47,881 bases of DNA from Cytophagaceae bacterium (lineage in GTDB: Bacteria; Bacteroidota; Bacteroidia; Cytophagales; Flexibacteraceae): assembly GCA_027487695.1 (NCBI GenBank), contig JAIYDB010000044.1, positions 1 through 47,881 of the forward strand. Direction: 5' to 3'. The first letter of the stretch is position 1, and the number at the start of each line of letters is the position of its first letter. The translations under genes were made by a program, and so were the position numbers. Below are positions 1 to 47,881 of the stretch, piece after piece. The notes beneath the pieces are model-generated. The model made no database searches. It saw nothing but the letters and a program-made list of their open reading frames with translations, and was not told where the DNA came from.

Positions 1-587
1 CCTAAATTTCCCTTTCTTGATAATACATTAGAACAGCCAAAGCCGACTCCAAAAAAACAATTAATGTTAGGAGTTCCTAATGTTAAGTTGGGAGTAATTA
101 CAAAGTGATTAGTTATTAGTTTTAAGTGGTATATCCTTCTAGGTTCATATCCTGAAATAAAATTAAAAAATCCTCCTGAATATAGTTCTCGATGCATTTT
201 AACATCACCACCATCTTCTTTAATTTGATTAGTAAAATCTATTGTTAAAAATTGTCCGACAACATATTTAGCATTAGCTTGCACAATAACTCTTCTGCCT
301 ATTGTAGTATGAAAGTCGTTTTCAAAAATCAAACCATCTTGTTTGCTACCAGTTAATCCGGTTTTGGGATCTTTATGTATTTCATAATAAAAGAACGATT
401 CATCCATTCCTGTATTTAAACCGAAATACCAGCCTTTAAATTTTGGTTCTTTAGGTACAACCAATTCATATTTAGTAGCCTTTGCTGCTGGAGAAAGGCT
501 ATCTACTATATCATTAAAAGGGTCTGTTTGTGCTTTGGCTATCAAGGGTAACCAACACAAAACCAGTAAGATTATTATTGCTTTCAT
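1..587 (-). CDS. Outer-membrane barrel-like paralog A (partial, C-terminus outside window)
   Basis: I read this frame by hand. It starts at ATG 585-587 and runs off the left edge after about 195 codons. It opens with a signal peptide (MKAIIILLVLCWLPLIAKAQ) and shares with the three genes upstream of it the blocks KFKGWYFGLNTG, AKYVVGQFLTIDF and TPNLTFGTPN followed by a glycine-rich FFGVGFG stretch. These alternating aromatic/glycine strands suggest a small outer-membrane beta-barrel, but I recognise no named family. Its ATG overlaps the TGA of the preceding gene (ATGA, 584-587), so it is probably translated by re-initiation. It is the last visible member of a four-gene tandem family. Function unknown. 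Confidence 0.75.
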   Translation of the reverse strand, partial: MKAIIILLVLCWLPLIAKAQTDPFNDIVDSLSPAAKATKYELVVPKEPKFKGWYFGLNTGMDESFFYYEIHKDPKTGLTGSKQDGLIFENDFHTTIGRRVIVQANAKYVVGQFLTIDFTNQIKEDGGDVKMHRELYSGGFFNFISGYEPRRIYHLKLITNHFVITPNLTLGTPNINCFFGVGFGCSNVLSRKGNL

Positions 588-1348
588 AATGTTGGTGTTT
601 TAGGTTGTTTTTTAAAAGTAAATATTGGTAAAGCATAACCAAAACTTGCAAAAGTAGAATGTTGATACGCATTCAAGTTGTTCTTAGCCATTTCGCCTGA
701 CCAGTTATGAGCTATTGTGGAACTAAATATACCTTTGCCTATTTTGAATGAATATCCAATATTAACCTGATATAATTCAGAAGAATTATTAAAGCTATAC
801 TTTCTATCTAAACTACCCGTTCTGCTTAAGATAGTCGATTTGCCGTAACCACCTCCAACAAAAAAATTAAAATTTTTAATATTGAAAGTGATATTAGGAT
901 TTATCATAAAGTTATTCGTAATAATATTTAAAGAGTAATCTTTAACTTGGGCAATGTAAGATGAAGAACCAAAAAAATTCAGTCCTCCCCTGCTTCTGTA
1001 TTCGCTAAATGTTACAATACCTTTATATGATCTAATTGAATTATAAAAATCAATTGTTAGCCAATTACATACAACAACTTTTGCATTTAAATAAATGGCA
1101 GGTTGGTTTGCATGGATCATTGTATATCGGCTTCTATTTGGGGAAACAAATAACTTTGTAGCGGTATCATACGGAATTTTATGCTGTAAAGCCGATGCGA
1201 TGAAAGGTGCTATTTGAACACCAAAATAAAGCCCCTTATCAATCGATTCAAGAGAGCCAAACTTTAAGCGTTTTGGAATTGTATCAGTTTGGGCATTGCT
1301 GACAAACGGAAGCCAACACAAAACCAATAAGATTATTGCTGCTTTCAT
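584..1348 (-). CDS. Outer-membrane barrel-like paralog B, 254 aa
   Basis: A secreted protein with signal peptide MKAAIILLVLCWLPFVSNAQ, then a barrel-like domain with the family blocks GLYFGVQIAPF, AKVVVCNWLTIDFYNSI and PNITFNIKNFNFFVGGGYG. It is the most diverged of the four paralogs: the usual FKGWYFG block is reduced and the YVVG block reads VVVC. The signal-peptide DNA is nearly identical to that of its neighbours, while the mature parts have diverged, which fits tandem duplication followed by divergence. Its start shares one base with the stop of the gene upstream (TAATG at 1346-1350), and its own stop overlaps the next start by 4 bp. It probably sits in the outer membrane. Role unknown. 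Confidence 0.8.
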   Translation of the reverse strand: MKAAIILLVLCWLPFVSNAQTDTIPKRLKFGSLESIDKGLYFGVQIAPFIASALQHKIPYDTATKLFVSPNRSRYTMIHANQPAIYLNAKVVVCNWLTIDFYNSIRSYKGIVTFSEYRSRGGLNFFGSSSYIAQVKDYSLNIITNNFMINPNITFNIKNFNFFVGGGYGKSTILSRTGSLDRKYSFNNSSELYQVNIGYSFKIGKGIFSSTIAHNWSGEMAKNNLNAYQHSTFASFGYALPIFTFKKQPKTPTL

Positions 1349-2109
1349 TATTTAGTAATTAATAATCTAACGACTTTTTTTGTAGTTGCTATAGGCCAGG
1401 TATAACCTATCAATGCTGAAAAGTTATCAGCTCCAGCCTGCCAAGTGCTTTCTGAAACATCTCCAGTTTGTACAAGGCCAATCTTTAATGTAGCTATTCC
1501 ACCTCCGATATGACTTGAAAAACCCGTTTGCAAATTGAGAATACCAGTGATTTGCTTAAGCGGGAATTTGTCTTTCACGTTAGGAAATGATCTGTTATGA
1601 ATAGTAGCAAAACCAAATCCTACACCTAATAACAAATGAAGGTATCTTGGCCCAAAGGTTAAGTTCGGTGTAACAACAAACTGACGGGTTATGAAATTTA
1701 GGTCTTGTACCAGAACTTCTCGCTCGCCTCCAGGCACATATCTGCTAAGCACCAATGGGCCACCTTCTTTAACAGTAGTTCCTGTAAAATCAATGGTAAG
1801 CACCCTACCTACAACATATTTCCCAATGAATTGAAACCCGTACCTATCACCAATTTCTGTAGTTGATCCTGAATTTGAAGCGAAGAAACCACCGCCACCG
1901 CCATTTCCAAATCCAGTTACTGGATCATTTGGAATTGTATAAGTTAATCCAGAAATGAATAAACCTGTATTTACCCCAAAATACCAACCCTTGAAATTTG
2001 GTTTTTTTGGTAATAATTTATCAGGAGTAACTGAAATTGTATCGGATTGTGCTGTTGCTATTAAGGGCAGCCCACACAAAACCAATAAGATTATTATTAT
2101 TGCCTTCAT
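1348..2109 (-). CDS. Outer-membrane barrel-like paralog C, 253 aa
   Basis: Signal peptide MKAIIIILLVLCGLPLIATAQ, then blocks typical of this cluster: NFKGWYFGVNTGLFISG near residues 38-54, a glycine-rich loop GNGGGGGFF, GKYVVGRVLTIDF, and TPNLTFGPRYLHLLLGVGFG. Alternating aromatic and small residues and an end rich in hydrophobic strands suggest an 8- to 10-strand outer-membrane barrel. The start ATG (2107-2109) overlaps the TGA of paralog D by 4 bp (ATGA), showing translational coupling. Its signal-peptide DNA closely matches that of paralog A. No specific function can be read from the sequence; a porin-like or envelope structural role is inference. Confidence 0.8.
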   Translation of the reverse strand: MKAIIIILLVLCGLPLIATAQSDTISVTPDKLLPKKPNFKGWYFGVNTGLFISGLTYTIPNDPVTGFGNGGGGGFFASNSGSTTEIGDRYGFQFIGKYVVGRVLTIDFTGTTVKEGGPLVLSRYVPGGEREVLVQDLNFITRQFVVTPNLTFGPRYLHLLLGVGFGFATIHNRSFPNVKDKFPLKQITGILNLQTGFSSHIGGGIATLKIGLVQTGDVSESTWQAGADNFSALIGYTWPIATTKKVVRLLITK

Positions 2110-2897
2110 AATGTTTTTGTTTTCTTTTTAAAGGCGGAAAGAGGTAGTGCGTAGCCTAACGTGTAGGTATTATAGTATATATGAGCACTCCATTTATAAT
2201 CGGCTATTCGAGCGATTGAATTAGCAGAAAATGTAAAATTGAAATAGCTTTCTTTAACTCTAAAGGCAAAACCTACATCGGCCCTTACAATAGTTGCATT
2301 CTTTTTAACAGGAAACCTTTGGCTAAAATCACCTCCTCTGTTTATAACAGTTGAAATGCCTGCCCCTAAGCCTATAAAAACATAATGATTAGGATTGCCA
2401 GATTTTAAATGTGGAATTATCAAGAATTGATTTGTGAGAATGTTTAGTTCGTATTTTTCTCTTGGTTCCATTGAGCCACTATACCACCCAGTCGATACAT
2501 ACTCATATAAGGTTATGGGTATTTGGTCATACTTTATAAGGTTAATAAAATCAATAGTTAAATACTTTCCTGCCACATATTTTGCATTTACTTCAGCAAA
2601 AAAGCTATTTCCTATTTCCGCTTGAACGTGGTCATCGCCGAAGCCAAAAAGCGTTGAATTTTGAGCATATAACCCCGTGAGAGGGTCTTTAGGAATTCGA
2701 TATCTCAATCTGGATTTTGCTATGCCAAAATCCGCACCCAAATACCAACTTTTGAATTTAACGTCTGATTTAGGTAGTGGCTTTACTTCTTGTAATGTAG
2801 CAGAATCAGGATTTTGAGCAAATCCTTGAATAGGGAAACCAAAAATACCAAATAATGTTATGCAAAATATCAGTACTGTCTTGAAATAGTGTATCAT
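2106..2897 (-). CDS. Outer-membrane barrel-like paralog D, first gene of the cluster, 263 aa
   Basis: The promoter-proximal member of the four-gene set. It has a longer and different signal peptide (residues 1-28, ending GFAQ) from the other three, but the same mature blocks: VKFKSWYLGADFG, RIPKDPLTGLY, AKYVAGKYLTIDF, and a HYVFIGLGAGISTVINRGG strand pair. The -7-like element at 2932-2939 lies 35 bp upstream of the start, so this gene probably leads the operon. The different signal sequence suggests the other three arose by later duplications among themselves. Localisation in the outer membrane is likely; function is unknown. Confidence 0.8.
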   Translation of the reverse strand: MIHYFKTVLIFCITLFGIFGFPIQGFAQNPDSATLQEVKPLPKSDVKFKSWYLGADFGIAKSRLRYRIPKDPLTGLYAQNSTLFGFGDDHVQAEIGNSFFAEVNAKYVAGKYLTIDFINLIKYDQIPITLYEYVSTGWYSGSMEPREKYELNILTNQFLIIPHLKSGNPNHYVFIGLGAGISTVINRGGDFSQRFPVKKNATIVRADVGFAFRVKESYFNFTFSANSIARIADYKWSAHIYYNTYTLGYALPLSAFKKKTKTL

Positions 2898-2931
2898 AGT
2901 ATTGCATTAAAGTTCTTTTAAGGCTATACGA

Positions 2932-2939
2932 CAAAGCTA
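2932..2939 (-). promoter_or_regulatory. Bacteroidota -7 element for the barrel-paralog operon
   Basis: On the minus strand this reads TAGCTTTG, a perfect match to the Bacteroidota -7 consensus TAnnTTTG. It lies 35 bp upstream of the start of the first barrel gene. A clear -33 TTG partner at the usual distance is not obvious, so the call rests on the -7 match and position. Confidence 0.5.
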
Positions 2940-3042
2940 AAGAACAGAAATTATACTATCATAAAATTCTGAGAAAGTTATAATACAATCTTGGTTTTGT
3001 ACAATTTTAAACGATTTTTTTTAAGACAAATACCTTGGTTTA

Positions 3043-3079
3043 AAACAAAAGTCCCTCCCAAGCGTAGCTTGAGAGGGAC
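3043..3079 (-). terminator. Rho-independent terminator of sucA-sucB
   Basis: A stem pairs 3051-3063 with 3067-3079 (13 bp with a single C-A mismatch at 3058/3072, loop GTA). On the minus strand it is followed by a T-rich run, TTTTGTTTT. It lies 27 bp past the sucB stop codon. Confidence 0.85.
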
Positions 3080-3105
3080 CATATAAACTCTAACCTTAAA
3101 GGTGA

Positions 3106-4665
3106 TTACACGTCTAGTAAAATACGGGTAGGGTCTTCTAGTAACTGCTTCACACGCACCAAGAAACCAACAGACTCACGTCCGTCAATTATGCGGTGGT
3201 CGTAGCTTAGTGCAACATACATAATAGGACGGATAACGATTTCGCCATTCACTACCATTGCACGTTCAACGATATTGTGCATCCCAAGGATGGCACTTTG
3301 CGGAGCGTTAATAATAGGTGTACTTAACATACTACCAAAAATACCGCCATTGGTAATGGTAAAGGTACCGCCAGTCATTTGCTCAATAGAAAGCTTGTTA
3401 TCACGAGCCAAACCAGCCAAACGAACAACTTCTTTTTCGATTTCAGCAAAGTTCATTTGCTCAGCATTTCTGATTACTGGCACTACCAAACCACGAGGGG
3501 CGGATACCGCAATGCTGATATCTACAAAGTTGTGGTTGATAATTTCATCGCCATCAATATATGCATTTACCGAAGGGAACTCTTGTAAAGCAATGCTACA
3601 AGCCTTGGTAAAGAAGCTCATAAACCCTAGACCTACAGCGTGCTTATCTTTGAACTTATCCTTATACTTATTACGAAGATCCATAATTGGCTTCATATCT
3701 ACCTCGTTGAAGGTAGTAAGCATAGCGGTTTCGTTCTTTACAGCTACTAACCTACGGCTAATAGTCTTACGAAGGGAAGTCATTTTCACACGCTCTTCTC
3801 CTCTATTGCCTGTTGCTTCTGCTTTAGCGGCTGCAGCTGGTGCGGTAGCAGCTGGAGCGGCTTGCTTTGTGGCACGGTGGGCATCGTCTTTCGTGATTTT
3901 GCCATTAGGACCAGTACCTTTTACATCGGCAGGGGTTAAACCACGTTCAGCTAAAATAGCCGCCACAACTGGTGATACTACGTTTGCAACAGTAGGGTCA
4001 GAAAAATCTGAGCCAGCTGCTGGAGCTGCACTTGCTACTGGAGTTGGTGCCGCTGCAGGAGCTGCTACTGGGGCAGGAGCACTAGCGGCCTGACTTGTAA
4101 CCACGGGGGCATTGCTCCCACTGATGGTACAAATAACACCACCAATTGGTAAGGTGCTGCCTTTTACAGCTACAATATGAAGGATGCCACTGGCTTCAGC
4201 AGGTAGTTCAAAAGTAGCTTTATCGCTATCAACGTCGCACAAGATTTCGTCTTTTGTAACAAAATCGCCGTCGTTTTTATGCCAAGTATTTATCGTTACT
4301 TCCGTGATTGATTCGCCAACGGCAGGTACAATCATGGTATAAGTTGTTGGGGTAGCAGCAGCTACAGGAGCGGCGGCTGGTGTTGCTACAGGCGCAGCAG
4401 CTTCCGCGGCGGGAACAGCAGAAGCGGTGGCTGTACCACTTGCTTCAATTCTGCCTAATAAACCACCAATAGCAATGGTATCGCCTTCTTTAGCAACTAA
4501 GCGTAATACGCCAGCTGCAGGAGCAGGAATATCGAAGGTGGCTTTATCGCTTTCTAATTCACCAATAACCTCGTCTAACTTTACAAGGTCACCATCTTTT
4601 TTACGCCAACTGGCCAATACCACTTCGGTGATTGATTCGCCAACTACAGGCACTATAATTTCCAT
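3106..4665 (-). CDS. sucB: Dihydrolipoyllysine-residue succinyltransferase, E2 of 2-oxoglutarate dehydrogenase
   Basis: Transfers the succinyl group from the E1-bound intermediate through lipoate to CoA in the TCA cycle (cytoplasm). It has two N-terminal lipoyl domains, with the modified lysines in ESDKATF (K41) and DSDKATF (K149), separated by Ala/Pro-rich linkers. An E1/E3-binding domain follows around residues 228-265, then the acyltransferase domain with the DHRxxDG motif at 489-495 (catalytic H490). Two lipoyl domains instead of the single one in E. coli SucB is a known variation, and 519 aa fits it. It lies 54 bp downstream of sucA on the same strand, which settles the substrate class as 2-oxoglutarate rather than pyruvate or branched-chain acids. 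Its Ala/Pro-rich linkers give long antisense open frames that are not genes. Confidence 0.96.
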
Positions 4666-4719
4666 ACTATATTTTTAACTTAAGTATTTGCGATTGATTT
4701 TTTGAGGGGTACTTGTGGG

Positions 4720-7458
4720 TTAGGCTAAGGTAAAAGCTTTGTTAATAAGTTCTGCTTGTTCTTTAGCGTGTACTTTGCCATAGCCAGTTGCAGGCGATGC
4801 ACTTGGCTTACGAGCAATTACTTGTGGGTTTAAGTTACGCATCATTTGTAAAATGAACGACCAGTAACCCATATTTTCAGGCTCTTCTTGTACCCAAACA
4901 ATTTCTGCTTTGCCATACTTGGCTAGTTCGGCTTCTACTTGTTTTTGTGGGAATGGGTGCAATTGCTCAAGACGAACAATGGCAATATCTTTACGCTTTT
5001 CAGCTTGTTGCTTTTCTAGTAATTCCCAATACAGTTTGCCGCTTACCATAAGTACACGCTTCACGCCTTTAGGGGCAACATTGGTTTCGCCAATTACTTC
5101 TCTGAAACCACCTTGGGTGAAATCAGAAATTGGTGATACTGCCATTGGGCTACGTAACATACTCTTCGGACTCATTACAATACACGGCTTGCGGAACTTC
5201 CAAGCCAATTGCCTGCGCAATAGGTGGAAGAAGTTTGCAGGCAAAGTAATGTTGGCCACTACAAAGTTATTCTCAGCAGCTAATTGTAAGAAACGCTCTG
5301 GTCTGGCATTGCTGTGTTCTGGTCCTTGACCTTCATAACCGTGAGGCAATAACATCACAATACCATTCATACGTTGCCACTTGCTTTCGCCAGCAGTGAT
5401 GAATTGGTCAATCATAGTTTGGGCTCCATTGCTGAAATCGCCAAACTGAGCTTCCCAAATGGTTAAGGCATTTGGGTTTGCCATAGCATAGCCAAACTCA
5501 AAACCTAAAACACCATATTCAGATAGTAGGGAATTGTAAATTCTTAGCTTTTCCTGTCCCTCACCAATATGGTTTAAGGAGTTATATGGTTCGCTAGTAA
5601 CAGAATCGTGGATTACTGCATGACGGTGGCTAAAAGTACCACGTTCCACATCCTGACCGCTAACCCTTACTATATTACCATCAGAAAGCATTGAACCGTA
5701 GGCTAATAACTCGGCACTTGCCCAGTTTAACACCTTGGTTTCGAAGAACATTTCTTGTCTGTCCTTTAATAACTTTTCTACCTGCTTAATAGGCTTAAAG
5801 TTCTCAGGGATAGTAGTTAATGCTTTACCAATCTTGTTTACCAATTCTTCTGAAATGGCAGTAACCGGACTTTGGTCAAAATCGGCACTGGTAGAACGGG
5901 TTAGGTTTCTCCATTCCACTTCCAAAGGCTGGTAGGCATACGGCAAAGGATGTTGCTTTACCATATTTAAACGGTCTTGCAATAGATTACGGAATTCCGA
6001 ATCCATACGTTCTGCCAATTGGGCATCAACATCGCCGCGCTCAATCAATTGCTTATTGTAAACCTCCCTTGGGTTAGGGTGCTTAGCAATGATGTTGTAA
6101 AGTGTAGGTTGGGTAAATTTAGGCTCATCACTTTCATTGTGACCGTGTCTTCTGTAACACACCATATCAATAAAGATATCCTTATTGAAAGTTTGGCGGT
6201 ATTCAGCAGCTAGTTGCACACAGAATATTACAGCTTCAGGATCATCGCCATTAACGTGTAATACAGGCGCATCAATAATCTTGGCAACATCTGTACAATA
6301 TACCGATGAACGAGCATCGTCAAAATCAGTGGTGAAACCAACCTGGTTGTTAATTACAAAGTGAATAGTACCACCAGTATAATAGCCTTTCAAATCGGCC
6401 ATTTGGGTAACTTCATATACAATACCTTGTCCTGCTACAGCTGCGTCGCCGTGGATAAGAATCGGTACAATTTTGCTGAAATCGCCATTGAATTGGCTAT
6501 CACCTTTCGCACGTGTAAAGCCTTCAACAACTGGATTAACCGCTTCTAAGTGCGATGGGTTTGGACAAAGTTTCAAGTCAACCGCAATACCATCAGGCGT
6601 ATGCATTTGACTACTAAAGCCCATGTGGTACTTTACGTCACCATCGCCCATGGTAAGGTCTGGCGTGGCATTACCTTCAAATTCATTGAAAATGTTTTCG
6701 TAGGTTTTGCCCATGATATTGGCAAGCACGTTCAAACGACCTCTGTGTGCCATACCAATTACAAATTCTTGTGCACCAAACTTGGCACAAGTATTAATAA
6801 TGGCATCCATAGCAGGGATGGTAGTTTCACCACCCTCTAAAGAGAAACGCTTCTGACCAATATATTTGGTATGCAAGAAGTTTTCGAAAACTACTGCTTC
6901 ATTCAGCTTCTTAAGAATACGCTTCTTATCCTCGGCCGATAGTTTGTAGTTCGTAAACCTACCTTCAATTTTATTCTTTAACCAAGATTGAATTTCTGGG
7001 TTACGGATATACATATACTCAAACCCAATAGGACCTTCGTATAAGTTTTTCAAGTGCGCTAGAATATCCTTTAAGCTTGAAGCAGGCATACCCAATTCCT
7101 TAGCTACCTCAAACTTAGTATCTAAATCGGCAGCAGAAAGACCGTGGTCAGTAATATCTAAAAGAGCCTTTCTGTTTTTACGTTCACGTACTGGGTTGGT
7201 TTTGCTTTGCAAGTGACCACGAGTACGATAAGCATATATCAGGTTGCGAACGGCTATTTCTTTTTCATTAACAGTAGTAGCTGGTGCGGCAGCACCTTTA
7301 GCAACACCTGCGCCTTCGCCATATTGGAGGGCAAGTTCAAAGCCTTGGAAAAACTTCTGCCAACTATCGTCAACCGAAGATGGGTTTGCTTTGTACTGTT
7401 GGTATAAATCGTCTATTGCTGCATTATGAGCATTAGATAAATAAGAGAACTGATCCAT
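4720..7458 (-). CDS. sucA: 2-oxoglutarate dehydrogenase E1 component
   Basis: A thiamine-diphosphate decarboxylase (912 aa, close to the family's usual length) that feeds succinyl groups to SucB. The N-terminal segment (MDQFSYLSNAHN, DLYQQYKANPSSVDDSW) is the E2/E3-binding region usual in this family. Conserved stretches include AHRGRL (237-242), SHLEAVNP (302-309), GDAA (337-340), NNQVGFTT (370-377) and RRHGHNESDEP. The C-terminal pyrimidine-binding and transketolase-like part is complete, ending with YGKVHAKEQAEL. It is followed by sucB in an operon. It has its own likely promoter at 7496-7524, so it need not depend on hemH, which lies 223 bp upstream on the same strand. No E3 gene is present in the window. 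Confidence 0.97.
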   Translation of the reverse strand: MDQFSYLSNAHNAAIDDLYQQYKANPSSVDDSWQKFFQGFELALQYGEGAGVAKGAAAPATTVNEKEIAVRNLIYAYRTRGHLQSKTNPVRERKNRKALLDITDHGLSAADLDTKFEVAKELGMPASSLKDILAHLKNLYEGPIGFEYMYIRNPEIQSWLKNKIEGRFTNYKLSAEDKKRILKKLNEAVVFENFLHTKYIGQKRFSLEGGETTIPAMDAIINTCAKFGAQEFVIGMAHRGRLNVLANIMGKTYENIFNEFEGNATPDLTMGDGDVKYHMGFSSQMHTPDGIAVDLKLCPNPSHLEAVNPVVEGFTRAKGDSQFNGDFSKIVPILIHGDAAVAGQGIVYEVTQMADLKGYYTGGTIHFVINNQVGFTTDFDDARSSVYCTDVAKIIDAPVLHVNGDDPEAVIFCVQLAAEYRQTFNKDIFIDMVCYRRHGHNESDEPKFTQPTLYNIIAKHPNPREVYNKQLIERGDVDAQLAERMDSEFRNLLQDRLNMVKQHPLPYAYQPLEVEWRNLTRSTSADFDQSPVTAISEELVNKIGKALTTIPENFKPIKQVEKLLKDRQEMFFETKVLNWASAELLAYGSMLSDGNIVRVSGQDVERGTFSHRHAVIHDSVTSEPYNSLNHIGEGQEKLRIYNSLLSEYGVLGFEFGYAMANPNALTIWEAQFGDFSNGAQTMIDQFITAGESKWQRMNGIVMLLPHGYEGQGPEHSNARPERFLQLAAENNFVVANITLPANFFHLLRRQLAWKFRKPCIVMSPKSMLRSPMAVSPISDFTQGGFREVIGETNVAPKGVKRVLMVSGKLYWELLEKQQAEKRKDIAIVRLEQLHPFPQKQVEAELAKYGKAEIVWVQEEPENMGYWSFILQMMRNLNPQVIARKPSASPATGYGKVHAKEQAELINKAFTLA

Positions 7459-7495
7459 TAACTAAAGGTAAACAGTGAACTTGTTTAATATGGGC

Positions 7496-7524
7496 GAAAG
7501 GTAAAAGCAATACACGATATACAA
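7496..7524 (-). promoter_or_regulatory. Probable promoter of sucA-sucB
   Basis: On the minus strand there is a TTG (7522-7524), an 18-bp spacer, and TACCTTTC (7496-7503), one mismatch from the Bacteroidota -7 consensus TAnnTTTG. Start of transcription would fall about 30 bp before the sucA start. Confidence 0.5.
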
Positions 7525-7681
7525 AAACCGCATACCCGTTTAGGCAATTTTATTTGATAATCAATACGAAGTAAAAACACGCGTTTAACTAACAGAAAAG
7601 CTTATTTCTGCAACAAGGTTCGGAAAAATATGCATAATACCAAACATAATTCCGATTCACAGGAAATGAAATAAGATTCTA

Positions 7682-8728
7682 TTATGCCATTATTACTTCT
7701 GGCAGACGTTCGTGTATCATTTCAACTACGGCTTTCACCCAAGTAGGACTCACGTTCAAGCTTTCTACCAATTGCCATTCTTCGCCGCCGTGCTCCATAA
7801 ATACTTCTTTGTATTCTTCACCAATTTCTTCTGTGGTTTCAAGACAATCGGCAACAAAAGCAGGCGAGAAAACTAGTACTTTTTTCTTACCCTCCTTAGG
7901 AAGCTTCTTTACAATATCTTCAGTATAGGGCTTCACCCAAGGGTCGCTGCCTAATCTGCTTTGGAAGCAAACGGTGTACATTTCTTGTGGTATGCCTAAT
8001 GCTGCAGCTAATGCCCTAGAAGTGGCAAAACATTGCGCTCGGTAACAAAGCTTATTGGCAGGACCTATACTGTCGCAACATGAACCTAGCTTACATACGC
8101 CGTAATCGTCGCCCTTTCTAATATGGCGTTCTGGCAAACCGTGGTAACTAAACAGAATATGATCCCACTGCTTTTCGTCTAAGTATTTCTTTCCTAAAAC
8201 CGCAAAGGAATTGATAAACGATTTATGCTCCCAGAATTTATTGATGATGGTAATTTCTGGAATAGCCTGCCATTTACCAATAATATCCATCAATTCTTGC
8301 ATTACGCTACCTGTGGTGGCGCTTGCGTATTGTGGGAATAATGGCATTACTAAAATATGACCAACGCCAGCATCGCGCATTTCGTTGAGAATTTTAGCCA
8401 TACTAGGGTTTTGATAACGCATGGCTAGGCGTACCATATACTTATCGCCCATTGCCTTTTGCACTTCCTTTTCAAGGCCAAGTCCATAAACTTTTAGTGG
8501 ACTACCTTCTGGCAGCCAAACCATTTTATAAGTCTTGGTACTTTTTGGGGCACGAAAGGGGGCAATAATTCCGTTAACTAACAAGAACCTTGGTAGAGCA
8601 GGAATATCTATTACTCTGCCATCCATTAAAAATTCTCTTAAATAACGGCGAACAGCCGGCACAGTATCGGCATCTGGTGTGCCAAGATTAACTAGAAGTA
8701 TGCCAATTGGCGAATTTTGAGGTATCAT
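7682..8728 (-). CDS. hemH: Ferrochelatase, with an internal cysteine cluster
   Basis: Inserts ferrous iron into the porphyrin ring in the last steps of heme synthesis. It is 348 aa, with the N-terminal GILLVNLGTPD signature, SYHGLPERH carrying the catalytic His (H196), and the later ETTEEI acidic motif. Between them, residues 212-233 hold five cysteines (C212, C217, C218, C228, C233) in a short insertion. A class of ferrochelatases with internal [2Fe-2S] ligands (described from Bdellovibrio and Myxococcus) has cysteines in this region, so a cluster here is a reasonable inference but not proven. It is divergent from the hydrolase gene starting near 8838, and the 76-bp region between the open frames carries a perfect inverted repeat. 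Confidence 0.95.
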   Translation of the reverse strand: MIPQNSPIGILLVNLGTPDADTVPAVRRYLREFLMDGRVIDIPALPRFLLVNGIIAPFRAPKSTKTYKMVWLPEGSPLKVYGLGLEKEVQKAMGDKYMVRLAMRYQNPSMAKILNEMRDAGVGHILVMPLFPQYASATTGSVMQELMDIIGKWQAIPEITIINKFWEHKSFINSFAVLGKKYLDEKQWDHILFSYHGLPERHIRKGDDYGVCKLGSCCDSIGPANKLCYRAQCFATSRALAAALGIPQEMYTVCFQSRLGSDPWVKPYTEDIVKKLPKEGKKKVLVFSPAFVADCLETTEEIGEEYKEVFMEHGGEEWQLVESLNVSPTWVKAVVEMIHERLPEVIMA

Positions 8729-8745
8729 ACGAGCTATAAAACTAC

Positions 8746-8787
8746 ATAGTTCTTAACAACATTGCATAAGCAATGTTATAGTTCTAA
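8746..8787. promoter_or_regulatory. Candidate operator between hemH and the hydrolase gene
   Basis: A perfect 8-bp inverted repeat, AACATTGC (8758-8765) and GCAATGTT (8770-8777), spaced by ATAA. It is flanked by direct repeats ATAGTTCTTA (8746-8755) and ATAGTTCTAA (8778-8787), which lie 32 bp apart, about three helical turns. Such symmetry in a short divergent region suggests a dimeric regulator's binding site. No T-run follows on either strand, so it is not a classic terminator. Confidence 0.45.
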
Positions 8788-8837
8788 GAAATCACTTAAT
8801 TTGCATGCATACAGGTGTAAGCATCAACAGCTTTCTT

Positions 8838-9656
8838 ATGAATTCAACAACTTTGTCGGCATCAGATAAAATGACGACCTCCGAAAATCTTGCAATGATA
8901 GACCAAGGTAGTGGCGAAGCCATCGTGTTTTTGCACGGCTACCCCATGAATAAGAGTATTTGGCAGCATTTTGCCAACGAATTACAGGATAGTTACCGTG
9001 TAATTTGTTTGGATTTGCCTGGCTTTGGCGAAAATCCAGCTATTGAATTACCCCTTACTGTTGGCGATATGGCCGAAGCAGTAAGTAAAACTTTAGATAA
9101 TTTAGGCATTGAAAAATGTGTAATGGTGGGCCATAGTTTAGGTGGTTATGTAGCTTTAGGTTTCGGTGAAAAATATCCGAATAAATTGAATGGTTTAGTA
9201 ATGTTCCATAGCACTGCCTTTGCCGATAGCCAAGAGAAAAAGCAAGGCCGTAATAAGTCTATTGATTTTGTGGAGCGTTACGGCGTTTCAGAATTTGTAG
9301 ATGAGTTTATTTCGCCTTTGTTCTTTGAAGGACGCAAGCAAGAACTTAAGGATAGTGCAGAAACGGTAATGGCCATGGGCAGAGCTACCGCTAAAAGCAC
9401 TGTTGTTGAGGTAATTAAGGCAATGCGTGATAGAAAAGACCGTACCAAGGTTTTAGAAAAAGCAAACTTCCCAGTGATGTACATTGTTGGACGGAACGAT
9501 ACTGCAGTTCAATTAAGCATTGCAAGTCCACAGTTTTGGATGGCGAAAAACGCAACTACCCATATTTTAGATGAAACTGGCCACATGGGTATGCTTGAAC
9601 GCCCAAAAGAAACGCTTACGTTAATGCGCCAATTCTTACAAAGGGTATTTGCATAA
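8838..9656 (+). CDS. Alpha/beta-fold hydrolase
   Basis: The reading frame opens at ATG 8805, but a -7-like sequence (TTAATTTGC, 8796-8804) sits directly before that codon, so 8838 or 8871 is the more likely start; I chose 8838. The protein has the alpha/beta-hydrolase order: an oxyanion-hole HGYP, the nucleophile elbow GHSLGGY with its Ser, an acidic residue in the GRNDTAV region, and the C-terminal His in ETGHMGMLERP. The esterase/lipase-like substrate cannot be told from sequence. It is divergent from hemH and convergent with fic, with the long hairpin at 9673-9735 after its stop codon. Confidence 0.9.
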   Translation: MNSTTLSASDKMTTSENLAMIDQGSGEAIVFLHGYPMNKSIWQHFANELQDSYRVICLDLPGFGENPAIELPLTVGDMAEAVSKTLDNLGIEKCVMVGHSLGGYVALGFGEKYPNKLNGLVMFHSTAFADSQEKKQGRNKSIDFVERYGVSEFVDEFISPLFFEGRKQELKDSAETVMAMGRATAKSTVVEVIKAMRDRKDRTKVLEKANFPVMYIVGRNDTAVQLSIASPQFWMAKNATTHILDETGHMGMLERPKETLTLMRQFLQRVFA

Positions 9657-9672
9657 GGAATTGATTTATATA

Positions 9673-9735
9673 CCACAATAGGGGAGCCTAGAAGTGCGGC
9701 GCTGCGCGCCGCACTTCTAGGCTCCCCTATTGTGG
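9673..9735. repeat. Perfect inverted repeat, 30-bp stem, 3-base loop
   Basis: Bases 9673-9702 pair without mismatch with 9706-9735 around a TGC loop. The inner third is very GC-rich (the core reads GTGCGGCG against its complement), in contrast with the AT-rich surroundings. It fills most of the 85-bp gap between two convergent genes. A bidirectional terminator is possible by position, but there is no T-run on either side and the stem is far longer than any terminator in this window. A REP-like or other dispersed palindromic element is the alternative. Confidence 0.9.
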
Positions 9736-9741
9736 CTCCCA

Positions 9742-10854
9742 CTAGGCTAAAATATCCACCAGCTCGTGGTTAATGTAAAACACTTCCCTACCCACTTTTT
9801 TTTCTGATAGAATTTGGGCAGCCACCATTTCTTTAAAGTAGGCAGTTATGGTAGTTCTGGATTTAATTTGAAGAAAATCGGCAATTAAACTTGGTCTTAT
9901 ATAGGGCTGAGAAAATACCAACTCATTAATTTCTTTGGTGTACCATTTAATGCGCTCTTTGCCGTAAGCTAGGGTAGCCTCCATTTGTTTGATAATATTA
10001 TTGATAAGCTCATTCGTAAGTTGAGCCGATTTTTCAGTAGCCTCCAACATGTATAGAACCCAGTTTTTCCACTGACCACGTTGGGTAACCGCCCCTAGGT
10101 GAAAATAATAATCGTCTTTATAGGCAACAATATACTTAGATAGGTATAAAGCAGGCTGCAAAAGCAGTCCTTTTTCTATCAGAAATAGTAGGTTTAGAAT
10201 TCTCCCAGTGCGTCCGTTACCATCGTGAAAAGGGTGAATAGCTTCAAACTGATAATGAGCGACACACATTTTAATAAGAGGGTCAATAGGGTACTCTTCA
10301 TCATTTTGCATGTACTCCAACAAATTGGCAATAAGCTTTTCAATGATAGCAGTGCCCCTTGGTGGTGTATATACTACTTCACCTGCCCTAAATTCACTTT
10401 GTCCTCTTTTGATTACGGTTTGTGAGGCATCTGAACGTATGCCTATGGTGGTGTTATCTTTTACAGCTCTAAAAATATCAATGATAGCATCCTTGTCAAT
10501 TCTTCCCTTTTCTTTCAAATGGGCATAACCAGCCCACAGTGCCTCCCTGTAGCGCAATACTTCTTTGGTAGAGGTATTGGCTTTTGTTTCTTGTATGGTT
10601 TCAGATGCCGCCTTGTACAGCTCATCGTCGGTGGTGAAAATATTTTCAATGGCTGTTGATTCTTTCGCCTCTTGTAAAGCAATCGTATTCACCAACATGA
10701 GCGGATTTGGCAACCGCATAATGTTAATGTTCACCGTTGCCAACGCCCTAGATGCACTTACAAGCTTGTTCAATACCTCAATATCCTGATGGATAGGATC
10801 TTTGGTTGGCAATAAAGGTAAGTTGTTGTAGGGTTTATTGCGATCGTATGCCAT
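9742..10854 (-). CDS. Fic family protein, class II, with C-terminal winged-helix-like domain
   Basis: Fic proteins typically transfer AMP from ATP to a hydroxyl on a target protein. The full core motif HPFHDGNGRTGR lies at residues 207-218 with the catalytic His207. The self-inhibiting motif (S/T)xxxE(G/N) is present in the N-terminal region as STAIEN (66-71), which makes this class II, normally held inactive until the inhibitory Glu is displaced. Residues about 313-368 (SQPYIRPSLIADFLQIKSRT onward) look like a winged-helix DNA-binding domain, a known arrangement in this subfamily. Length 370 aa fits relatives. No small antitoxin gene is adjacent. The 70-bp repeat array and a TGTTCA/TGAACA inverted repeat lie just upstream, so autoregulation through the C-terminal domain is a fair inference. 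Confidence 0.95.
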   Translation of the reverse strand: MAYDRNKPYNNLPLLPTKDPIHQDIEVLNKLVSASRALATVNINIMRLPNPLMLVNTIALQEAKESTAIENIFTTDDELYKAASETIQETKANTSTKEVLRYREALWAGYAHLKEKGRIDKDAIIDIFRAVKDNTTIGIRSDASQTVIKRGQSEFRAGEVVYTPPRGTAIIEKLIANLLEYMQNDEEYPIDPLIKMCVAHYQFEAIHPFHDGNGRTGRILNLLFLIEKGLLLQPALYLSKYIVAYKDDYYFHLGAVTQRGQWKNWVLYMLEATEKSAQLTNELINNIIKQMEATLAYGKERIKWYTKEINELVFSQPYIRPSLIADFLQIKSRTTITAYFKEMVAAQILSEKKVGREVFYINHELVDILA

Positions 10855-10864
10855 TTTCTATACC

Positions 10865-10892
10865 TGTTCAATTTTATGTGCAATCCTGAACA
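10865..10892. promoter_or_regulatory. TGTTCA-N16-TGAACA inverted repeat just upstream of fic
   Basis: TGTTCA (10865-10870) and TGAACA (10887-10892) form perfect inverted half-sites 10-40 bp before the fic start codon. The same TGTTCA word, paired with TGGACA, recurs in every unit of the 70-bp array next door. This is a candidate operator. Confidence 0.4.
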
Positions 10893-10910
10893 TATCACAA
10901 ACTTACGTAC

Positions 10911-11246
10911 AATTTTTGGACATAAAAAGCCTATATGTTCAAAACACGAGCGAAATTGGACATATACCCCAAACATGTTGAGTAATTGGACAGATTTTAA
11001 CTATATGTTCAAAATATGAAGCAAATTGGACATATACCCCAAACGTGTTCAGTAATTGGACAGGTTTTAACTATGTGTTCAAAATATGAGGAAAATTGGA
11101 CACATACCCCAAACGTGTTCAGTAATTGGACAGGTTTTAACTATGTGTTCAAAATATGAGGAAAATTGGACTGATACCCCAAACGTGTTCAGTAATTGGA
11201 CAGGTTTTAACTATATGTTCAAAATATGAATAAAATTGGACAGATA
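10911..11246. repeat. Tandem array of 70-bp units in the fic/mutS divergent region
   Basis: Four complete 70-bp units begin at 10931, 11001, 11071 and 11141, with a partial unit before (from about 10911) and after (11211-11246). The period is exactly 70 bp, and units differ at only a few positions. Each unit holds two copies of ATTGGACA (30 and then 40 bp apart) and two copies of TGTTC, giving the imperfect palindromes TGTTCA-N15-TGGACA and TGTTCA-N5-TGGACA. There are no unique spacers, so this is not a CRISPR. It fills nearly all of the non-coding space between fic and mutS. Confidence 0.95.
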
Positions 11247-11340
11247 ACAAGTGAAGACTATTAGGCATCAGGCCTGAATTTTAGTTAGATATTTGCCATA
11301 ACACCCTCAAACTACTATCTTGCCACTAACACATTATTTG

Positions 11341-14022
11341 ATGGCACGTAATCCGAAACAAGCACCAATTGCAACAGACGCAGGCACTGAAGTTGAACAG
11401 TTAGATGGCGCCAAGGTTACGCCATTAATGAAGCAGTACCACGCCATAAAGGCAAAATACCCTGGGGCTTTACTGCTATTCAGAGTAGGTGATTTTTATG
11501 AAACCTTTGGCGACGATGCCGTTACCGCGGCAGGAATACTGCATATTACTCTCACCAAAAGAGCCAACGGCGCAGCAAGTGAAGTAGCCTTAGCTGGCTT
11601 CCCACACCACGCTTTAGATAACTACTTGCCTAAACTGGTAAAGGCTGGTCAGCGAGTGGCGATATGCGACCAATTAGAAGACCCTAAGTTTGCTCAAGGC
11701 ATCGTAAAAAGAGGAGTTACAGAATTAGTAACACCAGGAGTAGTACTAAGTGATCACGTACTTGAAACCCGTAGAAACAATTTCTTGGCTGCAGTTCATT
11801 ACAGCGGAACAGGCTACGGATTAGCGTTATTAGATTTAAGTACAGGCGAATTTTACGTCGCACAAGGCGCAGCAGATTACATAGAAAAACTACTTCAAAG
11901 CTTCCAAGCAAGTGAAGTATTGTACGCCAAACCACAAAAAGCACACTTCTTCGCCACCTTCGGCGATGGCTTTAATACCTTCGGTTTAGACGATTGGACT
12001 TTCCAATATGACTTTGCCCACGAAAAACTAACTACCCATTTCAATACCCTAAACCTAAAAGGTTTTGGTATTGCTGAACAACAACTAGGCATAGTAGCCG
12101 CTGGCGTTATCCTGCATTACTTAGCAGAAACTGAACATAAGCACCTTACTCATATTGCCAGTATCAGTCGGATTGAAGCCGACAGATATGTTTGGTTAGA
12201 CCGCTTCACCATTCGCAATCTGGAATTGTTGCAACCTCAACAAGAGCAAGGGATACCCCTTCTTCAAATTCTGGACGAAACCCAAACCCCAATGGGGGCA
12301 AGGTTGTTGCGCAACTGGGTAGTACTTCCCCTTAAAGATGTAAACCATATCCAAGAACGCTTAGATATGGTAGAAGCCCTTCGGGTACAAACAGAATTGC
12401 AGTTTGAACTAAGGCAATACCTCAAACAAGTAGGCGATTTAGAACGTATCATTAGTAAAGTAGCCGCCCGCCGAATTAATCCTCGGGAAATGCTAGCGTT
12501 AAAGCGTGCGCTCAAGCAAATAGGACCCATAAAGGCACTATTAGAACAAAGCGGGAAAGAAGCACTCCGCAAAATAGCCGACCAGCTAAACCCTTGCAAA
12601 CTGCTATTAGAAAAAATAGAGAATACCCTATTAGATGAAGTTCCTTTAAATGCCGCACAAGGCAATCTAATCAGAAGCGGCATTCACGCTGAACTAGATG
12701 AACTAAGAGGTATTAGCGGCACAGGCAAGGATTACTTATTGCAAATACAGCAAAGGGAAATAGAGCGAACAGGCATAAGCAGCCTCAAAATAAGCTATAA
12801 CAAGGTTTTCGGCTATTACTTAGAAGTAACCAATTCTCACAAAGAAAAGGTACCTACCGACTGGATTAGGAAACAAACCCTTGTTAATGCCGAGCGCTAC
12901 ATTACCGAGGAACTTAAAAACTACGAAGAAAAAATCCTGAATGCGGAAGGCACCATCTTGCAAATAGAACAAACCTTGTATTTGCAGTTGGTCGATTTTG
13001 CCTTGGATTATATACAGCCTGTTCAGCTTACCAGCAGACATTTGGCAGTGCTTGATTGCCTAGCGGGTTTTGCTGCAATGGCCGATGTGCGTAACTATGT
13101 AATGCCAAAACTAAGCACTGGAACCGCCCTCAATATTGAAAACGGTAGGCACCCAGTAATTGAACAACAACTACCTCACGGTGAAGTATATGTACCTAAC
13201 GACACGCTCTTAGATACAACCGACCAACAAATAATCATTATCACTGGTCCTAACATGGCAGGTAAAAGTGCCTTGCTAAGGCAAACAGCACTTATTGTGC
13301 TAATGGCTCAAATAGGCTGCTTTGTACCTGCTAAAGCTGCTGAAATTGGGATAGTAGATAAGATTTTCACCCGCGTTGGCGCATCTGATAACCTAAGTAA
13401 GGGCGAAAGTACCTTTATGGTGGAGATGACAGAAACCGCCTCTATCATCAATAACCTAAGCGAACGCAGCTTAATTTTGATGGATGAGATTGGCAGGGGT
13501 ACAAGTACTTACGATGGTGTTTCTATTGCTTGGTCAATTGTAGAATACCTACATAACCACCCAAAATATAAGGCACGCACCCTTTTCGCCACCCATTACC
13601 ACGAACTAAACGAGCTTGCCAAAGAACTACATAGAGTACGAAACTTTAATGTATCGGTAAAGCAGGTAGGTGGCAAAGTAGTTTTCTTGAGGAAGCTAAA
13701 AGCAGGTGGTAGCGAACATAGCTTCGGTATTCACGTAGCGCAAATGGCAGGTATGCCCAATGGGGTGGTGCTTCGTGCGAATGAAATCATGAAGCACTTA
13801 GAAAAAGAACATGGTGCCGCAACTCGTAAAGAAAAAGTAAAAGATATGCCAAAAGCTAACTACCAACTTAGCTTTTTTGAACCTATAAATCCTGCCCTAC
13901 ATAAGGCGCAGGAAATAATTAAGGGCTTAGATATTAACTCGCTTTCGCCAATGGAAGCCCTTATTAAGTTAAATGAAATTAAATTGCTCCTAGAAAAGGA
14001 AAACCTCCAAACTACCAAATAA
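11341..14022 (+). CDS. mutS: DNA mismatch repair protein MutS
   Basis: Recognises mismatched and unpaired bases and recruits MutL. The first ATG is at 11341; the frame extends upstream to a TTG at 11320, but the ATG matches the usual start just before PLMKQYHAIKAKYPG. The mismatch-probing motif F-Y-E is at F52-Y53-E54 (GDFYETF), Walker A TGPNMAGKS at 635-643, and Walker B ending in D715-E716 with the following GRGTST signature. Length 893 aa is normal for MutS1, so this is the repair enzyme and not MutS2. It heads a plus-strand run: rsmI begins 2 bases after its stop. Its upstream region is the 70-bp repeat array. Confidence 0.97.
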   Translation: MARNPKQAPIATDAGTEVEQLDGAKVTPLMKQYHAIKAKYPGALLLFRVGDFYETFGDDAVTAAGILHITLTKRANGAASEVALAGFPHHALDNYLPKLVKAGQRVAICDQLEDPKFAQGIVKRGVTELVTPGVVLSDHVLETRRNNFLAAVHYSGTGYGLALLDLSTGEFYVAQGAADYIEKLLQSFQASEVLYAKPQKAHFFATFGDGFNTFGLDDWTFQYDFAHEKLTTHFNTLNLKGFGIAEQQLGIVAAGVILHYLAETEHKHLTHIASISRIEADRYVWLDRFTIRNLELLQPQQEQGIPLLQILDETQTPMGARLLRNWVVLPLKDVNHIQERLDMVEALRVQTELQFELRQYLKQVGDLERIISKVAARRINPREMLALKRALKQIGPIKALLEQSGKEALRKIADQLNPCKLLLEKIENTLLDEVPLNAAQGNLIRSGIHAELDELRGISGTGKDYLLQIQQREIERTGISSLKISYNKVFGYYLEVTNSHKEKVPTDWIRKQTLVNAERYITEELKNYEEKILNAEGTILQIEQTLYLQLVDFALDYIQPVQLTSRHLAVLDCLAGFAAMADVRNYVMPKLSTGTALNIENGRHPVIEQQLPHGEVYVPNDTLLDTTDQQIIIITGPNMAGKSALLRQTALIVLMAQIGCFVPAKAAEIGIVDKIFTRVGASDNLSKGESTFMVEMTETASIINNLSERSLILMDEIGRGTSTYDGVSIAWSIVEYLHNHPKYKARTLFATHYHELNELAKELHRVRNFNVSVKQVGGKVVFLRKLKAGGSEHSFGIHVAQMAGMPNGVVLRANEIMKHLEKEHGAATRKEKVKDMPKANYQLSFFEPINPALHKAQEIIKGLDINSLSPMEALIKLNEIKLLLEKENLQTTK

Positions 14023-14024
14023 CT

Positions 14025-14696
14025 ATGCCTTTAGTATTAGTACCTACTCCCATTGGTAATTTGGACGATATTACCTTGCGTGCCATAAAGGTGTTGCAAG
14101 ATGCCGATGCAATTTTAGCAGAAGATACCCGCACAAGCGGCATTCTAATGAAGCATTTAGGCATTAGCAAACCCATGTTTGCCTATCACGCCCATAACGA
14201 GCACCAAGCACTTGGCGTAATAATGCACCGCTTAAAAGCTGGCGATAAACTAGCTTTAGTTACCGATGCAGGTACTCCTGGTATTTCCGACCCTGGATTT
14301 TTGGTAGTTCGTGAGGCTTTGAAAAATGGGTATTCTGTAGAAACTTTACCCGGCGCAACAGCATTTGTCCCTGCTTTGGTAAACAGTGGTTTGCCTTCCG
14401 ATAGGTTTGTGTATGAAGGGTTTTTGCCTTTAAAAAAGGGCAGACAAACACGCTTTTTGCAACTCGCACAAGAAGAAAGAACGATAGTGCTTTATGAAAG
14501 TCCGCATAGGTTACTCAAAACCCTTGAACAATTAATTGAACACCTTGGGCCAGACCGTGAGGCTTGCGTAAGCCGAGAGCTTACCAAAATGTTTGAAGAA
14601 AACGCTCGCGGTACCCTTTCAGAAATACTTCTTCATTTTCAATCTAAAGCTATAAAAGGTGAAATTGTTATTTGCGTGGCAGGCTTGGCTCGATAG
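14025..14696 (+). CDS. rsmI: 16S rRNA (cytidine-1402-2'-O)-methyltransferase
   Basis: A SAM-dependent enzyme of the tetrapyrrole-methylase fold that methylates C1402 in the decoding centre of 16S rRNA. Motifs in order: LVPTPIGNLDDITLRA at the N-terminus, EDTRTSGILMKHLGI, the SAM-binding TDAGTPGISDPG, LPGATAFVPAL and LYESPHRLLKTL. At 223 aa it lacks the C-terminal extension of the E. coli enzyme (about 286 aa), which I take as a lineage trait since the core is complete. It starts 2 bases after mutS and overlaps the start of lnt by 38 bases. Confidence 0.94.
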   Translation: MPLVLVPTPIGNLDDITLRAIKVLQDADAILAEDTRTSGILMKHLGISKPMFAYHAHNEHQALGVIMHRLKAGDKLALVTDAGTPGISDPGFLVVREALKNGYSVETLPGATAFVPALVNSGLPSDRFVYEGFLPLKKGRQTRFLQLAQEERTIVLYESPHRLLKTLEQLIEHLGPDREACVSRELTKMFEENARGTLSEILLHFQSKAIKGEIVICVAGLAR

Positions 14697-16257
14697 AATT
14701 CCCCTTTGGGCAGTATCAATTATTGGGGGCATCATGCTCTCAAGTGGGTGGTTGCATCCGCTGCTTACACCAGTTATTTTTCTGGCTTGGCAACCGTTTT
14801 TTACTTTAAAGAGAAGAATAGTTAAGGGAGTTGCCAAAAAGAGCACATACTTCCTCTATACCTACCTCATGCTTTTAGTTTGGAACCTGATAAGCACTTG
14901 GTGGATTTGGAACAGCACCATTGGCGGGATGATTGCCGCTAACATATGTAATGCCCTGCTTATGTACTTACCGCTTTGGTATTACAGAAAGTTCCCTACC
15001 ACCAAAATTGGCAACCTTACCTTTGACAATCTCCTCCCTGCTTGGCTATTGTTTGAATACGTTCACATGCAATGGGACCTAAGCTGGAGCTGGCTTAACC
15101 TTGGTAATGTATTTGCCTTTACCCACCATTGGGTGCAGTGGTATAGTATAACTGGGGTTTTAGGTGGCACGCTTTGGGTGCTTGTAATTAACCTACTTAT
15201 CAAGAATTTAGTAAACAAAGGCACTACTTGGTCAAGATATTGGCAGTTGGCGGCCTTTTGGGTATTGCCTATTATTGGTTCTATGGTCTATTTCTATGCA
15301 CGAGATCCGCATCAAGGTACTGCCGCAGAAGTAGTGGTAGTTCAACCAAATGTAGATCCGTACAAAGAAAAGTTTGCCGATGCTGAAACAGCCATACCCG
15401 CTAGTGAACAAATCAAAAGGTTCATTGCTTTAAGTGAAGCTAAAATAACCGATAGTACCGTTTGGGTGCTCTGGCCAGAAACCTGTTTGCCCGATTTAAT
15501 TGACGAGGCAAATGCAGAAATAGATCCTCAAATACAGCAAATAAGAACTTTTGTTAATAAATACCCACATATCAAACTACTTACGGGGAGTACAACTTAC
15601 TTACTCTATCCTGAAAAGCAAACAAGAACAGCCCGCTTTAAAGAAGGGGTAGGCTATTATGATGTATTTAATACAGGTCTTTTATTTCAATCTGGTAAAA
15701 AAGTTGAAGTGTACCATAAAAGCAAGCTTGTTCCAGGGGTAGAGCAATTGCCTTATCCTGAGTTCTTTGGCTTGTTAGGTAGCCTGGCTATTGATTTAGG
15801 TGGCACAGCCGGCGGACTTGGCTCTCAACCAAACAGAACTGCTTTAGGCGAAATGCCCAATCGTATGGCACCAATCATCTGTTATGAATCGGTTTATGGA
15901 GGTTTTTGCTCTGGTTTTATGACTGATAATGCCCAAGTAATTGGCATTATCACTAACGATGGTTGGTGGGGAAACACGCCTGGCCATCAGCACCATTTGG
16001 CCTATGCACGTCTTAGGGCCATAGAATCGGGCAAAAGTATTGCGCGTTCTGCTAATACAGGTATTAGCGCATTCCTAAACCAACGTGGCGATATAGAACA
16101 ACAACTAGGTTGGTGGCAAAAAGGGGCATTGGTAGGAAAGGTGTATTTGAATAGCAATAGAACTTTTTACAGCTATTTTAATGAGGCTTGGCTCGCCTAT
16201 GCGCTTACCGTTTATTTGCTTGTGGCTTTTGCGTTAAATAAATGGGGCAACCGATAA
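14659..16257 (+). CDS. lnt: Apolipoprotein N-acyltransferase
   Basis: Adds the third acyl chain to the N-terminal Cys of lipoproteins in the inner membrane. The N-terminal third is hydrophobic with several membrane segments; the rest is a nitrilase-like domain with the triad E274 (WPETCLPD), K356 (YHKSKLVPG) and C408 (PIICYES). The open frame begins with GTG at 14659, inside the end of rsmI (38-base overlap), and gives the expected membrane helix right after KLLFAWQAWLDRIP. Several lipoproteins encoded in this window would be its substrates. Length 532 aa is usual. Confidence 0.94.
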   Translation: MKLLFAWQAWLDRIPLWAVSIIGGIMLSSGWLHPLLTPVIFLAWQPFFTLKRRIVKGVAKKSTYFLYTYLMLLVWNLISTWWIWNSTIGGMIAANICNALLMYLPLWYYRKFPTTKIGNLTFDNLLPAWLLFEYVHMQWDLSWSWLNLGNVFAFTHHWVQWYSITGVLGGTLWVLVINLLIKNLVNKGTTWSRYWQLAAFWVLPIIGSMVYFYARDPHQGTAAEVVVVQPNVDPYKEKFADAETAIPASEQIKRFIALSEAKITDSTVWVLWPETCLPDLIDEANAEIDPQIQQIRTFVNKYPHIKLLTGSTTYLLYPEKQTRTARFKEGVGYYDVFNTGLLFQSGKKVEVYHKSKLVPGVEQLPYPEFFGLLGSLAIDLGGTAGGLGSQPNRTALGEMPNRMAPIICYESVYGGFCSGFMTDNAQVIGIITNDGWWGNTPGHQHHLAYARLRAIESGKSIARSANTGISAFLNQRGDIEQQLGWWQKGALVGKVYLNSNRTFYSYFNEAWLAYALTVYLLVAFALNKWGNR

Positions 16258-16369
16258 TCCAATAAATTTATACTTTCGTAAGTTTTGTATTAGTGCTTTA
16301 CTAGCTTCTGTACTAGTAAGGCTTAAGCAAACGTTTTTTTAACCAACCGAATTTAGACCACTATCTATT

Positions 16370-16810
16370 ATGATTTTACTTACCCTAATAGCGCACATAT
16401 TGGCATTGGTAACTCCGAATTATTTACCAGCTGTAGAAACTAATAAGACCTTAACCATAGAACTTACTGGCATTAAACCTGCCGAAGGCAATATTTTATT
16501 AAGTCTTTACAAAAATGCCGAAGGCTTCCCAAGCGATACTAAGGCCGTTTATATGAGTAGCAAAACCAAGGTTAATGCAAATACCATCATTGTTACTTTA
16601 AATAATGTGCCCAATGGCACCTATGCCATTGCCTTTTTTCACGATGCCAATGCGAATGGAAAAATGGACAAAAACTTTGTAGGACTGCCTAAAGAGGGCT
16701 ATGGGTTCAGTAACGATGCCATGGGTAAATTTGGTCCCCCCTCATTTAAAGACGCTTCCTTTACCTATACAGGTAAAGAAAAGGTAACCATGAAGGTGAA
16801 GTACTTGTAA
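16370..16810 (+). CDS. DUF2141 domain protein, secreted
   Basis: A 146-aa protein with an N-terminal hydrophobic signal (residues about 1-20) followed by one DUF2141 domain. Recognisable stretches are ILLSLYKNAEGFP, VPNGTYAIAFFHDANANGKMD and a final GPPSFKDASFTY. The DANANGKMD segment looks like a calcium-binding-type loop in a beta-sandwich. The family is common in Bacteroidota and has no settled function; periplasmic or surface location is inferred from the signal. It stands alone, 112 bp after lnt. Confidence 0.85.
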   Translation: MILLTLIAHILALVTPNYLPAVETNKTLTIELTGIKPAEGNILLSLYKNAEGFPSDTKAVYMSSKTKVNANTIIVTLNNVPNGTYAIAFFHDANANGKMDKNFVGLPKEGYGFSNDAMGKFGPPSFKDASFTYTGKEKVTMKVKYL

Positions 16811-16937
16811 GCCCTTAATCTTATTATAAATCCAGTCTTCAGTCCTAAGGTCCCAATGTTCAAATTTGTATTTAGGGAATTAGGTGTTGCGGTGTTACTT
16901 TGCACTTGTAATTCAACTTACCCTAAATCAAGAATTT

Positions 16938-17786
16938 ATGATCAAAAGAATACTATTGCTTTTAAGCCTTTCTGTGGCTTTTTTTAGCTGTAATGACGAT
17001 AACGACGACGTTAAAGGTACCCCTACTCCAACCCCATTACCAGATACCTGCTTGCTATCAAGTTTAAATACAGGTATACCAGCAAGTTCAATTAATCTTG
17101 TTTACGATTCTGTAACCTACTTGCCTATTTCTGGAAACATTGGCACTTCTTCAAGGATTACTTACGAATACAACAACACAAATTACAAGTTAATCTCTCA
17201 GTCAACTCAAGGAGGTACCGATACAACTTCAATAATCAATATAACTGTTGATGCAGATAAAAAGGCACTTGTATTAAGCGCTAAAACACTAAACCAAGGC
17301 AATATCTTTGTTTATAGTACACAAACCCTAAGCTATAACCCTGATAAGACCTTAAAAGGTATCTCAACTTTCTCATACAGAAAGAGTGTACTTGGTGGCG
17401 CTCCTTTAGATAGCAGCTATAGCGAGGAGAAAATTTACTGGACTAACGGAAACCTAACTACCGATTCAGTTTTCACCATCTTGGATAAAGGCACGCCGCA
17501 AGAAACTAAAGTGCTTTCATTCATTAGAAGATGGGAGTTTGGTACTCAGGTAGATATTAAGGGAGTTTCTGAGTGGTTAATCAATACTACTTACATTGCA
17601 AAGCTGTTTGGCGAGCGTTCTAAGAACTTAGCCACTAAGATTATTACCCAAACGCCTACTGGCTCCACGACAGAAGTAAGGTTAAGCTTTTTGCTGAATG
17701 CTAATAAATGGCCTACTAATGTTACCCTTTCAGGAGCGCAAACTGGTGGTGCAGCTTATTCGTATACTTGCTACAAGCGTAAATAA
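16938..17786 (+). CDS. Putative surface lipoprotein, 282 aa
   Basis: I place the start at ATG 16938 rather than the upstream frame start at 16884, because the lipoprotein signal MIKRILLLLSLSVAFFSC begins there and gives the anchored Cys at residue 18. The acidic stretch NDDNDD right after the Cys resembles the lipoprotein export signal that sends Bacteroidota lipoproteins to the cell surface (known mainly from Capnocytophaga and Bacteroides). The rest is beta-rich with repeated YxYN/TYEYNN-type strands and no family I can name. A terminator follows at 17809-17835. Confidence 0.8.
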   Translation: MIKRILLLLSLSVAFFSCNDDNDDVKGTPTPTPLPDTCLLSSLNTGIPASSINLVYDSVTYLPISGNIGTSSRITYEYNNTNYKLISQSTQGGTDTTSIINITVDADKKALVLSAKTLNQGNIFVYSTQTLSYNPDKTLKGISTFSYRKSVLGGAPLDSSYSEEKIYWTNGNLTTDSVFTILDKGTPQETKVLSFIRRWEFGTQVDIKGVSEWLINTTYIAKLFGERSKNLATKIITQTPTGSTTEVRLSFLLNANKWPTNVTLSGAQTGGAAYSYTCYKRK

Positions 17787-18128
17787 AACTTGCCCTAACC
17801 CACAAAGAAAAATCCTCCTGAATAAGGAGGATTTTCTTCCATTTTCACCTACCACAATAGTACCTTATAATCTTACTCAACCATAAGATAAGTACTATTA
17901 ATTTTTTGCTCTTTTTTGAGCTATTATTTGTTATTATTCTTACCTAACCCAGTGGCTTAGCTTCAGTTGTTGTAGCTTTTAGGCTTACAATACCTTCACC
18001 TTGCATGGCAAAGGTAAAACAGGAAATCTGAACAAACAAGAAACACCACACAAAAATTTTTATTAAAGTTTTAAAGACAGAATATTATTCTGTATTTAAG
18101 ATAATATCAAAATTTTAGAGAGATAGCC
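17787..18128. other. Gene-free stretch with a terminator and an imperfect inverted repeat
   Basis: After the terminator at 17809-17835 there is an imperfect inverted repeat (AATAGTAC at 17856-17863 against GTACTATT at 17892-17899, extended inward by CTTAT/ATAAG-type pairing). A small GCTC-T6-GAGC hairpin follows at 17908-17921. The remainder is AT-rich and holds no reading frame I believe. Confidence 0.6.
17809..17835 (+). terminator. Rho-independent terminator after the lipoprotein gene
   Basis: An 11-bp perfect stem (17809-17819 with 17825-17835, loop GAATA) ends in TTTT and a pyrimidine-rich tail, 22 bp after the stop codon. Confidence 0.85.
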
Positions 18129-18821
18129 TTAAACTCTTTCTGCTTTTAAGTAGGCGTTTATTAACTCAGTTGCTATTGAGTTATACGTTGTTCCCACATT
18201 ATTAATATGGTTAAGCATAAATACCGACTCGGTATTATTTCCACCGACACTAGTAAGCTGAACTGCTATATTATCGGTAGCATGTAAAAATGGTTTTTCA
18301 CCATAAAAAGTAAGTACATACCTAGCATTCAGCAACTGCGCAATAGAGGTACCAATGGCACAATTACCGTTCTGCACTACAGTTACAGGAGCAAAGGTTA
18401 CACCCTTGGGCTCTAGTTTTTTCCTAAAGGTTTGAAGTAGGTTTATGCTATGGTTATGAATGGCACTCGCATTCAAATAATCGGTAACTACCAAGGCAAT
18501 ATCTGAAGGGGTAGCACCTAAATCTGCCAAATAGTCTCTGCTTTCAGTATGTAGTTGCTTCCCTAGGTTAGGATTTGCTAGCATACGGTCCTTTGATTCG
18601 GCTTTGCTAAAAAGCTCTAAGCCATCCCAACCAGCAGTATGTAAATCAGATTCAATTTTATTGAAAACCAATGGCTGATACACTCTTTCCCAATAAACAT
18701 TGTTAATAAGTGCCACCGGTAAATTAGGCAAGTGGTTCCCGTTGTTCAAACCATTTTTTACAATGATTCTAGAAACGTGGTGTTGCCTTAGTATGGCCCA
18801 ATTATCAGCTTGCCTATTCAC
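18129..18821 (-). CDS. Orphan, diverged EutC-like protein (ethanolamine ammonia-lyase small-subunit family)
   Basis: The 230-aa product aligns along its whole length with EutC: DNWAILRQHHVSRIIVKNG corresponds to the N-terminal LR...ARIxxGRAG region, NPNLGKQLHTES to PDLGRxLxxxS, DIALVVTDYLNASAI to the DGLS strand, and LNARYVLTFYGEKPF to LxAxxVVxLxGERPG. Many positions that are nearly invariant in EutC are changed: GRAG reads KNGL, DGLS reads DYLN, GERPGL reads GEKPFL, and the RNCISNI block is lost. No eutB is beside it. The start is GTG; an in-frame ATG (18885-18887) lies 22 codons upstream but is cut off by a TGA at 18837-18839. It may be a repurposed paralog or an early pseudogene; the remaining 230 codons are uninterrupted. 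Confidence 0.75.
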   Translation of the reverse strand: MNRQADNWAILRQHHVSRIIVKNGLNNGNHLPNLPVALINNVYWERVYQPLVFNKIESDLHTAGWDGLELFSKAESKDRMLANPNLGKQLHTESRDYLADLGATPSDIALVVTDYLNASAIHNHSINLLQTFRKKLEPKGVTFAPVTVVQNGNCAIGTSIAQLLNARYVLTFYGEKPFLHATDNIAVQLTSVGGNNTESVFMLNHINNVGTTYNSIATELINAYLKAERV

Positions 18822-18942
18822 AATATTCGGGAGGTATCAGTAGGAGTTAATAAGGCTTTCCAAACGCCATAACTCTTGTGCTTTCATAGCCAATACATAA
18901 CCCAATACGCTAGTCTATTGTTTTTACAATAAACTCAAAAGG

Positions 18943-18981
18943 CAAAAAAAAACCGCCTAGCCATGGAATTTGCTAGTCGGT
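18943..18981 (-). terminator. Rho-independent terminator of the polyacidic protein gene
   Basis: Bases 18952-18961 pair with 18972-18981 (10 bp, one mismatch, 10-base loop). On the minus strand a run of about nine T residues follows directly. Confidence 0.85.
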
Positions 18982-19052
18982 ATCACAGATTCAATCTGGA
19001 TTTACAGGTTTATGAATTAACGAATTTTAAATTTAAGGAAGATGTTGACCGA

Positions 19053-19289
19053 CTATAAATCGTCGTCTTCATCATCTTCTTCTAATTCTTCTTCGTCAAA
19101 TTCATCGAAATCAGCGTCTTCGAATTCCTCGTCAAGGTCAAGTTCATCGAATTCTTCCAAATCGTCCAGATCGTCTTCGTCTAAACCTTCTTCGGCGTCG
19201 AAGTCGTCATCCTCATCAGCTAAATCGTCATCTTCGTCGATGCCCATATTTAGCTTTAGTTCTTCAAGTTCCTCAAGTTGGAAAGCCAT
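19053..19289 (-). CDS. Small polyacidic protein, 78 aa
   Basis: The first ATG is at 19287-19289 (MAFQLEELEEL...); a TTG four codons upstream (19301) is possible. Of 78 residues, 48 are Asp or Glu, with a single Lys and no Arg or His. Leu and Phe recur every three to four residues (for example DLDDLEEFDELDLDEEF), so the chain has hydrophobic spacing and is not just a charged tail. It has a strong-looking promoter at 19344-19372 and its own terminator, which argues for a real, separately transcribed gene. Function unknown. A nucleic-acid mimic, a partner of a basic protein, or a metal/cation binder are all open. The opposite strand reads as a serine-rich frame that is only the antisense of this one. 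Confidence 0.8.
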   Translation of the reverse strand: MAFQLEELEELKLNMGIDEDDDLADEDDDFDAEEGLDEDDLDDLEEFDELDLDEEFEDADFDEFDEEELEEDDEDDDL

Positions 19290-19343
19290 ATTGAACAGCA
19301 ATTAAATAGTGATACGGTGTGGTTGAGTGTTTTATTAAGCAAT

Positions 19344-19372
19344 GCAAAGGTAGTGTTTGCTTTCTAAGCCAA
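19344..19372 (-). promoter_or_regulatory. Promoter of the polyacidic protein gene
   Basis: On the minus strand: TTG (19370-19372), 17-bp spacer, then TACCTTTGC (19344-19352), a full match to the Bacteroidota consensus TTG-N17-23-TAnnTTTG. The leader to the ATG would be roughly 45-50 bases. Confidence 0.7.
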
Positions 19373-19418
19373 AAATAGGCTTTAAATAAAGATACACGCC
19401 TTTTTTCTGAAAATAATC

Positions 19419-19805
19419 TTAATTCTGAAGGTCGGCTATGCAGCTAATTTCAACGTTTGCACCCTTAGGTAAAGCTACAACTTGCACAGTTTCACGAGCT
19501 GGCGCCAAAGTACCGCTAAAATATTCGCCATAAATAGCATTCACCTTTTCGAAATTACCTAGGTCAGTCAAGAAGATGGTAGTTTTAACAATAGCACCAA
19601 AATTCACCCCGGCAGCCTCTAAAATAGCGCCCATGTTTTTCATTACTTGGTGGGTTTCTGCTTCAATGGTATCTTGTACCATAGTGCCAGTTGCAGCATT
19701 TAAAGCAATTTGACCGCTTACAAATACCAAACCGTTGGCCTTAATTGCATGGCTGTAAGGACCTATTGGTTGTGGTGCGCCTGCGGCAAGAACTAAATCT
19801 TTCAT
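19419..19805 (-). CDS. ridA: RidA family 2-iminobutanoate/2-iminopropanoate deaminase
   Basis: A 128-aa cytoplasmic trimer-forming enzyme that hydrolyses reactive enamine/imine intermediates released by PLP enzymes. Key residues of the active RidA subgroup are present: Y17 (GPYSHA), R104 (PARETVQV) and E119 (VEISCIAD). The N-terminal APQPIGPYSHA and central GVNFGAIVKTTIFLTDL stretches are typical. Length is exactly that of the family. It is divergent from ettA with 117 bp between the two starts. Confidence 0.93.
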   Translation of the reverse strand: MKDLVLAAGAPQPIGPYSHAIKANGLVFVSGQIALNAATGTMVQDTIEAETHQVMKNMGAILEAAGVNFGAIVKTTIFLTDLGNFEKVNAIYGEYFSGTLAPARETVQVVALPKGANVEISCIADLQN

Positions 19806-19922
19806 ATTAGATGTATTGGTTTTAGGTGTTAGCGACTACAAGTAAAGGCTGTTCTAGCAACTTTTACAAGTACATACAAGTTTTTAATTCATATTTGTGC
19901 AAATAAACTGAAATAGCCATTA

Positions 19923-21593
19923 ATGAGTAGCGAAACAATCATATTCTCTATGGCGGGGGTAAACAAAATTATCCCCCCCAAAAAGCAGATTCTTAAAAAT
20001 ATATACCTCAGCTTCTTTTACGGAGCCAAGATAGGTGTTCTAGGCTTAAATGGTGCTGGTAAAAGTACAGTTTTACGCATTATTGCTGGCGTAGATAAAG
20101 ATTACCAAGGCGAAGTAGTTTGGAGCCCAGGCTACACAGTAGGTTATTTAGAGCAAGAGCCTAAATTAGACCCTAACAAAACAGTACGCGAAGTAGTTGA
20201 AGAAGGCGTTCAGCATATTGTTGATTTGTTGAAAGAGTTCGACGAAATCAACGAAAAATTTGCCGAACCAATGGACGATGATGAGATGAATAAACTCATT
20301 GAACGCCAAGGGGACGTGCAAGAAAAGCTAGATCACCTTAACGCTTGGGAACTTGACAGCCGTTTAGAGCGTGCTATGGATGCTTTGCGTTGCCCAGAAT
20401 CAGATACTTCTATATCGGTTCTTAGTGGTGGAGAAAAGCGTAGAGTAGCCCTTTGTCGTCTGTTATTACAAGAACCAGATGTATTGTTGTTAGATGAACC
20501 TACTAACCACTTAGATGCCGAAAGCGTGCATTGGTTAGAGCAATACTTAAATCAATATAAGGGTACTGTAATTGCAGTAACCCACGATAGGTATTTCCTA
20601 GATAACGTAGCTGGTTGGATTCTGGAACTTGACCGTGGCGAAGGTATTCCGTGGAAAGGAAATTACAGCAGCTGGTTAGATCAGAAAGCGAAGCGTTTAG
20701 CACAGGAAGAAAAATCTGAAACTAAGCGTATGAAAACCCTTGAGCGCGAGCTTGAGTGGGTACGCATGGCACCAAAAGCAAGACAAGCCAAGAGCAAAGC
20801 CCGTTTGGCCAACTACGATAAAATGTTGGGCGAAGAAGGCAGACAGCGTGAAGAAAAGCTGGAACTATTTATCCCTCCGGGCCCAAGATTAGGTACAAAA
20901 GTTATTGAAGCAGAAGGCGTAAGTAAAGCCTTTGGCGATAAGGTACTTTATGAAAACCTTACTTTTAGCTTACCGCAAGGTGGTATTGTAGGTATTATCG
21001 GACCTAATGGTGCTGGTAAAACCACCCTATTCAAATTGATTACTGGTCAGTTAGAGGCTGATAATGGTACTTTTACTGTAGGCGAAACCGTGAAAATTAC
21101 CTACGTAGATCAGGAACATACTGCCTTACAAGCCGAGAAAACCATCTATGAACTACTTAGCGGTGGTACAGATTTAATGATGCTCGGTGGCAAGCAGGTA
21201 AACTCTCGTGCTTATGTAAGTCGCTACAACTTTAATGGTGCAGACCAGGAAAAGAAAATTGGCAACCTAAGTGGCGGCGAACGCAACCGTGTTCACCTTG
21301 CCTTAGCCTTGAAAGATGGTGGTAACCTATTACTACTAGATGAACCAACTAACGATTTGGATGTAAATACACTTCGTGCCTTGGAAGAAGCTTTAGAAAA
21401 CTTTGGAGGTTGCGCCGTAGTAATTAGTCACGACCGTTGGTTCTTAGATAGAATTGCTACCCACATATTGGCATTTGAAGGCGATAGCCAAGTTTATTTC
21501 TTTGAAGGTAACTATTCAGATTATGAAGAAAACCGCAAGAAACGCTTGGGCGATGAAACCCCAACGCGTATCAAATTCAAAAAAATAGTTTAA
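19923..21593 (+). CDS. ettA: ABC-F protein EttA, energy-dependent translational throttle
   Basis: A ribosome-associated ATPase with two ABC domains in one chain and no membrane part. The first Walker A is GLNGAGKST (41-49) and the first signature [12 protein letters not shown]; the second domain has GPNGAGKTT and [13 protein letters not shown]. The N-terminal sequence ([25 protein letters not shown], in pieces) and the 556-aa length match E. coli EttA (555 aa) rather than Uup or YheS. The linker between domains contains the charged helix typical of the P-site tRNA interaction motif ([15 protein letters not shown]). It is the first gene of a plus-strand run reaching 25406. Confidence 0.94.
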
Positions 21594-21621
21594 TTTTATA
21601 CTGCTAACTACTCCCGCAACC

Positions 21622-22392
21622 GTGAAAATAATCTGGATAATTAGTTTCTTAATGGGCAGCACTGCGTTGTTTGCCCAAAATTTGCCGCCAAAGCCTAGTC
21701 TTTTTCCATTTCTGAAAAAGCCTTCGCCTACTTACATTAAAAGCCAAAAACAGGTACTAGATAAGTTCAATTCAGATTCCTTGAATTATTCCTATCAGAT
21801 TTCGTACTTCTTTCCTGAGCAAAATGTAAAGTTAGTAGTGGCATCTAGCTTAGAATCTGAACTTACCGGACTTACCATTTTCAAAAATGGCACGGTTGTG
21901 GGAAACCAAACCTATAAGTTTTTAAGCCAAAATATTGATTGTCCGGAATTTGCCGAAGCTGCCGATTTGAATGGCGATGGTAATATGGACTATATTGTTA
22001 GGCTAAAAAACCACAACGGTAGCGAACTTGCCCAGCAAGTACATACCAACTTCTATATTATTCAGAAGCCGGAAAGGAATACCTTCTTTGTAAGCATTGT
22101 AGGTTCGTTCTTCCCTTGGAAAGAGTACGACTTGAATGCCGATGGTAAATACGAAGCTATTAATGTTGACTTAGTTGGCATTGCAGGTAAAAATGCTTTC
22201 AACCTTAATGTATTCTCCTTCAATCCAGAGAAAAATAATTGGACCAACGTAGGTAAAGAATTAGGCTACCCTAAATTCTTTAAATACACCCCAGAAAAGG
22301 GAGTTTGGCCTGTTAAAAAGCAAAAAGTAAGGAAAGCTACTGTACCATTTTACCGAACTACTTTGCCATTTGTTAGCTTCAGAGAAAAATAA
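21622..22392 (+). CDS. Secreted protein with calcium-loop motifs, 256 aa
   Basis: Starts with GTG at 21622 (28 bases after ettA), giving signal peptide MKIIWIISFLMGSTALFAQ. Two loops, DLNGDGNMDYIV and DLNADGKYEAI, match the calcium-binding pattern DxNxDG seen in FG-GAP/VCBS-type and dockerin-like repeats, spaced about 60 residues apart. The rest is beta-rich with no family I can name. It is probably a periplasmic or surface protein, binding calcium by inference from the loops. Confidence 0.75.
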   Translation: MKIIWIISFLMGSTALFAQNLPPKPSLFPFLKKPSPTYIKSQKQVLDKFNSDSLNYSYQISYFFPEQNVKLVVASSLESELTGLTIFKNGTVVGNQTYKFLSQNIDCPEFAEAADLNGDGNMDYIVRLKNHNGSELAQQVHTNFYIIQKPERNTFFVSIVGSFFPWKEYDLNADGKYEAINVDLVGIAGKNAFNLNVFSFNPEKNNWTNVGKELGYPKFFKYTPEKGVWPVKKQKVRKATVPFYRTTLPFVSFREK

Positions 22393-22458
22393 TAATTGTA
22401 AATCAGAAGCTTAATCAAGATTTTTGCCCCTTAATCAATTTGCCATAAGGCATTCTGA

Positions 22459-23496
22459 ATGCAGCAACTACAAGAATTTAAACAACTCATAAACGGTTCG
22501 CCCTTAAAAGTTGTAATTACTACGCACCATAAGCCCGATGCCGATGCCTTGGGCTCGTCTTTGGCATTATACAATTATTTAATAGCTAAAGGTCACGATG
22601 CCAAGGTGATAGCCCCTACAGATTATCCGCGTTTTCTGAATTGGATGAAAGGGCAAGCCGATGTTTTGGTGTTTAACGAAGAAAAACAAACAGCACATTG
22701 CACTGCTTTAATAGCTGAAGCCGATCTTATTTGCTGTCTTGATTTTAGTGCCCTTTCTAGAATAAATGAAATGGGCCCATTTGTGGCTGAAAGTAAGGCA
22801 GTTAAACTACTGGTTGACCATCACTTAAATCCTGAAAACTTTGCTCAGTACGAGCTTTGGGATAGTAAAGCAGCAGCGACTTGCGAACTAATTTACGACC
22901 TTATAGTAATGCTTGGCGATGAAGCCCTCATTGATAAGGAAATTGCGGAATGCATTTATGCAGGCATTATGACCGATACGGGTAGCTTTAGGCACCCTGT
23001 AACTTCTGCCAAAGTACACAGGACTATTGCTGGGCTTATTGAGCGCGGTGCCGATAATAGCCGCGTACATAAACTAGTTTACGATAATAATAACGAAGCT
23101 AGGCTTAGGATGCTAGGCTATATATTGCTTAATCGTCTTGTTGTACTAAAGGAATACGCCACCGCCTACATTGCCATTACTAAAGATGAGTTAAAGGAGT
23201 TTAATTCAATGACTGGCGATACCGAAGGCTTTGTAAACTATGCCCTTTCAATTGAAGGAATAGTTTTAGCAGCGTTAATTATAGATAGAACAGAAGCCGT
23301 TAAAATATCGTTCAGAAGTACAGGCAGCTTTTCAGTAAATAAATTTGCACGAAACCACTTTAACGGTGGCGGACACGAAAACGCTAGCGGAGGCCGTTCA
23401 GACCTTAGTTTAGATGAAACAGTAGCCAAGTTTTTGGCATTATTACCTACCTACCAAGAAGAACTTTTACACGTAAGCGAGCAGCTAAACAATTAA
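22459..23496 (+). CDS. nrnA: DHH-DHHA1 phosphoesterase (NrnA-like oligoribonuclease / pAp phosphatase)
   Basis: Degrades very short RNA oligomers and dephosphorylates 3'-phosphoadenosine 5'-phosphate in NrnA relatives. The DHH domain shows HHKPDADALGSS near the N-terminus, CCLDFSALSR, the VDHH motif in LLVDHHLNP, and GIMTDTGSFRHP. The DHHA1 domain ends with GGGHENASGG, which binds the substrate. Length 345 aa is usual. The substrate choice (nanoRNA, pAp, or cyclic dinucleotide breakdown products) cannot be fixed from sequence. Confidence 0.9.
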   Translation: MQQLQEFKQLINGSPLKVVITTHHKPDADALGSSLALYNYLIAKGHDAKVIAPTDYPRFLNWMKGQADVLVFNEEKQTAHCTALIAEADLICCLDFSALSRINEMGPFVAESKAVKLLVDHHLNPENFAQYELWDSKAAATCELIYDLIVMLGDEALIDKEIAECIYAGIMTDTGSFRHPVTSAKVHRTIAGLIERGADNSRVHKLVYDNNNEARLRMLGYILLNRLVVLKEYATAYIAITKDELKEFNSMTGDTEGFVNYALSIEGIVLAALIIDRTEAVKISFRSTGSFSVNKFARNHFNGGGHENASGGRSDLSLDETVAKFLALLPTYQEELLHVSEQLNN

Positions 23497-23515
23497 TGCT
23501 TGCCACATTGCTCTT

Positions 23516-24454
23516 ATGAAAAAGATTACTCTATTATTGTTTGCAGTTGCCTTATCGGTACAAGTAATGGCGCAAACTCAGCCTGCGAAAAAAGCAGGAC
23601 CAGCAAAGGCTAAAACCTCAACTACAAAAGGTAAAGCCACCAAAGGTGCTCCTGCTACTAAACCTAGCAAACCACTACCTTATAAAAACATAAGCACTTT
23701 GCCTGGCTTTGGTGTGTATAAAGTAGTTGAAGGTACTGGCGAACAAATTGTGGCTGGTAGCAATGCCGAAATACACATGGATATTGTGAACTACAAAGAC
23801 TCTTTGTTAGGCAGCAGCCGTCAAATGGGTAAGCCTTTTTCATTCAAAGTTAATCCTGCTAAATCGGCCTATGCATTAGAAAATGCATTGCTCATGATGC
23901 GTGTGGGCGATAGTGCACTTGTAAAAATTAGCTCAGATAAGTATTTCGCAGAAAATGGCGGAGAACAAAACCGTCCTCCTTTTATTCCAAAAGGAACCGA
24001 TATTACCTACAAAGTAAAAATTTACTCAATTGTTGATATGAACAAACTAGCCAAAGAAAACGAAGCTAAAGTTGAAGCCTTTATCAATGAGCGTAAGCTT
24101 ACTACTACCAAGTACGATAACGGTTTAAGAGTAGCTATCTTAAGAGAAGGTACTGGCGAATTCCCTAAAAATGGCGATAACGTAACAGTTCACTACCGCG
24201 GTACACTATTAGATGGCACTCCGTTCGATGCTTCTTACGATAGAAACCAGCCTTTCACCTTTAAAGTAGGTAGCCGTCAAGTGATTATGGGATGGGAAGA
24301 AGGTATCCCTAAGATTAAAGTAGGTGGCAAGGGTATTCTTATCATCCCTTCAGAATTAGGCTATGGCGAACGTGGCGCAGGTGGTAGCATCCCTCCAAAC
24401 GCAACTTTGGTATTTGAAGTAGAAGTACTAGAAACCAAACCTGCCGATAAATAA
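23516..24454 (+). CDS. Secreted FKBP-type peptidyl-prolyl isomerase, two domains
   Basis: Signal peptide (MKKITLLLFAVALSVQVMAQ), then a Lys/Ala/Thr-rich linker (residues about 21-55) and two FKBP-like domains. The N-terminal one (about 58-172) is degenerate; the C-terminal one (about 205-307) is canonical, with VTVHYRGTLLDGTPFDASY, VIMGWEEGIPKIKVGGKG and IPSELGYGERGAGGSIPPN. It speeds prolyl isomerisation in folding envelope proteins. It is followed 52 bp later by a paralog with the same two-domain plan, so the pair arose by tandem duplication. Confidence 0.92.
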   Translation: MKKITLLLFAVALSVQVMAQTQPAKKAGPAKAKTSTTKGKATKGAPATKPSKPLPYKNISTLPGFGVYKVVEGTGEQIVAGSNAEIHMDIVNYKDSLLGSSRQMGKPFSFKVNPAKSAYALENALLMMRVGDSALVKISSDKYFAENGGEQNRPPFIPKGTDITYKVKIYSIVDMNKLAKENEAKVEAFINERKLTTTKYDNGLRVAILREGTGEFPKNGDNVTVHYRGTLLDGTPFDASYDRNQPFTFKVGSRQVIMGWEEGIPKIKVGGKGILIIPSELGYGERGAGGSIPPNATLVFEVEVLETKPADK

Positions 24455-24506
24455 GCCCTATTCAAGTTTTCAAAACCGTAATTTAAGTTCAGTAAATTCT
24501 ATAACT

Positions 24507-25406
24507 ATGTATAAATCAATAACCCTAGGTCTTGTTGTTTCCCTAGGTTTGCTTACTGCCTGTAACAAAGAAGGCAGTATGGAAAAATTAAAGTCAGGTT
24601 CAGAGTACAAAATTGTTGAAACTAAAGGCAACCCAAAGGCCGATACTTCAAAGTTTGTTGAGTTCCACCTTTCTATGTTCAATGAGAAAGACAGCCTTTT
24701 AGGTAGTTCGTTCAAGATGCAAAACGGCAAGCCGTTTTCTATGAAGGTGCCTGCTGCTCCTCAAAAGTTTTCTATTGAAGAAGCACTTACGCTAATGGGC
24801 GAAGGCGATAGCTTACAATTATTTGTGCCTACCGATAGTATTTTCAAAGGATTTATGGAAACCCAGCGTCCTGAGTTTTTACCTAAAGGCACAAAGCTAA
24901 AGTTCCATTTCCGTATGCTTAAGGTTACAACCTTGGCTGAAATCAATAAGAAGCACGAAGCCGAAATTGATGAATACGCTAAGAAAAAGAACTTGGCTGT
25001 AACTAAAACTGCTTCAGGTTTACGCTATATTGTAACCAAGCCTCATACAGGTGAATTATTGAAAGATGGCGATTCTGTTGCGGTACACTATACTGGTAAA
25101 TTATTGAACGACGAACCATTTGATAGTAGTCTTCCTAAAGGTGCTCCATTCGAACTAGTGGTTTCAGAAACTCCTGTAATTGCAGCGTGGCCAGAGGCTT
25201 TAAAGCTAACTGGTATGGGTGGCAAAATCACAATTCTAGTACCTTATTACCTAGGTTATGGCGATAGACCAAGTGGTCCTATTCCTGCCTTCGGCGCTAT
25301 GGTATTTGATATGGAAATTATGAAAGTAAAGGCTAATGCCGCTAAACCTGCTACTCAGTCTTCAAATAAGCAAGCAGCTGAGGCAGCGGTAACTGAGATT
25401 AAGTAA
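24507..25406 (+). CDS. FKBP-type peptidyl-prolyl isomerase lipoprotein, two domains
   Basis: A lipoprotein (MYKSITLGLVVSLGLLTAC, anchored Cys19) paralogous to the gene before it. The N-terminal domain (about 31-147) again is FKBP-like but degenerate; it shares the EKDSLLGSSFKM / YKDSLLGSSRQM block with its neighbour. The C-terminal domain (about 165-276) keeps VAVHYTGKLLNDEPFDSS and PYYLGYGDR. The core VIxGWEEG reads VIAAWPEA, and the GAGGSIPPN loop is shortened to PSGPIPAF, so catalytic strength may be reduced. It sits at the inner face of the outer membrane or on the surface. A strong terminator follows. Confidence 0.9.
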   Translation: MYKSITLGLVVSLGLLTACNKEGSMEKLKSGSEYKIVETKGNPKADTSKFVEFHLSMFNEKDSLLGSSFKMQNGKPFSMKVPAAPQKFSIEEALTLMGEGDSLQLFVPTDSIFKGFMETQRPEFLPKGTKLKFHFRMLKVTTLAEINKKHEAEIDEYAKKKNLAVTKTASGLRYIVTKPHTGELLKDGDSVAVHYTGKLLNDEPFDSSLPKGAPFELVVSETPVIAAWPEALKLTGMGGKITILVPYYLGYGDRPSGPIPAFGAMVFDMEIMKVKANAAKPATQSSNKQAAEAAVTEIK

Positions 25407-25427
25407 TATCTATTAGTTCCTTATCAG

Positions 25428-25458
25428 AAAGCCCTTAGAACAAAGTTCTAAGGGCTTT
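25428..25458. terminator. Terminator between convergent genes
   Basis: A 14-bp perfect stem (25428-25441 with 25445-25458, loop AAA) with T-runs on the plus side and A-runs on the other, between the FKBP gene and the SRPBCC gene. It could serve both strands. Confidence 0.9.
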
Positions 25459-25489
25459 TTAGTTGAATATCGTGTAGGTTAACCTCTAA

Positions 25490-26026
25490 TTAGTTAGCCT
25501 TAGTTCTATCGTAATTAGCAACAGAGTCCATCATAACTAAACACTTTTCATAGTCTGCTGCTATTTCACCTTTCATCAAATTCGCCATTAGGTTCATTGG
25601 AGGTTTGCTAACAATTTCCATTCGCAAAGTTACTTTAACACCACCGCTTACTGGTTCAAAAGTAGCAGCACAAGCATTCGGGTTCCAATCGGCAATTTGT
25701 GTTGTATAGTACACAGCCTTATTATGCTCAATACTATCAATGGTTACTGTACCAGTTTCGTTTATAGCGCCATCCCATTTATAAAAGGCACCTTTACCAA
25801 CTGGGTTTTTGCTATAAACAAGTTTCTGTCCAGGGTCTAAGGCATGCCAATAACTCCAGCGTTCCCAATTACGGAGGTCGTTTACATATTTATATACCAC
25901 TTCCGGCTCTGCGGCAATTACCATATCACGTTCAACTTTAATTGTGGTAGGTAATAAAAAGCTCAGTACGAGCAAAAAGGCAATAATTGCACCTAAGGCA
26001 ATGCCTAATTTCTTTAAAAATTTCAT
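25490..26026 (-). CDS. SRPBCC (START-like) family protein with N-terminal membrane anchor
   Basis: 178 aa: one membrane segment (about 9-29, GIALGAIIAFLLVLSFLLP) followed by a START/Bet v1-like lipid-cavity domain. The typical beginning of the fold is seen in VERDMVIAAEPEVVYKYVNDLRNWERWSYW, read in parts, and the later GVKVTLRMEI strand. Members bind small hydrophobic molecules or act as polyketide cyclase-like proteins; the ligand here is unknown. It lies 45 bp downstream of psd on the same strand, which hints at a membrane-lipid context but does not prove it. Confidence 0.82.
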   Translation of the reverse strand: MKFLKKLGIALGAIIAFLLVLSFLLPTTIKVERDMVIAAEPEVVYKYVNDLRNWERWSYWHALDPGQKLVYSKNPVGKGAFYKWDGAINETGTVTIDSIEHNKAVYYTTQIADWNPNACAATFEPVSGGVKVTLRMEIVSKPPMNLMANLMKGEIAADYEKCLVMMDSVANYDRTKAN

Positions 26027-26071
26027 CTTGAATAGGTTAGGTTAAAACAACTTTGGGCAAATATTGAAACT

Positions 26072-26734
26072 TTAAGCTAAATGCGCAATAACGGTTTCTC
26101 CGCCCACCGATTTTTGGTTTAACTCACAAGTTATTTTGGTACCCAATGGTAAGAAAATATCAACCCTTGAACCAAACTTAATAAAGCCAAACTCCTGACC
26201 TTGTTCTACTTGAACACCTTCTTTAATATACCAGCAAATACGCTTAGCTAGCGCTCCTGCAATTTGGCGGAAAAGCACTTCTTGCCCATCGGCCCTACGA
26301 ATTACAGTAGTAGTACGCTCATTTTCTGTACTACTTTTTGGATGCCAAGCTACTAAGAACTTGCCTGGATGGTAGCGAAAATACTTTACTACGCCGCTAA
26401 TTGGGTTAAGATTATTGTGTACATTAATAGGACTCATAAAAATGCTTATTTGTATGCGCCTATCTTTAAAATACTCGGTTTCTTCGGTTTCTTCAATTAC
26501 AACTATTTTACCATCGGCAGGAGCAATAATATGAAGCGGGTTTTTAACAATGTTCTTCTTAGGGATGCGGAAAAACTGAAGGAAAACAAGAAAAATAAAT
26601 AACTCAAAACCACCAACACCTAAGGCTACTCCAGGGTAATTAGGCAATAACAAGGTAAGCCCTGCAAAAATAAGTGAAAACAAGGCGGCAGATAGTAGTA
26701 ATAGTTTTTTGCCTTCTTTATGAATACGATACAT
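26072..26734 (-). CDS. psd: Phosphatidylserine decarboxylase, short form
   Basis: Makes phosphatidylethanolamine from phosphatidylserine at the inner membrane. The 220-aa protein has two N-terminal hydrophobic segments (about 11-54), D74 in APADGK, H106 in SPINVHNN, and the self-cleavage site G188-S189 in FIKFGSRVDIFLP; the Ser becomes the pyruvoyl group. This matches the short, archaeal-type or Psd-related subfamily common in Bacteroidota, in which the cleavage motif is FGS rather than LGST. No pssA is next to it in the window. Confidence 0.92.
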   Translation of the reverse strand: MYRIHKEGKKLLLLSAALFSLIFAGLTLLLPNYPGVALGVGGFELFIFLVFLQFFRIPKKNIVKNPLHIIAPADGKIVVIEETEETEYFKDRRIQISIFMSPINVHNNLNPISGVVKYFRYHPGKFLVAWHPKSSTENERTTTVIRRADGQEVLFRQIAGALAKRICWYIKEGVQVEQGQEFGFIKFGSRVDIFLPLGTKITCELNQKSVGGETVIAHLA

Positions 26735-26979
26735 CGGGGGTAGGGTTCTAAATTGGTATGCAAACTTCGGTTAAAAATGCCTTAATCAAAAGTTAAGGGT
26801 TAAAAAGGCAGGTATTAACGCCTAAAAACATGATTAAAGAAGCTTTTCTAAAAAAAATCTTTGTTCTAACATGAAAATTTTGAGTTTAAAAATGTGGCTT
26901 ACAGCGCTAAATTTGAAGTTTACCCTTTAAAACCAACGTTTAGGCTTGCAAAAATTTATATGCCCCAAAAAATATTCGG

Positions 26980-27006
26980 TTGTTTTTAAAAAAAACATTA
27001 CTTTTG
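26980..27006 (+). promoter_or_regulatory. Promoter of the Omp28-like lipoprotein gene
   Basis: TTG (26980-26982), a 16-bp spacer made of T and A runs, and TACTTTTG (26999-27006), a perfect -7 match. Transcription would start about 20 bp before the ATG at 27034. Nothing else stands out in the 299-bp gap 26735-27033, which is AT-rich. Confidence 0.65.
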
Positions 27007-27033
27007 GATTGTTATTAGTCTTATCACCTACAA

Positions 27034-27888
27034 ATGAAAAAATACCTACTCTCTCTGGGCACATTAGCCCTATTAGCTTTCTCTTCTTGTGGAAGTGATG
27101 AAGCTGCTGCTCCTGCTGCTTCAGAATTAGATATTGCAACTCCAGTTCAGAACCTTATGGTTGCTGAAGTTACTGCTACTTGGTGCGGACCATGTGGTCA
27201 GTGGGGTAAAGGCCTTATTGCAGAGGTTGCTGAAATGTATGGTAAGCGCTCTGTTAAGGTTTCTTTCAATTCTTCGTCTCAAGGCGATGCGTTATTCGTT
27301 CAGGATGCCCTTGCATTTGCTGATTATATCGCCATCACTGGCTACCCAACTCAAGCAATTAACCTGAAGCGTGTAGTACAAACTTTCCCTGCTTCAATTA
27401 CTGTATTAAAGCAAAAGGTTGTAGATTTAGCAGAAGTTGAAGCAGCAAGAGCTCCTGAAGCTGTTGTAGGTTTATCTTTCGCTGAAACTTCAGCTGGTTC
27501 TGGTGAATACACAATCAAAACCAAGACTAAGTTCATAAAAGATATGCCTGAAGGTAAGTACCACGTAGGTGTATTTATTATTCAAGATAACATCATTGAA
27601 GCTCAAAATGGTGCTTCTGCTTCTTTTGAACACACTGGTTTATTCCGTAAAACTGCTTCAAATGAAGATGGTACTAAGTCTCCATGGGGTACTGAAATAG
27701 CTACTACAGAAGCTAAAGCTGGTGCTACTTTCGAGAAAACCTTTACTGTAACAGCTCCAACTACAACTGGTAAGTTGGCTTGGGTAAAAGCTAACATGAA
27801 GGCTGTAGCAGTAATTTACAAAATGAATTCTTCAGGTAGCCGTCCTGAAATGGTTGTTAACTGTAACATGGTTAAGGCTAAGTTATAA
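27034..27888 (+). CDS. Omp28-like lipoprotein with thioredoxin-type WCGPC motif
   Basis: Lipoprotein signal MKKYLLSLGTLALLAFSSC (Cys19) followed by GSDEAAA, which may act as a surface export signal. The N-terminal half has a thioredoxin-like start with the redox motif WCGPC at 50-54 and ITGYPTQAIN, which holds the cis-Pro. The C-terminal half (about 145-284) is a beta-rich domain as in the Omp28 family of Bacteroidota. A thiol-disulfide role in the envelope is inferred. It has a clean promoter and terminator, so it is a single-gene unit, and its codon use (many GCT, GGT, GTT) suggests high expression. Confidence 0.85.
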   Translation: MKKYLLSLGTLALLAFSSCGSDEAAAPAASELDIATPVQNLMVAEVTATWCGPCGQWGKGLIAEVAEMYGKRSVKVSFNSSSQGDALFVQDALAFADYIAITGYPTQAINLKRVVQTFPASITVLKQKVVDLAEVEAARAPEAVVGLSFAETSAGSGEYTIKTKTKFIKDMPEGKYHVGVFIIQDNIIEAQNGASASFEHTGLFRKTASNEDGTKSPWGTEIATTEAKAGATFEKTFTVTAPTTTGKLAWVKANMKAVAVIYKMNSSGSRPEMVVNCNMVKAKL

Positions 27889-27906
27889 TTCATTATTGAA
27901 TTAACT

Positions 27907-27940
27907 AAAAATCCCCTTGCTCAACGGCAAGGGGATTTTT
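27907..27940 (+). terminator. Terminator after the Omp28-like gene
   Basis: A 14-bp perfect stem (27907-27920 with 27927-27940, 6-base loop) followed by T residues, 18 bp after the stop codon. Confidence 0.9.
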
Positions 27941-28037
27941 TATGCCCTATTTTGAAGATTTTAGCTTGGAGTAAATTGACCATCAGTTCTTCATATTCTA
28001 ATTAATTTTACTTGATCAATTTATGCCTTAACTAAAT

Positions 28038-28388
28038 ATGCCTAACCCAAGAATTTATACATTAACCCTAGCTAGTGTTTATCCTCACTACATTACCAAA
28101 GCCGAGAAGAAAGGTAGAACAAAGGAAGAGGTTGATGCAATCATTTTTTGGCTCACAGGCTACGACAAAGAAGGTCTTGCCAATCAAGTAGCAAGTAATA
28201 CAACCTTCGAAGTATTCTTTAACGAGGCACCTGCTTATCACCCAAACGCTGAAAAAATCGCTGGTCTTATCTGCGGCTATAGAGTGGAAGAATTAACCGA
28301 CCCACTTGAAAGGAAAATACGCCAACTAGAAAAGTTGATAGATGAACTTGCCAAAGGCAAATCAATAGAAAAGATACTTAGAGCCTAA
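28038..28388 (+). CDS. DUF2200 family protein, 116 aa
   Basis: A small cytoplasmic protein with the DUF2200 signature: an N-terminal [20 protein letters not shown], then [18 protein letters not shown] and a central [15 protein letters not shown]. It covers the full domain and ends with a basic helix. The family has no assigned function; I see no catalytic motif. It stands alone between terminators. Confidence 0.88.
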
Positions 28389-28412
28389 TCTTAATTGAAT
28401 ACAAATAGAAAA

Positions 28413-28434
28413 AGGGCAGCCAATGGGCTGCCCT
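28413..28434. terminator. Terminator between DUF2200 gene and DUF4397 gene
   Basis: A GGGCAGCC/GGCTGCCC stem (28414-28421 with 28426-28433, plus one A-T pair, loop AATG), with CTTTTC on the right and GAAAAA on the left, between convergent genes. It can work on both strands. Confidence 0.85.
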
Positions 28435-28467
28435 CTTTTCATTAATAGTAACAGATGATAACTAAAT

Positions 28468-30861
28468 TTATTTTTTGATGAAGCGTAGGGTGCTGCTCTT
28501 GCCTTCGCTATCAGCTAGTTTAATGGTATATATACCAGACGATAGGTTAGCCACTGGTAAATTGATTACCTGAGCACCACTTAAGCTACCCAATACATTA
28601 TTGCTAACTACTTTACCAGTAGCATCAATGATGGTCGCGGTAAGGTTAGCATCGGCAACTAGTTCTAAACCAATACTTAAGTTGTTGCCATTTACCGGAT
28701 TAGGAAAAAGGCTTACTTTGCCATTTGTAGCTAAAGCAGGAGCAATAGAGTTAACAACAGGTAAAGGAGTTACATCGCCATTGTTAGCTACAGCTAATAA
28801 TGTGAATGGCTTATTGGCTTGGTTACCTTCTGCATTGAAGAAACCACTTGCTACAACTACAATACCTGCACCACGTAGTCCATTTAAAGGAGCTGTGAAT
28901 ATAAGGTTACGTACTGGCTCTAAATAGAAGCTAATTGGAGCCGCTTGCAAACGTAAGTAAGGGGTAGTTGAACCAAAACCTATGGTATCTGGCAATACAG
29001 CAGTACCTGAAGGAGATAAGTTTAATCCTACTTGAGGTGCATCGGTAACACCGTGAGCAACTGCTAGTTGTACGCTATCGCCAGGGGTAGTTTCAATGGC
29101 TGGGCTAATCACTGTTAAACGGAATGCAGTGCTTCTGTTATTTGGGTTAGCTCTGTAAGTAGCAGGAGCAAGTAAACCATTCGCAATTACTACTGCACGC
29201 TGACCAGGATTTAAGTTAAATACCTGAGTTAATACTGCATCGGCAGCCGAAGTGCTGTTTTTAGGAGCAATAGCTACACTTGCATTTACCGTTGATGGGA
29301 AGTTGATAAATGGAGTTGCGCCACGGTATGGGAAGTTGTTCAATAGAATGCTTCCATTCAAATAAATATCAACTGAATCGGCCAAGGCATCAGCTGAATT
29401 GTGAATAACTTGAACTCTTGCAGGAGCTGGAGCATCGGTAGTTGGCAAAGCAACTACATCGCCGTTTGGCAAAATAGCCACTAAACCGAAAGCAGTACTT
29501 CCAGAACCACCTAAAATACCACTTGCCGCTACTGTGAATGAGTTGCGAGGTAAGGTTGAAAGTGGTGCAGTGTAAGAAGCTACAACGGTGCTGCTATTTC
29601 TGTCTAATACATCAACAATTACATCAGATGCAGGTACTGTGAAATAGTTAGTTATTGCACGGTAAGGAGCATTATCAACAATAGTTCCTAAACCACGTAC
29701 ACGCACATCAACAGTTGGGGCGTTAGGGCTATCGTGAATTACACGGAATTGGGTTTCGTTAGCGGTTGAAGCACCAGCCCAGCTTTCGTTTGTATTTACA
29801 ACAGGTACTAATGAAAAACGGTTGTTAATGCCATCTGGGTTAGCAGTATTTAATGATACATAACCACTTGCAAAAACTTGATAGCTACGTCCGTTTTCTA
29901 ATGTAAAACGCTGACGGTAAACTTCGTTAATGGTATCCCTTGCATCTGCAGCAGTGATAGTTACATCAAAAGCACCTTCAGGAGCATTTACATAACCAGA
30001 TGCTGTACGGAATGCCACACCATTTAATACTCTTGTGTTGTTTACCCATACTGCAACTGAAGCCGCCGCAGGGTCTGGTGAGTTATGCACCACTTGAATA
30101 CGTGGGGCAGAAGTAGAAGCAGGAATTAATAAAGTACGACCGCTGCGAGTTACCGCCATTAACTGGAAAGCAGGTTGACCAACAGTTGGTGTTAAATAAC
30201 CACTAGCGAAAACCACCAAGGCAGAATCGGCAAAGCCAGAAAGGTCGGCGCTAAAGTTGGCAACACGAGTAGCACCATCTGCAGTAGCAACGGCTAAAGT
30301 GTAGGCAGCATTAGGCACACCTAAGTAGGCACCATCAGTTGATTGACCAAAAGCAATGTTGTTCACTAAGGTGCCAACACCTAAAGCTTGAACATCTACA
30401 GTTGGGGCATCAGGAGCACCGTGGAATACCGATACACCTACCTGACCACCAGTAAAGCTTTCTCTGCCACCAGCAACTGAAAGTCTGAATGCAGTGTTAA
30501 GGTTATCAGGATTGGTATTGGTAGCAGTAACTTGACCTTGGGCAGCTACAATTAAAGTAGCATTATTTGGTAAGTTTAGCGTTTGCCTGAAAAGTGGGTT
30601 AGCTGTATCCTGACTATTTGAAGGCTTAATTCTGATGGTTAAATCAGTACCTGAAGGCAAGGTTAAAAATGGAGTGGCTGTTCTAAAAGCGAAGTTATCT
30701 AGTGTAAGTTGATTATTTACCCAAACATCTACCACGGCAGCGGCAGGATCTGGGCAATTGTGTACAATTTGCACTCTGGCAGTTTGAGCATTTGCGGCTT
30801 GTGTGAAAGCCAATGCAGTTAATGCTGCAAATGCCGTTCGGATTGAACTTGTAATTCTCAT
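28468..30861 (-). CDS. DUF4397 repeat protein with type IX secretion sorting domain, 797 aa
   Basis: Signal peptide (1-26), then six DUF4397-like domains arranged as three pairs with a period of about 225 residues: 29-247, 253-476 and 482-705. In each pair the first half opens with a line like RVQIVHNxPDPAAA and an xVWVNN strand, and the second with HGAPDAPTVDV or its variants. The last ~80 residues (from KVSLFPNPVNGNN to SGIYTIKLADSEGKSSTLRF) are a type A C-terminal sorting domain, which directs export by the type IX system and attachment to the cell surface. It is a likely adhesin or surface coat protein; ligand unknown. No type IX machinery gene is in the window. Confidence 0.9.
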   Translation of the reverse strand: MRITSSIRTAFAALTALAFTQAANAQTARVQIVHNCPDPAAAVVDVWVNNQLTLDNFAFRTATPFLTLPSGTDLTIRIKPSNSQDTANPLFRQTLNLPNNATLIVAAQGQVTATNTNPDNLNTAFRLSVAGGRESFTGGQVGVSVFHGAPDAPTVDVQALGVGTLVNNIAFGQSTDGAYLGVPNAAYTLAVATADGATRVANFSADLSGFADSALVVFASGYLTPTVGQPAFQLMAVTRSGRTLLIPASTSAPRIQVVHNSPDPAAASVAVWVNNTRVLNGVAFRTASGYVNAPEGAFDVTITAADARDTINEVYRQRFTLENGRSYQVFASGYVSLNTANPDGINNRFSLVPVVNTNESWAGASTANETQFRVIHDSPNAPTVDVRVRGLGTIVDNAPYRAITNYFTVPASDVIVDVLDRNSSTVVASYTAPLSTLPRNSFTVAASGILGGSGSTAFGLVAILPNGDVVALPTTDAPAPARVQVIHNSADALADSVDIYLNGSILLNNFPYRGATPFINFPSTVNASVAIAPKNSTSAADAVLTQVFNLNPGQRAVVIANGLLAPATYRANPNNRSTAFRLTVISPAIETTPGDSVQLAVAHGVTDAPQVGLNLSPSGTAVLPDTIGFGSTTPYLRLQAAPISFYLEPVRNLIFTAPLNGLRGAGIVVVASGFFNAEGNQANKPFTLLAVANNGDVTPLPVVNSIAPALATNGKVSLFPNPVNGNNLSIGLELVADANLTATIIDATGKVVSNNVLGSLSGAQVINLPVANLSSGIYTIKLADSEGKSSTLRFIKK

Positions 30862-31084
30862 AATACGGTTTTTTTTAGGAGTTTACTGTTTAGGTTTTGT
30901 GCTTGGACACTAAACATTAATTTAGTTACCAACCATAGTACACAACATAAACAACGATGGTTGTATTTTTTGTTTAATTTTTTAAATAATTTCTTAAACA
31001 AAACTCCGCCGTATATATGTAGAGAATAGATGAAAAAAAAATATTTTTTTATCTCAGGCAACGCTTTTAAAAGTTCTTCTGTCT

Positions 31085-31092
31085 TAGTTTTG
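31085..31092 (+). promoter_or_regulatory. -7 element upstream of the Ig-like lipoprotein gene
   Basis: TAGTTTTG, a full match to TAnnTTTG. Transcription would start near 31099, leaving about 60 bases before the lipoprotein start at 31160. The -33 partner is unclear. Confidence 0.45.
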
Positions 31093-31159
31093 TACCCTTA
31101 TCCCGATGGATAGCTACACCTTCGCTATGATAAAAATACAATTGTTTAACGTTATGATA

Positions 31160-32092
31160 ATGAGGACCATAAGCATTATTTTGCTTGTGGCATTCTTGTT
31201 TTCTGGCTGCGACATTGTAGAAAAGGACCCAATACCAGCAAAGTTGGTCCGTAATGTACTTCACCGAGATAATTACCAAGTGCCTCAAAACGGTGCATTT
31301 GAAATAGATGTTTTAGCTAACGATACCATTAAAGGTGCCTTTACTCTGAAAATGGGTACCCCAATATTAGGTAAGGTAAAACATACTCAAGGCTTCAAAT
31401 ACAGTTATGAGCCAGCTCCAGGCTACGTTGGTACCGATACTGTAAAGTATGAAGTGGTAATTGATGGGGTAAGCTTAAAATCTGAAGCCGTTATTGCTGT
31501 GCAGAGAAACTGTCAAGTTACTGCAGTAACCGACACTATTCTTGTTAACGAAGGTGGTAAAGTTACCTTTGATCCTTTGGCTAACGATATTCATTGCAGT
31601 AGCACCTTAACAGCTACTTATGGCAATTATTCGGAAAATGGGCTATCGGTAATTGCATTACCTAATGGGCATTTGCAAGTAACAGTAGCTAATGGCTATT
31701 TCGCAACTAAGTCTGTTACCTATACCATCTGTAATAACTACAATGAGTGTACTACGGGTACTATTGTTTTCAAAGTAATTCCGAACCAAGCGTGCGCATC
31801 TACTTTAAGAGCAAATTCTGATACCTATACAACCGATGTGAACAGCCCGCTGTTGTTGCCATACGATAGATTGCTCCTAAACGATAGTTATTGCCTGAAC
31901 GACATTGCCGATACGGAAATTGAAATCATAGGTAATACTCAATTCGGCACCCTAAGAAAATTCGCTAACTATTTCATATACACGCCCAATGTTTCTTTTC
32001 CAATAGCAGCAGAGCGTTTAGAATATAAGATAAGAAGTAAGCGTTTCCCTAGTATTACCTCTACTGCCACGCTAAATATAAGCGTACAGTAA
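31160..32092 (+). CDS. Lipoprotein with cadherin/Ig-like repeats, 310 aa
   Basis: The frame is open from 31106, but the lipoprotein signal MRTISIILLVAFLFSGC begins at 31160, so I start there (anchored Cys17). The rest is made of three Ig-like stretches, of the kind found as tandem adhesin repeats: the first has IDVLANDTIKG and GYVGTDTVKYEV, the second LVNEGGKVTFDPLANDI, the third YTTDVNSPLLLP and LLLNDSY. The VLANDT and PLANDI phrases are the usual marks of such cadherin-like or tandem-95 type repeats. A surface or periplasmic binding role is inferred. It precedes a sigma factor gene but with a 152-bp gap. Confidence 0.8.
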   Translation: MRTISIILLVAFLFSGCDIVEKDPIPAKLVRNVLHRDNYQVPQNGAFEIDVLANDTIKGAFTLKMGTPILGKVKHTQGFKYSYEPAPGYVGTDTVKYEVVIDGVSLKSEAVIAVQRNCQVTAVTDTILVNEGGKVTFDPLANDIHCSSTLTATYGNYSENGLSVIALPNGHLQVTVANGYFATKSVTYTICNNYNECTTGTIVFKVIPNQACASTLRANSDTYTTDVNSPLLLPYDRLLLNDSYCLNDIADTEIEIIGNTQFGTLRKFANYFIYTPNVSFPIAAERLEYKIRSKRFPSITSTATLNISVQ

Positions 32093-32244
32093 AACATAAG
32101 TACCTCCCCCCTTCTCCGAAATATTCCGAAAGGAATAGCATTACTCCTTCAATTTTAGATTGATGCAAATAGCCCGAAGCATTGCACTTTGTGGCCATTT
32201 AAGTAAAAGTACAACTCGTATATCCACTGTTTACTCACAAGAAA

Positions 32245-32799
32245 TTGAAGCTTACCGAAGCCGAGATTATTGAAGGATGCTTGAAGCAGAAGCCTGCTGC
32301 GCAAGAGGCACTATACAAATTGTATAGTGCACGCTTACTTGCGATTTGCACGCGATATGCACACACGAGTTTTGAAGCTGAAGATATTTTTCAGGAAGCT
32401 TTTATTAAAGTGTTTAAGAATATTGACCAGTATAAAGGTCAGGGTTCGTTTGAAGGTTGGTTAAAGCATATTTTCGTAAATACTGCCATTAACCACTTTC
32501 ATAAATCTAAAAAACACAATAATCATCAAGACCCTGAAGACTATGCCGATACCGTTACCAGCGATACCGATATCATAGGCTCTATTAGTGCCGATGAATT
32601 GACTACCGTAATTAGTAAATTGCCAGAAGGCTACAGAATGGTTTTTAACTTGTATGTAGTAGAAGGCTTCAATCATAAAGAAATTGCCGACATGCTTGGT
32701 ATATCTGAAGGCACTAGCAAGTCTCAGTATGCAAAAGCAAAGGCTTACCTCAAAAAACTGTTAACTCAACTGCGATACCCGCATTATGCAGATGAATGA
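32245..32799 (+). CDS. ECF-type RNA polymerase sigma factor, 184 aa
   Basis: A two-domain sigma factor: region 2 around residues 24-93 (LYSARLLAICTRYA, EAEDIFQEAFIKVFKNI, FEGWLKHIFVNTAINHF) and region 4 around 117-175 (LPEGYRMVFNLYVVEGFNHK, IADMLGISEGTSKSQYAKAK). The start codon is TTG at 32245; no ATG precedes this point in frame, and homologs begin with MxLTExEIIxGC just as here. Its stop overlaps the next gene's start, so the neighbour is probably its partner and regulator. The promoters it reads are unknown. Confidence 0.92.
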   Translation: MKLTEAEIIEGCLKQKPAAQEALYKLYSARLLAICTRYAHTSFEAEDIFQEAFIKVFKNIDQYKGQGSFEGWLKHIFVNTAINHFHKSKKHNNHQDPEDYADTVTSDTDIIGSISADELTTVISKLPEGYRMVFNLYVVEGFNHKEIADMLGISEGTSKSQYAKAKAYLKKLLTQLRYPHYADE

Positions 32800-34309
32800 C
32801 AACTTCGAAAACCAGATTCGTAGAAAGCTAGAAGGCTATTCTACCGAACCTCCTGCCCACCTATGGGCAAATATTCAGGCTGGCATAGCCTCCGAAGAAC
32901 GCAAGCGCAAGCCTTTCGTTATTTGGTGGTTGCCGGTTATTTTCGGTGTATTGGTAGCAGGTGCTGCCATACTTGGTAACCAACTTTGGAATACTGATGC
33001 TCAGCTTTCAAAGTCTGGTGTTGCTATTACTGAACAAACTAATGCTCAAAACTCAACTATTGCCCTCAATACCTCAGCAAATGACTCTGAAAATGCGGTT
33101 TCAGAAAGTCAAAATGCTTTACGTGGTGCTGAAACTAAGTCAGGCAATGCCATTGTAAACAGCAATAGTTCTGCGGGGAACAATGCTGCTGTTGAAAATG
33201 GTAATGGCGGTTCAAACTTGGAGAGCAGCAATAGCACTGGCAATGCTACTAAAGGTAAAGCCACTGCTGAAAAAGGAAACAAAGGCGTTAGAACTGCTTA
33301 CTTAGTAAAGGCGTTTGACGAAACCGATGAGGCTAATAACAATGGTCCTGTTAAGCGTTTTGTAAAACGTTTGAAGGAAAAAAAGGCAGCAAGAAAAGCT
33401 AAGAAAAATCCAGGTAACGCCAACAATACTGGCACAAACCAAATTGCAGCTGCAAAATCGAATGATGAAGTAAACAAACCTAAGCCTGATGCTTTCGTAA
33501 GTGAAACTGCGCCTACCTTCTTGAACGATACTACCCCGTACATTGCAAAGTCTGATTCAGTTTTGAAGAAAGAAATGCAAGCTGCCCTGCTTGAAGAAGC
33601 CAAGGAAGAAGAGAAAAAGAAAAGTGCACGTCCTGTTTATTACGATTTCTATGTGCAGCCAAGGCTAACTTATAATGCCATTGTGTTACAAAGCAATAAT
33701 GAGTTATTGGCATTAGAGTTACTAAACTCAGGTAATTTAACCCGCCGTATGGGACTTGATTTTGGAACCAGAGCGGTATCGTTCATTACCCCACAATGGG
33801 AGTTTGCCTATGGTTTTAACTTTACCTATATGAAGCAAGACCTTAGTTACAGAGCCCAACGCTTGGTAAAAGAGGAATATCAGCTACAAGAAACTGTTAA
33901 TGAAAACGAACTTCGTGGCGTTAATATCCCAGTAATTACTGAAAGAAGCATAGTAAATCATTTGCTATTGGGTGGTGTAAGTGCAACTACAAGTTTGTAC
34001 TTAGATAAAACCCAAAGACTAAGATTAACCACTGGTTTCGGTTTCCAAATGCCACTTATTTACAGAATGAAAGTTTCTGAAAATGAAGCATTAGTGAGCA
34101 ATGAAAACAGACCAAGAGCAGGCAATGGTGTGCCATCAATTATGTTTGGCGGAGGTTTCCGTACCAACTTAACTGCAAATACAAGTTTGATTTTAGAACC
34201 TGTAGCTACTATCTATTTAAGAAATACTACCAGCACTACAGAACCAGTAAGGTTTAAACCTTATACCGTAGGTCTGAATGCCATTATCAGATTTAAAGCT
34301 ACCAGATAA
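32792..34309 (+). CDS. Anti-sigma-like N-terminus, membrane helix and outer-membrane barrel-like C-terminus, ~505 aa
   Basis: ATG at 32792 overlaps the sigma TGA by 8 bases (an alternative ATG lies at 32786), so the two are translated together. Numbering from 32786, residues 1-43 are a short cytoplasmic segment (NDNFENQIRRKLEGY, PPAHLW) of the kind found at the start of Bacteroidota anti-sigma-like proteins. One membrane helix spans about 44-63 (FVIWWLPVIFGVLVAGAAIL). An Asn/Ser/Ala-rich and then Lys-rich linker runs to about 285, and the C-terminal ~220 residues are barrel-like strands ending AIIRFKATR. The product may reach from cytoplasm to outer membrane and so signal barrel assembly or surface state to the sigma factor. 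The parts are seen; the signalling role is inference. Confidence 0.8.
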   Translation: MNDNFENQIRRKLEGYSTEPPAHLWANIQAGIASEERKRKPFVIWWLPVIFGVLVAGAAILGNQLWNTDAQLSKSGVAITEQTNAQNSTIALNTSANDSENAVSESQNALRGAETKSGNAIVNSNSSAGNNAAVENGNGGSNLESSNSTGNATKGKATAEKGNKGVRTAYLVKAFDETDEANNNGPVKRFVKRLKEKKAARKAKKNPGNANNTGTNQIAAAKSNDEVNKPKPDAFVSETAPTFLNDTTPYIAKSDSVLKKEMQAALLEEAKEEEKKKSARPVYYDFYVQPRLTYNAIVLQSNNELLALELLNSGNLTRRMGLDFGTRAVSFITPQWEFAYGFNFTYMKQDLSYRAQRLVKEEYQLQETVNENELRGVNIPVITERSIVNHLLLGGVSATTSLYLDKTQRLRLTTGFGFQMPLIYRMKVSENEALVSNENRPRAGNGVPSIMFGGGFRTNLTANTSLILEPVATIYLRNTTSTTEPVRFKPYTVGLNAIIRFKATR

Positions 34310-34337
34310 TAAATAGCCTTACCCGTTTACAAACTTT

Positions 34338-34377
34338 AAACCCGAAGTATTAGCCGAAAGGTTATGGCTTCGGGTTT
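34338..34377 (+). terminator. Hairpin after the sigma/barrel operon
   Basis: AAACCCGAAG (34338-34347) pairs with CTTCGGGTTT (34368-34377). The 20-base middle contains a second small stem TAGCC/GGTTA closed by a GAAA loop. The tail is AGTTTTA, a weak T-run, so I rate it a probable terminator only. Confidence 0.55.
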
Positions 34378-34382
34378 AGTTT

Positions 34383-34390
34383 TATCTTTG
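34383..34390 (+). promoter_or_regulatory. -7 element of the lptD gene
   Basis: TATCTTTG, a full match to TAnnTTTG, 41 bp before the TTG start of lptD and directly after the hairpin at 34338-34377. Confidence 0.5.
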
Positions 34391-34430
34391 CAATTCTGTT
34401 GGCTAATGTTTAGCTGCTAAGAACCCACAA

Positions 34431-37169
34431 TTGCTCATTTTGCGCCATCTGTTTCTCTTGGTTTTGTTTTGTTTTGCGCTAGCCTTACCCAAGGCAAATG
34501 CACAATTATTTCCTGGAAGAAATAACCAACCTGCCAAACCAGATACCAATAGCATTATTGAACAGCGCAGCAATGAAGTGGATAGCTTAACCAAAAGTAA
34601 ATCCAACTCACTCTTAAAAACTGGCGATAGCACCCTTGTAGATACCCTAAAGAAAAAGCAAGTAGGCGATTTAAAAACTACCGTAAAGTACGTTGCAGAA
34701 GACTCTATGGTGTTCGATGTGAAGAACAAGACTTTTTATCTTTACAAAAAAAGCAAAGTAAACTACGACGATATATCACTTGCAGCCGATAGGATTAAGG
34801 TAAACTGGGAAACCAGTATTATGTACAGCAATGGCGTAAAAGATAGCACAGGCAAAAACCAAGGCTTACCACTATTTGTACAGAATTCCGATAAATACGT
34901 TGCTGAAACCATTAAATACAATTTCAAAACCAAGAAAGGTATAGTTAGTGGTATTGTAACCCAACAAGGCGAAGGCTACCTCCACGGCGATTCCGTAAAA
35001 CGAAATCCAGATAATACCCTTTATGTGAGCAAGGCACGGTACACCACTTGTAATTTGGAACACCCGCACTTTCATATTCAGGCTACCAAAATAAAAATGA
35101 TCCCTAACGATAAGTTAGTGGCTGGACCTTTTAACTTACATATCAATAATATACCAACACCGTTAGCATTTCCTTTTGGCTTCTTCCCTACCCCACAAAA
35201 GCAATCGGCTGGTATTATCATCCCTACTTATGGAGAAGCCCAAGAGTTGGGTTTCTTTTTACGGGATGGTGGTTATTATATCCCGATAGGCGATTATGCA
35301 GGCGTTCAGTTATTAGGTTCTATTTATACAAAGGGTAGCTATGGTTTAGGAATGCGTTCCCAATACCGTAAGCGTTATGCCTATGAGGGTAGTAATAATA
35401 TTCAGTATTACCGCTACCTCCGTGGCGATGAAGGCTTGCAAACCAAAAGCGACGAATACACCATTAACTGGAGCCATAACCCACAATCTAAAGGACCAGG
35501 AAGGTTTAGTATGGGTATCAATATCAACTCTGCCCAAGCGCAAACTCGGTTTTCAACCAATAATAACAACCGAATAAGCACCGCATTTAACTCTACCATC
35601 AAGTATAGCAGGAATCCTGTAGGCAAGCCCTTTTACTATTCTGCCGACTTAACCTATAGTCAGAATACCAGCACAGGAACCGCAACACTTACTTTGCCAC
35701 AATTCAATTTTGCGGTAAATAGGCAACAACCTTTCAAGCCTAAAAATGGAGGAACTCCTAAAACAGCTTTACATAAATTGGGTGTAACTTATAGTTTATC
35801 GGCCAATAACCGTATCAATAATGCCCCAAGAACAGCGGCTCCATTTATTGCTGGCGTGCCATTCTTTGAAGACCGCTTTATTGCTGAAAGAAACCCTATC
35901 GCTATAAATCCAGCCAACTTTGGCGTGCTCATGAGGCGTGCAGATATTGCCGCAGAACATACTTTACCCATTACTACCACCTTTAGCGCTTTAAAGTATT
36001 TGGCCATTACGCCTAACTTTACTTATTCTGAAGGTTGGATGACCCGCGGTTATAACTACCGTCAGGTAAATGATAGTACCCTAAATGTTGATACGGTTAA
36101 CCGATTTACCAGAGCCTTTAGAGCAAGTGGTAGCCTTACAGCCACCACCCGTATTTTCGGAACTTTCTTTGTGAAAAGGGGCAGATTAGAAGCTATTAGG
36201 CATACCATAGTTCCCTCGTTCGGGTTTTCATTTACGCCAGATTTAACGAGTAATGCCTTGGGTATGTACGATGAGTTTGTGCTTAAAGGTAAAAGGGTAA
36301 AAGTGCCCACGTTCAACACCAATGCTTATTCAGGTCCTACCAATAGGAGGGTTGGAAGCATCAACTTTGGTATAAGTAACCAAATAGAAGCCAAACTCAA
36401 AAGCAAGGATACCACCGCAGCCAAACCTGGCGAAAAACGTAAGCCAAAGTTCGAAAAGAAGAGCCTACTAAATAACCTTGCTATTGGTGGTTCTTATGAT
36501 ATCTATGCCGATTCAAATAAGCTATCAAATATTGGAATAAATGCCAATACTACTTTGTTCGGGAAGCTAAGTGTAGTAATTAACGGTACTTTAGATCCAT
36601 ACCAATATGTAACCACCTCCAATGCTGAAGGCAGGGTTGTAACAAGTAGGAGGGTTAAAAACTTTGCCTATAATACTGGCGGTGGTTTAGGAAATATCAC
36701 CTTCGCATCATTGGCGTTGAGCACAACTTTAGACCCAAAAGGTTTAAGTAACCGACCAGTAGCAGCTAATTCACTTACCAATGCTCCAGGCTCTGAACAA
36801 GCCTTTATTAGGAACGATATTTACAGGTATGTAGATTTTGATATTCCTTGGACCTTAAGTACTAGCTATAATTTATCCTACTCAAAAACACCGTTTTTAC
36901 CAGGCAGAACGGTACAGGCAATTACTGCCGCAGGCGATGTATCGCTTACCAAAAAGTGGAAGATTGGCTATAATACGGGCTATGATATAGTTGCAAAAAC
37001 CCAAACCATTACTACCTTAGATATTTACCGCGATTTACATTGCTGGCAAATGCGCTTGAACGTAACCCCTTTTGGGCAGTTTAGGTCGTTCAACTTTACC
37101 ATCAATGCCAAGGCTAGTATGCTTCAAGACCTTAAACTGCAAAGGCAGCGCAGTATTATTGACCGTTAA
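34431..37169 (+). CDS. lptD: LPS-assembly outer-membrane protein, Bacteroidota-type LptD
   Basis: Inserts lipopolysaccharide into the outer leaflet of the outer membrane, as the end of the Lpt bridge. The signal peptide (MLILRHLFLLVLFCFALALPKANAQ, in parts) begins at a TTG start. An OstA-like periplasmic jellyroll follows (about 90-250, with DISLAADRIKVNWE and GDSVKRNPDNTLYVSKARYTTC). The barrel entry has HPHFHIQATKI, NIPTPLAFPFGFFPTP and SAGIIIPTYGE, all typical of the Bacteroidota relatives. The long C-terminal barrel runs to residue 912. The paired cysteines that form the disulfide switch in E. coli LptD are not recognisable. It is followed 11 bp later by a polysaccharide deacetylase gene. 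Confidence 0.9.
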   Translation: MLILRHLFLLVLFCFALALPKANAQLFPGRNNQPAKPDTNSIIEQRSNEVDSLTKSKSNSLLKTGDSTLVDTLKKKQVGDLKTTVKYVAEDSMVFDVKNKTFYLYKKSKVNYDDISLAADRIKVNWETSIMYSNGVKDSTGKNQGLPLFVQNSDKYVAETIKYNFKTKKGIVSGIVTQQGEGYLHGDSVKRNPDNTLYVSKARYTTCNLEHPHFHIQATKIKMIPNDKLVAGPFNLHINNIPTPLAFPFGFFPTPQKQSAGIIIPTYGEAQELGFFLRDGGYYIPIGDYAGVQLLGSIYTKGSYGLGMRSQYRKRYAYEGSNNIQYYRYLRGDEGLQTKSDEYTINWSHNPQSKGPGRFSMGININSAQAQTRFSTNNNNRISTAFNSTIKYSRNPVGKPFYYSADLTYSQNTSTGTATLTLPQFNFAVNRQQPFKPKNGGTPKTALHKLGVTYSLSANNRINNAPRTAAPFIAGVPFFEDRFIAERNPIAINPANFGVLMRRADIAAEHTLPITTTFSALKYLAITPNFTYSEGWMTRGYNYRQVNDSTLNVDTVNRFTRAFRASGSLTATTRIFGTFFVKRGRLEAIRHTIVPSFGFSFTPDLTSNALGMYDEFVLKGKRVKVPTFNTNAYSGPTNRRVGSINFGISNQIEAKLKSKDTTAAKPGEKRKPKFEKKSLLNNLAIGGSYDIYADSNKLSNIGINANTTLFGKLSVVINGTLDPYQYVTTSNAEGRVVTSRRVKNFAYNTGGGLGNITFASLALSTTLDPKGLSNRPVAANSLTNAPGSEQAFIRNDIYRYVDFDIPWTLSTSYNLSYSKTPFLPGRTVQAITAAGDVSLTKKWKIGYNTGYDIVAKTQTITTLDIYRDLHCWQMRLNVTPFGQFRSFNFTINAKASMLQDLKLQRQRSIIDR

Positions 37170-37180
37170 TAGCTTGGCTT

Positions 37181-37822
37181 ATGTTACTTTTCAGAAGCAA
37201 TCCTTGGTTTGTGCCGCTACTTTTTCCGGGAAATATCTGGCATTTTAGCCGTAGTGAAAAAGTAATTTACCTCACTTTTGACGATGGCCCCATCCCTGAA
37301 ATTACAGAATGGGTATTGGAAACTTTGGCTCAGTATAAGGCAGAAGCAACCTTCTTTTGTATCGGTAATAACATAGAAAAGCATCCTGAAATATTTAAAC
37401 AAATAGTAGCAGCAGGGCATAGAATAGGCAACCATACCTTTAACCACTTGAAAGGCTGGCAAACCGATACGGAAACCTATATTGCCAATACCCAGCAATG
37501 CCATAACATTATACAAAGCATTGCTCCTGAGGTACTTAATCAGCCATTATTATTCAGACCGCCGTATTTGCGCATAAGTAAAGCGCAGCACCAAATCCTG
37601 AAAAAGCAATATAAAATGGTGTACTTCGATTATATAACCGAAGACTATGAAGCCAAGCTTTCACCAGAGGCTTGTAAGCAGGCAGCTATTAAACATATTA
37701 AGCCCGGCAGTGTAGTGATTATGCACGATAGTATAAAAGCTGCTCCACGGTTAATGGCTACCTTGCCCGCAATTTTGGAACACTACACCTCCAAAGGCTT
37801 TACTTTCAAAGCATTACCTTAA
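37181..37822 (+). CDS. Polysaccharide deacetylase (NodB-type), 213 aa
   Basis: A metal-dependent deacetylase of the NodB homology family. The catalytic TFDDGP is at 32-37 (base D34, metal-binding D35), the metal ligands H85 and H89 are in NHTFNH, and the RPPY motif and the C-terminal VVIMHDS with the catalytic His are all present. There is no clear signal peptide; the N-terminal LLFRSNPWFVPLLFPGNIWHF may be a short membrane-associated segment. It could modify peptidoglycan, chitin-like or surface glycan; the neighbours (lptD, a lytic transglycosylase) suggest an envelope polymer. Confidence 0.9.
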   Translation: MLLFRSNPWFVPLLFPGNIWHFSRSEKVIYLTFDDGPIPEITEWVLETLAQYKAEATFFCIGNNIEKHPEIFKQIVAAGHRIGNHTFNHLKGWQTDTETYIANTQQCHNIIQSIAPEVLNQPLLFRPPYLRISKAQHQILKKQYKMVYFDYITEDYEAKLSPEACKQAAIKHIKPGSVVIMHDSIKAAPRLMATLPAILEHYTSKGFTFKALP

Positions 37823-37834
37823 ATATAATTTCTG

Positions 37835-37842
37835 TATTTTTG
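37835..37842 (+). promoter_or_regulatory. -7 element before the LOG-family gene
   Basis: TATTTTTG, a full match to TAnnTTTG, 84 bp before the start of the LOG-family gene. The -33 side is not clear. Confidence 0.4.
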
Positions 37843-37926
37843 CAACCCAATAAATTTTGCCTTACTTTATCGTTGTAGGCAAGCTCTTTTAATACTGCCC
37901 TTTGGGGTATTCAATCATATTATTCC

Positions 37927-38673
37927 TTGGAAAATTTAACCGACAACAATAATCACAATAGGCCAGAAGGCGAAGATTTCAGAATCAGACAGGCATTCCA
38001 TGATAGAGATTGGAACGAAATACGCAGCAACGATAGTTGGGCTATTTTCAAAATCATGTCGGAGTTTGTGGAAGGCTTTGAAAAGCTAGCCAAAATAGGT
38101 CCTTGTGTAAGCATATTTGGTTCAGCCAGAACCAAGCAAGGTTCTCCTTACTACTTAATGGCAGAAGAAATTGCCGCCAAATTGGTACAACACGGATATG
38201 GCGTAATTACAGGCGGTGGTCCTGGTATAATGGAAGCGGGCAACAAAGGTGCTCACTCTCAAGGCGGTAAATCAGTAGGTTTGAATATTGAACTGCCTTT
38301 TGAGCAATTCAATAATATATATGTAGACCAAGACAAACTCATTAACTTCGATTACTTCTTTGTAAGGAAGGTGATGTTTGTAAAATATGCGCAAGGTTTT
38401 GTAGTAATGCCTGGTGGTATGGGAACTTTGGACGAATTATTTGAAGCCTTAACCTTGATTCAAACCAAGAAAATTGGTCGTTTCCCAATTGTATTGGTAG
38501 GTAAAAGCTTCTGGGGTGGATTGATGAGCTGGATTGAAGAAGTGGTTTTAAAGAAAGAAGCCAATATCAATGCAGAAGATATGAACCTCATTACTTTGGT
38601 AGATACTGCCGATGAGGCAGTAAAAGCAATAGACGATTTCTACGCCCATTACTTATTGCAACCTAATTTTTAG
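37927..38673 (+). CDS. LOG family (TIGR00730) nucleotide 5'-monophosphate phosphoribohydrolase-like protein
   Basis: A Rossmann-fold protein of the lysine decarboxylase-like / LOG family, whose studied members cleave the ribose-5-phosphate from nucleoside monophosphates. The two diagnostic motifs are present: GGGPGIMEAGNKGA and PGGMGTLDELFE (the PGGxGTxxE motif). The start is TTG, giving MENLTDNNNHN. At 248 aa it is a longer variant with an N-terminal charged extension of about 40 residues. A role in nucleotide breakdown is likely; a hormone-like role is not implied in bacteria. The next gene begins 3 bases after its stop. Confidence 0.9.
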   Translation: MENLTDNNNHNRPEGEDFRIRQAFHDRDWNEIRSNDSWAIFKIMSEFVEGFEKLAKIGPCVSIFGSARTKQGSPYYLMAEEIAAKLVQHGYGVITGGGPGIMEAGNKGAHSQGGKSVGLNIELPFEQFNNIYVDQDKLINFDYFFVRKVMFVKYAQGFVVMPGGMGTLDELFEALTLIQTKKIGRFPIVLVGKSFWGGLMSWIEEVVLKKEANINAEDMNLITLVDTADEAVKAIDDFYAHYLLQPNF

Positions 38674-38676
38674 GCA

Positions 38677-40062
38677 ATGCAAAGCCTCCCGGTACATATT
38701 GACCCAAAGCAAAATAAGCCAAAAGGATTTTTGCTTAAATCAATAGCCAATGTGCTGGTTAGGTTCAGATTACCGATACTTGGAATATGCCTACTTGTAG
38801 CAGCCTTGTTTGCTATAAGTAGGCATATTTTATTTCCTGTTACGTTTAATTCAGCCTTGCAAGGCAGGTATCAATTAATTGCTTTAGAAACACCAGATAG
38901 TGCATTTTTTGCTGGCGAACAAATCCCAGTAAACGACATGGATGTGAAGCAACGCCTTGATAGGGAACTCACCAAACAAGTAATGTATGGTGGTGGTAGT
39001 GCTTTACATTTAAAACGATTTAAGTACTATTTCAAAAAGGTACGTCCTATCATTAAGCAGTTAGGGCTACATCCAGATTTTGCTTACGTGGCAGCTGTAG
39101 AAAGTGGCTTTCAGCCTATAGTGAGTGGTAAAGGCGCTGCTGGATATTGGCAAATTATGGATGCCAGCGGCCGCAAATTCGGACTAGAAATAAACAACGA
39201 GGTAGATGAACGCTACCATTTAGAATACAGCACCCGAGCAGCTTGTCGCATTTTCTTGGCAATGAAAAGGGAGTTTGGCTCGTGGGCCAATGCGTTGGCT
39301 GCTTATAATATGGGTAATGGTGCCTTAGCCAGGAGTATGGCAAGCCAAGGTACCAATAACTATTTCGACTTAAAGCTGAACAGAGAAACAGGGAAGTATT
39401 TATATAAAGTTGTTGCCTTAAAAGAAGTAATAGAACGTGCCGAAAACTATGGCATTAAACTAAATAAAGGCATTCAGTACGGGGAAGAACCTGTCAAGTA
39501 CATTTCAGTTAAATCTTCTATACCTAACCTTGAAGCTTGGGCTAAGGAAAAGCAAGTGCCCTTGCGCGTGATAAAACTTTATAACCCTTGGCTAAAAGGA
39601 AGTCGACTTACTATAAAGGCCGGAAAAACGTATAGAATAGCCATTCCTTTAAAGGTGAAGAAGTATGTAAGCTATTCTGAAGAGCCATTACTCACCCTTT
39701 CAGATGCCGATAGTAGTAATAATGCCGATAGCCTATTAATTAATGTAGATGAAAGACCAAAAGTTTTTGACGAAGATAAGCAGGTTGCAAAGCAAGATCC
39801 TACTACTTCACAAACTGGAGCTATAGCTACAGCCAAACAAGAAGTAAAACCTACCGAACCAGTTGCCGCTGAACCTACAACCGAGCTTAGAACAAAAACA
39901 ATCATCCACAAGATTGCAAAAGGCGAAAGTTTGAGTAAACTAGCTGTGATGTACGATGTCCCAGTAGCTGATATCTTGAAGGCTAATAAAAAACTTAACC
40001 GTAGAAGTACCTTGGCATTAGATCAGGAAATAAGAATACCGCCCCAAAAGGCTAAAAATTAG
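38677..40062 (+). CDS. Membrane-anchored lytic transglycosylase with LysM domain
   Basis: Cuts the glycan strands of peptidoglycan to form anhydro-muropeptides. An N-terminal cytoplasmic stretch and membrane helix (about 33-52) precede a transglycosylase SLT domain (about 120-270) with the catalytic glutamate E142 in AAVESGF, then GKGAAGYWQIM and the helix NALAAYNMGNGAL. A Thr/Glu/Ala-rich linker leads to one LysM domain (about 412-457, GESLSKLAVMYDVPVADILKANK), which binds glycan. The order resembles MltD. The gene follows the LOG gene by 3 bp, and its stop overlaps that of the convergent next gene. Confidence 0.92.
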   Translation: MQSLPVHIDPKQNKPKGFLLKSIANVLVRFRLPILGICLLVAALFAISRHILFPVTFNSALQGRYQLIALETPDSAFFAGEQIPVNDMDVKQRLDRELTKQVMYGGGSALHLKRFKYYFKKVRPIIKQLGLHPDFAYVAAVESGFQPIVSGKGAAGYWQIMDASGRKFGLEINNEVDERYHLEYSTRAACRIFLAMKREFGSWANALAAYNMGNGALARSMASQGTNNYFDLKLNRETGKYLYKVVALKEVIERAENYGIKLNKGIQYGEEPVKYISVKSSIPNLEAWAKEKQVPLRVIKLYNPWLKGSRLTIKAGKTYRIAIPLKVKKYVSYSEEPLLTLSDADSSNNADSLLINVDERPKVFDEDKQVAKQDPTTSQTGAIATAKQEVKPTEPVAAEPTTELRTKTIIHKIAKGESLSKLAVMYDVPVADILKANKKLNRRSTLALDQEIRIPPQKAKN

Positions 40063-41525
40063 TGCATCATACTTGTAACACCTGTCGCGTTACCAAGGGT
40101 GTATACTGTATATTTATTGCCTGCCTTAGTACTAAACCCGTAGGCATTATTGATATAAGGCACGTACTGTCGCATCCATAGTAAGCCTTCCTCTTTCATT
40201 TCATCGGTATGGTGAGGGTTGTTATGGTAAACCACCATTTTAGGAATAGGCTCAAACATCACAGGCATAATTGCCTTCATCCCCACAGGTAGTCCTTTAT
40301 CGTAAAAGCACATATCGCCACTTGGGTAAAATACCACGTAGCCATTTCCTTCTTTTAGGCTGTATTCAAAAAGCTTGGCCTTTACCTCGTCAATTTCTGA
40401 AAGAGCAACATACTTTTGACTTTGCTGAGTAGGAAATTGCATCCCCTGCCATTTCCATTGAGAAACCAAAGGGTTCACCACATTTAAGAATAGCATTCCT
40501 TCAAGCACAAGCATAGCGCTAAGTCCTTTAAAGGCAAAGCTGAACCTATTATTAAAATAGTGCTTCCAGAAGATACTTAGAATTTCAAGTACTGCTAATG
40601 CCTCTAAAACCAAGCCAGCCCTGCGGTAAATCCCATACCAATAGCCCATCCCAACAATGCGCAGTAGTAATAGGCCAATGGCAAAGGTGCCCAATATGCT
40701 CACGTTGGCGTTGTTAATCCTTTTGCCAATCATAAGAATAGCAATACCAACTAGTATGCTACCGAAATTAATTGGCTCCATCAGAAAATCGTTCAGCAAA
40801 GAGAAGTTGCGCGAGTTTAACTGGTGGTTATAATCGTGTACTACCGCACTCCAATTGGCAGAAAGTTCCACTGCATAACATTGGAAAGAACATATGGCTA
40901 CTCCTAATAAAATCCACTGCCACCAATTACTTTGTCTGCGGCAACCTGTTAAGCGGTCTAATGAAATAATCCAGATAGGCACCACAGCCAAAGCACTTAC
41001 TGGGTGTACCAGTATGGCTAATGAAGCTATGGAAATAGCTGCTACTCCTTTATTATTTACATTCAAGTAAAATGCCCACGAAAGTAGAAACAGCACTAAA
41101 GCTTCTGGTCTTACTAGGTTGCCCGCAATAATTACGTGCATACTAAAGAAGCCACCAAGCAATAATAACCACGCAACCGACTTACTGGAAAACTTACGAG
41201 AAGCTAAAAAAAGCAGCAAAAACGACTGTGCCATAAACAAAGCACTCAATAATCTGGCGGCTCCGTAGCTTGCATCTGTGAATTTGAGCAATAAACCTGT
41301 TATTATTGCAAACCCTGGCGGAAACCACATTAACTGTCGGTTGGGATTCAACTCTGGAGTCAACAAACTTTGGTACTCATAAAAGTTTTTGGCGGAGAAG
41401 AAGAAGACCACCTCATCTGGCCAAGGCAGGGGTAAAGTATAGCCAGCAACTTGTTGCAGCGCAAACCAACACGCCGAAACAAGAAATACAGCTAATACCA
41501 ATAATACCAGTTTAAGCCTTCGCAT
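40059..41525 (-). CDS. Multi-pass membrane protein resembling GT-C glycosyltransferases, 488 aa
   Basis: About ten hydrophobic segments. Directly after the first one is PWPDEVVFFFSAKNF, whose D-E pair in the first outer loop is the usual catalytic place in GT-C (ArnT/PMT-like) enzymes that use lipid-linked sugars. A conserved-looking WFPPGFAIITGLLLK follows. The C-terminal soluble part (about 365-488) contains YVVFYPSGDMCFYDKG. The substrate is unknown, and I could not name a closer family. Its TAA overlaps the TAG of the convergent transglycosylase gene (40059-40062). Confidence 0.65.
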   Translation of the reverse strand: MRRLKLVLLVLAVFLVSACWFALQQVAGYTLPLPWPDEVVFFFSAKNFYEYQSLLTPELNPNRQLMWFPPGFAIITGLLLKFTDASYGAARLLSALFMAQSFLLLFLASRKFSSKSVAWLLLLGGFFSMHVIIAGNLVRPEALVLFLLSWAFYLNVNNKGVAAISIASLAILVHPVSALAVVPIWIISLDRLTGCRRQSNWWQWILLGVAICSFQCYAVELSANWSAVVHDYNHQLNSRNFSLLNDFLMEPINFGSILVGIAILMIGKRINNANVSILGTFAIGLLLLRIVGMGYWYGIYRRAGLVLEALAVLEILSIFWKHYFNNRFSFAFKGLSAMLVLEGMLFLNVVNPLVSQWKWQGMQFPTQQSQKYVALSEIDEVKAKLFEYSLKEGNGYVVFYPSGDMCFYDKGLPVGMKAIMPVMFEPIPKMVVYHNNPHHTDEMKEEGLLWMRQYVPYINNAYGFSTKAGNKYTVYTLGNATGVTSMMH

Positions 41526-41627
41526 AAAATTAACGCCTAAAGTTAATATCTTTTCTTTAAGTAAACATAGGTTTCTTTCTTATTTACTGATACTTAGCTA
41601 TATTTAATTCTATAACCACTAAAAGCT

Positions 41628-43025
41628 ATGAACTTAACAACCATTAAAAATATATACTTCATTGGTATTGGCGGCATTGGCATGAGCGCACTAGCAAGGT
41701 GGTTTAACCAAAACAGTGTACTTGTTGCAGGTTATGATAGGGCACCTAGTATTTTAAGTAAAGAACTTGAAAACGAGGGAATTAACATTCATTATACAGA
41801 CAATTTAGGTCTTATTCCAACCCCAATTCTGGAACAGCCAGAACAATCACTAATCGTTTATACCCCCGCTATACCTGCCCAACATCAGGAACTAAGCTAT
41901 TTTAAAGAAAATACAGCCTTTACCCTATTAAAGAGAAGTCAAGTATTGGGGCTTATTGCCAACGAACATAAGCAAATAGCAGTAGCTGGTACCCACGGAA
42001 AAACAACCACCAGCAGTATGGTGGCGCATATTCTAGCGTTTTTACAACAGCCAGTAACTGCATTTTTAGGGGGCATTACCCAAAACTATGGTACCAATCT
42101 ATTATTAAGCAATGCACCCATAGAGCAAACCATAGTAGTAGCCGAAGCCGATGAATTTGATAGATCATTTTTAACGCTTCACCCTAATACGGCAATCATC
42201 ACCTCGGTTGATGCTGACCATTTGGATATTTACCATAACCATCAATATTTATTAGATAGTTTTTCGGCCTTCGCAGCGCAAATAAAAACAGGCGGAACAC
42301 TTGTATTAAAAGGCAATCTAGATTTTAATTACAGTTTGCAAGAAGGGGTTAAAGTAATCACTTACGGTTCAGAAAATACTAATTTACAAGCACTTAACTT
42401 ACGAGTAGAAGGCACCCGCTTTGTTTTTGAGGCAGTATTAAATGGAGAAACTTTGTGTACTATAGCCTTGGCAATGCCAGGTCACCACAACGTAGAAAAT
42501 GCCTTGGCAGCATTAGCCGCTTGTATGCAATATGGCTATTCTGCCACTGCCATAGCAGAGGCATTATATCATTTCAAAGGGGTTCGCAGAAGGTTCGAAT
42601 ACCAATTCCAAGAAGAAAAGTTGGTTTATATAGATGACTATGCCCACCACCCTACTGAAATTACCGCCTGCCTACAATCGCTAAGAACTTTATACCCTGG
42701 CAGGGCTATAAAGGCTATTTTTCAACCTCACTTATTTTCTCGCACGGCCGATTTTGCCGAAGGCTTTTCTCAAGCGCTAAGTCTGGCAGACGAGGTTATA
42801 CTTTTACCTATCTATCCTGCTCGTGAATTGCCTCGCGAAGGCGTAAACAGCCAAATGCTCATTCCTGCTATCACCAAGCCAGTGAAGTTGGTAGAAAAGG
42901 ACAATTTGCTCAAAAATATTGAACCTAAGGTGGGCGATGTGTGGGTAACCCTAGGTGCTGGCGATATTGATGCCTTTGTGCAACCTATAAAAAACGCCTT
43001 TTTTGAGCACTACAAGCAATTGTAG
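41628..43025 (+). CDS. murC: UDP-N-acetylmuramate--L-alanine ligase
   Basis: Adds the first amino acid of the peptidoglycan stem in the cytoplasm, using ATP. The N-terminal GIGGIGMSA (13-21) binds the uridine nucleotide, GTHGKTTT (121-128) is the ATP P-loop, and EADEFDRSFL and DADHLDIY are typical central motifs; the C-terminal domain has DDYAHHPTEI and FQPHLFSRT. At 465 aa it could also be the Mpl recycling ligase, but its place before ftsQ-ftsA-ftsZ favours murC. The other dcw genes (mraY, murD, ftsW, murG) are not upstream here; a glycosyltransferase-like gene on the other strand is. Confidence 0.9.
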   Translation: MNLTTIKNIYFIGIGGIGMSALARWFNQNSVLVAGYDRAPSILSKELENEGINIHYTDNLGLIPTPILEQPEQSLIVYTPAIPAQHQELSYFKENTAFTLLKRSQVLGLIANEHKQIAVAGTHGKTTTSSMVAHILAFLQQPVTAFLGGITQNYGTNLLLSNAPIEQTIVVAEADEFDRSFLTLHPNTAIITSVDADHLDIYHNHQYLLDSFSAFAAQIKTGGTLVLKGNLDFNYSLQEGVKVITYGSENTNLQALNLRVEGTRFVFEAVLNGETLCTIALAMPGHHNVENALAALAACMQYGYSATAIAEALYHFKGVRRRFEYQFQEEKLVYIDDYAHHPTEITACLQSLRTLYPGRAIKAIFQPHLFSRTADFAEGFSQALSLADEVILLPIYPARELPREGVNSQMLIPAITKPVKLVEKDNLLKNIEPKVGDVWVTLGAGDIDAFVQPIKNAFFEHYKQL

Positions 43026-43093
43026 AGCAAGAATAAAAATAAATGTTGTAAATGAGGTACTTAGGGCTTGCTATTTAAAGTAATTCATCGGAA

Positions 43094-43126
43094 TTTGCTA
43101 CGGTATTTTCAACCTTACTATCTTTG
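43094..43126 (+). promoter_or_regulatory. Promoter in the murC-ftsQ gap
   Basis: TTTG (43094-43097), a 21-bp spacer and TATCTTTG (43119-43126), full matches to both Bacteroidota elements. It lies in the 211-bp gap and could let ftsQ-ftsA-ftsZ be expressed separately from murC, with a leader of about 100 bases. Confidence 0.6.
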
Positions 43127-43236
43127 TGAAAAGACTGGTTTGTTATTTCTCCTTCAGTGAAATCTGAAGAAGGCTAACTTCCTCACTTTCAGTTAAAAAT
43201 AGTTTACACCGTTACAAACAGGCTTCAAATTCTATT

Positions 43237-44022
43237 ATGTTCGCCAACATTACCAAAAAGTATCGCTTAAAGAACGAGGTCAGATGGGCCTTGTTTTTGG
43301 CTATATCTATTGGTTTGTTTGGTTTTGCGAGCGCTAGGCACAGCCATAGAATTTGTAAAAAGGTTTTTGTTACCATTGCTAACGATAGCCTTTACCAATT
43401 TATTGGAGAAGAAAATATTAGGCAGGTGTTGGCAGAAGGTGCAGTACCAGCTACAGCAGGAACTCAGGTTAGGAATATAAGTCTATCAGGTCTAGAAAAA
43501 AAGCTGGAACAAAATCCTTACCTACAAGGAGCCGATGTTAGCTCAGATGTTGCTGGTAATTTATTGGTTACAGTAACCCAAAAAAATCCAGTTGCCAGAA
43601 TATTTAATGATCAAGGAACTGACTACTACATAAGTGATAAGGGATTACTATTCCCTGAAAGCAAAAGTTATACTGCAAGAGTACTTATAATAAAGGGTAT
43701 GCCTTGGGCTTGGCAACAAAACCGAGATTTAATGGCAACCGAAGAAGGCAAGGCCTTTGTAGCACTGCTAAAAGAATTGAAAACCAACAAGTTTTGGAGC
43801 GCGCAAATTGCGGAAATTGAATTGGATTATAGAGGTGAGCTTACGCTTATCCCTCAAATAGGAAATCAAATTATTGAATTTGGTAACCCATTTAATGCCG
43901 AACAAAAACTAAGCAAGCTGTTTGCTTTTTACCAACAAATTGTGGCAAAAGCAGGCTGGAATCAGTATCGCAAAGTTTCGGTAAAGTTCCAGAACCAAAT
44001 AGTTTGTGAAAAACGCAGTTAA
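43237..44022 (+). CDS. ftsQ: Cell division protein FtsQ
   Basis: A single-pass inner-membrane protein that links early and late divisome parts. A short cytoplasmic part and one helix (about 17-33, WALFLAISIGLFGFASA) are followed by a POTRA-like domain (about 40-115, with ENIRQVLAEG and LEKKLEQNPYLQGADV) and the beta domain (GNLLVTVTQKNPVARIFNDQ onward). Sequence conservation in this family is low, so the call rests on topology, the POTRA-like pattern, and position between murC and ftsA. Length 261 aa fits. Confidence 0.88.
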   Translation: MFANITKKYRLKNEVRWALFLAISIGLFGFASARHSHRICKKVFVTIANDSLYQFIGEENIRQVLAEGAVPATAGTQVRNISLSGLEKKLEQNPYLQGADVSSDVAGNLLVTVTQKNPVARIFNDQGTDYYISDKGLLFPESKSYTARVLIIKGMPWAWQQNRDLMATEEGKAFVALLKELKTNKFWSAQIAEIELDYRGELTLIPQIGNQIIEFGNPFNAEQKLSKLFAFYQQIVAKAGWNQYRKVSVKFQNQIVCEKRS

Positions 44023-44054
44023 CAACTTATTACTATACTACTTACACTATTAGA

Positions 44055-45473
44055 ATGCTGAAGGGAAAAGATGAATTTGTGGTAGGACTGGATATTGGCA
44101 CCAGTAAAATAGCAATGGCCGTAGGTACCTTGGCTTCAGGAGGCAAGGTTACTATTAAAGGTCTAAAAAGCTACCCCGTTTCTGATTCAATGATCAGAGG
44201 CGAGCTTCGTAATGTAGATATAGCCACCAAAACCATTAAGAAACTAATTGCCGATTTTGAAAACGGCGTTATGGATTCCATTGGTTCTATTATTGTTAAC
44301 ATTAGCAGTTCTGAAACTGAAAGCGAATTTTACAAAACCTCGCTTACCCGTAGTGGTACAGAGAATATTGTAAATATTGGCGATATCATTAGAATGAACG
44401 ATGATATTGGCAGAACCAATATCAAAGCCAGTATGCAAATGGTATTCAGCATGCCATTGCTTTACCAAATAGATAACCTGGCCGATCCGTGTTACGATCC
44501 TGTGGGTTGTACTGGAAATAGATTAGATGCAGATTTTAATCTGATTTGTTGTGGATTTAATCCTATAGCTAACCTAAACAAGGCTATACAGCGTTGTGCC
44601 GATAACGACCCACCAACAGTGGAGCGTTTATTACCTACAAGTATTGCTAGTTCACTTGCGGTACTTTCCGATGAAGAGCTTATTGGCGGTTGTGTATTGG
44701 TAGATTTAGGTGCTGGTGTTACCAATATTGCCATTTACCAAGACAAATTGTTGGTATGGGCAGGTGTATTGCCAATGGGTAGCAACCTCATTACTAACGA
44801 TATAGTAGAAGGTTGTTCTATCCCAAGAGTTCAAGCAGAACAATTAAAGGTTAACTGGGGTAATGCCATACCAGACCCTACCACTAAAGAACATTACTTG
44901 GTAATAGAAGGCAATAAAAACCGCAAGGAAACCTTCATAAGTCAATACAACTTGGCACGAATAATCAATGCTCGTGTAGAGGAAATAGCCACTTTCGTAC
45001 TCAAATACATTTATGAATTTGAGTTGTTGAATAGGCTACACTATGGTATTATCTTAACAGGAGGTGGTGCCAACTTAAACGGCATTACCGATCTATTTAA
45101 ACAAGTAACAGGTTTGGATTGCAGAAAAGGTAATTCAGCCGATGTAATTGCGAACGCCAAAGACGAACAACTACGCAAGCCTGAATATGCTACGGCAATA
45201 GGTTTGGTACGTAGTGGTTTCTATAGTATTGATATCAGAGAAAATATGCACGCGGAAGAAACCCGCGAATATATTGAAAGGTACTATTCAGATCAGTACC
45301 AAAGTAATCCTATTCCAAGGCAAGTAGCTAAAAAAGCCAACGCCGAAAGAGTACAACAAAAAGAACAAGCCCCTACTCCTCCACCTCCGAAGCGCAATCC
45401 GTTTTCTTCCTTTGCTGAATCTATTAAAAGTAGATTATTAGACAGCCCGGACGATGACAGTACCAACTATTAG
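44055..45473 (+). CDS. ftsA: Cell division protein FtsA
   Basis: An actin-like ATPase that tethers FtsZ to the membrane. The phosphate-1 motif VVGLDIGTSKIAMAVG is at the N-terminus. VDLGAGVTNIAIYQ (phosphate 2) and GIILTGGGANLNGI (adenosine motif) follow, with the extra SHS2/1C subdomain between. The C-terminal end has a proline-rich linker and an amphipathic helix NPFSSFAESIKSRLLD, the usual membrane-targeting sequence, then an acidic tail. It lies 32 bp after ftsQ and 51 bp before ftsZ, the standard order. Confidence 0.95.
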   Translation: MLKGKDEFVVGLDIGTSKIAMAVGTLASGGKVTIKGLKSYPVSDSMIRGELRNVDIATKTIKKLIADFENGVMDSIGSIIVNISSSETESEFYKTSLTRSGTENIVNIGDIIRMNDDIGRTNIKASMQMVFSMPLLYQIDNLADPCYDPVGCTGNRLDADFNLICCGFNPIANLNKAIQRCADNDPPTVERLLPTSIASSLAVLSDEELIGGCVLVDLGAGVTNIAIYQDKLLVWAGVLPMGSNLITNDIVEGCSIPRVQAEQLKVNWGNAIPDPTTKEHYLVIEGNKNRKETFISQYNLARIINARVEEIATFVLKYIYEFELLNRLHYGIILTGGGANLNGITDLFKQVTGLDCRKGNSADVIANAKDEQLRKPEYATAIGLVRSGFYSIDIRENMHAEETREYIERYYSDQYQSNPIPRQVAKKANAERVQQKEQAPTPPPPKRNPFSSFAESIKSRLLDSPDDDSTNY

Positions 45474-45524
45474 TACTCAATTACAGACCTAAAAAACACA
45501 CTATATATAAAGCGATAAGTAAGG

Positions 45525-47285
45525 ATGGAAACAGGAAATTATAGTTTCAAACCACGGGTACAAACTAGCCCTATTATTAAAGTGATGGGTGTAGGTGGTG
45601 GCGGTACCAACACAGTAAATTATATACACAGTATAGGTGTAAAAGATGTTGAGTTTATTGTATGCAATACCGATTATCAACACTTACAAAAAAGTCCTGT
45701 TGAAACCAAAGTACAGCTTGGCGCCAAACTAAAAGAAGGTTTGGGTGCAGGTGGCGACCCTACTAATGGGTTTAAAGCCGCTGAAGAAAGCAGAGATGAG
45801 ATAATTAACTTATTAAAAGATAATACCAAAATGCTTTTCATCACCTCAGGAATGGGTGGTGGAACGGGTACTGGTGCGGCACCTTATATTGCATCTATAG
45901 CCAGAGAAAAAGAATTGGATATACTTACCGTAGGTATAGTAACCGTTCCTTTTAAATTTGAAGGCGAAAAGAAGAAAAATAAGGCCATTGCAGGCGTAGA
46001 AGAAATGCGCAAACATTGCGATGTGCTTTTGGTAATTATTAATGATAAGATTATTGATATATACGGCAAGAGGGTAAAACTTCAAGAAGCTTTTAACTTC
46101 AGTAACCAGATTTTGGCCATGGCTGTAAAATCGATTGCTGAAATTATTACTGTTGAGTTTACTCAAAATATGGACTTTGAAGATGTAAAGGCCGTATTAA
46201 AGAATAGTGGTACTGCAGTAATGGGTTACGCCACTGCAGAAGGCGACGACCGTATGCTGAAAGTAGCTGAAGAAGCTATTTCATCGCCATTATTGAATAA
46301 TAGGAGCATTAAGGGTGCCAAGAGTGTACTTGTTTCTATTATTTCTGGTGAAGAAGATATTTATCCTTATGAGCTTAGCGAAATTGCTGAGTATCTACAA
46401 GAGCAAGCTGGTAGCCATGCCGACCTGAAGTTTGGAACAAAGATTGATTCATCGTTACGTCCGAACGAAATCAGAGTAACTGTAATTGCTACAGGCTTTG
46501 AAATGGACGGCGATATGAACTTAATGCCATCTGAAGAACCTACCATTGAAGAATTAATGGCAATGGAGCAAAAGGCAGCAGCAGAAGCCGCTAATCTTTC
46601 AGCCTCTACCCCACCGCATATTCAACAACCATATGCTTACCAAGCGCCGGCTACGCCACAACCACCTGTAGGTCAGGCGCCACAACAATACCAAGCTCCT
46701 GAACCAGCATTCCCATCTGCTTTTGTACCACAAACGCCTCCTACGCAATATCCACAAGGGTATAGCCCTGGCGAACAGGTGGTATTTCAGCAAGAATCGC
46801 CTATCAAAGTAGGTGGTGTGCCATCGCCAGAAGGTGTAATAACACCATCTATACCATCATATATTAAATCTGGATATCAGGAACCTGAAGTACAAAAAGC
46901 TGCACAACCTGTAGTTGCCCATCCAGAAGAAGTGGTTATCATAAGACCATCTGGCCAGAAAGAGTTACCTATGAGCCAAAAGGAAGCAGCTAGCAGAATA
47001 GGTGAAGGAATAATTAATCCTTTCCCTAATGCTAAAAGCTACGAAGATACCAAGCTTAGCGCAGCCGATAGAGTAAGTAGACTAAGGGCTCTTAGCGGCT
47101 TTTCTAATAATGCCCAGTTAGAACGATTGGAAAAAGAACCTGCTTTTTTAAGAAAGAATAATTTGAATAACACAGGAACTAATCCGCTTTCAGACGATCC
47201 TAAAAAAAAAGTAGGAACTCTGATGAGCGATAGTAACGAGCAAATTGTTGGAGGAAATAAATTCTTCAACACAAAAGTTGACTAA
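45525..47285 (+). CDS. ftsZ: Cell division protein FtsZ, with long C-terminal extension
   Basis: The tubulin-like GTPase that forms the Z ring. The tubulin signature GGGTGTG is at residues 111-117, and the T7 loop region reads [14 protein letters not shown]. The GTPase body ends around residue 335. A Pro/Gln/Ala-rich linker of about 200 residues follows, then a C-terminal conserved peptide-like stretch [11 protein letters not shown] and a further ~40 residues ending in [11 protein letters not shown]. Bacteroidota FtsZ proteins are generally long (often 500-650 aa) and end in a similar F-x-x-VD tail, so 586 aa is normal for the phylum though much longer than E. coli (383 aa). A terminator follows. 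Confidence 0.96.
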
Positions 47286-47310
47286 CCAAAAGTTGAAACT
47301 CTTACTTCAA

Positions 47311-47347
47311 AATCCTTCTGGAATTACTTTCAGAAGGATTATTTTTT
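47311..47347 (+). terminator. Terminator of the fts operon
   Basis: A 10-bp perfect stem (47311-47320 with 47331-47340, 10-base loop) followed by ATTTTTT, 25 bp after the ftsZ stop. Confidence 0.9.
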
Positions 47348-47384
47348 GGTACTCTAATCTGTAAGCTATTTAAAAAAACTAGCA

Positions 47385-47881
47385 ATGAATTGGACTATTC
47401 TCACAGCAGCAGTTTGGCTATCGGCCCTTACTCCAATAGACCAACCTAAGCCAACATCTACTCCAACAATAAAAGGGACTATGCGTGCTGTAATGCGTGA
47501 AGGCAAACTAGGTCCAGTTATCAGTACCGATACCCTAATTCAGACCAACCTATATGGCTTCGGTCCTATGGCATATCTCAGAGGTGAACTCTTGGTGATG
47601 GATGGTAAAGTTTATGAATCTACCGTAAACAACAAAGGGCAAATGCAAGTAAAAGAAGTAAGTAAAGCCACTGCCCCATTCTTTGGTTATGCACATATAG
47701 CAAGTTGGCAGTCAGTTACTATGCCCGATTCTATTTCAGACTTAATTACTTTAGAAAATTACTTAAACCAAACCATTGGAGCAGCAAATCCTAACCACAA
47801 TACCTTTTTCAAGCTAAAGGCGAAAGTAAAAAAGGCTACTATACACTTAGTAAATTTACCAAAAGGAACCAAAGTAAGTTC
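47385..47881 (+). CDS. Acetolactate decarboxylase family protein (partial, C-terminus outside window)
   Basis: I read this frame by hand from ATG 47385 to the edge (165 codons). It begins with a short hydrophobic signal (MNWTILTAAVWLSALTP), then GTMRAVMREGKLGPVISTDT, NLYGFGPMAYLRGELLVMDG and APFFGYAHIASW. The YGxGPxxYLxGELLxxDGxxY pattern is that of acetolactate decarboxylase, which turns 2-acetolactate into acetoin. The metal-binding histidines lie in the C-terminal part, not visible here, so activity cannot be judged. The apparent signal peptide suggests export, which is unusual for the classic enzyme but seen in Bacteroidota relatives. Confidence 0.75.
   Translation, partial: MNWTILTAAVWLSALTPIDQPKPTSTPTIKGTMRAVMREGKLGPVISTDTLIQTNLYGFGPMAYLRGELLVMDGKVYESTVNNKGQMQVKEVSKATAPFFGYAHIASWQSVTMPDSISDLITLENYLNQTIGAANPNHNTFFKLKAKVKKATIHLVNLPKGTKVS

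Follow-up and report, generated by a model that had tools for sequence, protein, structure and literature searches.

What does an array of 70-bp tandem repeats do when it lies between two divergently transcribed genes, fic and mutS, either of which it might serve? The question arises in a 47,881-nucleotide stretch of DNA from a Cytophagaceae bacterium (contig JAIYDB010000044.1 of assembly GCA_027487695.1; hereafter the window), which is one contig (C2) of a 2.89-Mb draft genome in 129 contigs (G000). A reading of the letters and open reading frames alone (the sequence-only reading) had described the array, had supposed that its repeat number might vary and had suggested that it could tune fic, mutS or both. 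Combining the anatomy of the array with a comparison of Fic loci across bacteria, we propose that it is, in all likelihood, an operator lattice through which the neighbouring SoFic-type Fic protein represses its own gene, a reading in which both binding and repression are inferred.

Anatomy of the array and of the predicted fic promoter

Tandem Repeats Finder reports the array with a period of 70 bp, 4.5 copies and 92% matches, and also gives a 140-bp reading with a score of 513. The word TTGGACA occurs in nine exact copies (starting at 10916, 10956, 10986, 11026, 11056, 11096, 11126, 11196 and 11236) at the 40- and 30-bp steps that the sequence-only reading had pointed out, and at 11166, where the array period predicts the same word, the sequence reads TTGGACT. 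The regularly placed imperfect palindromes of that reading are equally real, with TGTTCA-N5-TGGACA present three times in the array against 0.02 expected from shuffles. The feature is larger than first described: beyond the limits once given, 10911-11246, the lattice of half-sites to which the array belongs reaches to 10865, and the two half-sites nearest fic had been left out.

On the fic strand this lattice occupies positions -388 to -16, counted from the fic start, under a single spacing rule, >21<19>11<19> (Table 1). Nineteen of its 22 positions are exact TGTYCA or TGRACA words and three are degenerate (AGTCCA, TCAACA and TGTACG), while the last pair is spaced by 22 bp, not 21. The half-sites are separated by spacers of 15/16, 5 and 13 bp, the dyads of the wide and narrow pairs lie 35 bp apart, and about 11 dimer sites are predicted within one short stretch. 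The shared face of the helix that had been suggested fails on arithmetic once the whole array is considered: with 10.5 bp to a helical turn, distances of 30, 40 and 70 bp correspond to 2.86, 3.81 and 6.67 turns, so successive units do not fall on one face, and whole-turn spacing is approached by the 21-bp and 11-bp pairs only.

Table 1 Features of the fic/mutS region and of the E. coli array alleles
Feature	Position	Strand	Remarks
fic, 370 aa, SoFic-type class II adenylyltransferase; proposed lattice binder	9742..10854	-	Fic_N, Fic, winged helix
SoFic-like C-terminal winged-helix domain, residues 301-365	9760..9954	-	Pfam and model
Predicted recognition helix, residues 332-344	9823-9861	-	Within the fic winged-helix domain
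Promoter-proximal putative operator TGTTCA-N16-TGAACA	10865..10892	-	Perfect 6-bp inverted repeat; ends 10 bp before the fic start codon
TAAGTTTG, TAnnTTTG match, predicted fic promoter -7 box	10898..10905	-	13 bp 5' of half-site 10887-10892
Whole half-site lattice, 22 positions, TGTYCA (>) / TGRACA (<)	10865..11242	.	Order >21<19>11<19>, repeat 70 bp
Lattice stretch with near-identical whole 70-bp tandem copies (4.5)	10931..11246	.	Tandem Repeats Finder
Narrow pair, example: TGTCCA-N5-TGAACA, half-sites 11 bp apart	11046..11062	-	
Wide pair, example: TGTCCA-N15-TGAACA, half-sites 21 bp apart	11076..11102	-	
mutS, divergent neighbour; outside the system on present evidence	11341..14022	+	ATG at 11341
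E. coli long and short array alleles	L242 (412-931), L249, L251, L252		

The promoter box of Bacteroidota at -7 has the consensus TAnnTTTG. Searched for promoters, the fic/mutS intergenic region contains a single such box on either strand, TAAGTTTG, which is directed towards fic and sits within the lattice, where inverted repeats overlap the fic promoter that it predicts.

The product of fic is a SoFic-type class II Fic enzyme. Its three Pfam domains (Fic_N, Fic and SoFic-like_C; 4.2e-21, 1.1e-15 and 5.1e-13) are all above cut-off, the catalytic motif HPFx[D/E]GNGRxGR is intact as HPFHDGNGRTGR with core residues that are invariant in the alignment, and the inhibitory motif (S/T)xxxE(G/N) of the N-terminal domain reads STAIEN, its S and E being invariant in 69 sequences. 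A structure model (pLDDT 87.2) superposes on SoFic 3zcn with a Z score of 40.4 over 350 residues (rmsd 2.2, 33% identity), and the protein shares its three-domain architecture and fold with SoFic of Shewanella oneidensis (SO_4266) and the anti-phage family. The match to the SoFic defence model of PADLOC (1.4e-97) makes an anti-phage role a candidate function, as judged from that family model. Searches of plasmids and phages returned no relative at 60% identity or more, and this exact array therefore lacks a strain series. Sequence comparison also turned up recent structures of the SoFic family (PDB 9tb0, 9tc4, 9tch, 9tcl and 9vjc), which may contain oligomers or DNA.

Words and spacing before Fic genes

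For comparison we drew on relatives, class-wide sampling and named genomes, which together gave 181 distinct Fic loci whose upstream DNA could be used; these were divided into a close group of 39 loci (at least 54% identity) and a distant group of 142. In the 300 bp before fic, the close loci carry 20.8 half-site words per kb, against 1.49 further upstream, 1.24 in the gene and 1.07 per kb downstream, and against 0.99 per kb before the 142 distant Fic genes. At least three half-sites are present at 36 of the 39 close loci versus 1 of 142 distant ones, and many relatives have 3-8 half-sites only. Four loci (L041, L046, L053 and L070) have 70-bp tandem arrays with the words of the window before fic, and the word also precedes Fic genes of Pedobacter, Algoriphagus, Bacteroidales and one Chlorobiota MAG.

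The spacing is as regular as the words. When the locus of the window is left out, 38 loci give 183 pairs of neighbouring half-sites no more than 60 bp apart, and 163 of these stand at lattice distances (><11, 21 or 22; <>19; same-strand 29, 30, 40 or 41), where a uniform spread would give about 8, a figure that serves as a yardstick and not as a formal test, the distances having been picked after the histogram. The peaks hold 59 pairs at <>19 and 63 at ><21/22. The bases between half-sites vary from locus to locus and the distances stay constant, so that it is the spacing that is kept and not a copied sequence. The array is thus tied to Fic genes by word enrichment and spacing. Self-matching words also occur downstream of Fic genes, at 24-26% of loci; a role of the repeats as mere terminators was rejected, as lattice distances make up 14% downstream versus 50% upstream in the close group.

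The predicted promoter is part of this arrangement. The 110 bp directly before fic contain a TAnnTTTG box at 31 of the 39 close loci; among these 31, a > half-site begins exactly 13 bp after the box start at 20, a < half-site ends exactly at the box start at 17, and at least one of the two positions is occupied at 24. Half-sites at such exact positions around the box indicate an operator wrapped around the promoter, from which repression is predicted. The enrichment before 39 Fic genes, together with the overlap with the predicted promoter, suggests that the array matters for fic transcription, as had been supposed.

The same evidence bears on mutS. The sequence-only reading had found it attractive that a variable-number array might set the level of mutS, alone or with fic, and so alter the mutation rate; the array does occupy the divergent region common to both genes, its last half-site lies about 99 bp before the mutS start, and homologous arrays change in copy number (see below). 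We nonetheless regard this as extremely unlikely. Before mutS in 22 relatives, half-site words do not rise above background (0.80 per kb), the words track fic at the 38 other loci, and no TAnnTTTG box inside the region faces mutS. Nor do fic and mutS share an upstream region at any other locus fetched: at L044 the end of mutS is convergent and downstream of fic, with a separate upstream region, and L093 has a weak mutS match near fic (29% identity). Control of mutS was accordingly rejected as the main function; judged from sequence, some effect on mutS through the shared region may exist, but it would at best be an accident of position in this genome.

Beyond the close group, Fic genes are preceded by repeats of other words. 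Repeat-rich upstream regions occur at 63-72% of Fic loci versus 5-9% further upstream, and in the clusters with other words 63% of loci exceed shuffles in self-matching upstream words versus 9% further upstream. Fic proteins with ENTARKYL-type recognition helices go with ACATTAA (21 of 36 loci, none outside the cluster), those of the INTAKKYL type with CTGTCAA (9 of 12, again none outside) and those of the KTVGNYL type with AGGGCAA; L014 has a 71-bp array of 7.2 copies before fic with the word AACATTAA. Unrelated as the words are, the distances recur: of 464 upstream repeat distances, 46% measure 29-31, 39-42 or 69-72 bp, against 12% expected, and distances of this 30/40/70-bp type are seen upstream at 110 of 142 loci versus 33 of 142 further upstream. 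Before fic of Agrobacterium vitis the order is >21<19>11<20>21< with the word TGTCGA (counted by eye, five positions being confirmed separately), and Cedecea and two E. coli variants have TGTCGA/TCGACA at -168, -117, -98, -47 and -28 or a subset of these. Agrobacterium and E. coli/Cedecea, the latter two with a 70-bp period and the word TGTCGA, share the spacing rule.

Judged from sequence, the words follow the Fic lineage and not the host taxon, which makes the C-terminal domain of Fic, already favoured by the sequence-only reading, the likely binder. Identity of the winged helix is correlated with that of the Fic core (r=0.84), and although a partial correlation was attempted to separate their effects on the word, the word cannot be credited to the winged helix alone. 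Given that Fic as the binder is our inference, a different, unlinked regulator might instead bind the array and control fic. This is very unlikely, because words that vary with the Fic lineage, and not with the host taxon, would demand co-transfer of such a regulator each time; moreover, the second Fic gene of the same genome has an array with other words.

Repeat number and occurrence elsewhere in the genome

The common fic of E. coli, a member of the same SoFic family, has a 70-bp array of 7.4 copies in front (L242:412-931; E. coli FDAARGOS_403). Among 5,426 complete E. coli genomes, fic is present in 278 and the array in 233; in 216 of the 233 the match covers at least 80% of the 629 bp upstream, with a span of exactly 629 bp among the matches listed, and 17-18 of the 233 have a short form of 489 bp. 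In the one short form compared in full, the difference is a single deletion of 140 bp, or two units, with zero other mismatches. Over 49 kb of sequence elsewhere, a single base separates the isolates AVS0713 (short) and AVS0533 (long). In E. coli, then, the number of units seems to change on the time scale of a clone, with the qualification that assembly may collapse repeats. That repeat number can vary, as had been supposed, is therefore borne out in E. coli homologues, the species of the window being represented by one genome.

In AVS0713 the array lies in an island at tRNA-Leu (L251:22822-40663) whose genes include a DNA cytosine methyltransferase, a phosphorothioate-DNA restriction endonuclease, a MobH relaxase and an integrase. 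A gene for a small helix-turn-helix regulator (L242:75-371) is directly upstream of the E. coli array and stands beside it in the five identical long alleles and the short-allele genomes that were read. Like the variable-number repeats of contingency loci, these arrays consist of head-to-tail units whose number varies among near-identical isolates, here E. coli isolates carrying the homologue; unlike them, the unit is a structured set of operators with selected spacing and not a simple sequence repeat.

Within the 2.89-Mb genome of the window, a search for further copies of the 70-bp unit found none beyond one copy of three half-sites, so that units are not spread all over the genome and a dispersed repeat element is ruled out. 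The wide-pair pattern occurs at six places, five of them within the region of the array and the sixth on contig C107, and the <19> pattern at eight, seven in the array and the eighth at the same place on C107. It is almost certainly wrong to see the array as functionless, be it a neutral expansion of repeats, a repetitive element or an artefact of assembly: a draft in 129 contigs may misstate the exact unit number, but the unit is not dispersed, half-site spacing is kept at 38 other loci despite differing intervening bases, and the excess of repeats before Fic genes recurs across the comparison set.

The C107 site (17445-17491; L002, about 1502-1549) reads TGTCCA-N16-TGGACA-N13-TGTTCA, that is >22<19>, and obeys the lattice rule too well for chance. 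It lies in 1.1 kb of non-coding DNA; about 140-180 bp further on comes a gene for an enoyl-CoA hydratase and, after it, one for a tyrosyl-tRNA synthetase (names assigned from sequence). A leftover beside a fic remnant was dismissed, as tblastn with all Fic proteins found no remnant near the site, which may be a second Fic target or a relic. On C114, the second Fic gene of the genome has an array upstream, and again directly downstream, with a 115-bp period, a 42-bp sub-period and the words TATAAGTAT/TATAG (L031:1202-1464 and 2583-2806).

Proposed autorepression, precedents and meaning

In the reading that we propose, the C-terminal winged helix would bring Fic dimers onto the inverted TGTYCA/TGRACA half-sites. 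The -7 box would be enclosed by sites that reach from about -388 to -16, and their occupancy would block RNA polymerase, a negative autoregulation holding a potentially toxic AMPylating enzyme at a low level. Wide (21/22 bp) and narrow (11 bp) pairs set 19 bp apart may let several dimers pack side by side, and duplicated 70-bp units would add dimers and make repression sharper or deeper. Toxin levels in the phd/doc and AbiE systems are limited in a comparable way, several inverted repeats of the toxin's own promoter being occupied cooperatively; the present locus differs in being without a separate antitoxin gene, and both the inhibitory helix and the DNA-binding domain are part of the enzyme.

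Negative autoregulation by Fic dimers is proposed on the precedent of CccR of Yersinia pseudotuberculosis, a class II Fic protein that represses itself and whose C-terminal helix-turn-helix (HTH) binds to an inverted repeat within the promoter of its own gene; on deletion of CccR its promoter rises 3.3-fold, and dimerization is required (PMC9755527). Both are class II Fic proteins with a C-terminal HTH, and in both a toxic AMPylating enzyme would be kept low by autoregulation. CccR, however, is a T6SS effector with little sequence similarity to the SoFic family, and its operator has two 10-bp arms around a 26-bp spacer, as opposed to up to 22 short half-sites at 11-, 19- and 21-bp spacing in 70-bp units here. 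That arm spacing is not matched by the shorter spacers of the lattice, so the operator geometry is different and the geometry of the dimer must differ too.

Further points stand against autorepression: the array is far longer than simple repression needs, and the one C107 site is away from any fic. Such length would suit an arrangement in which the array acts as a safety catch, holding Fic as DNA-bound, inactive or deAMPylating dimers until loss or modification of DNA during phage attack frees active enzyme, with unit number setting how many Fic molecules are held. About 11 dimer sites exceed what promoter occlusion requires, the SoFic defence model matches the protein, and CbFic2 of Coxiella burnetii, likewise a class II Fic with a DNA-binding C-terminal HTH, is reported to turn from AMPylation to deAMPylation on DNA-induced dimerization (PMC10628234). 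CbFic2 differs in that random DNA only was tested, host histones are the proposed target and no operator is described (PMC10628234). With the toxic and regulatory activities of CccR independent of each other (PMC9755527), and with 3-8 half-sites at many relatives sufficing for a promoter operator, we consider the safety catch unlikely.

Autorepression remains the reading that we prefer. Among class II Fic proteins with an HTH, the searchable literature, which excludes preprints and most subscription papers, yielded CccR and CbFic2 as the only precedents and no description of upstream Fic arrays or a spaced lattice; a description of the lattice may exist elsewhere. As of PMC10628234, there was no experimental demonstration that SoFic binds DNA. 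Class II comprises about 80% of Fic proteins, and nearly nothing is known, according to the authors, about how their activity is modulated (PMC9755527). It is a long shot that SoFic-type Fic proteins across phyla assemble as ordered multimers on cognate 70-bp lattices before their own genes, and that these lattices are the missing off-switch of the class; if true, the enzyme would be kept on DNA in an inactive or deAMPylating form, release would come upon DNA damage or invasion, and unit number would be an adjustable threshold.

From a spacing rule common to Bacteroidota, Agrobacterium and E. coli, binding sites can be predicted across an entire family of toxic or defence enzymes, and the lineage-specific words provide natural material for working out how DNA is read by the recognition helix. 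The E. coli arrays offer, in a workable species, a testable link between repeat number and the expression of a defence enzyme.
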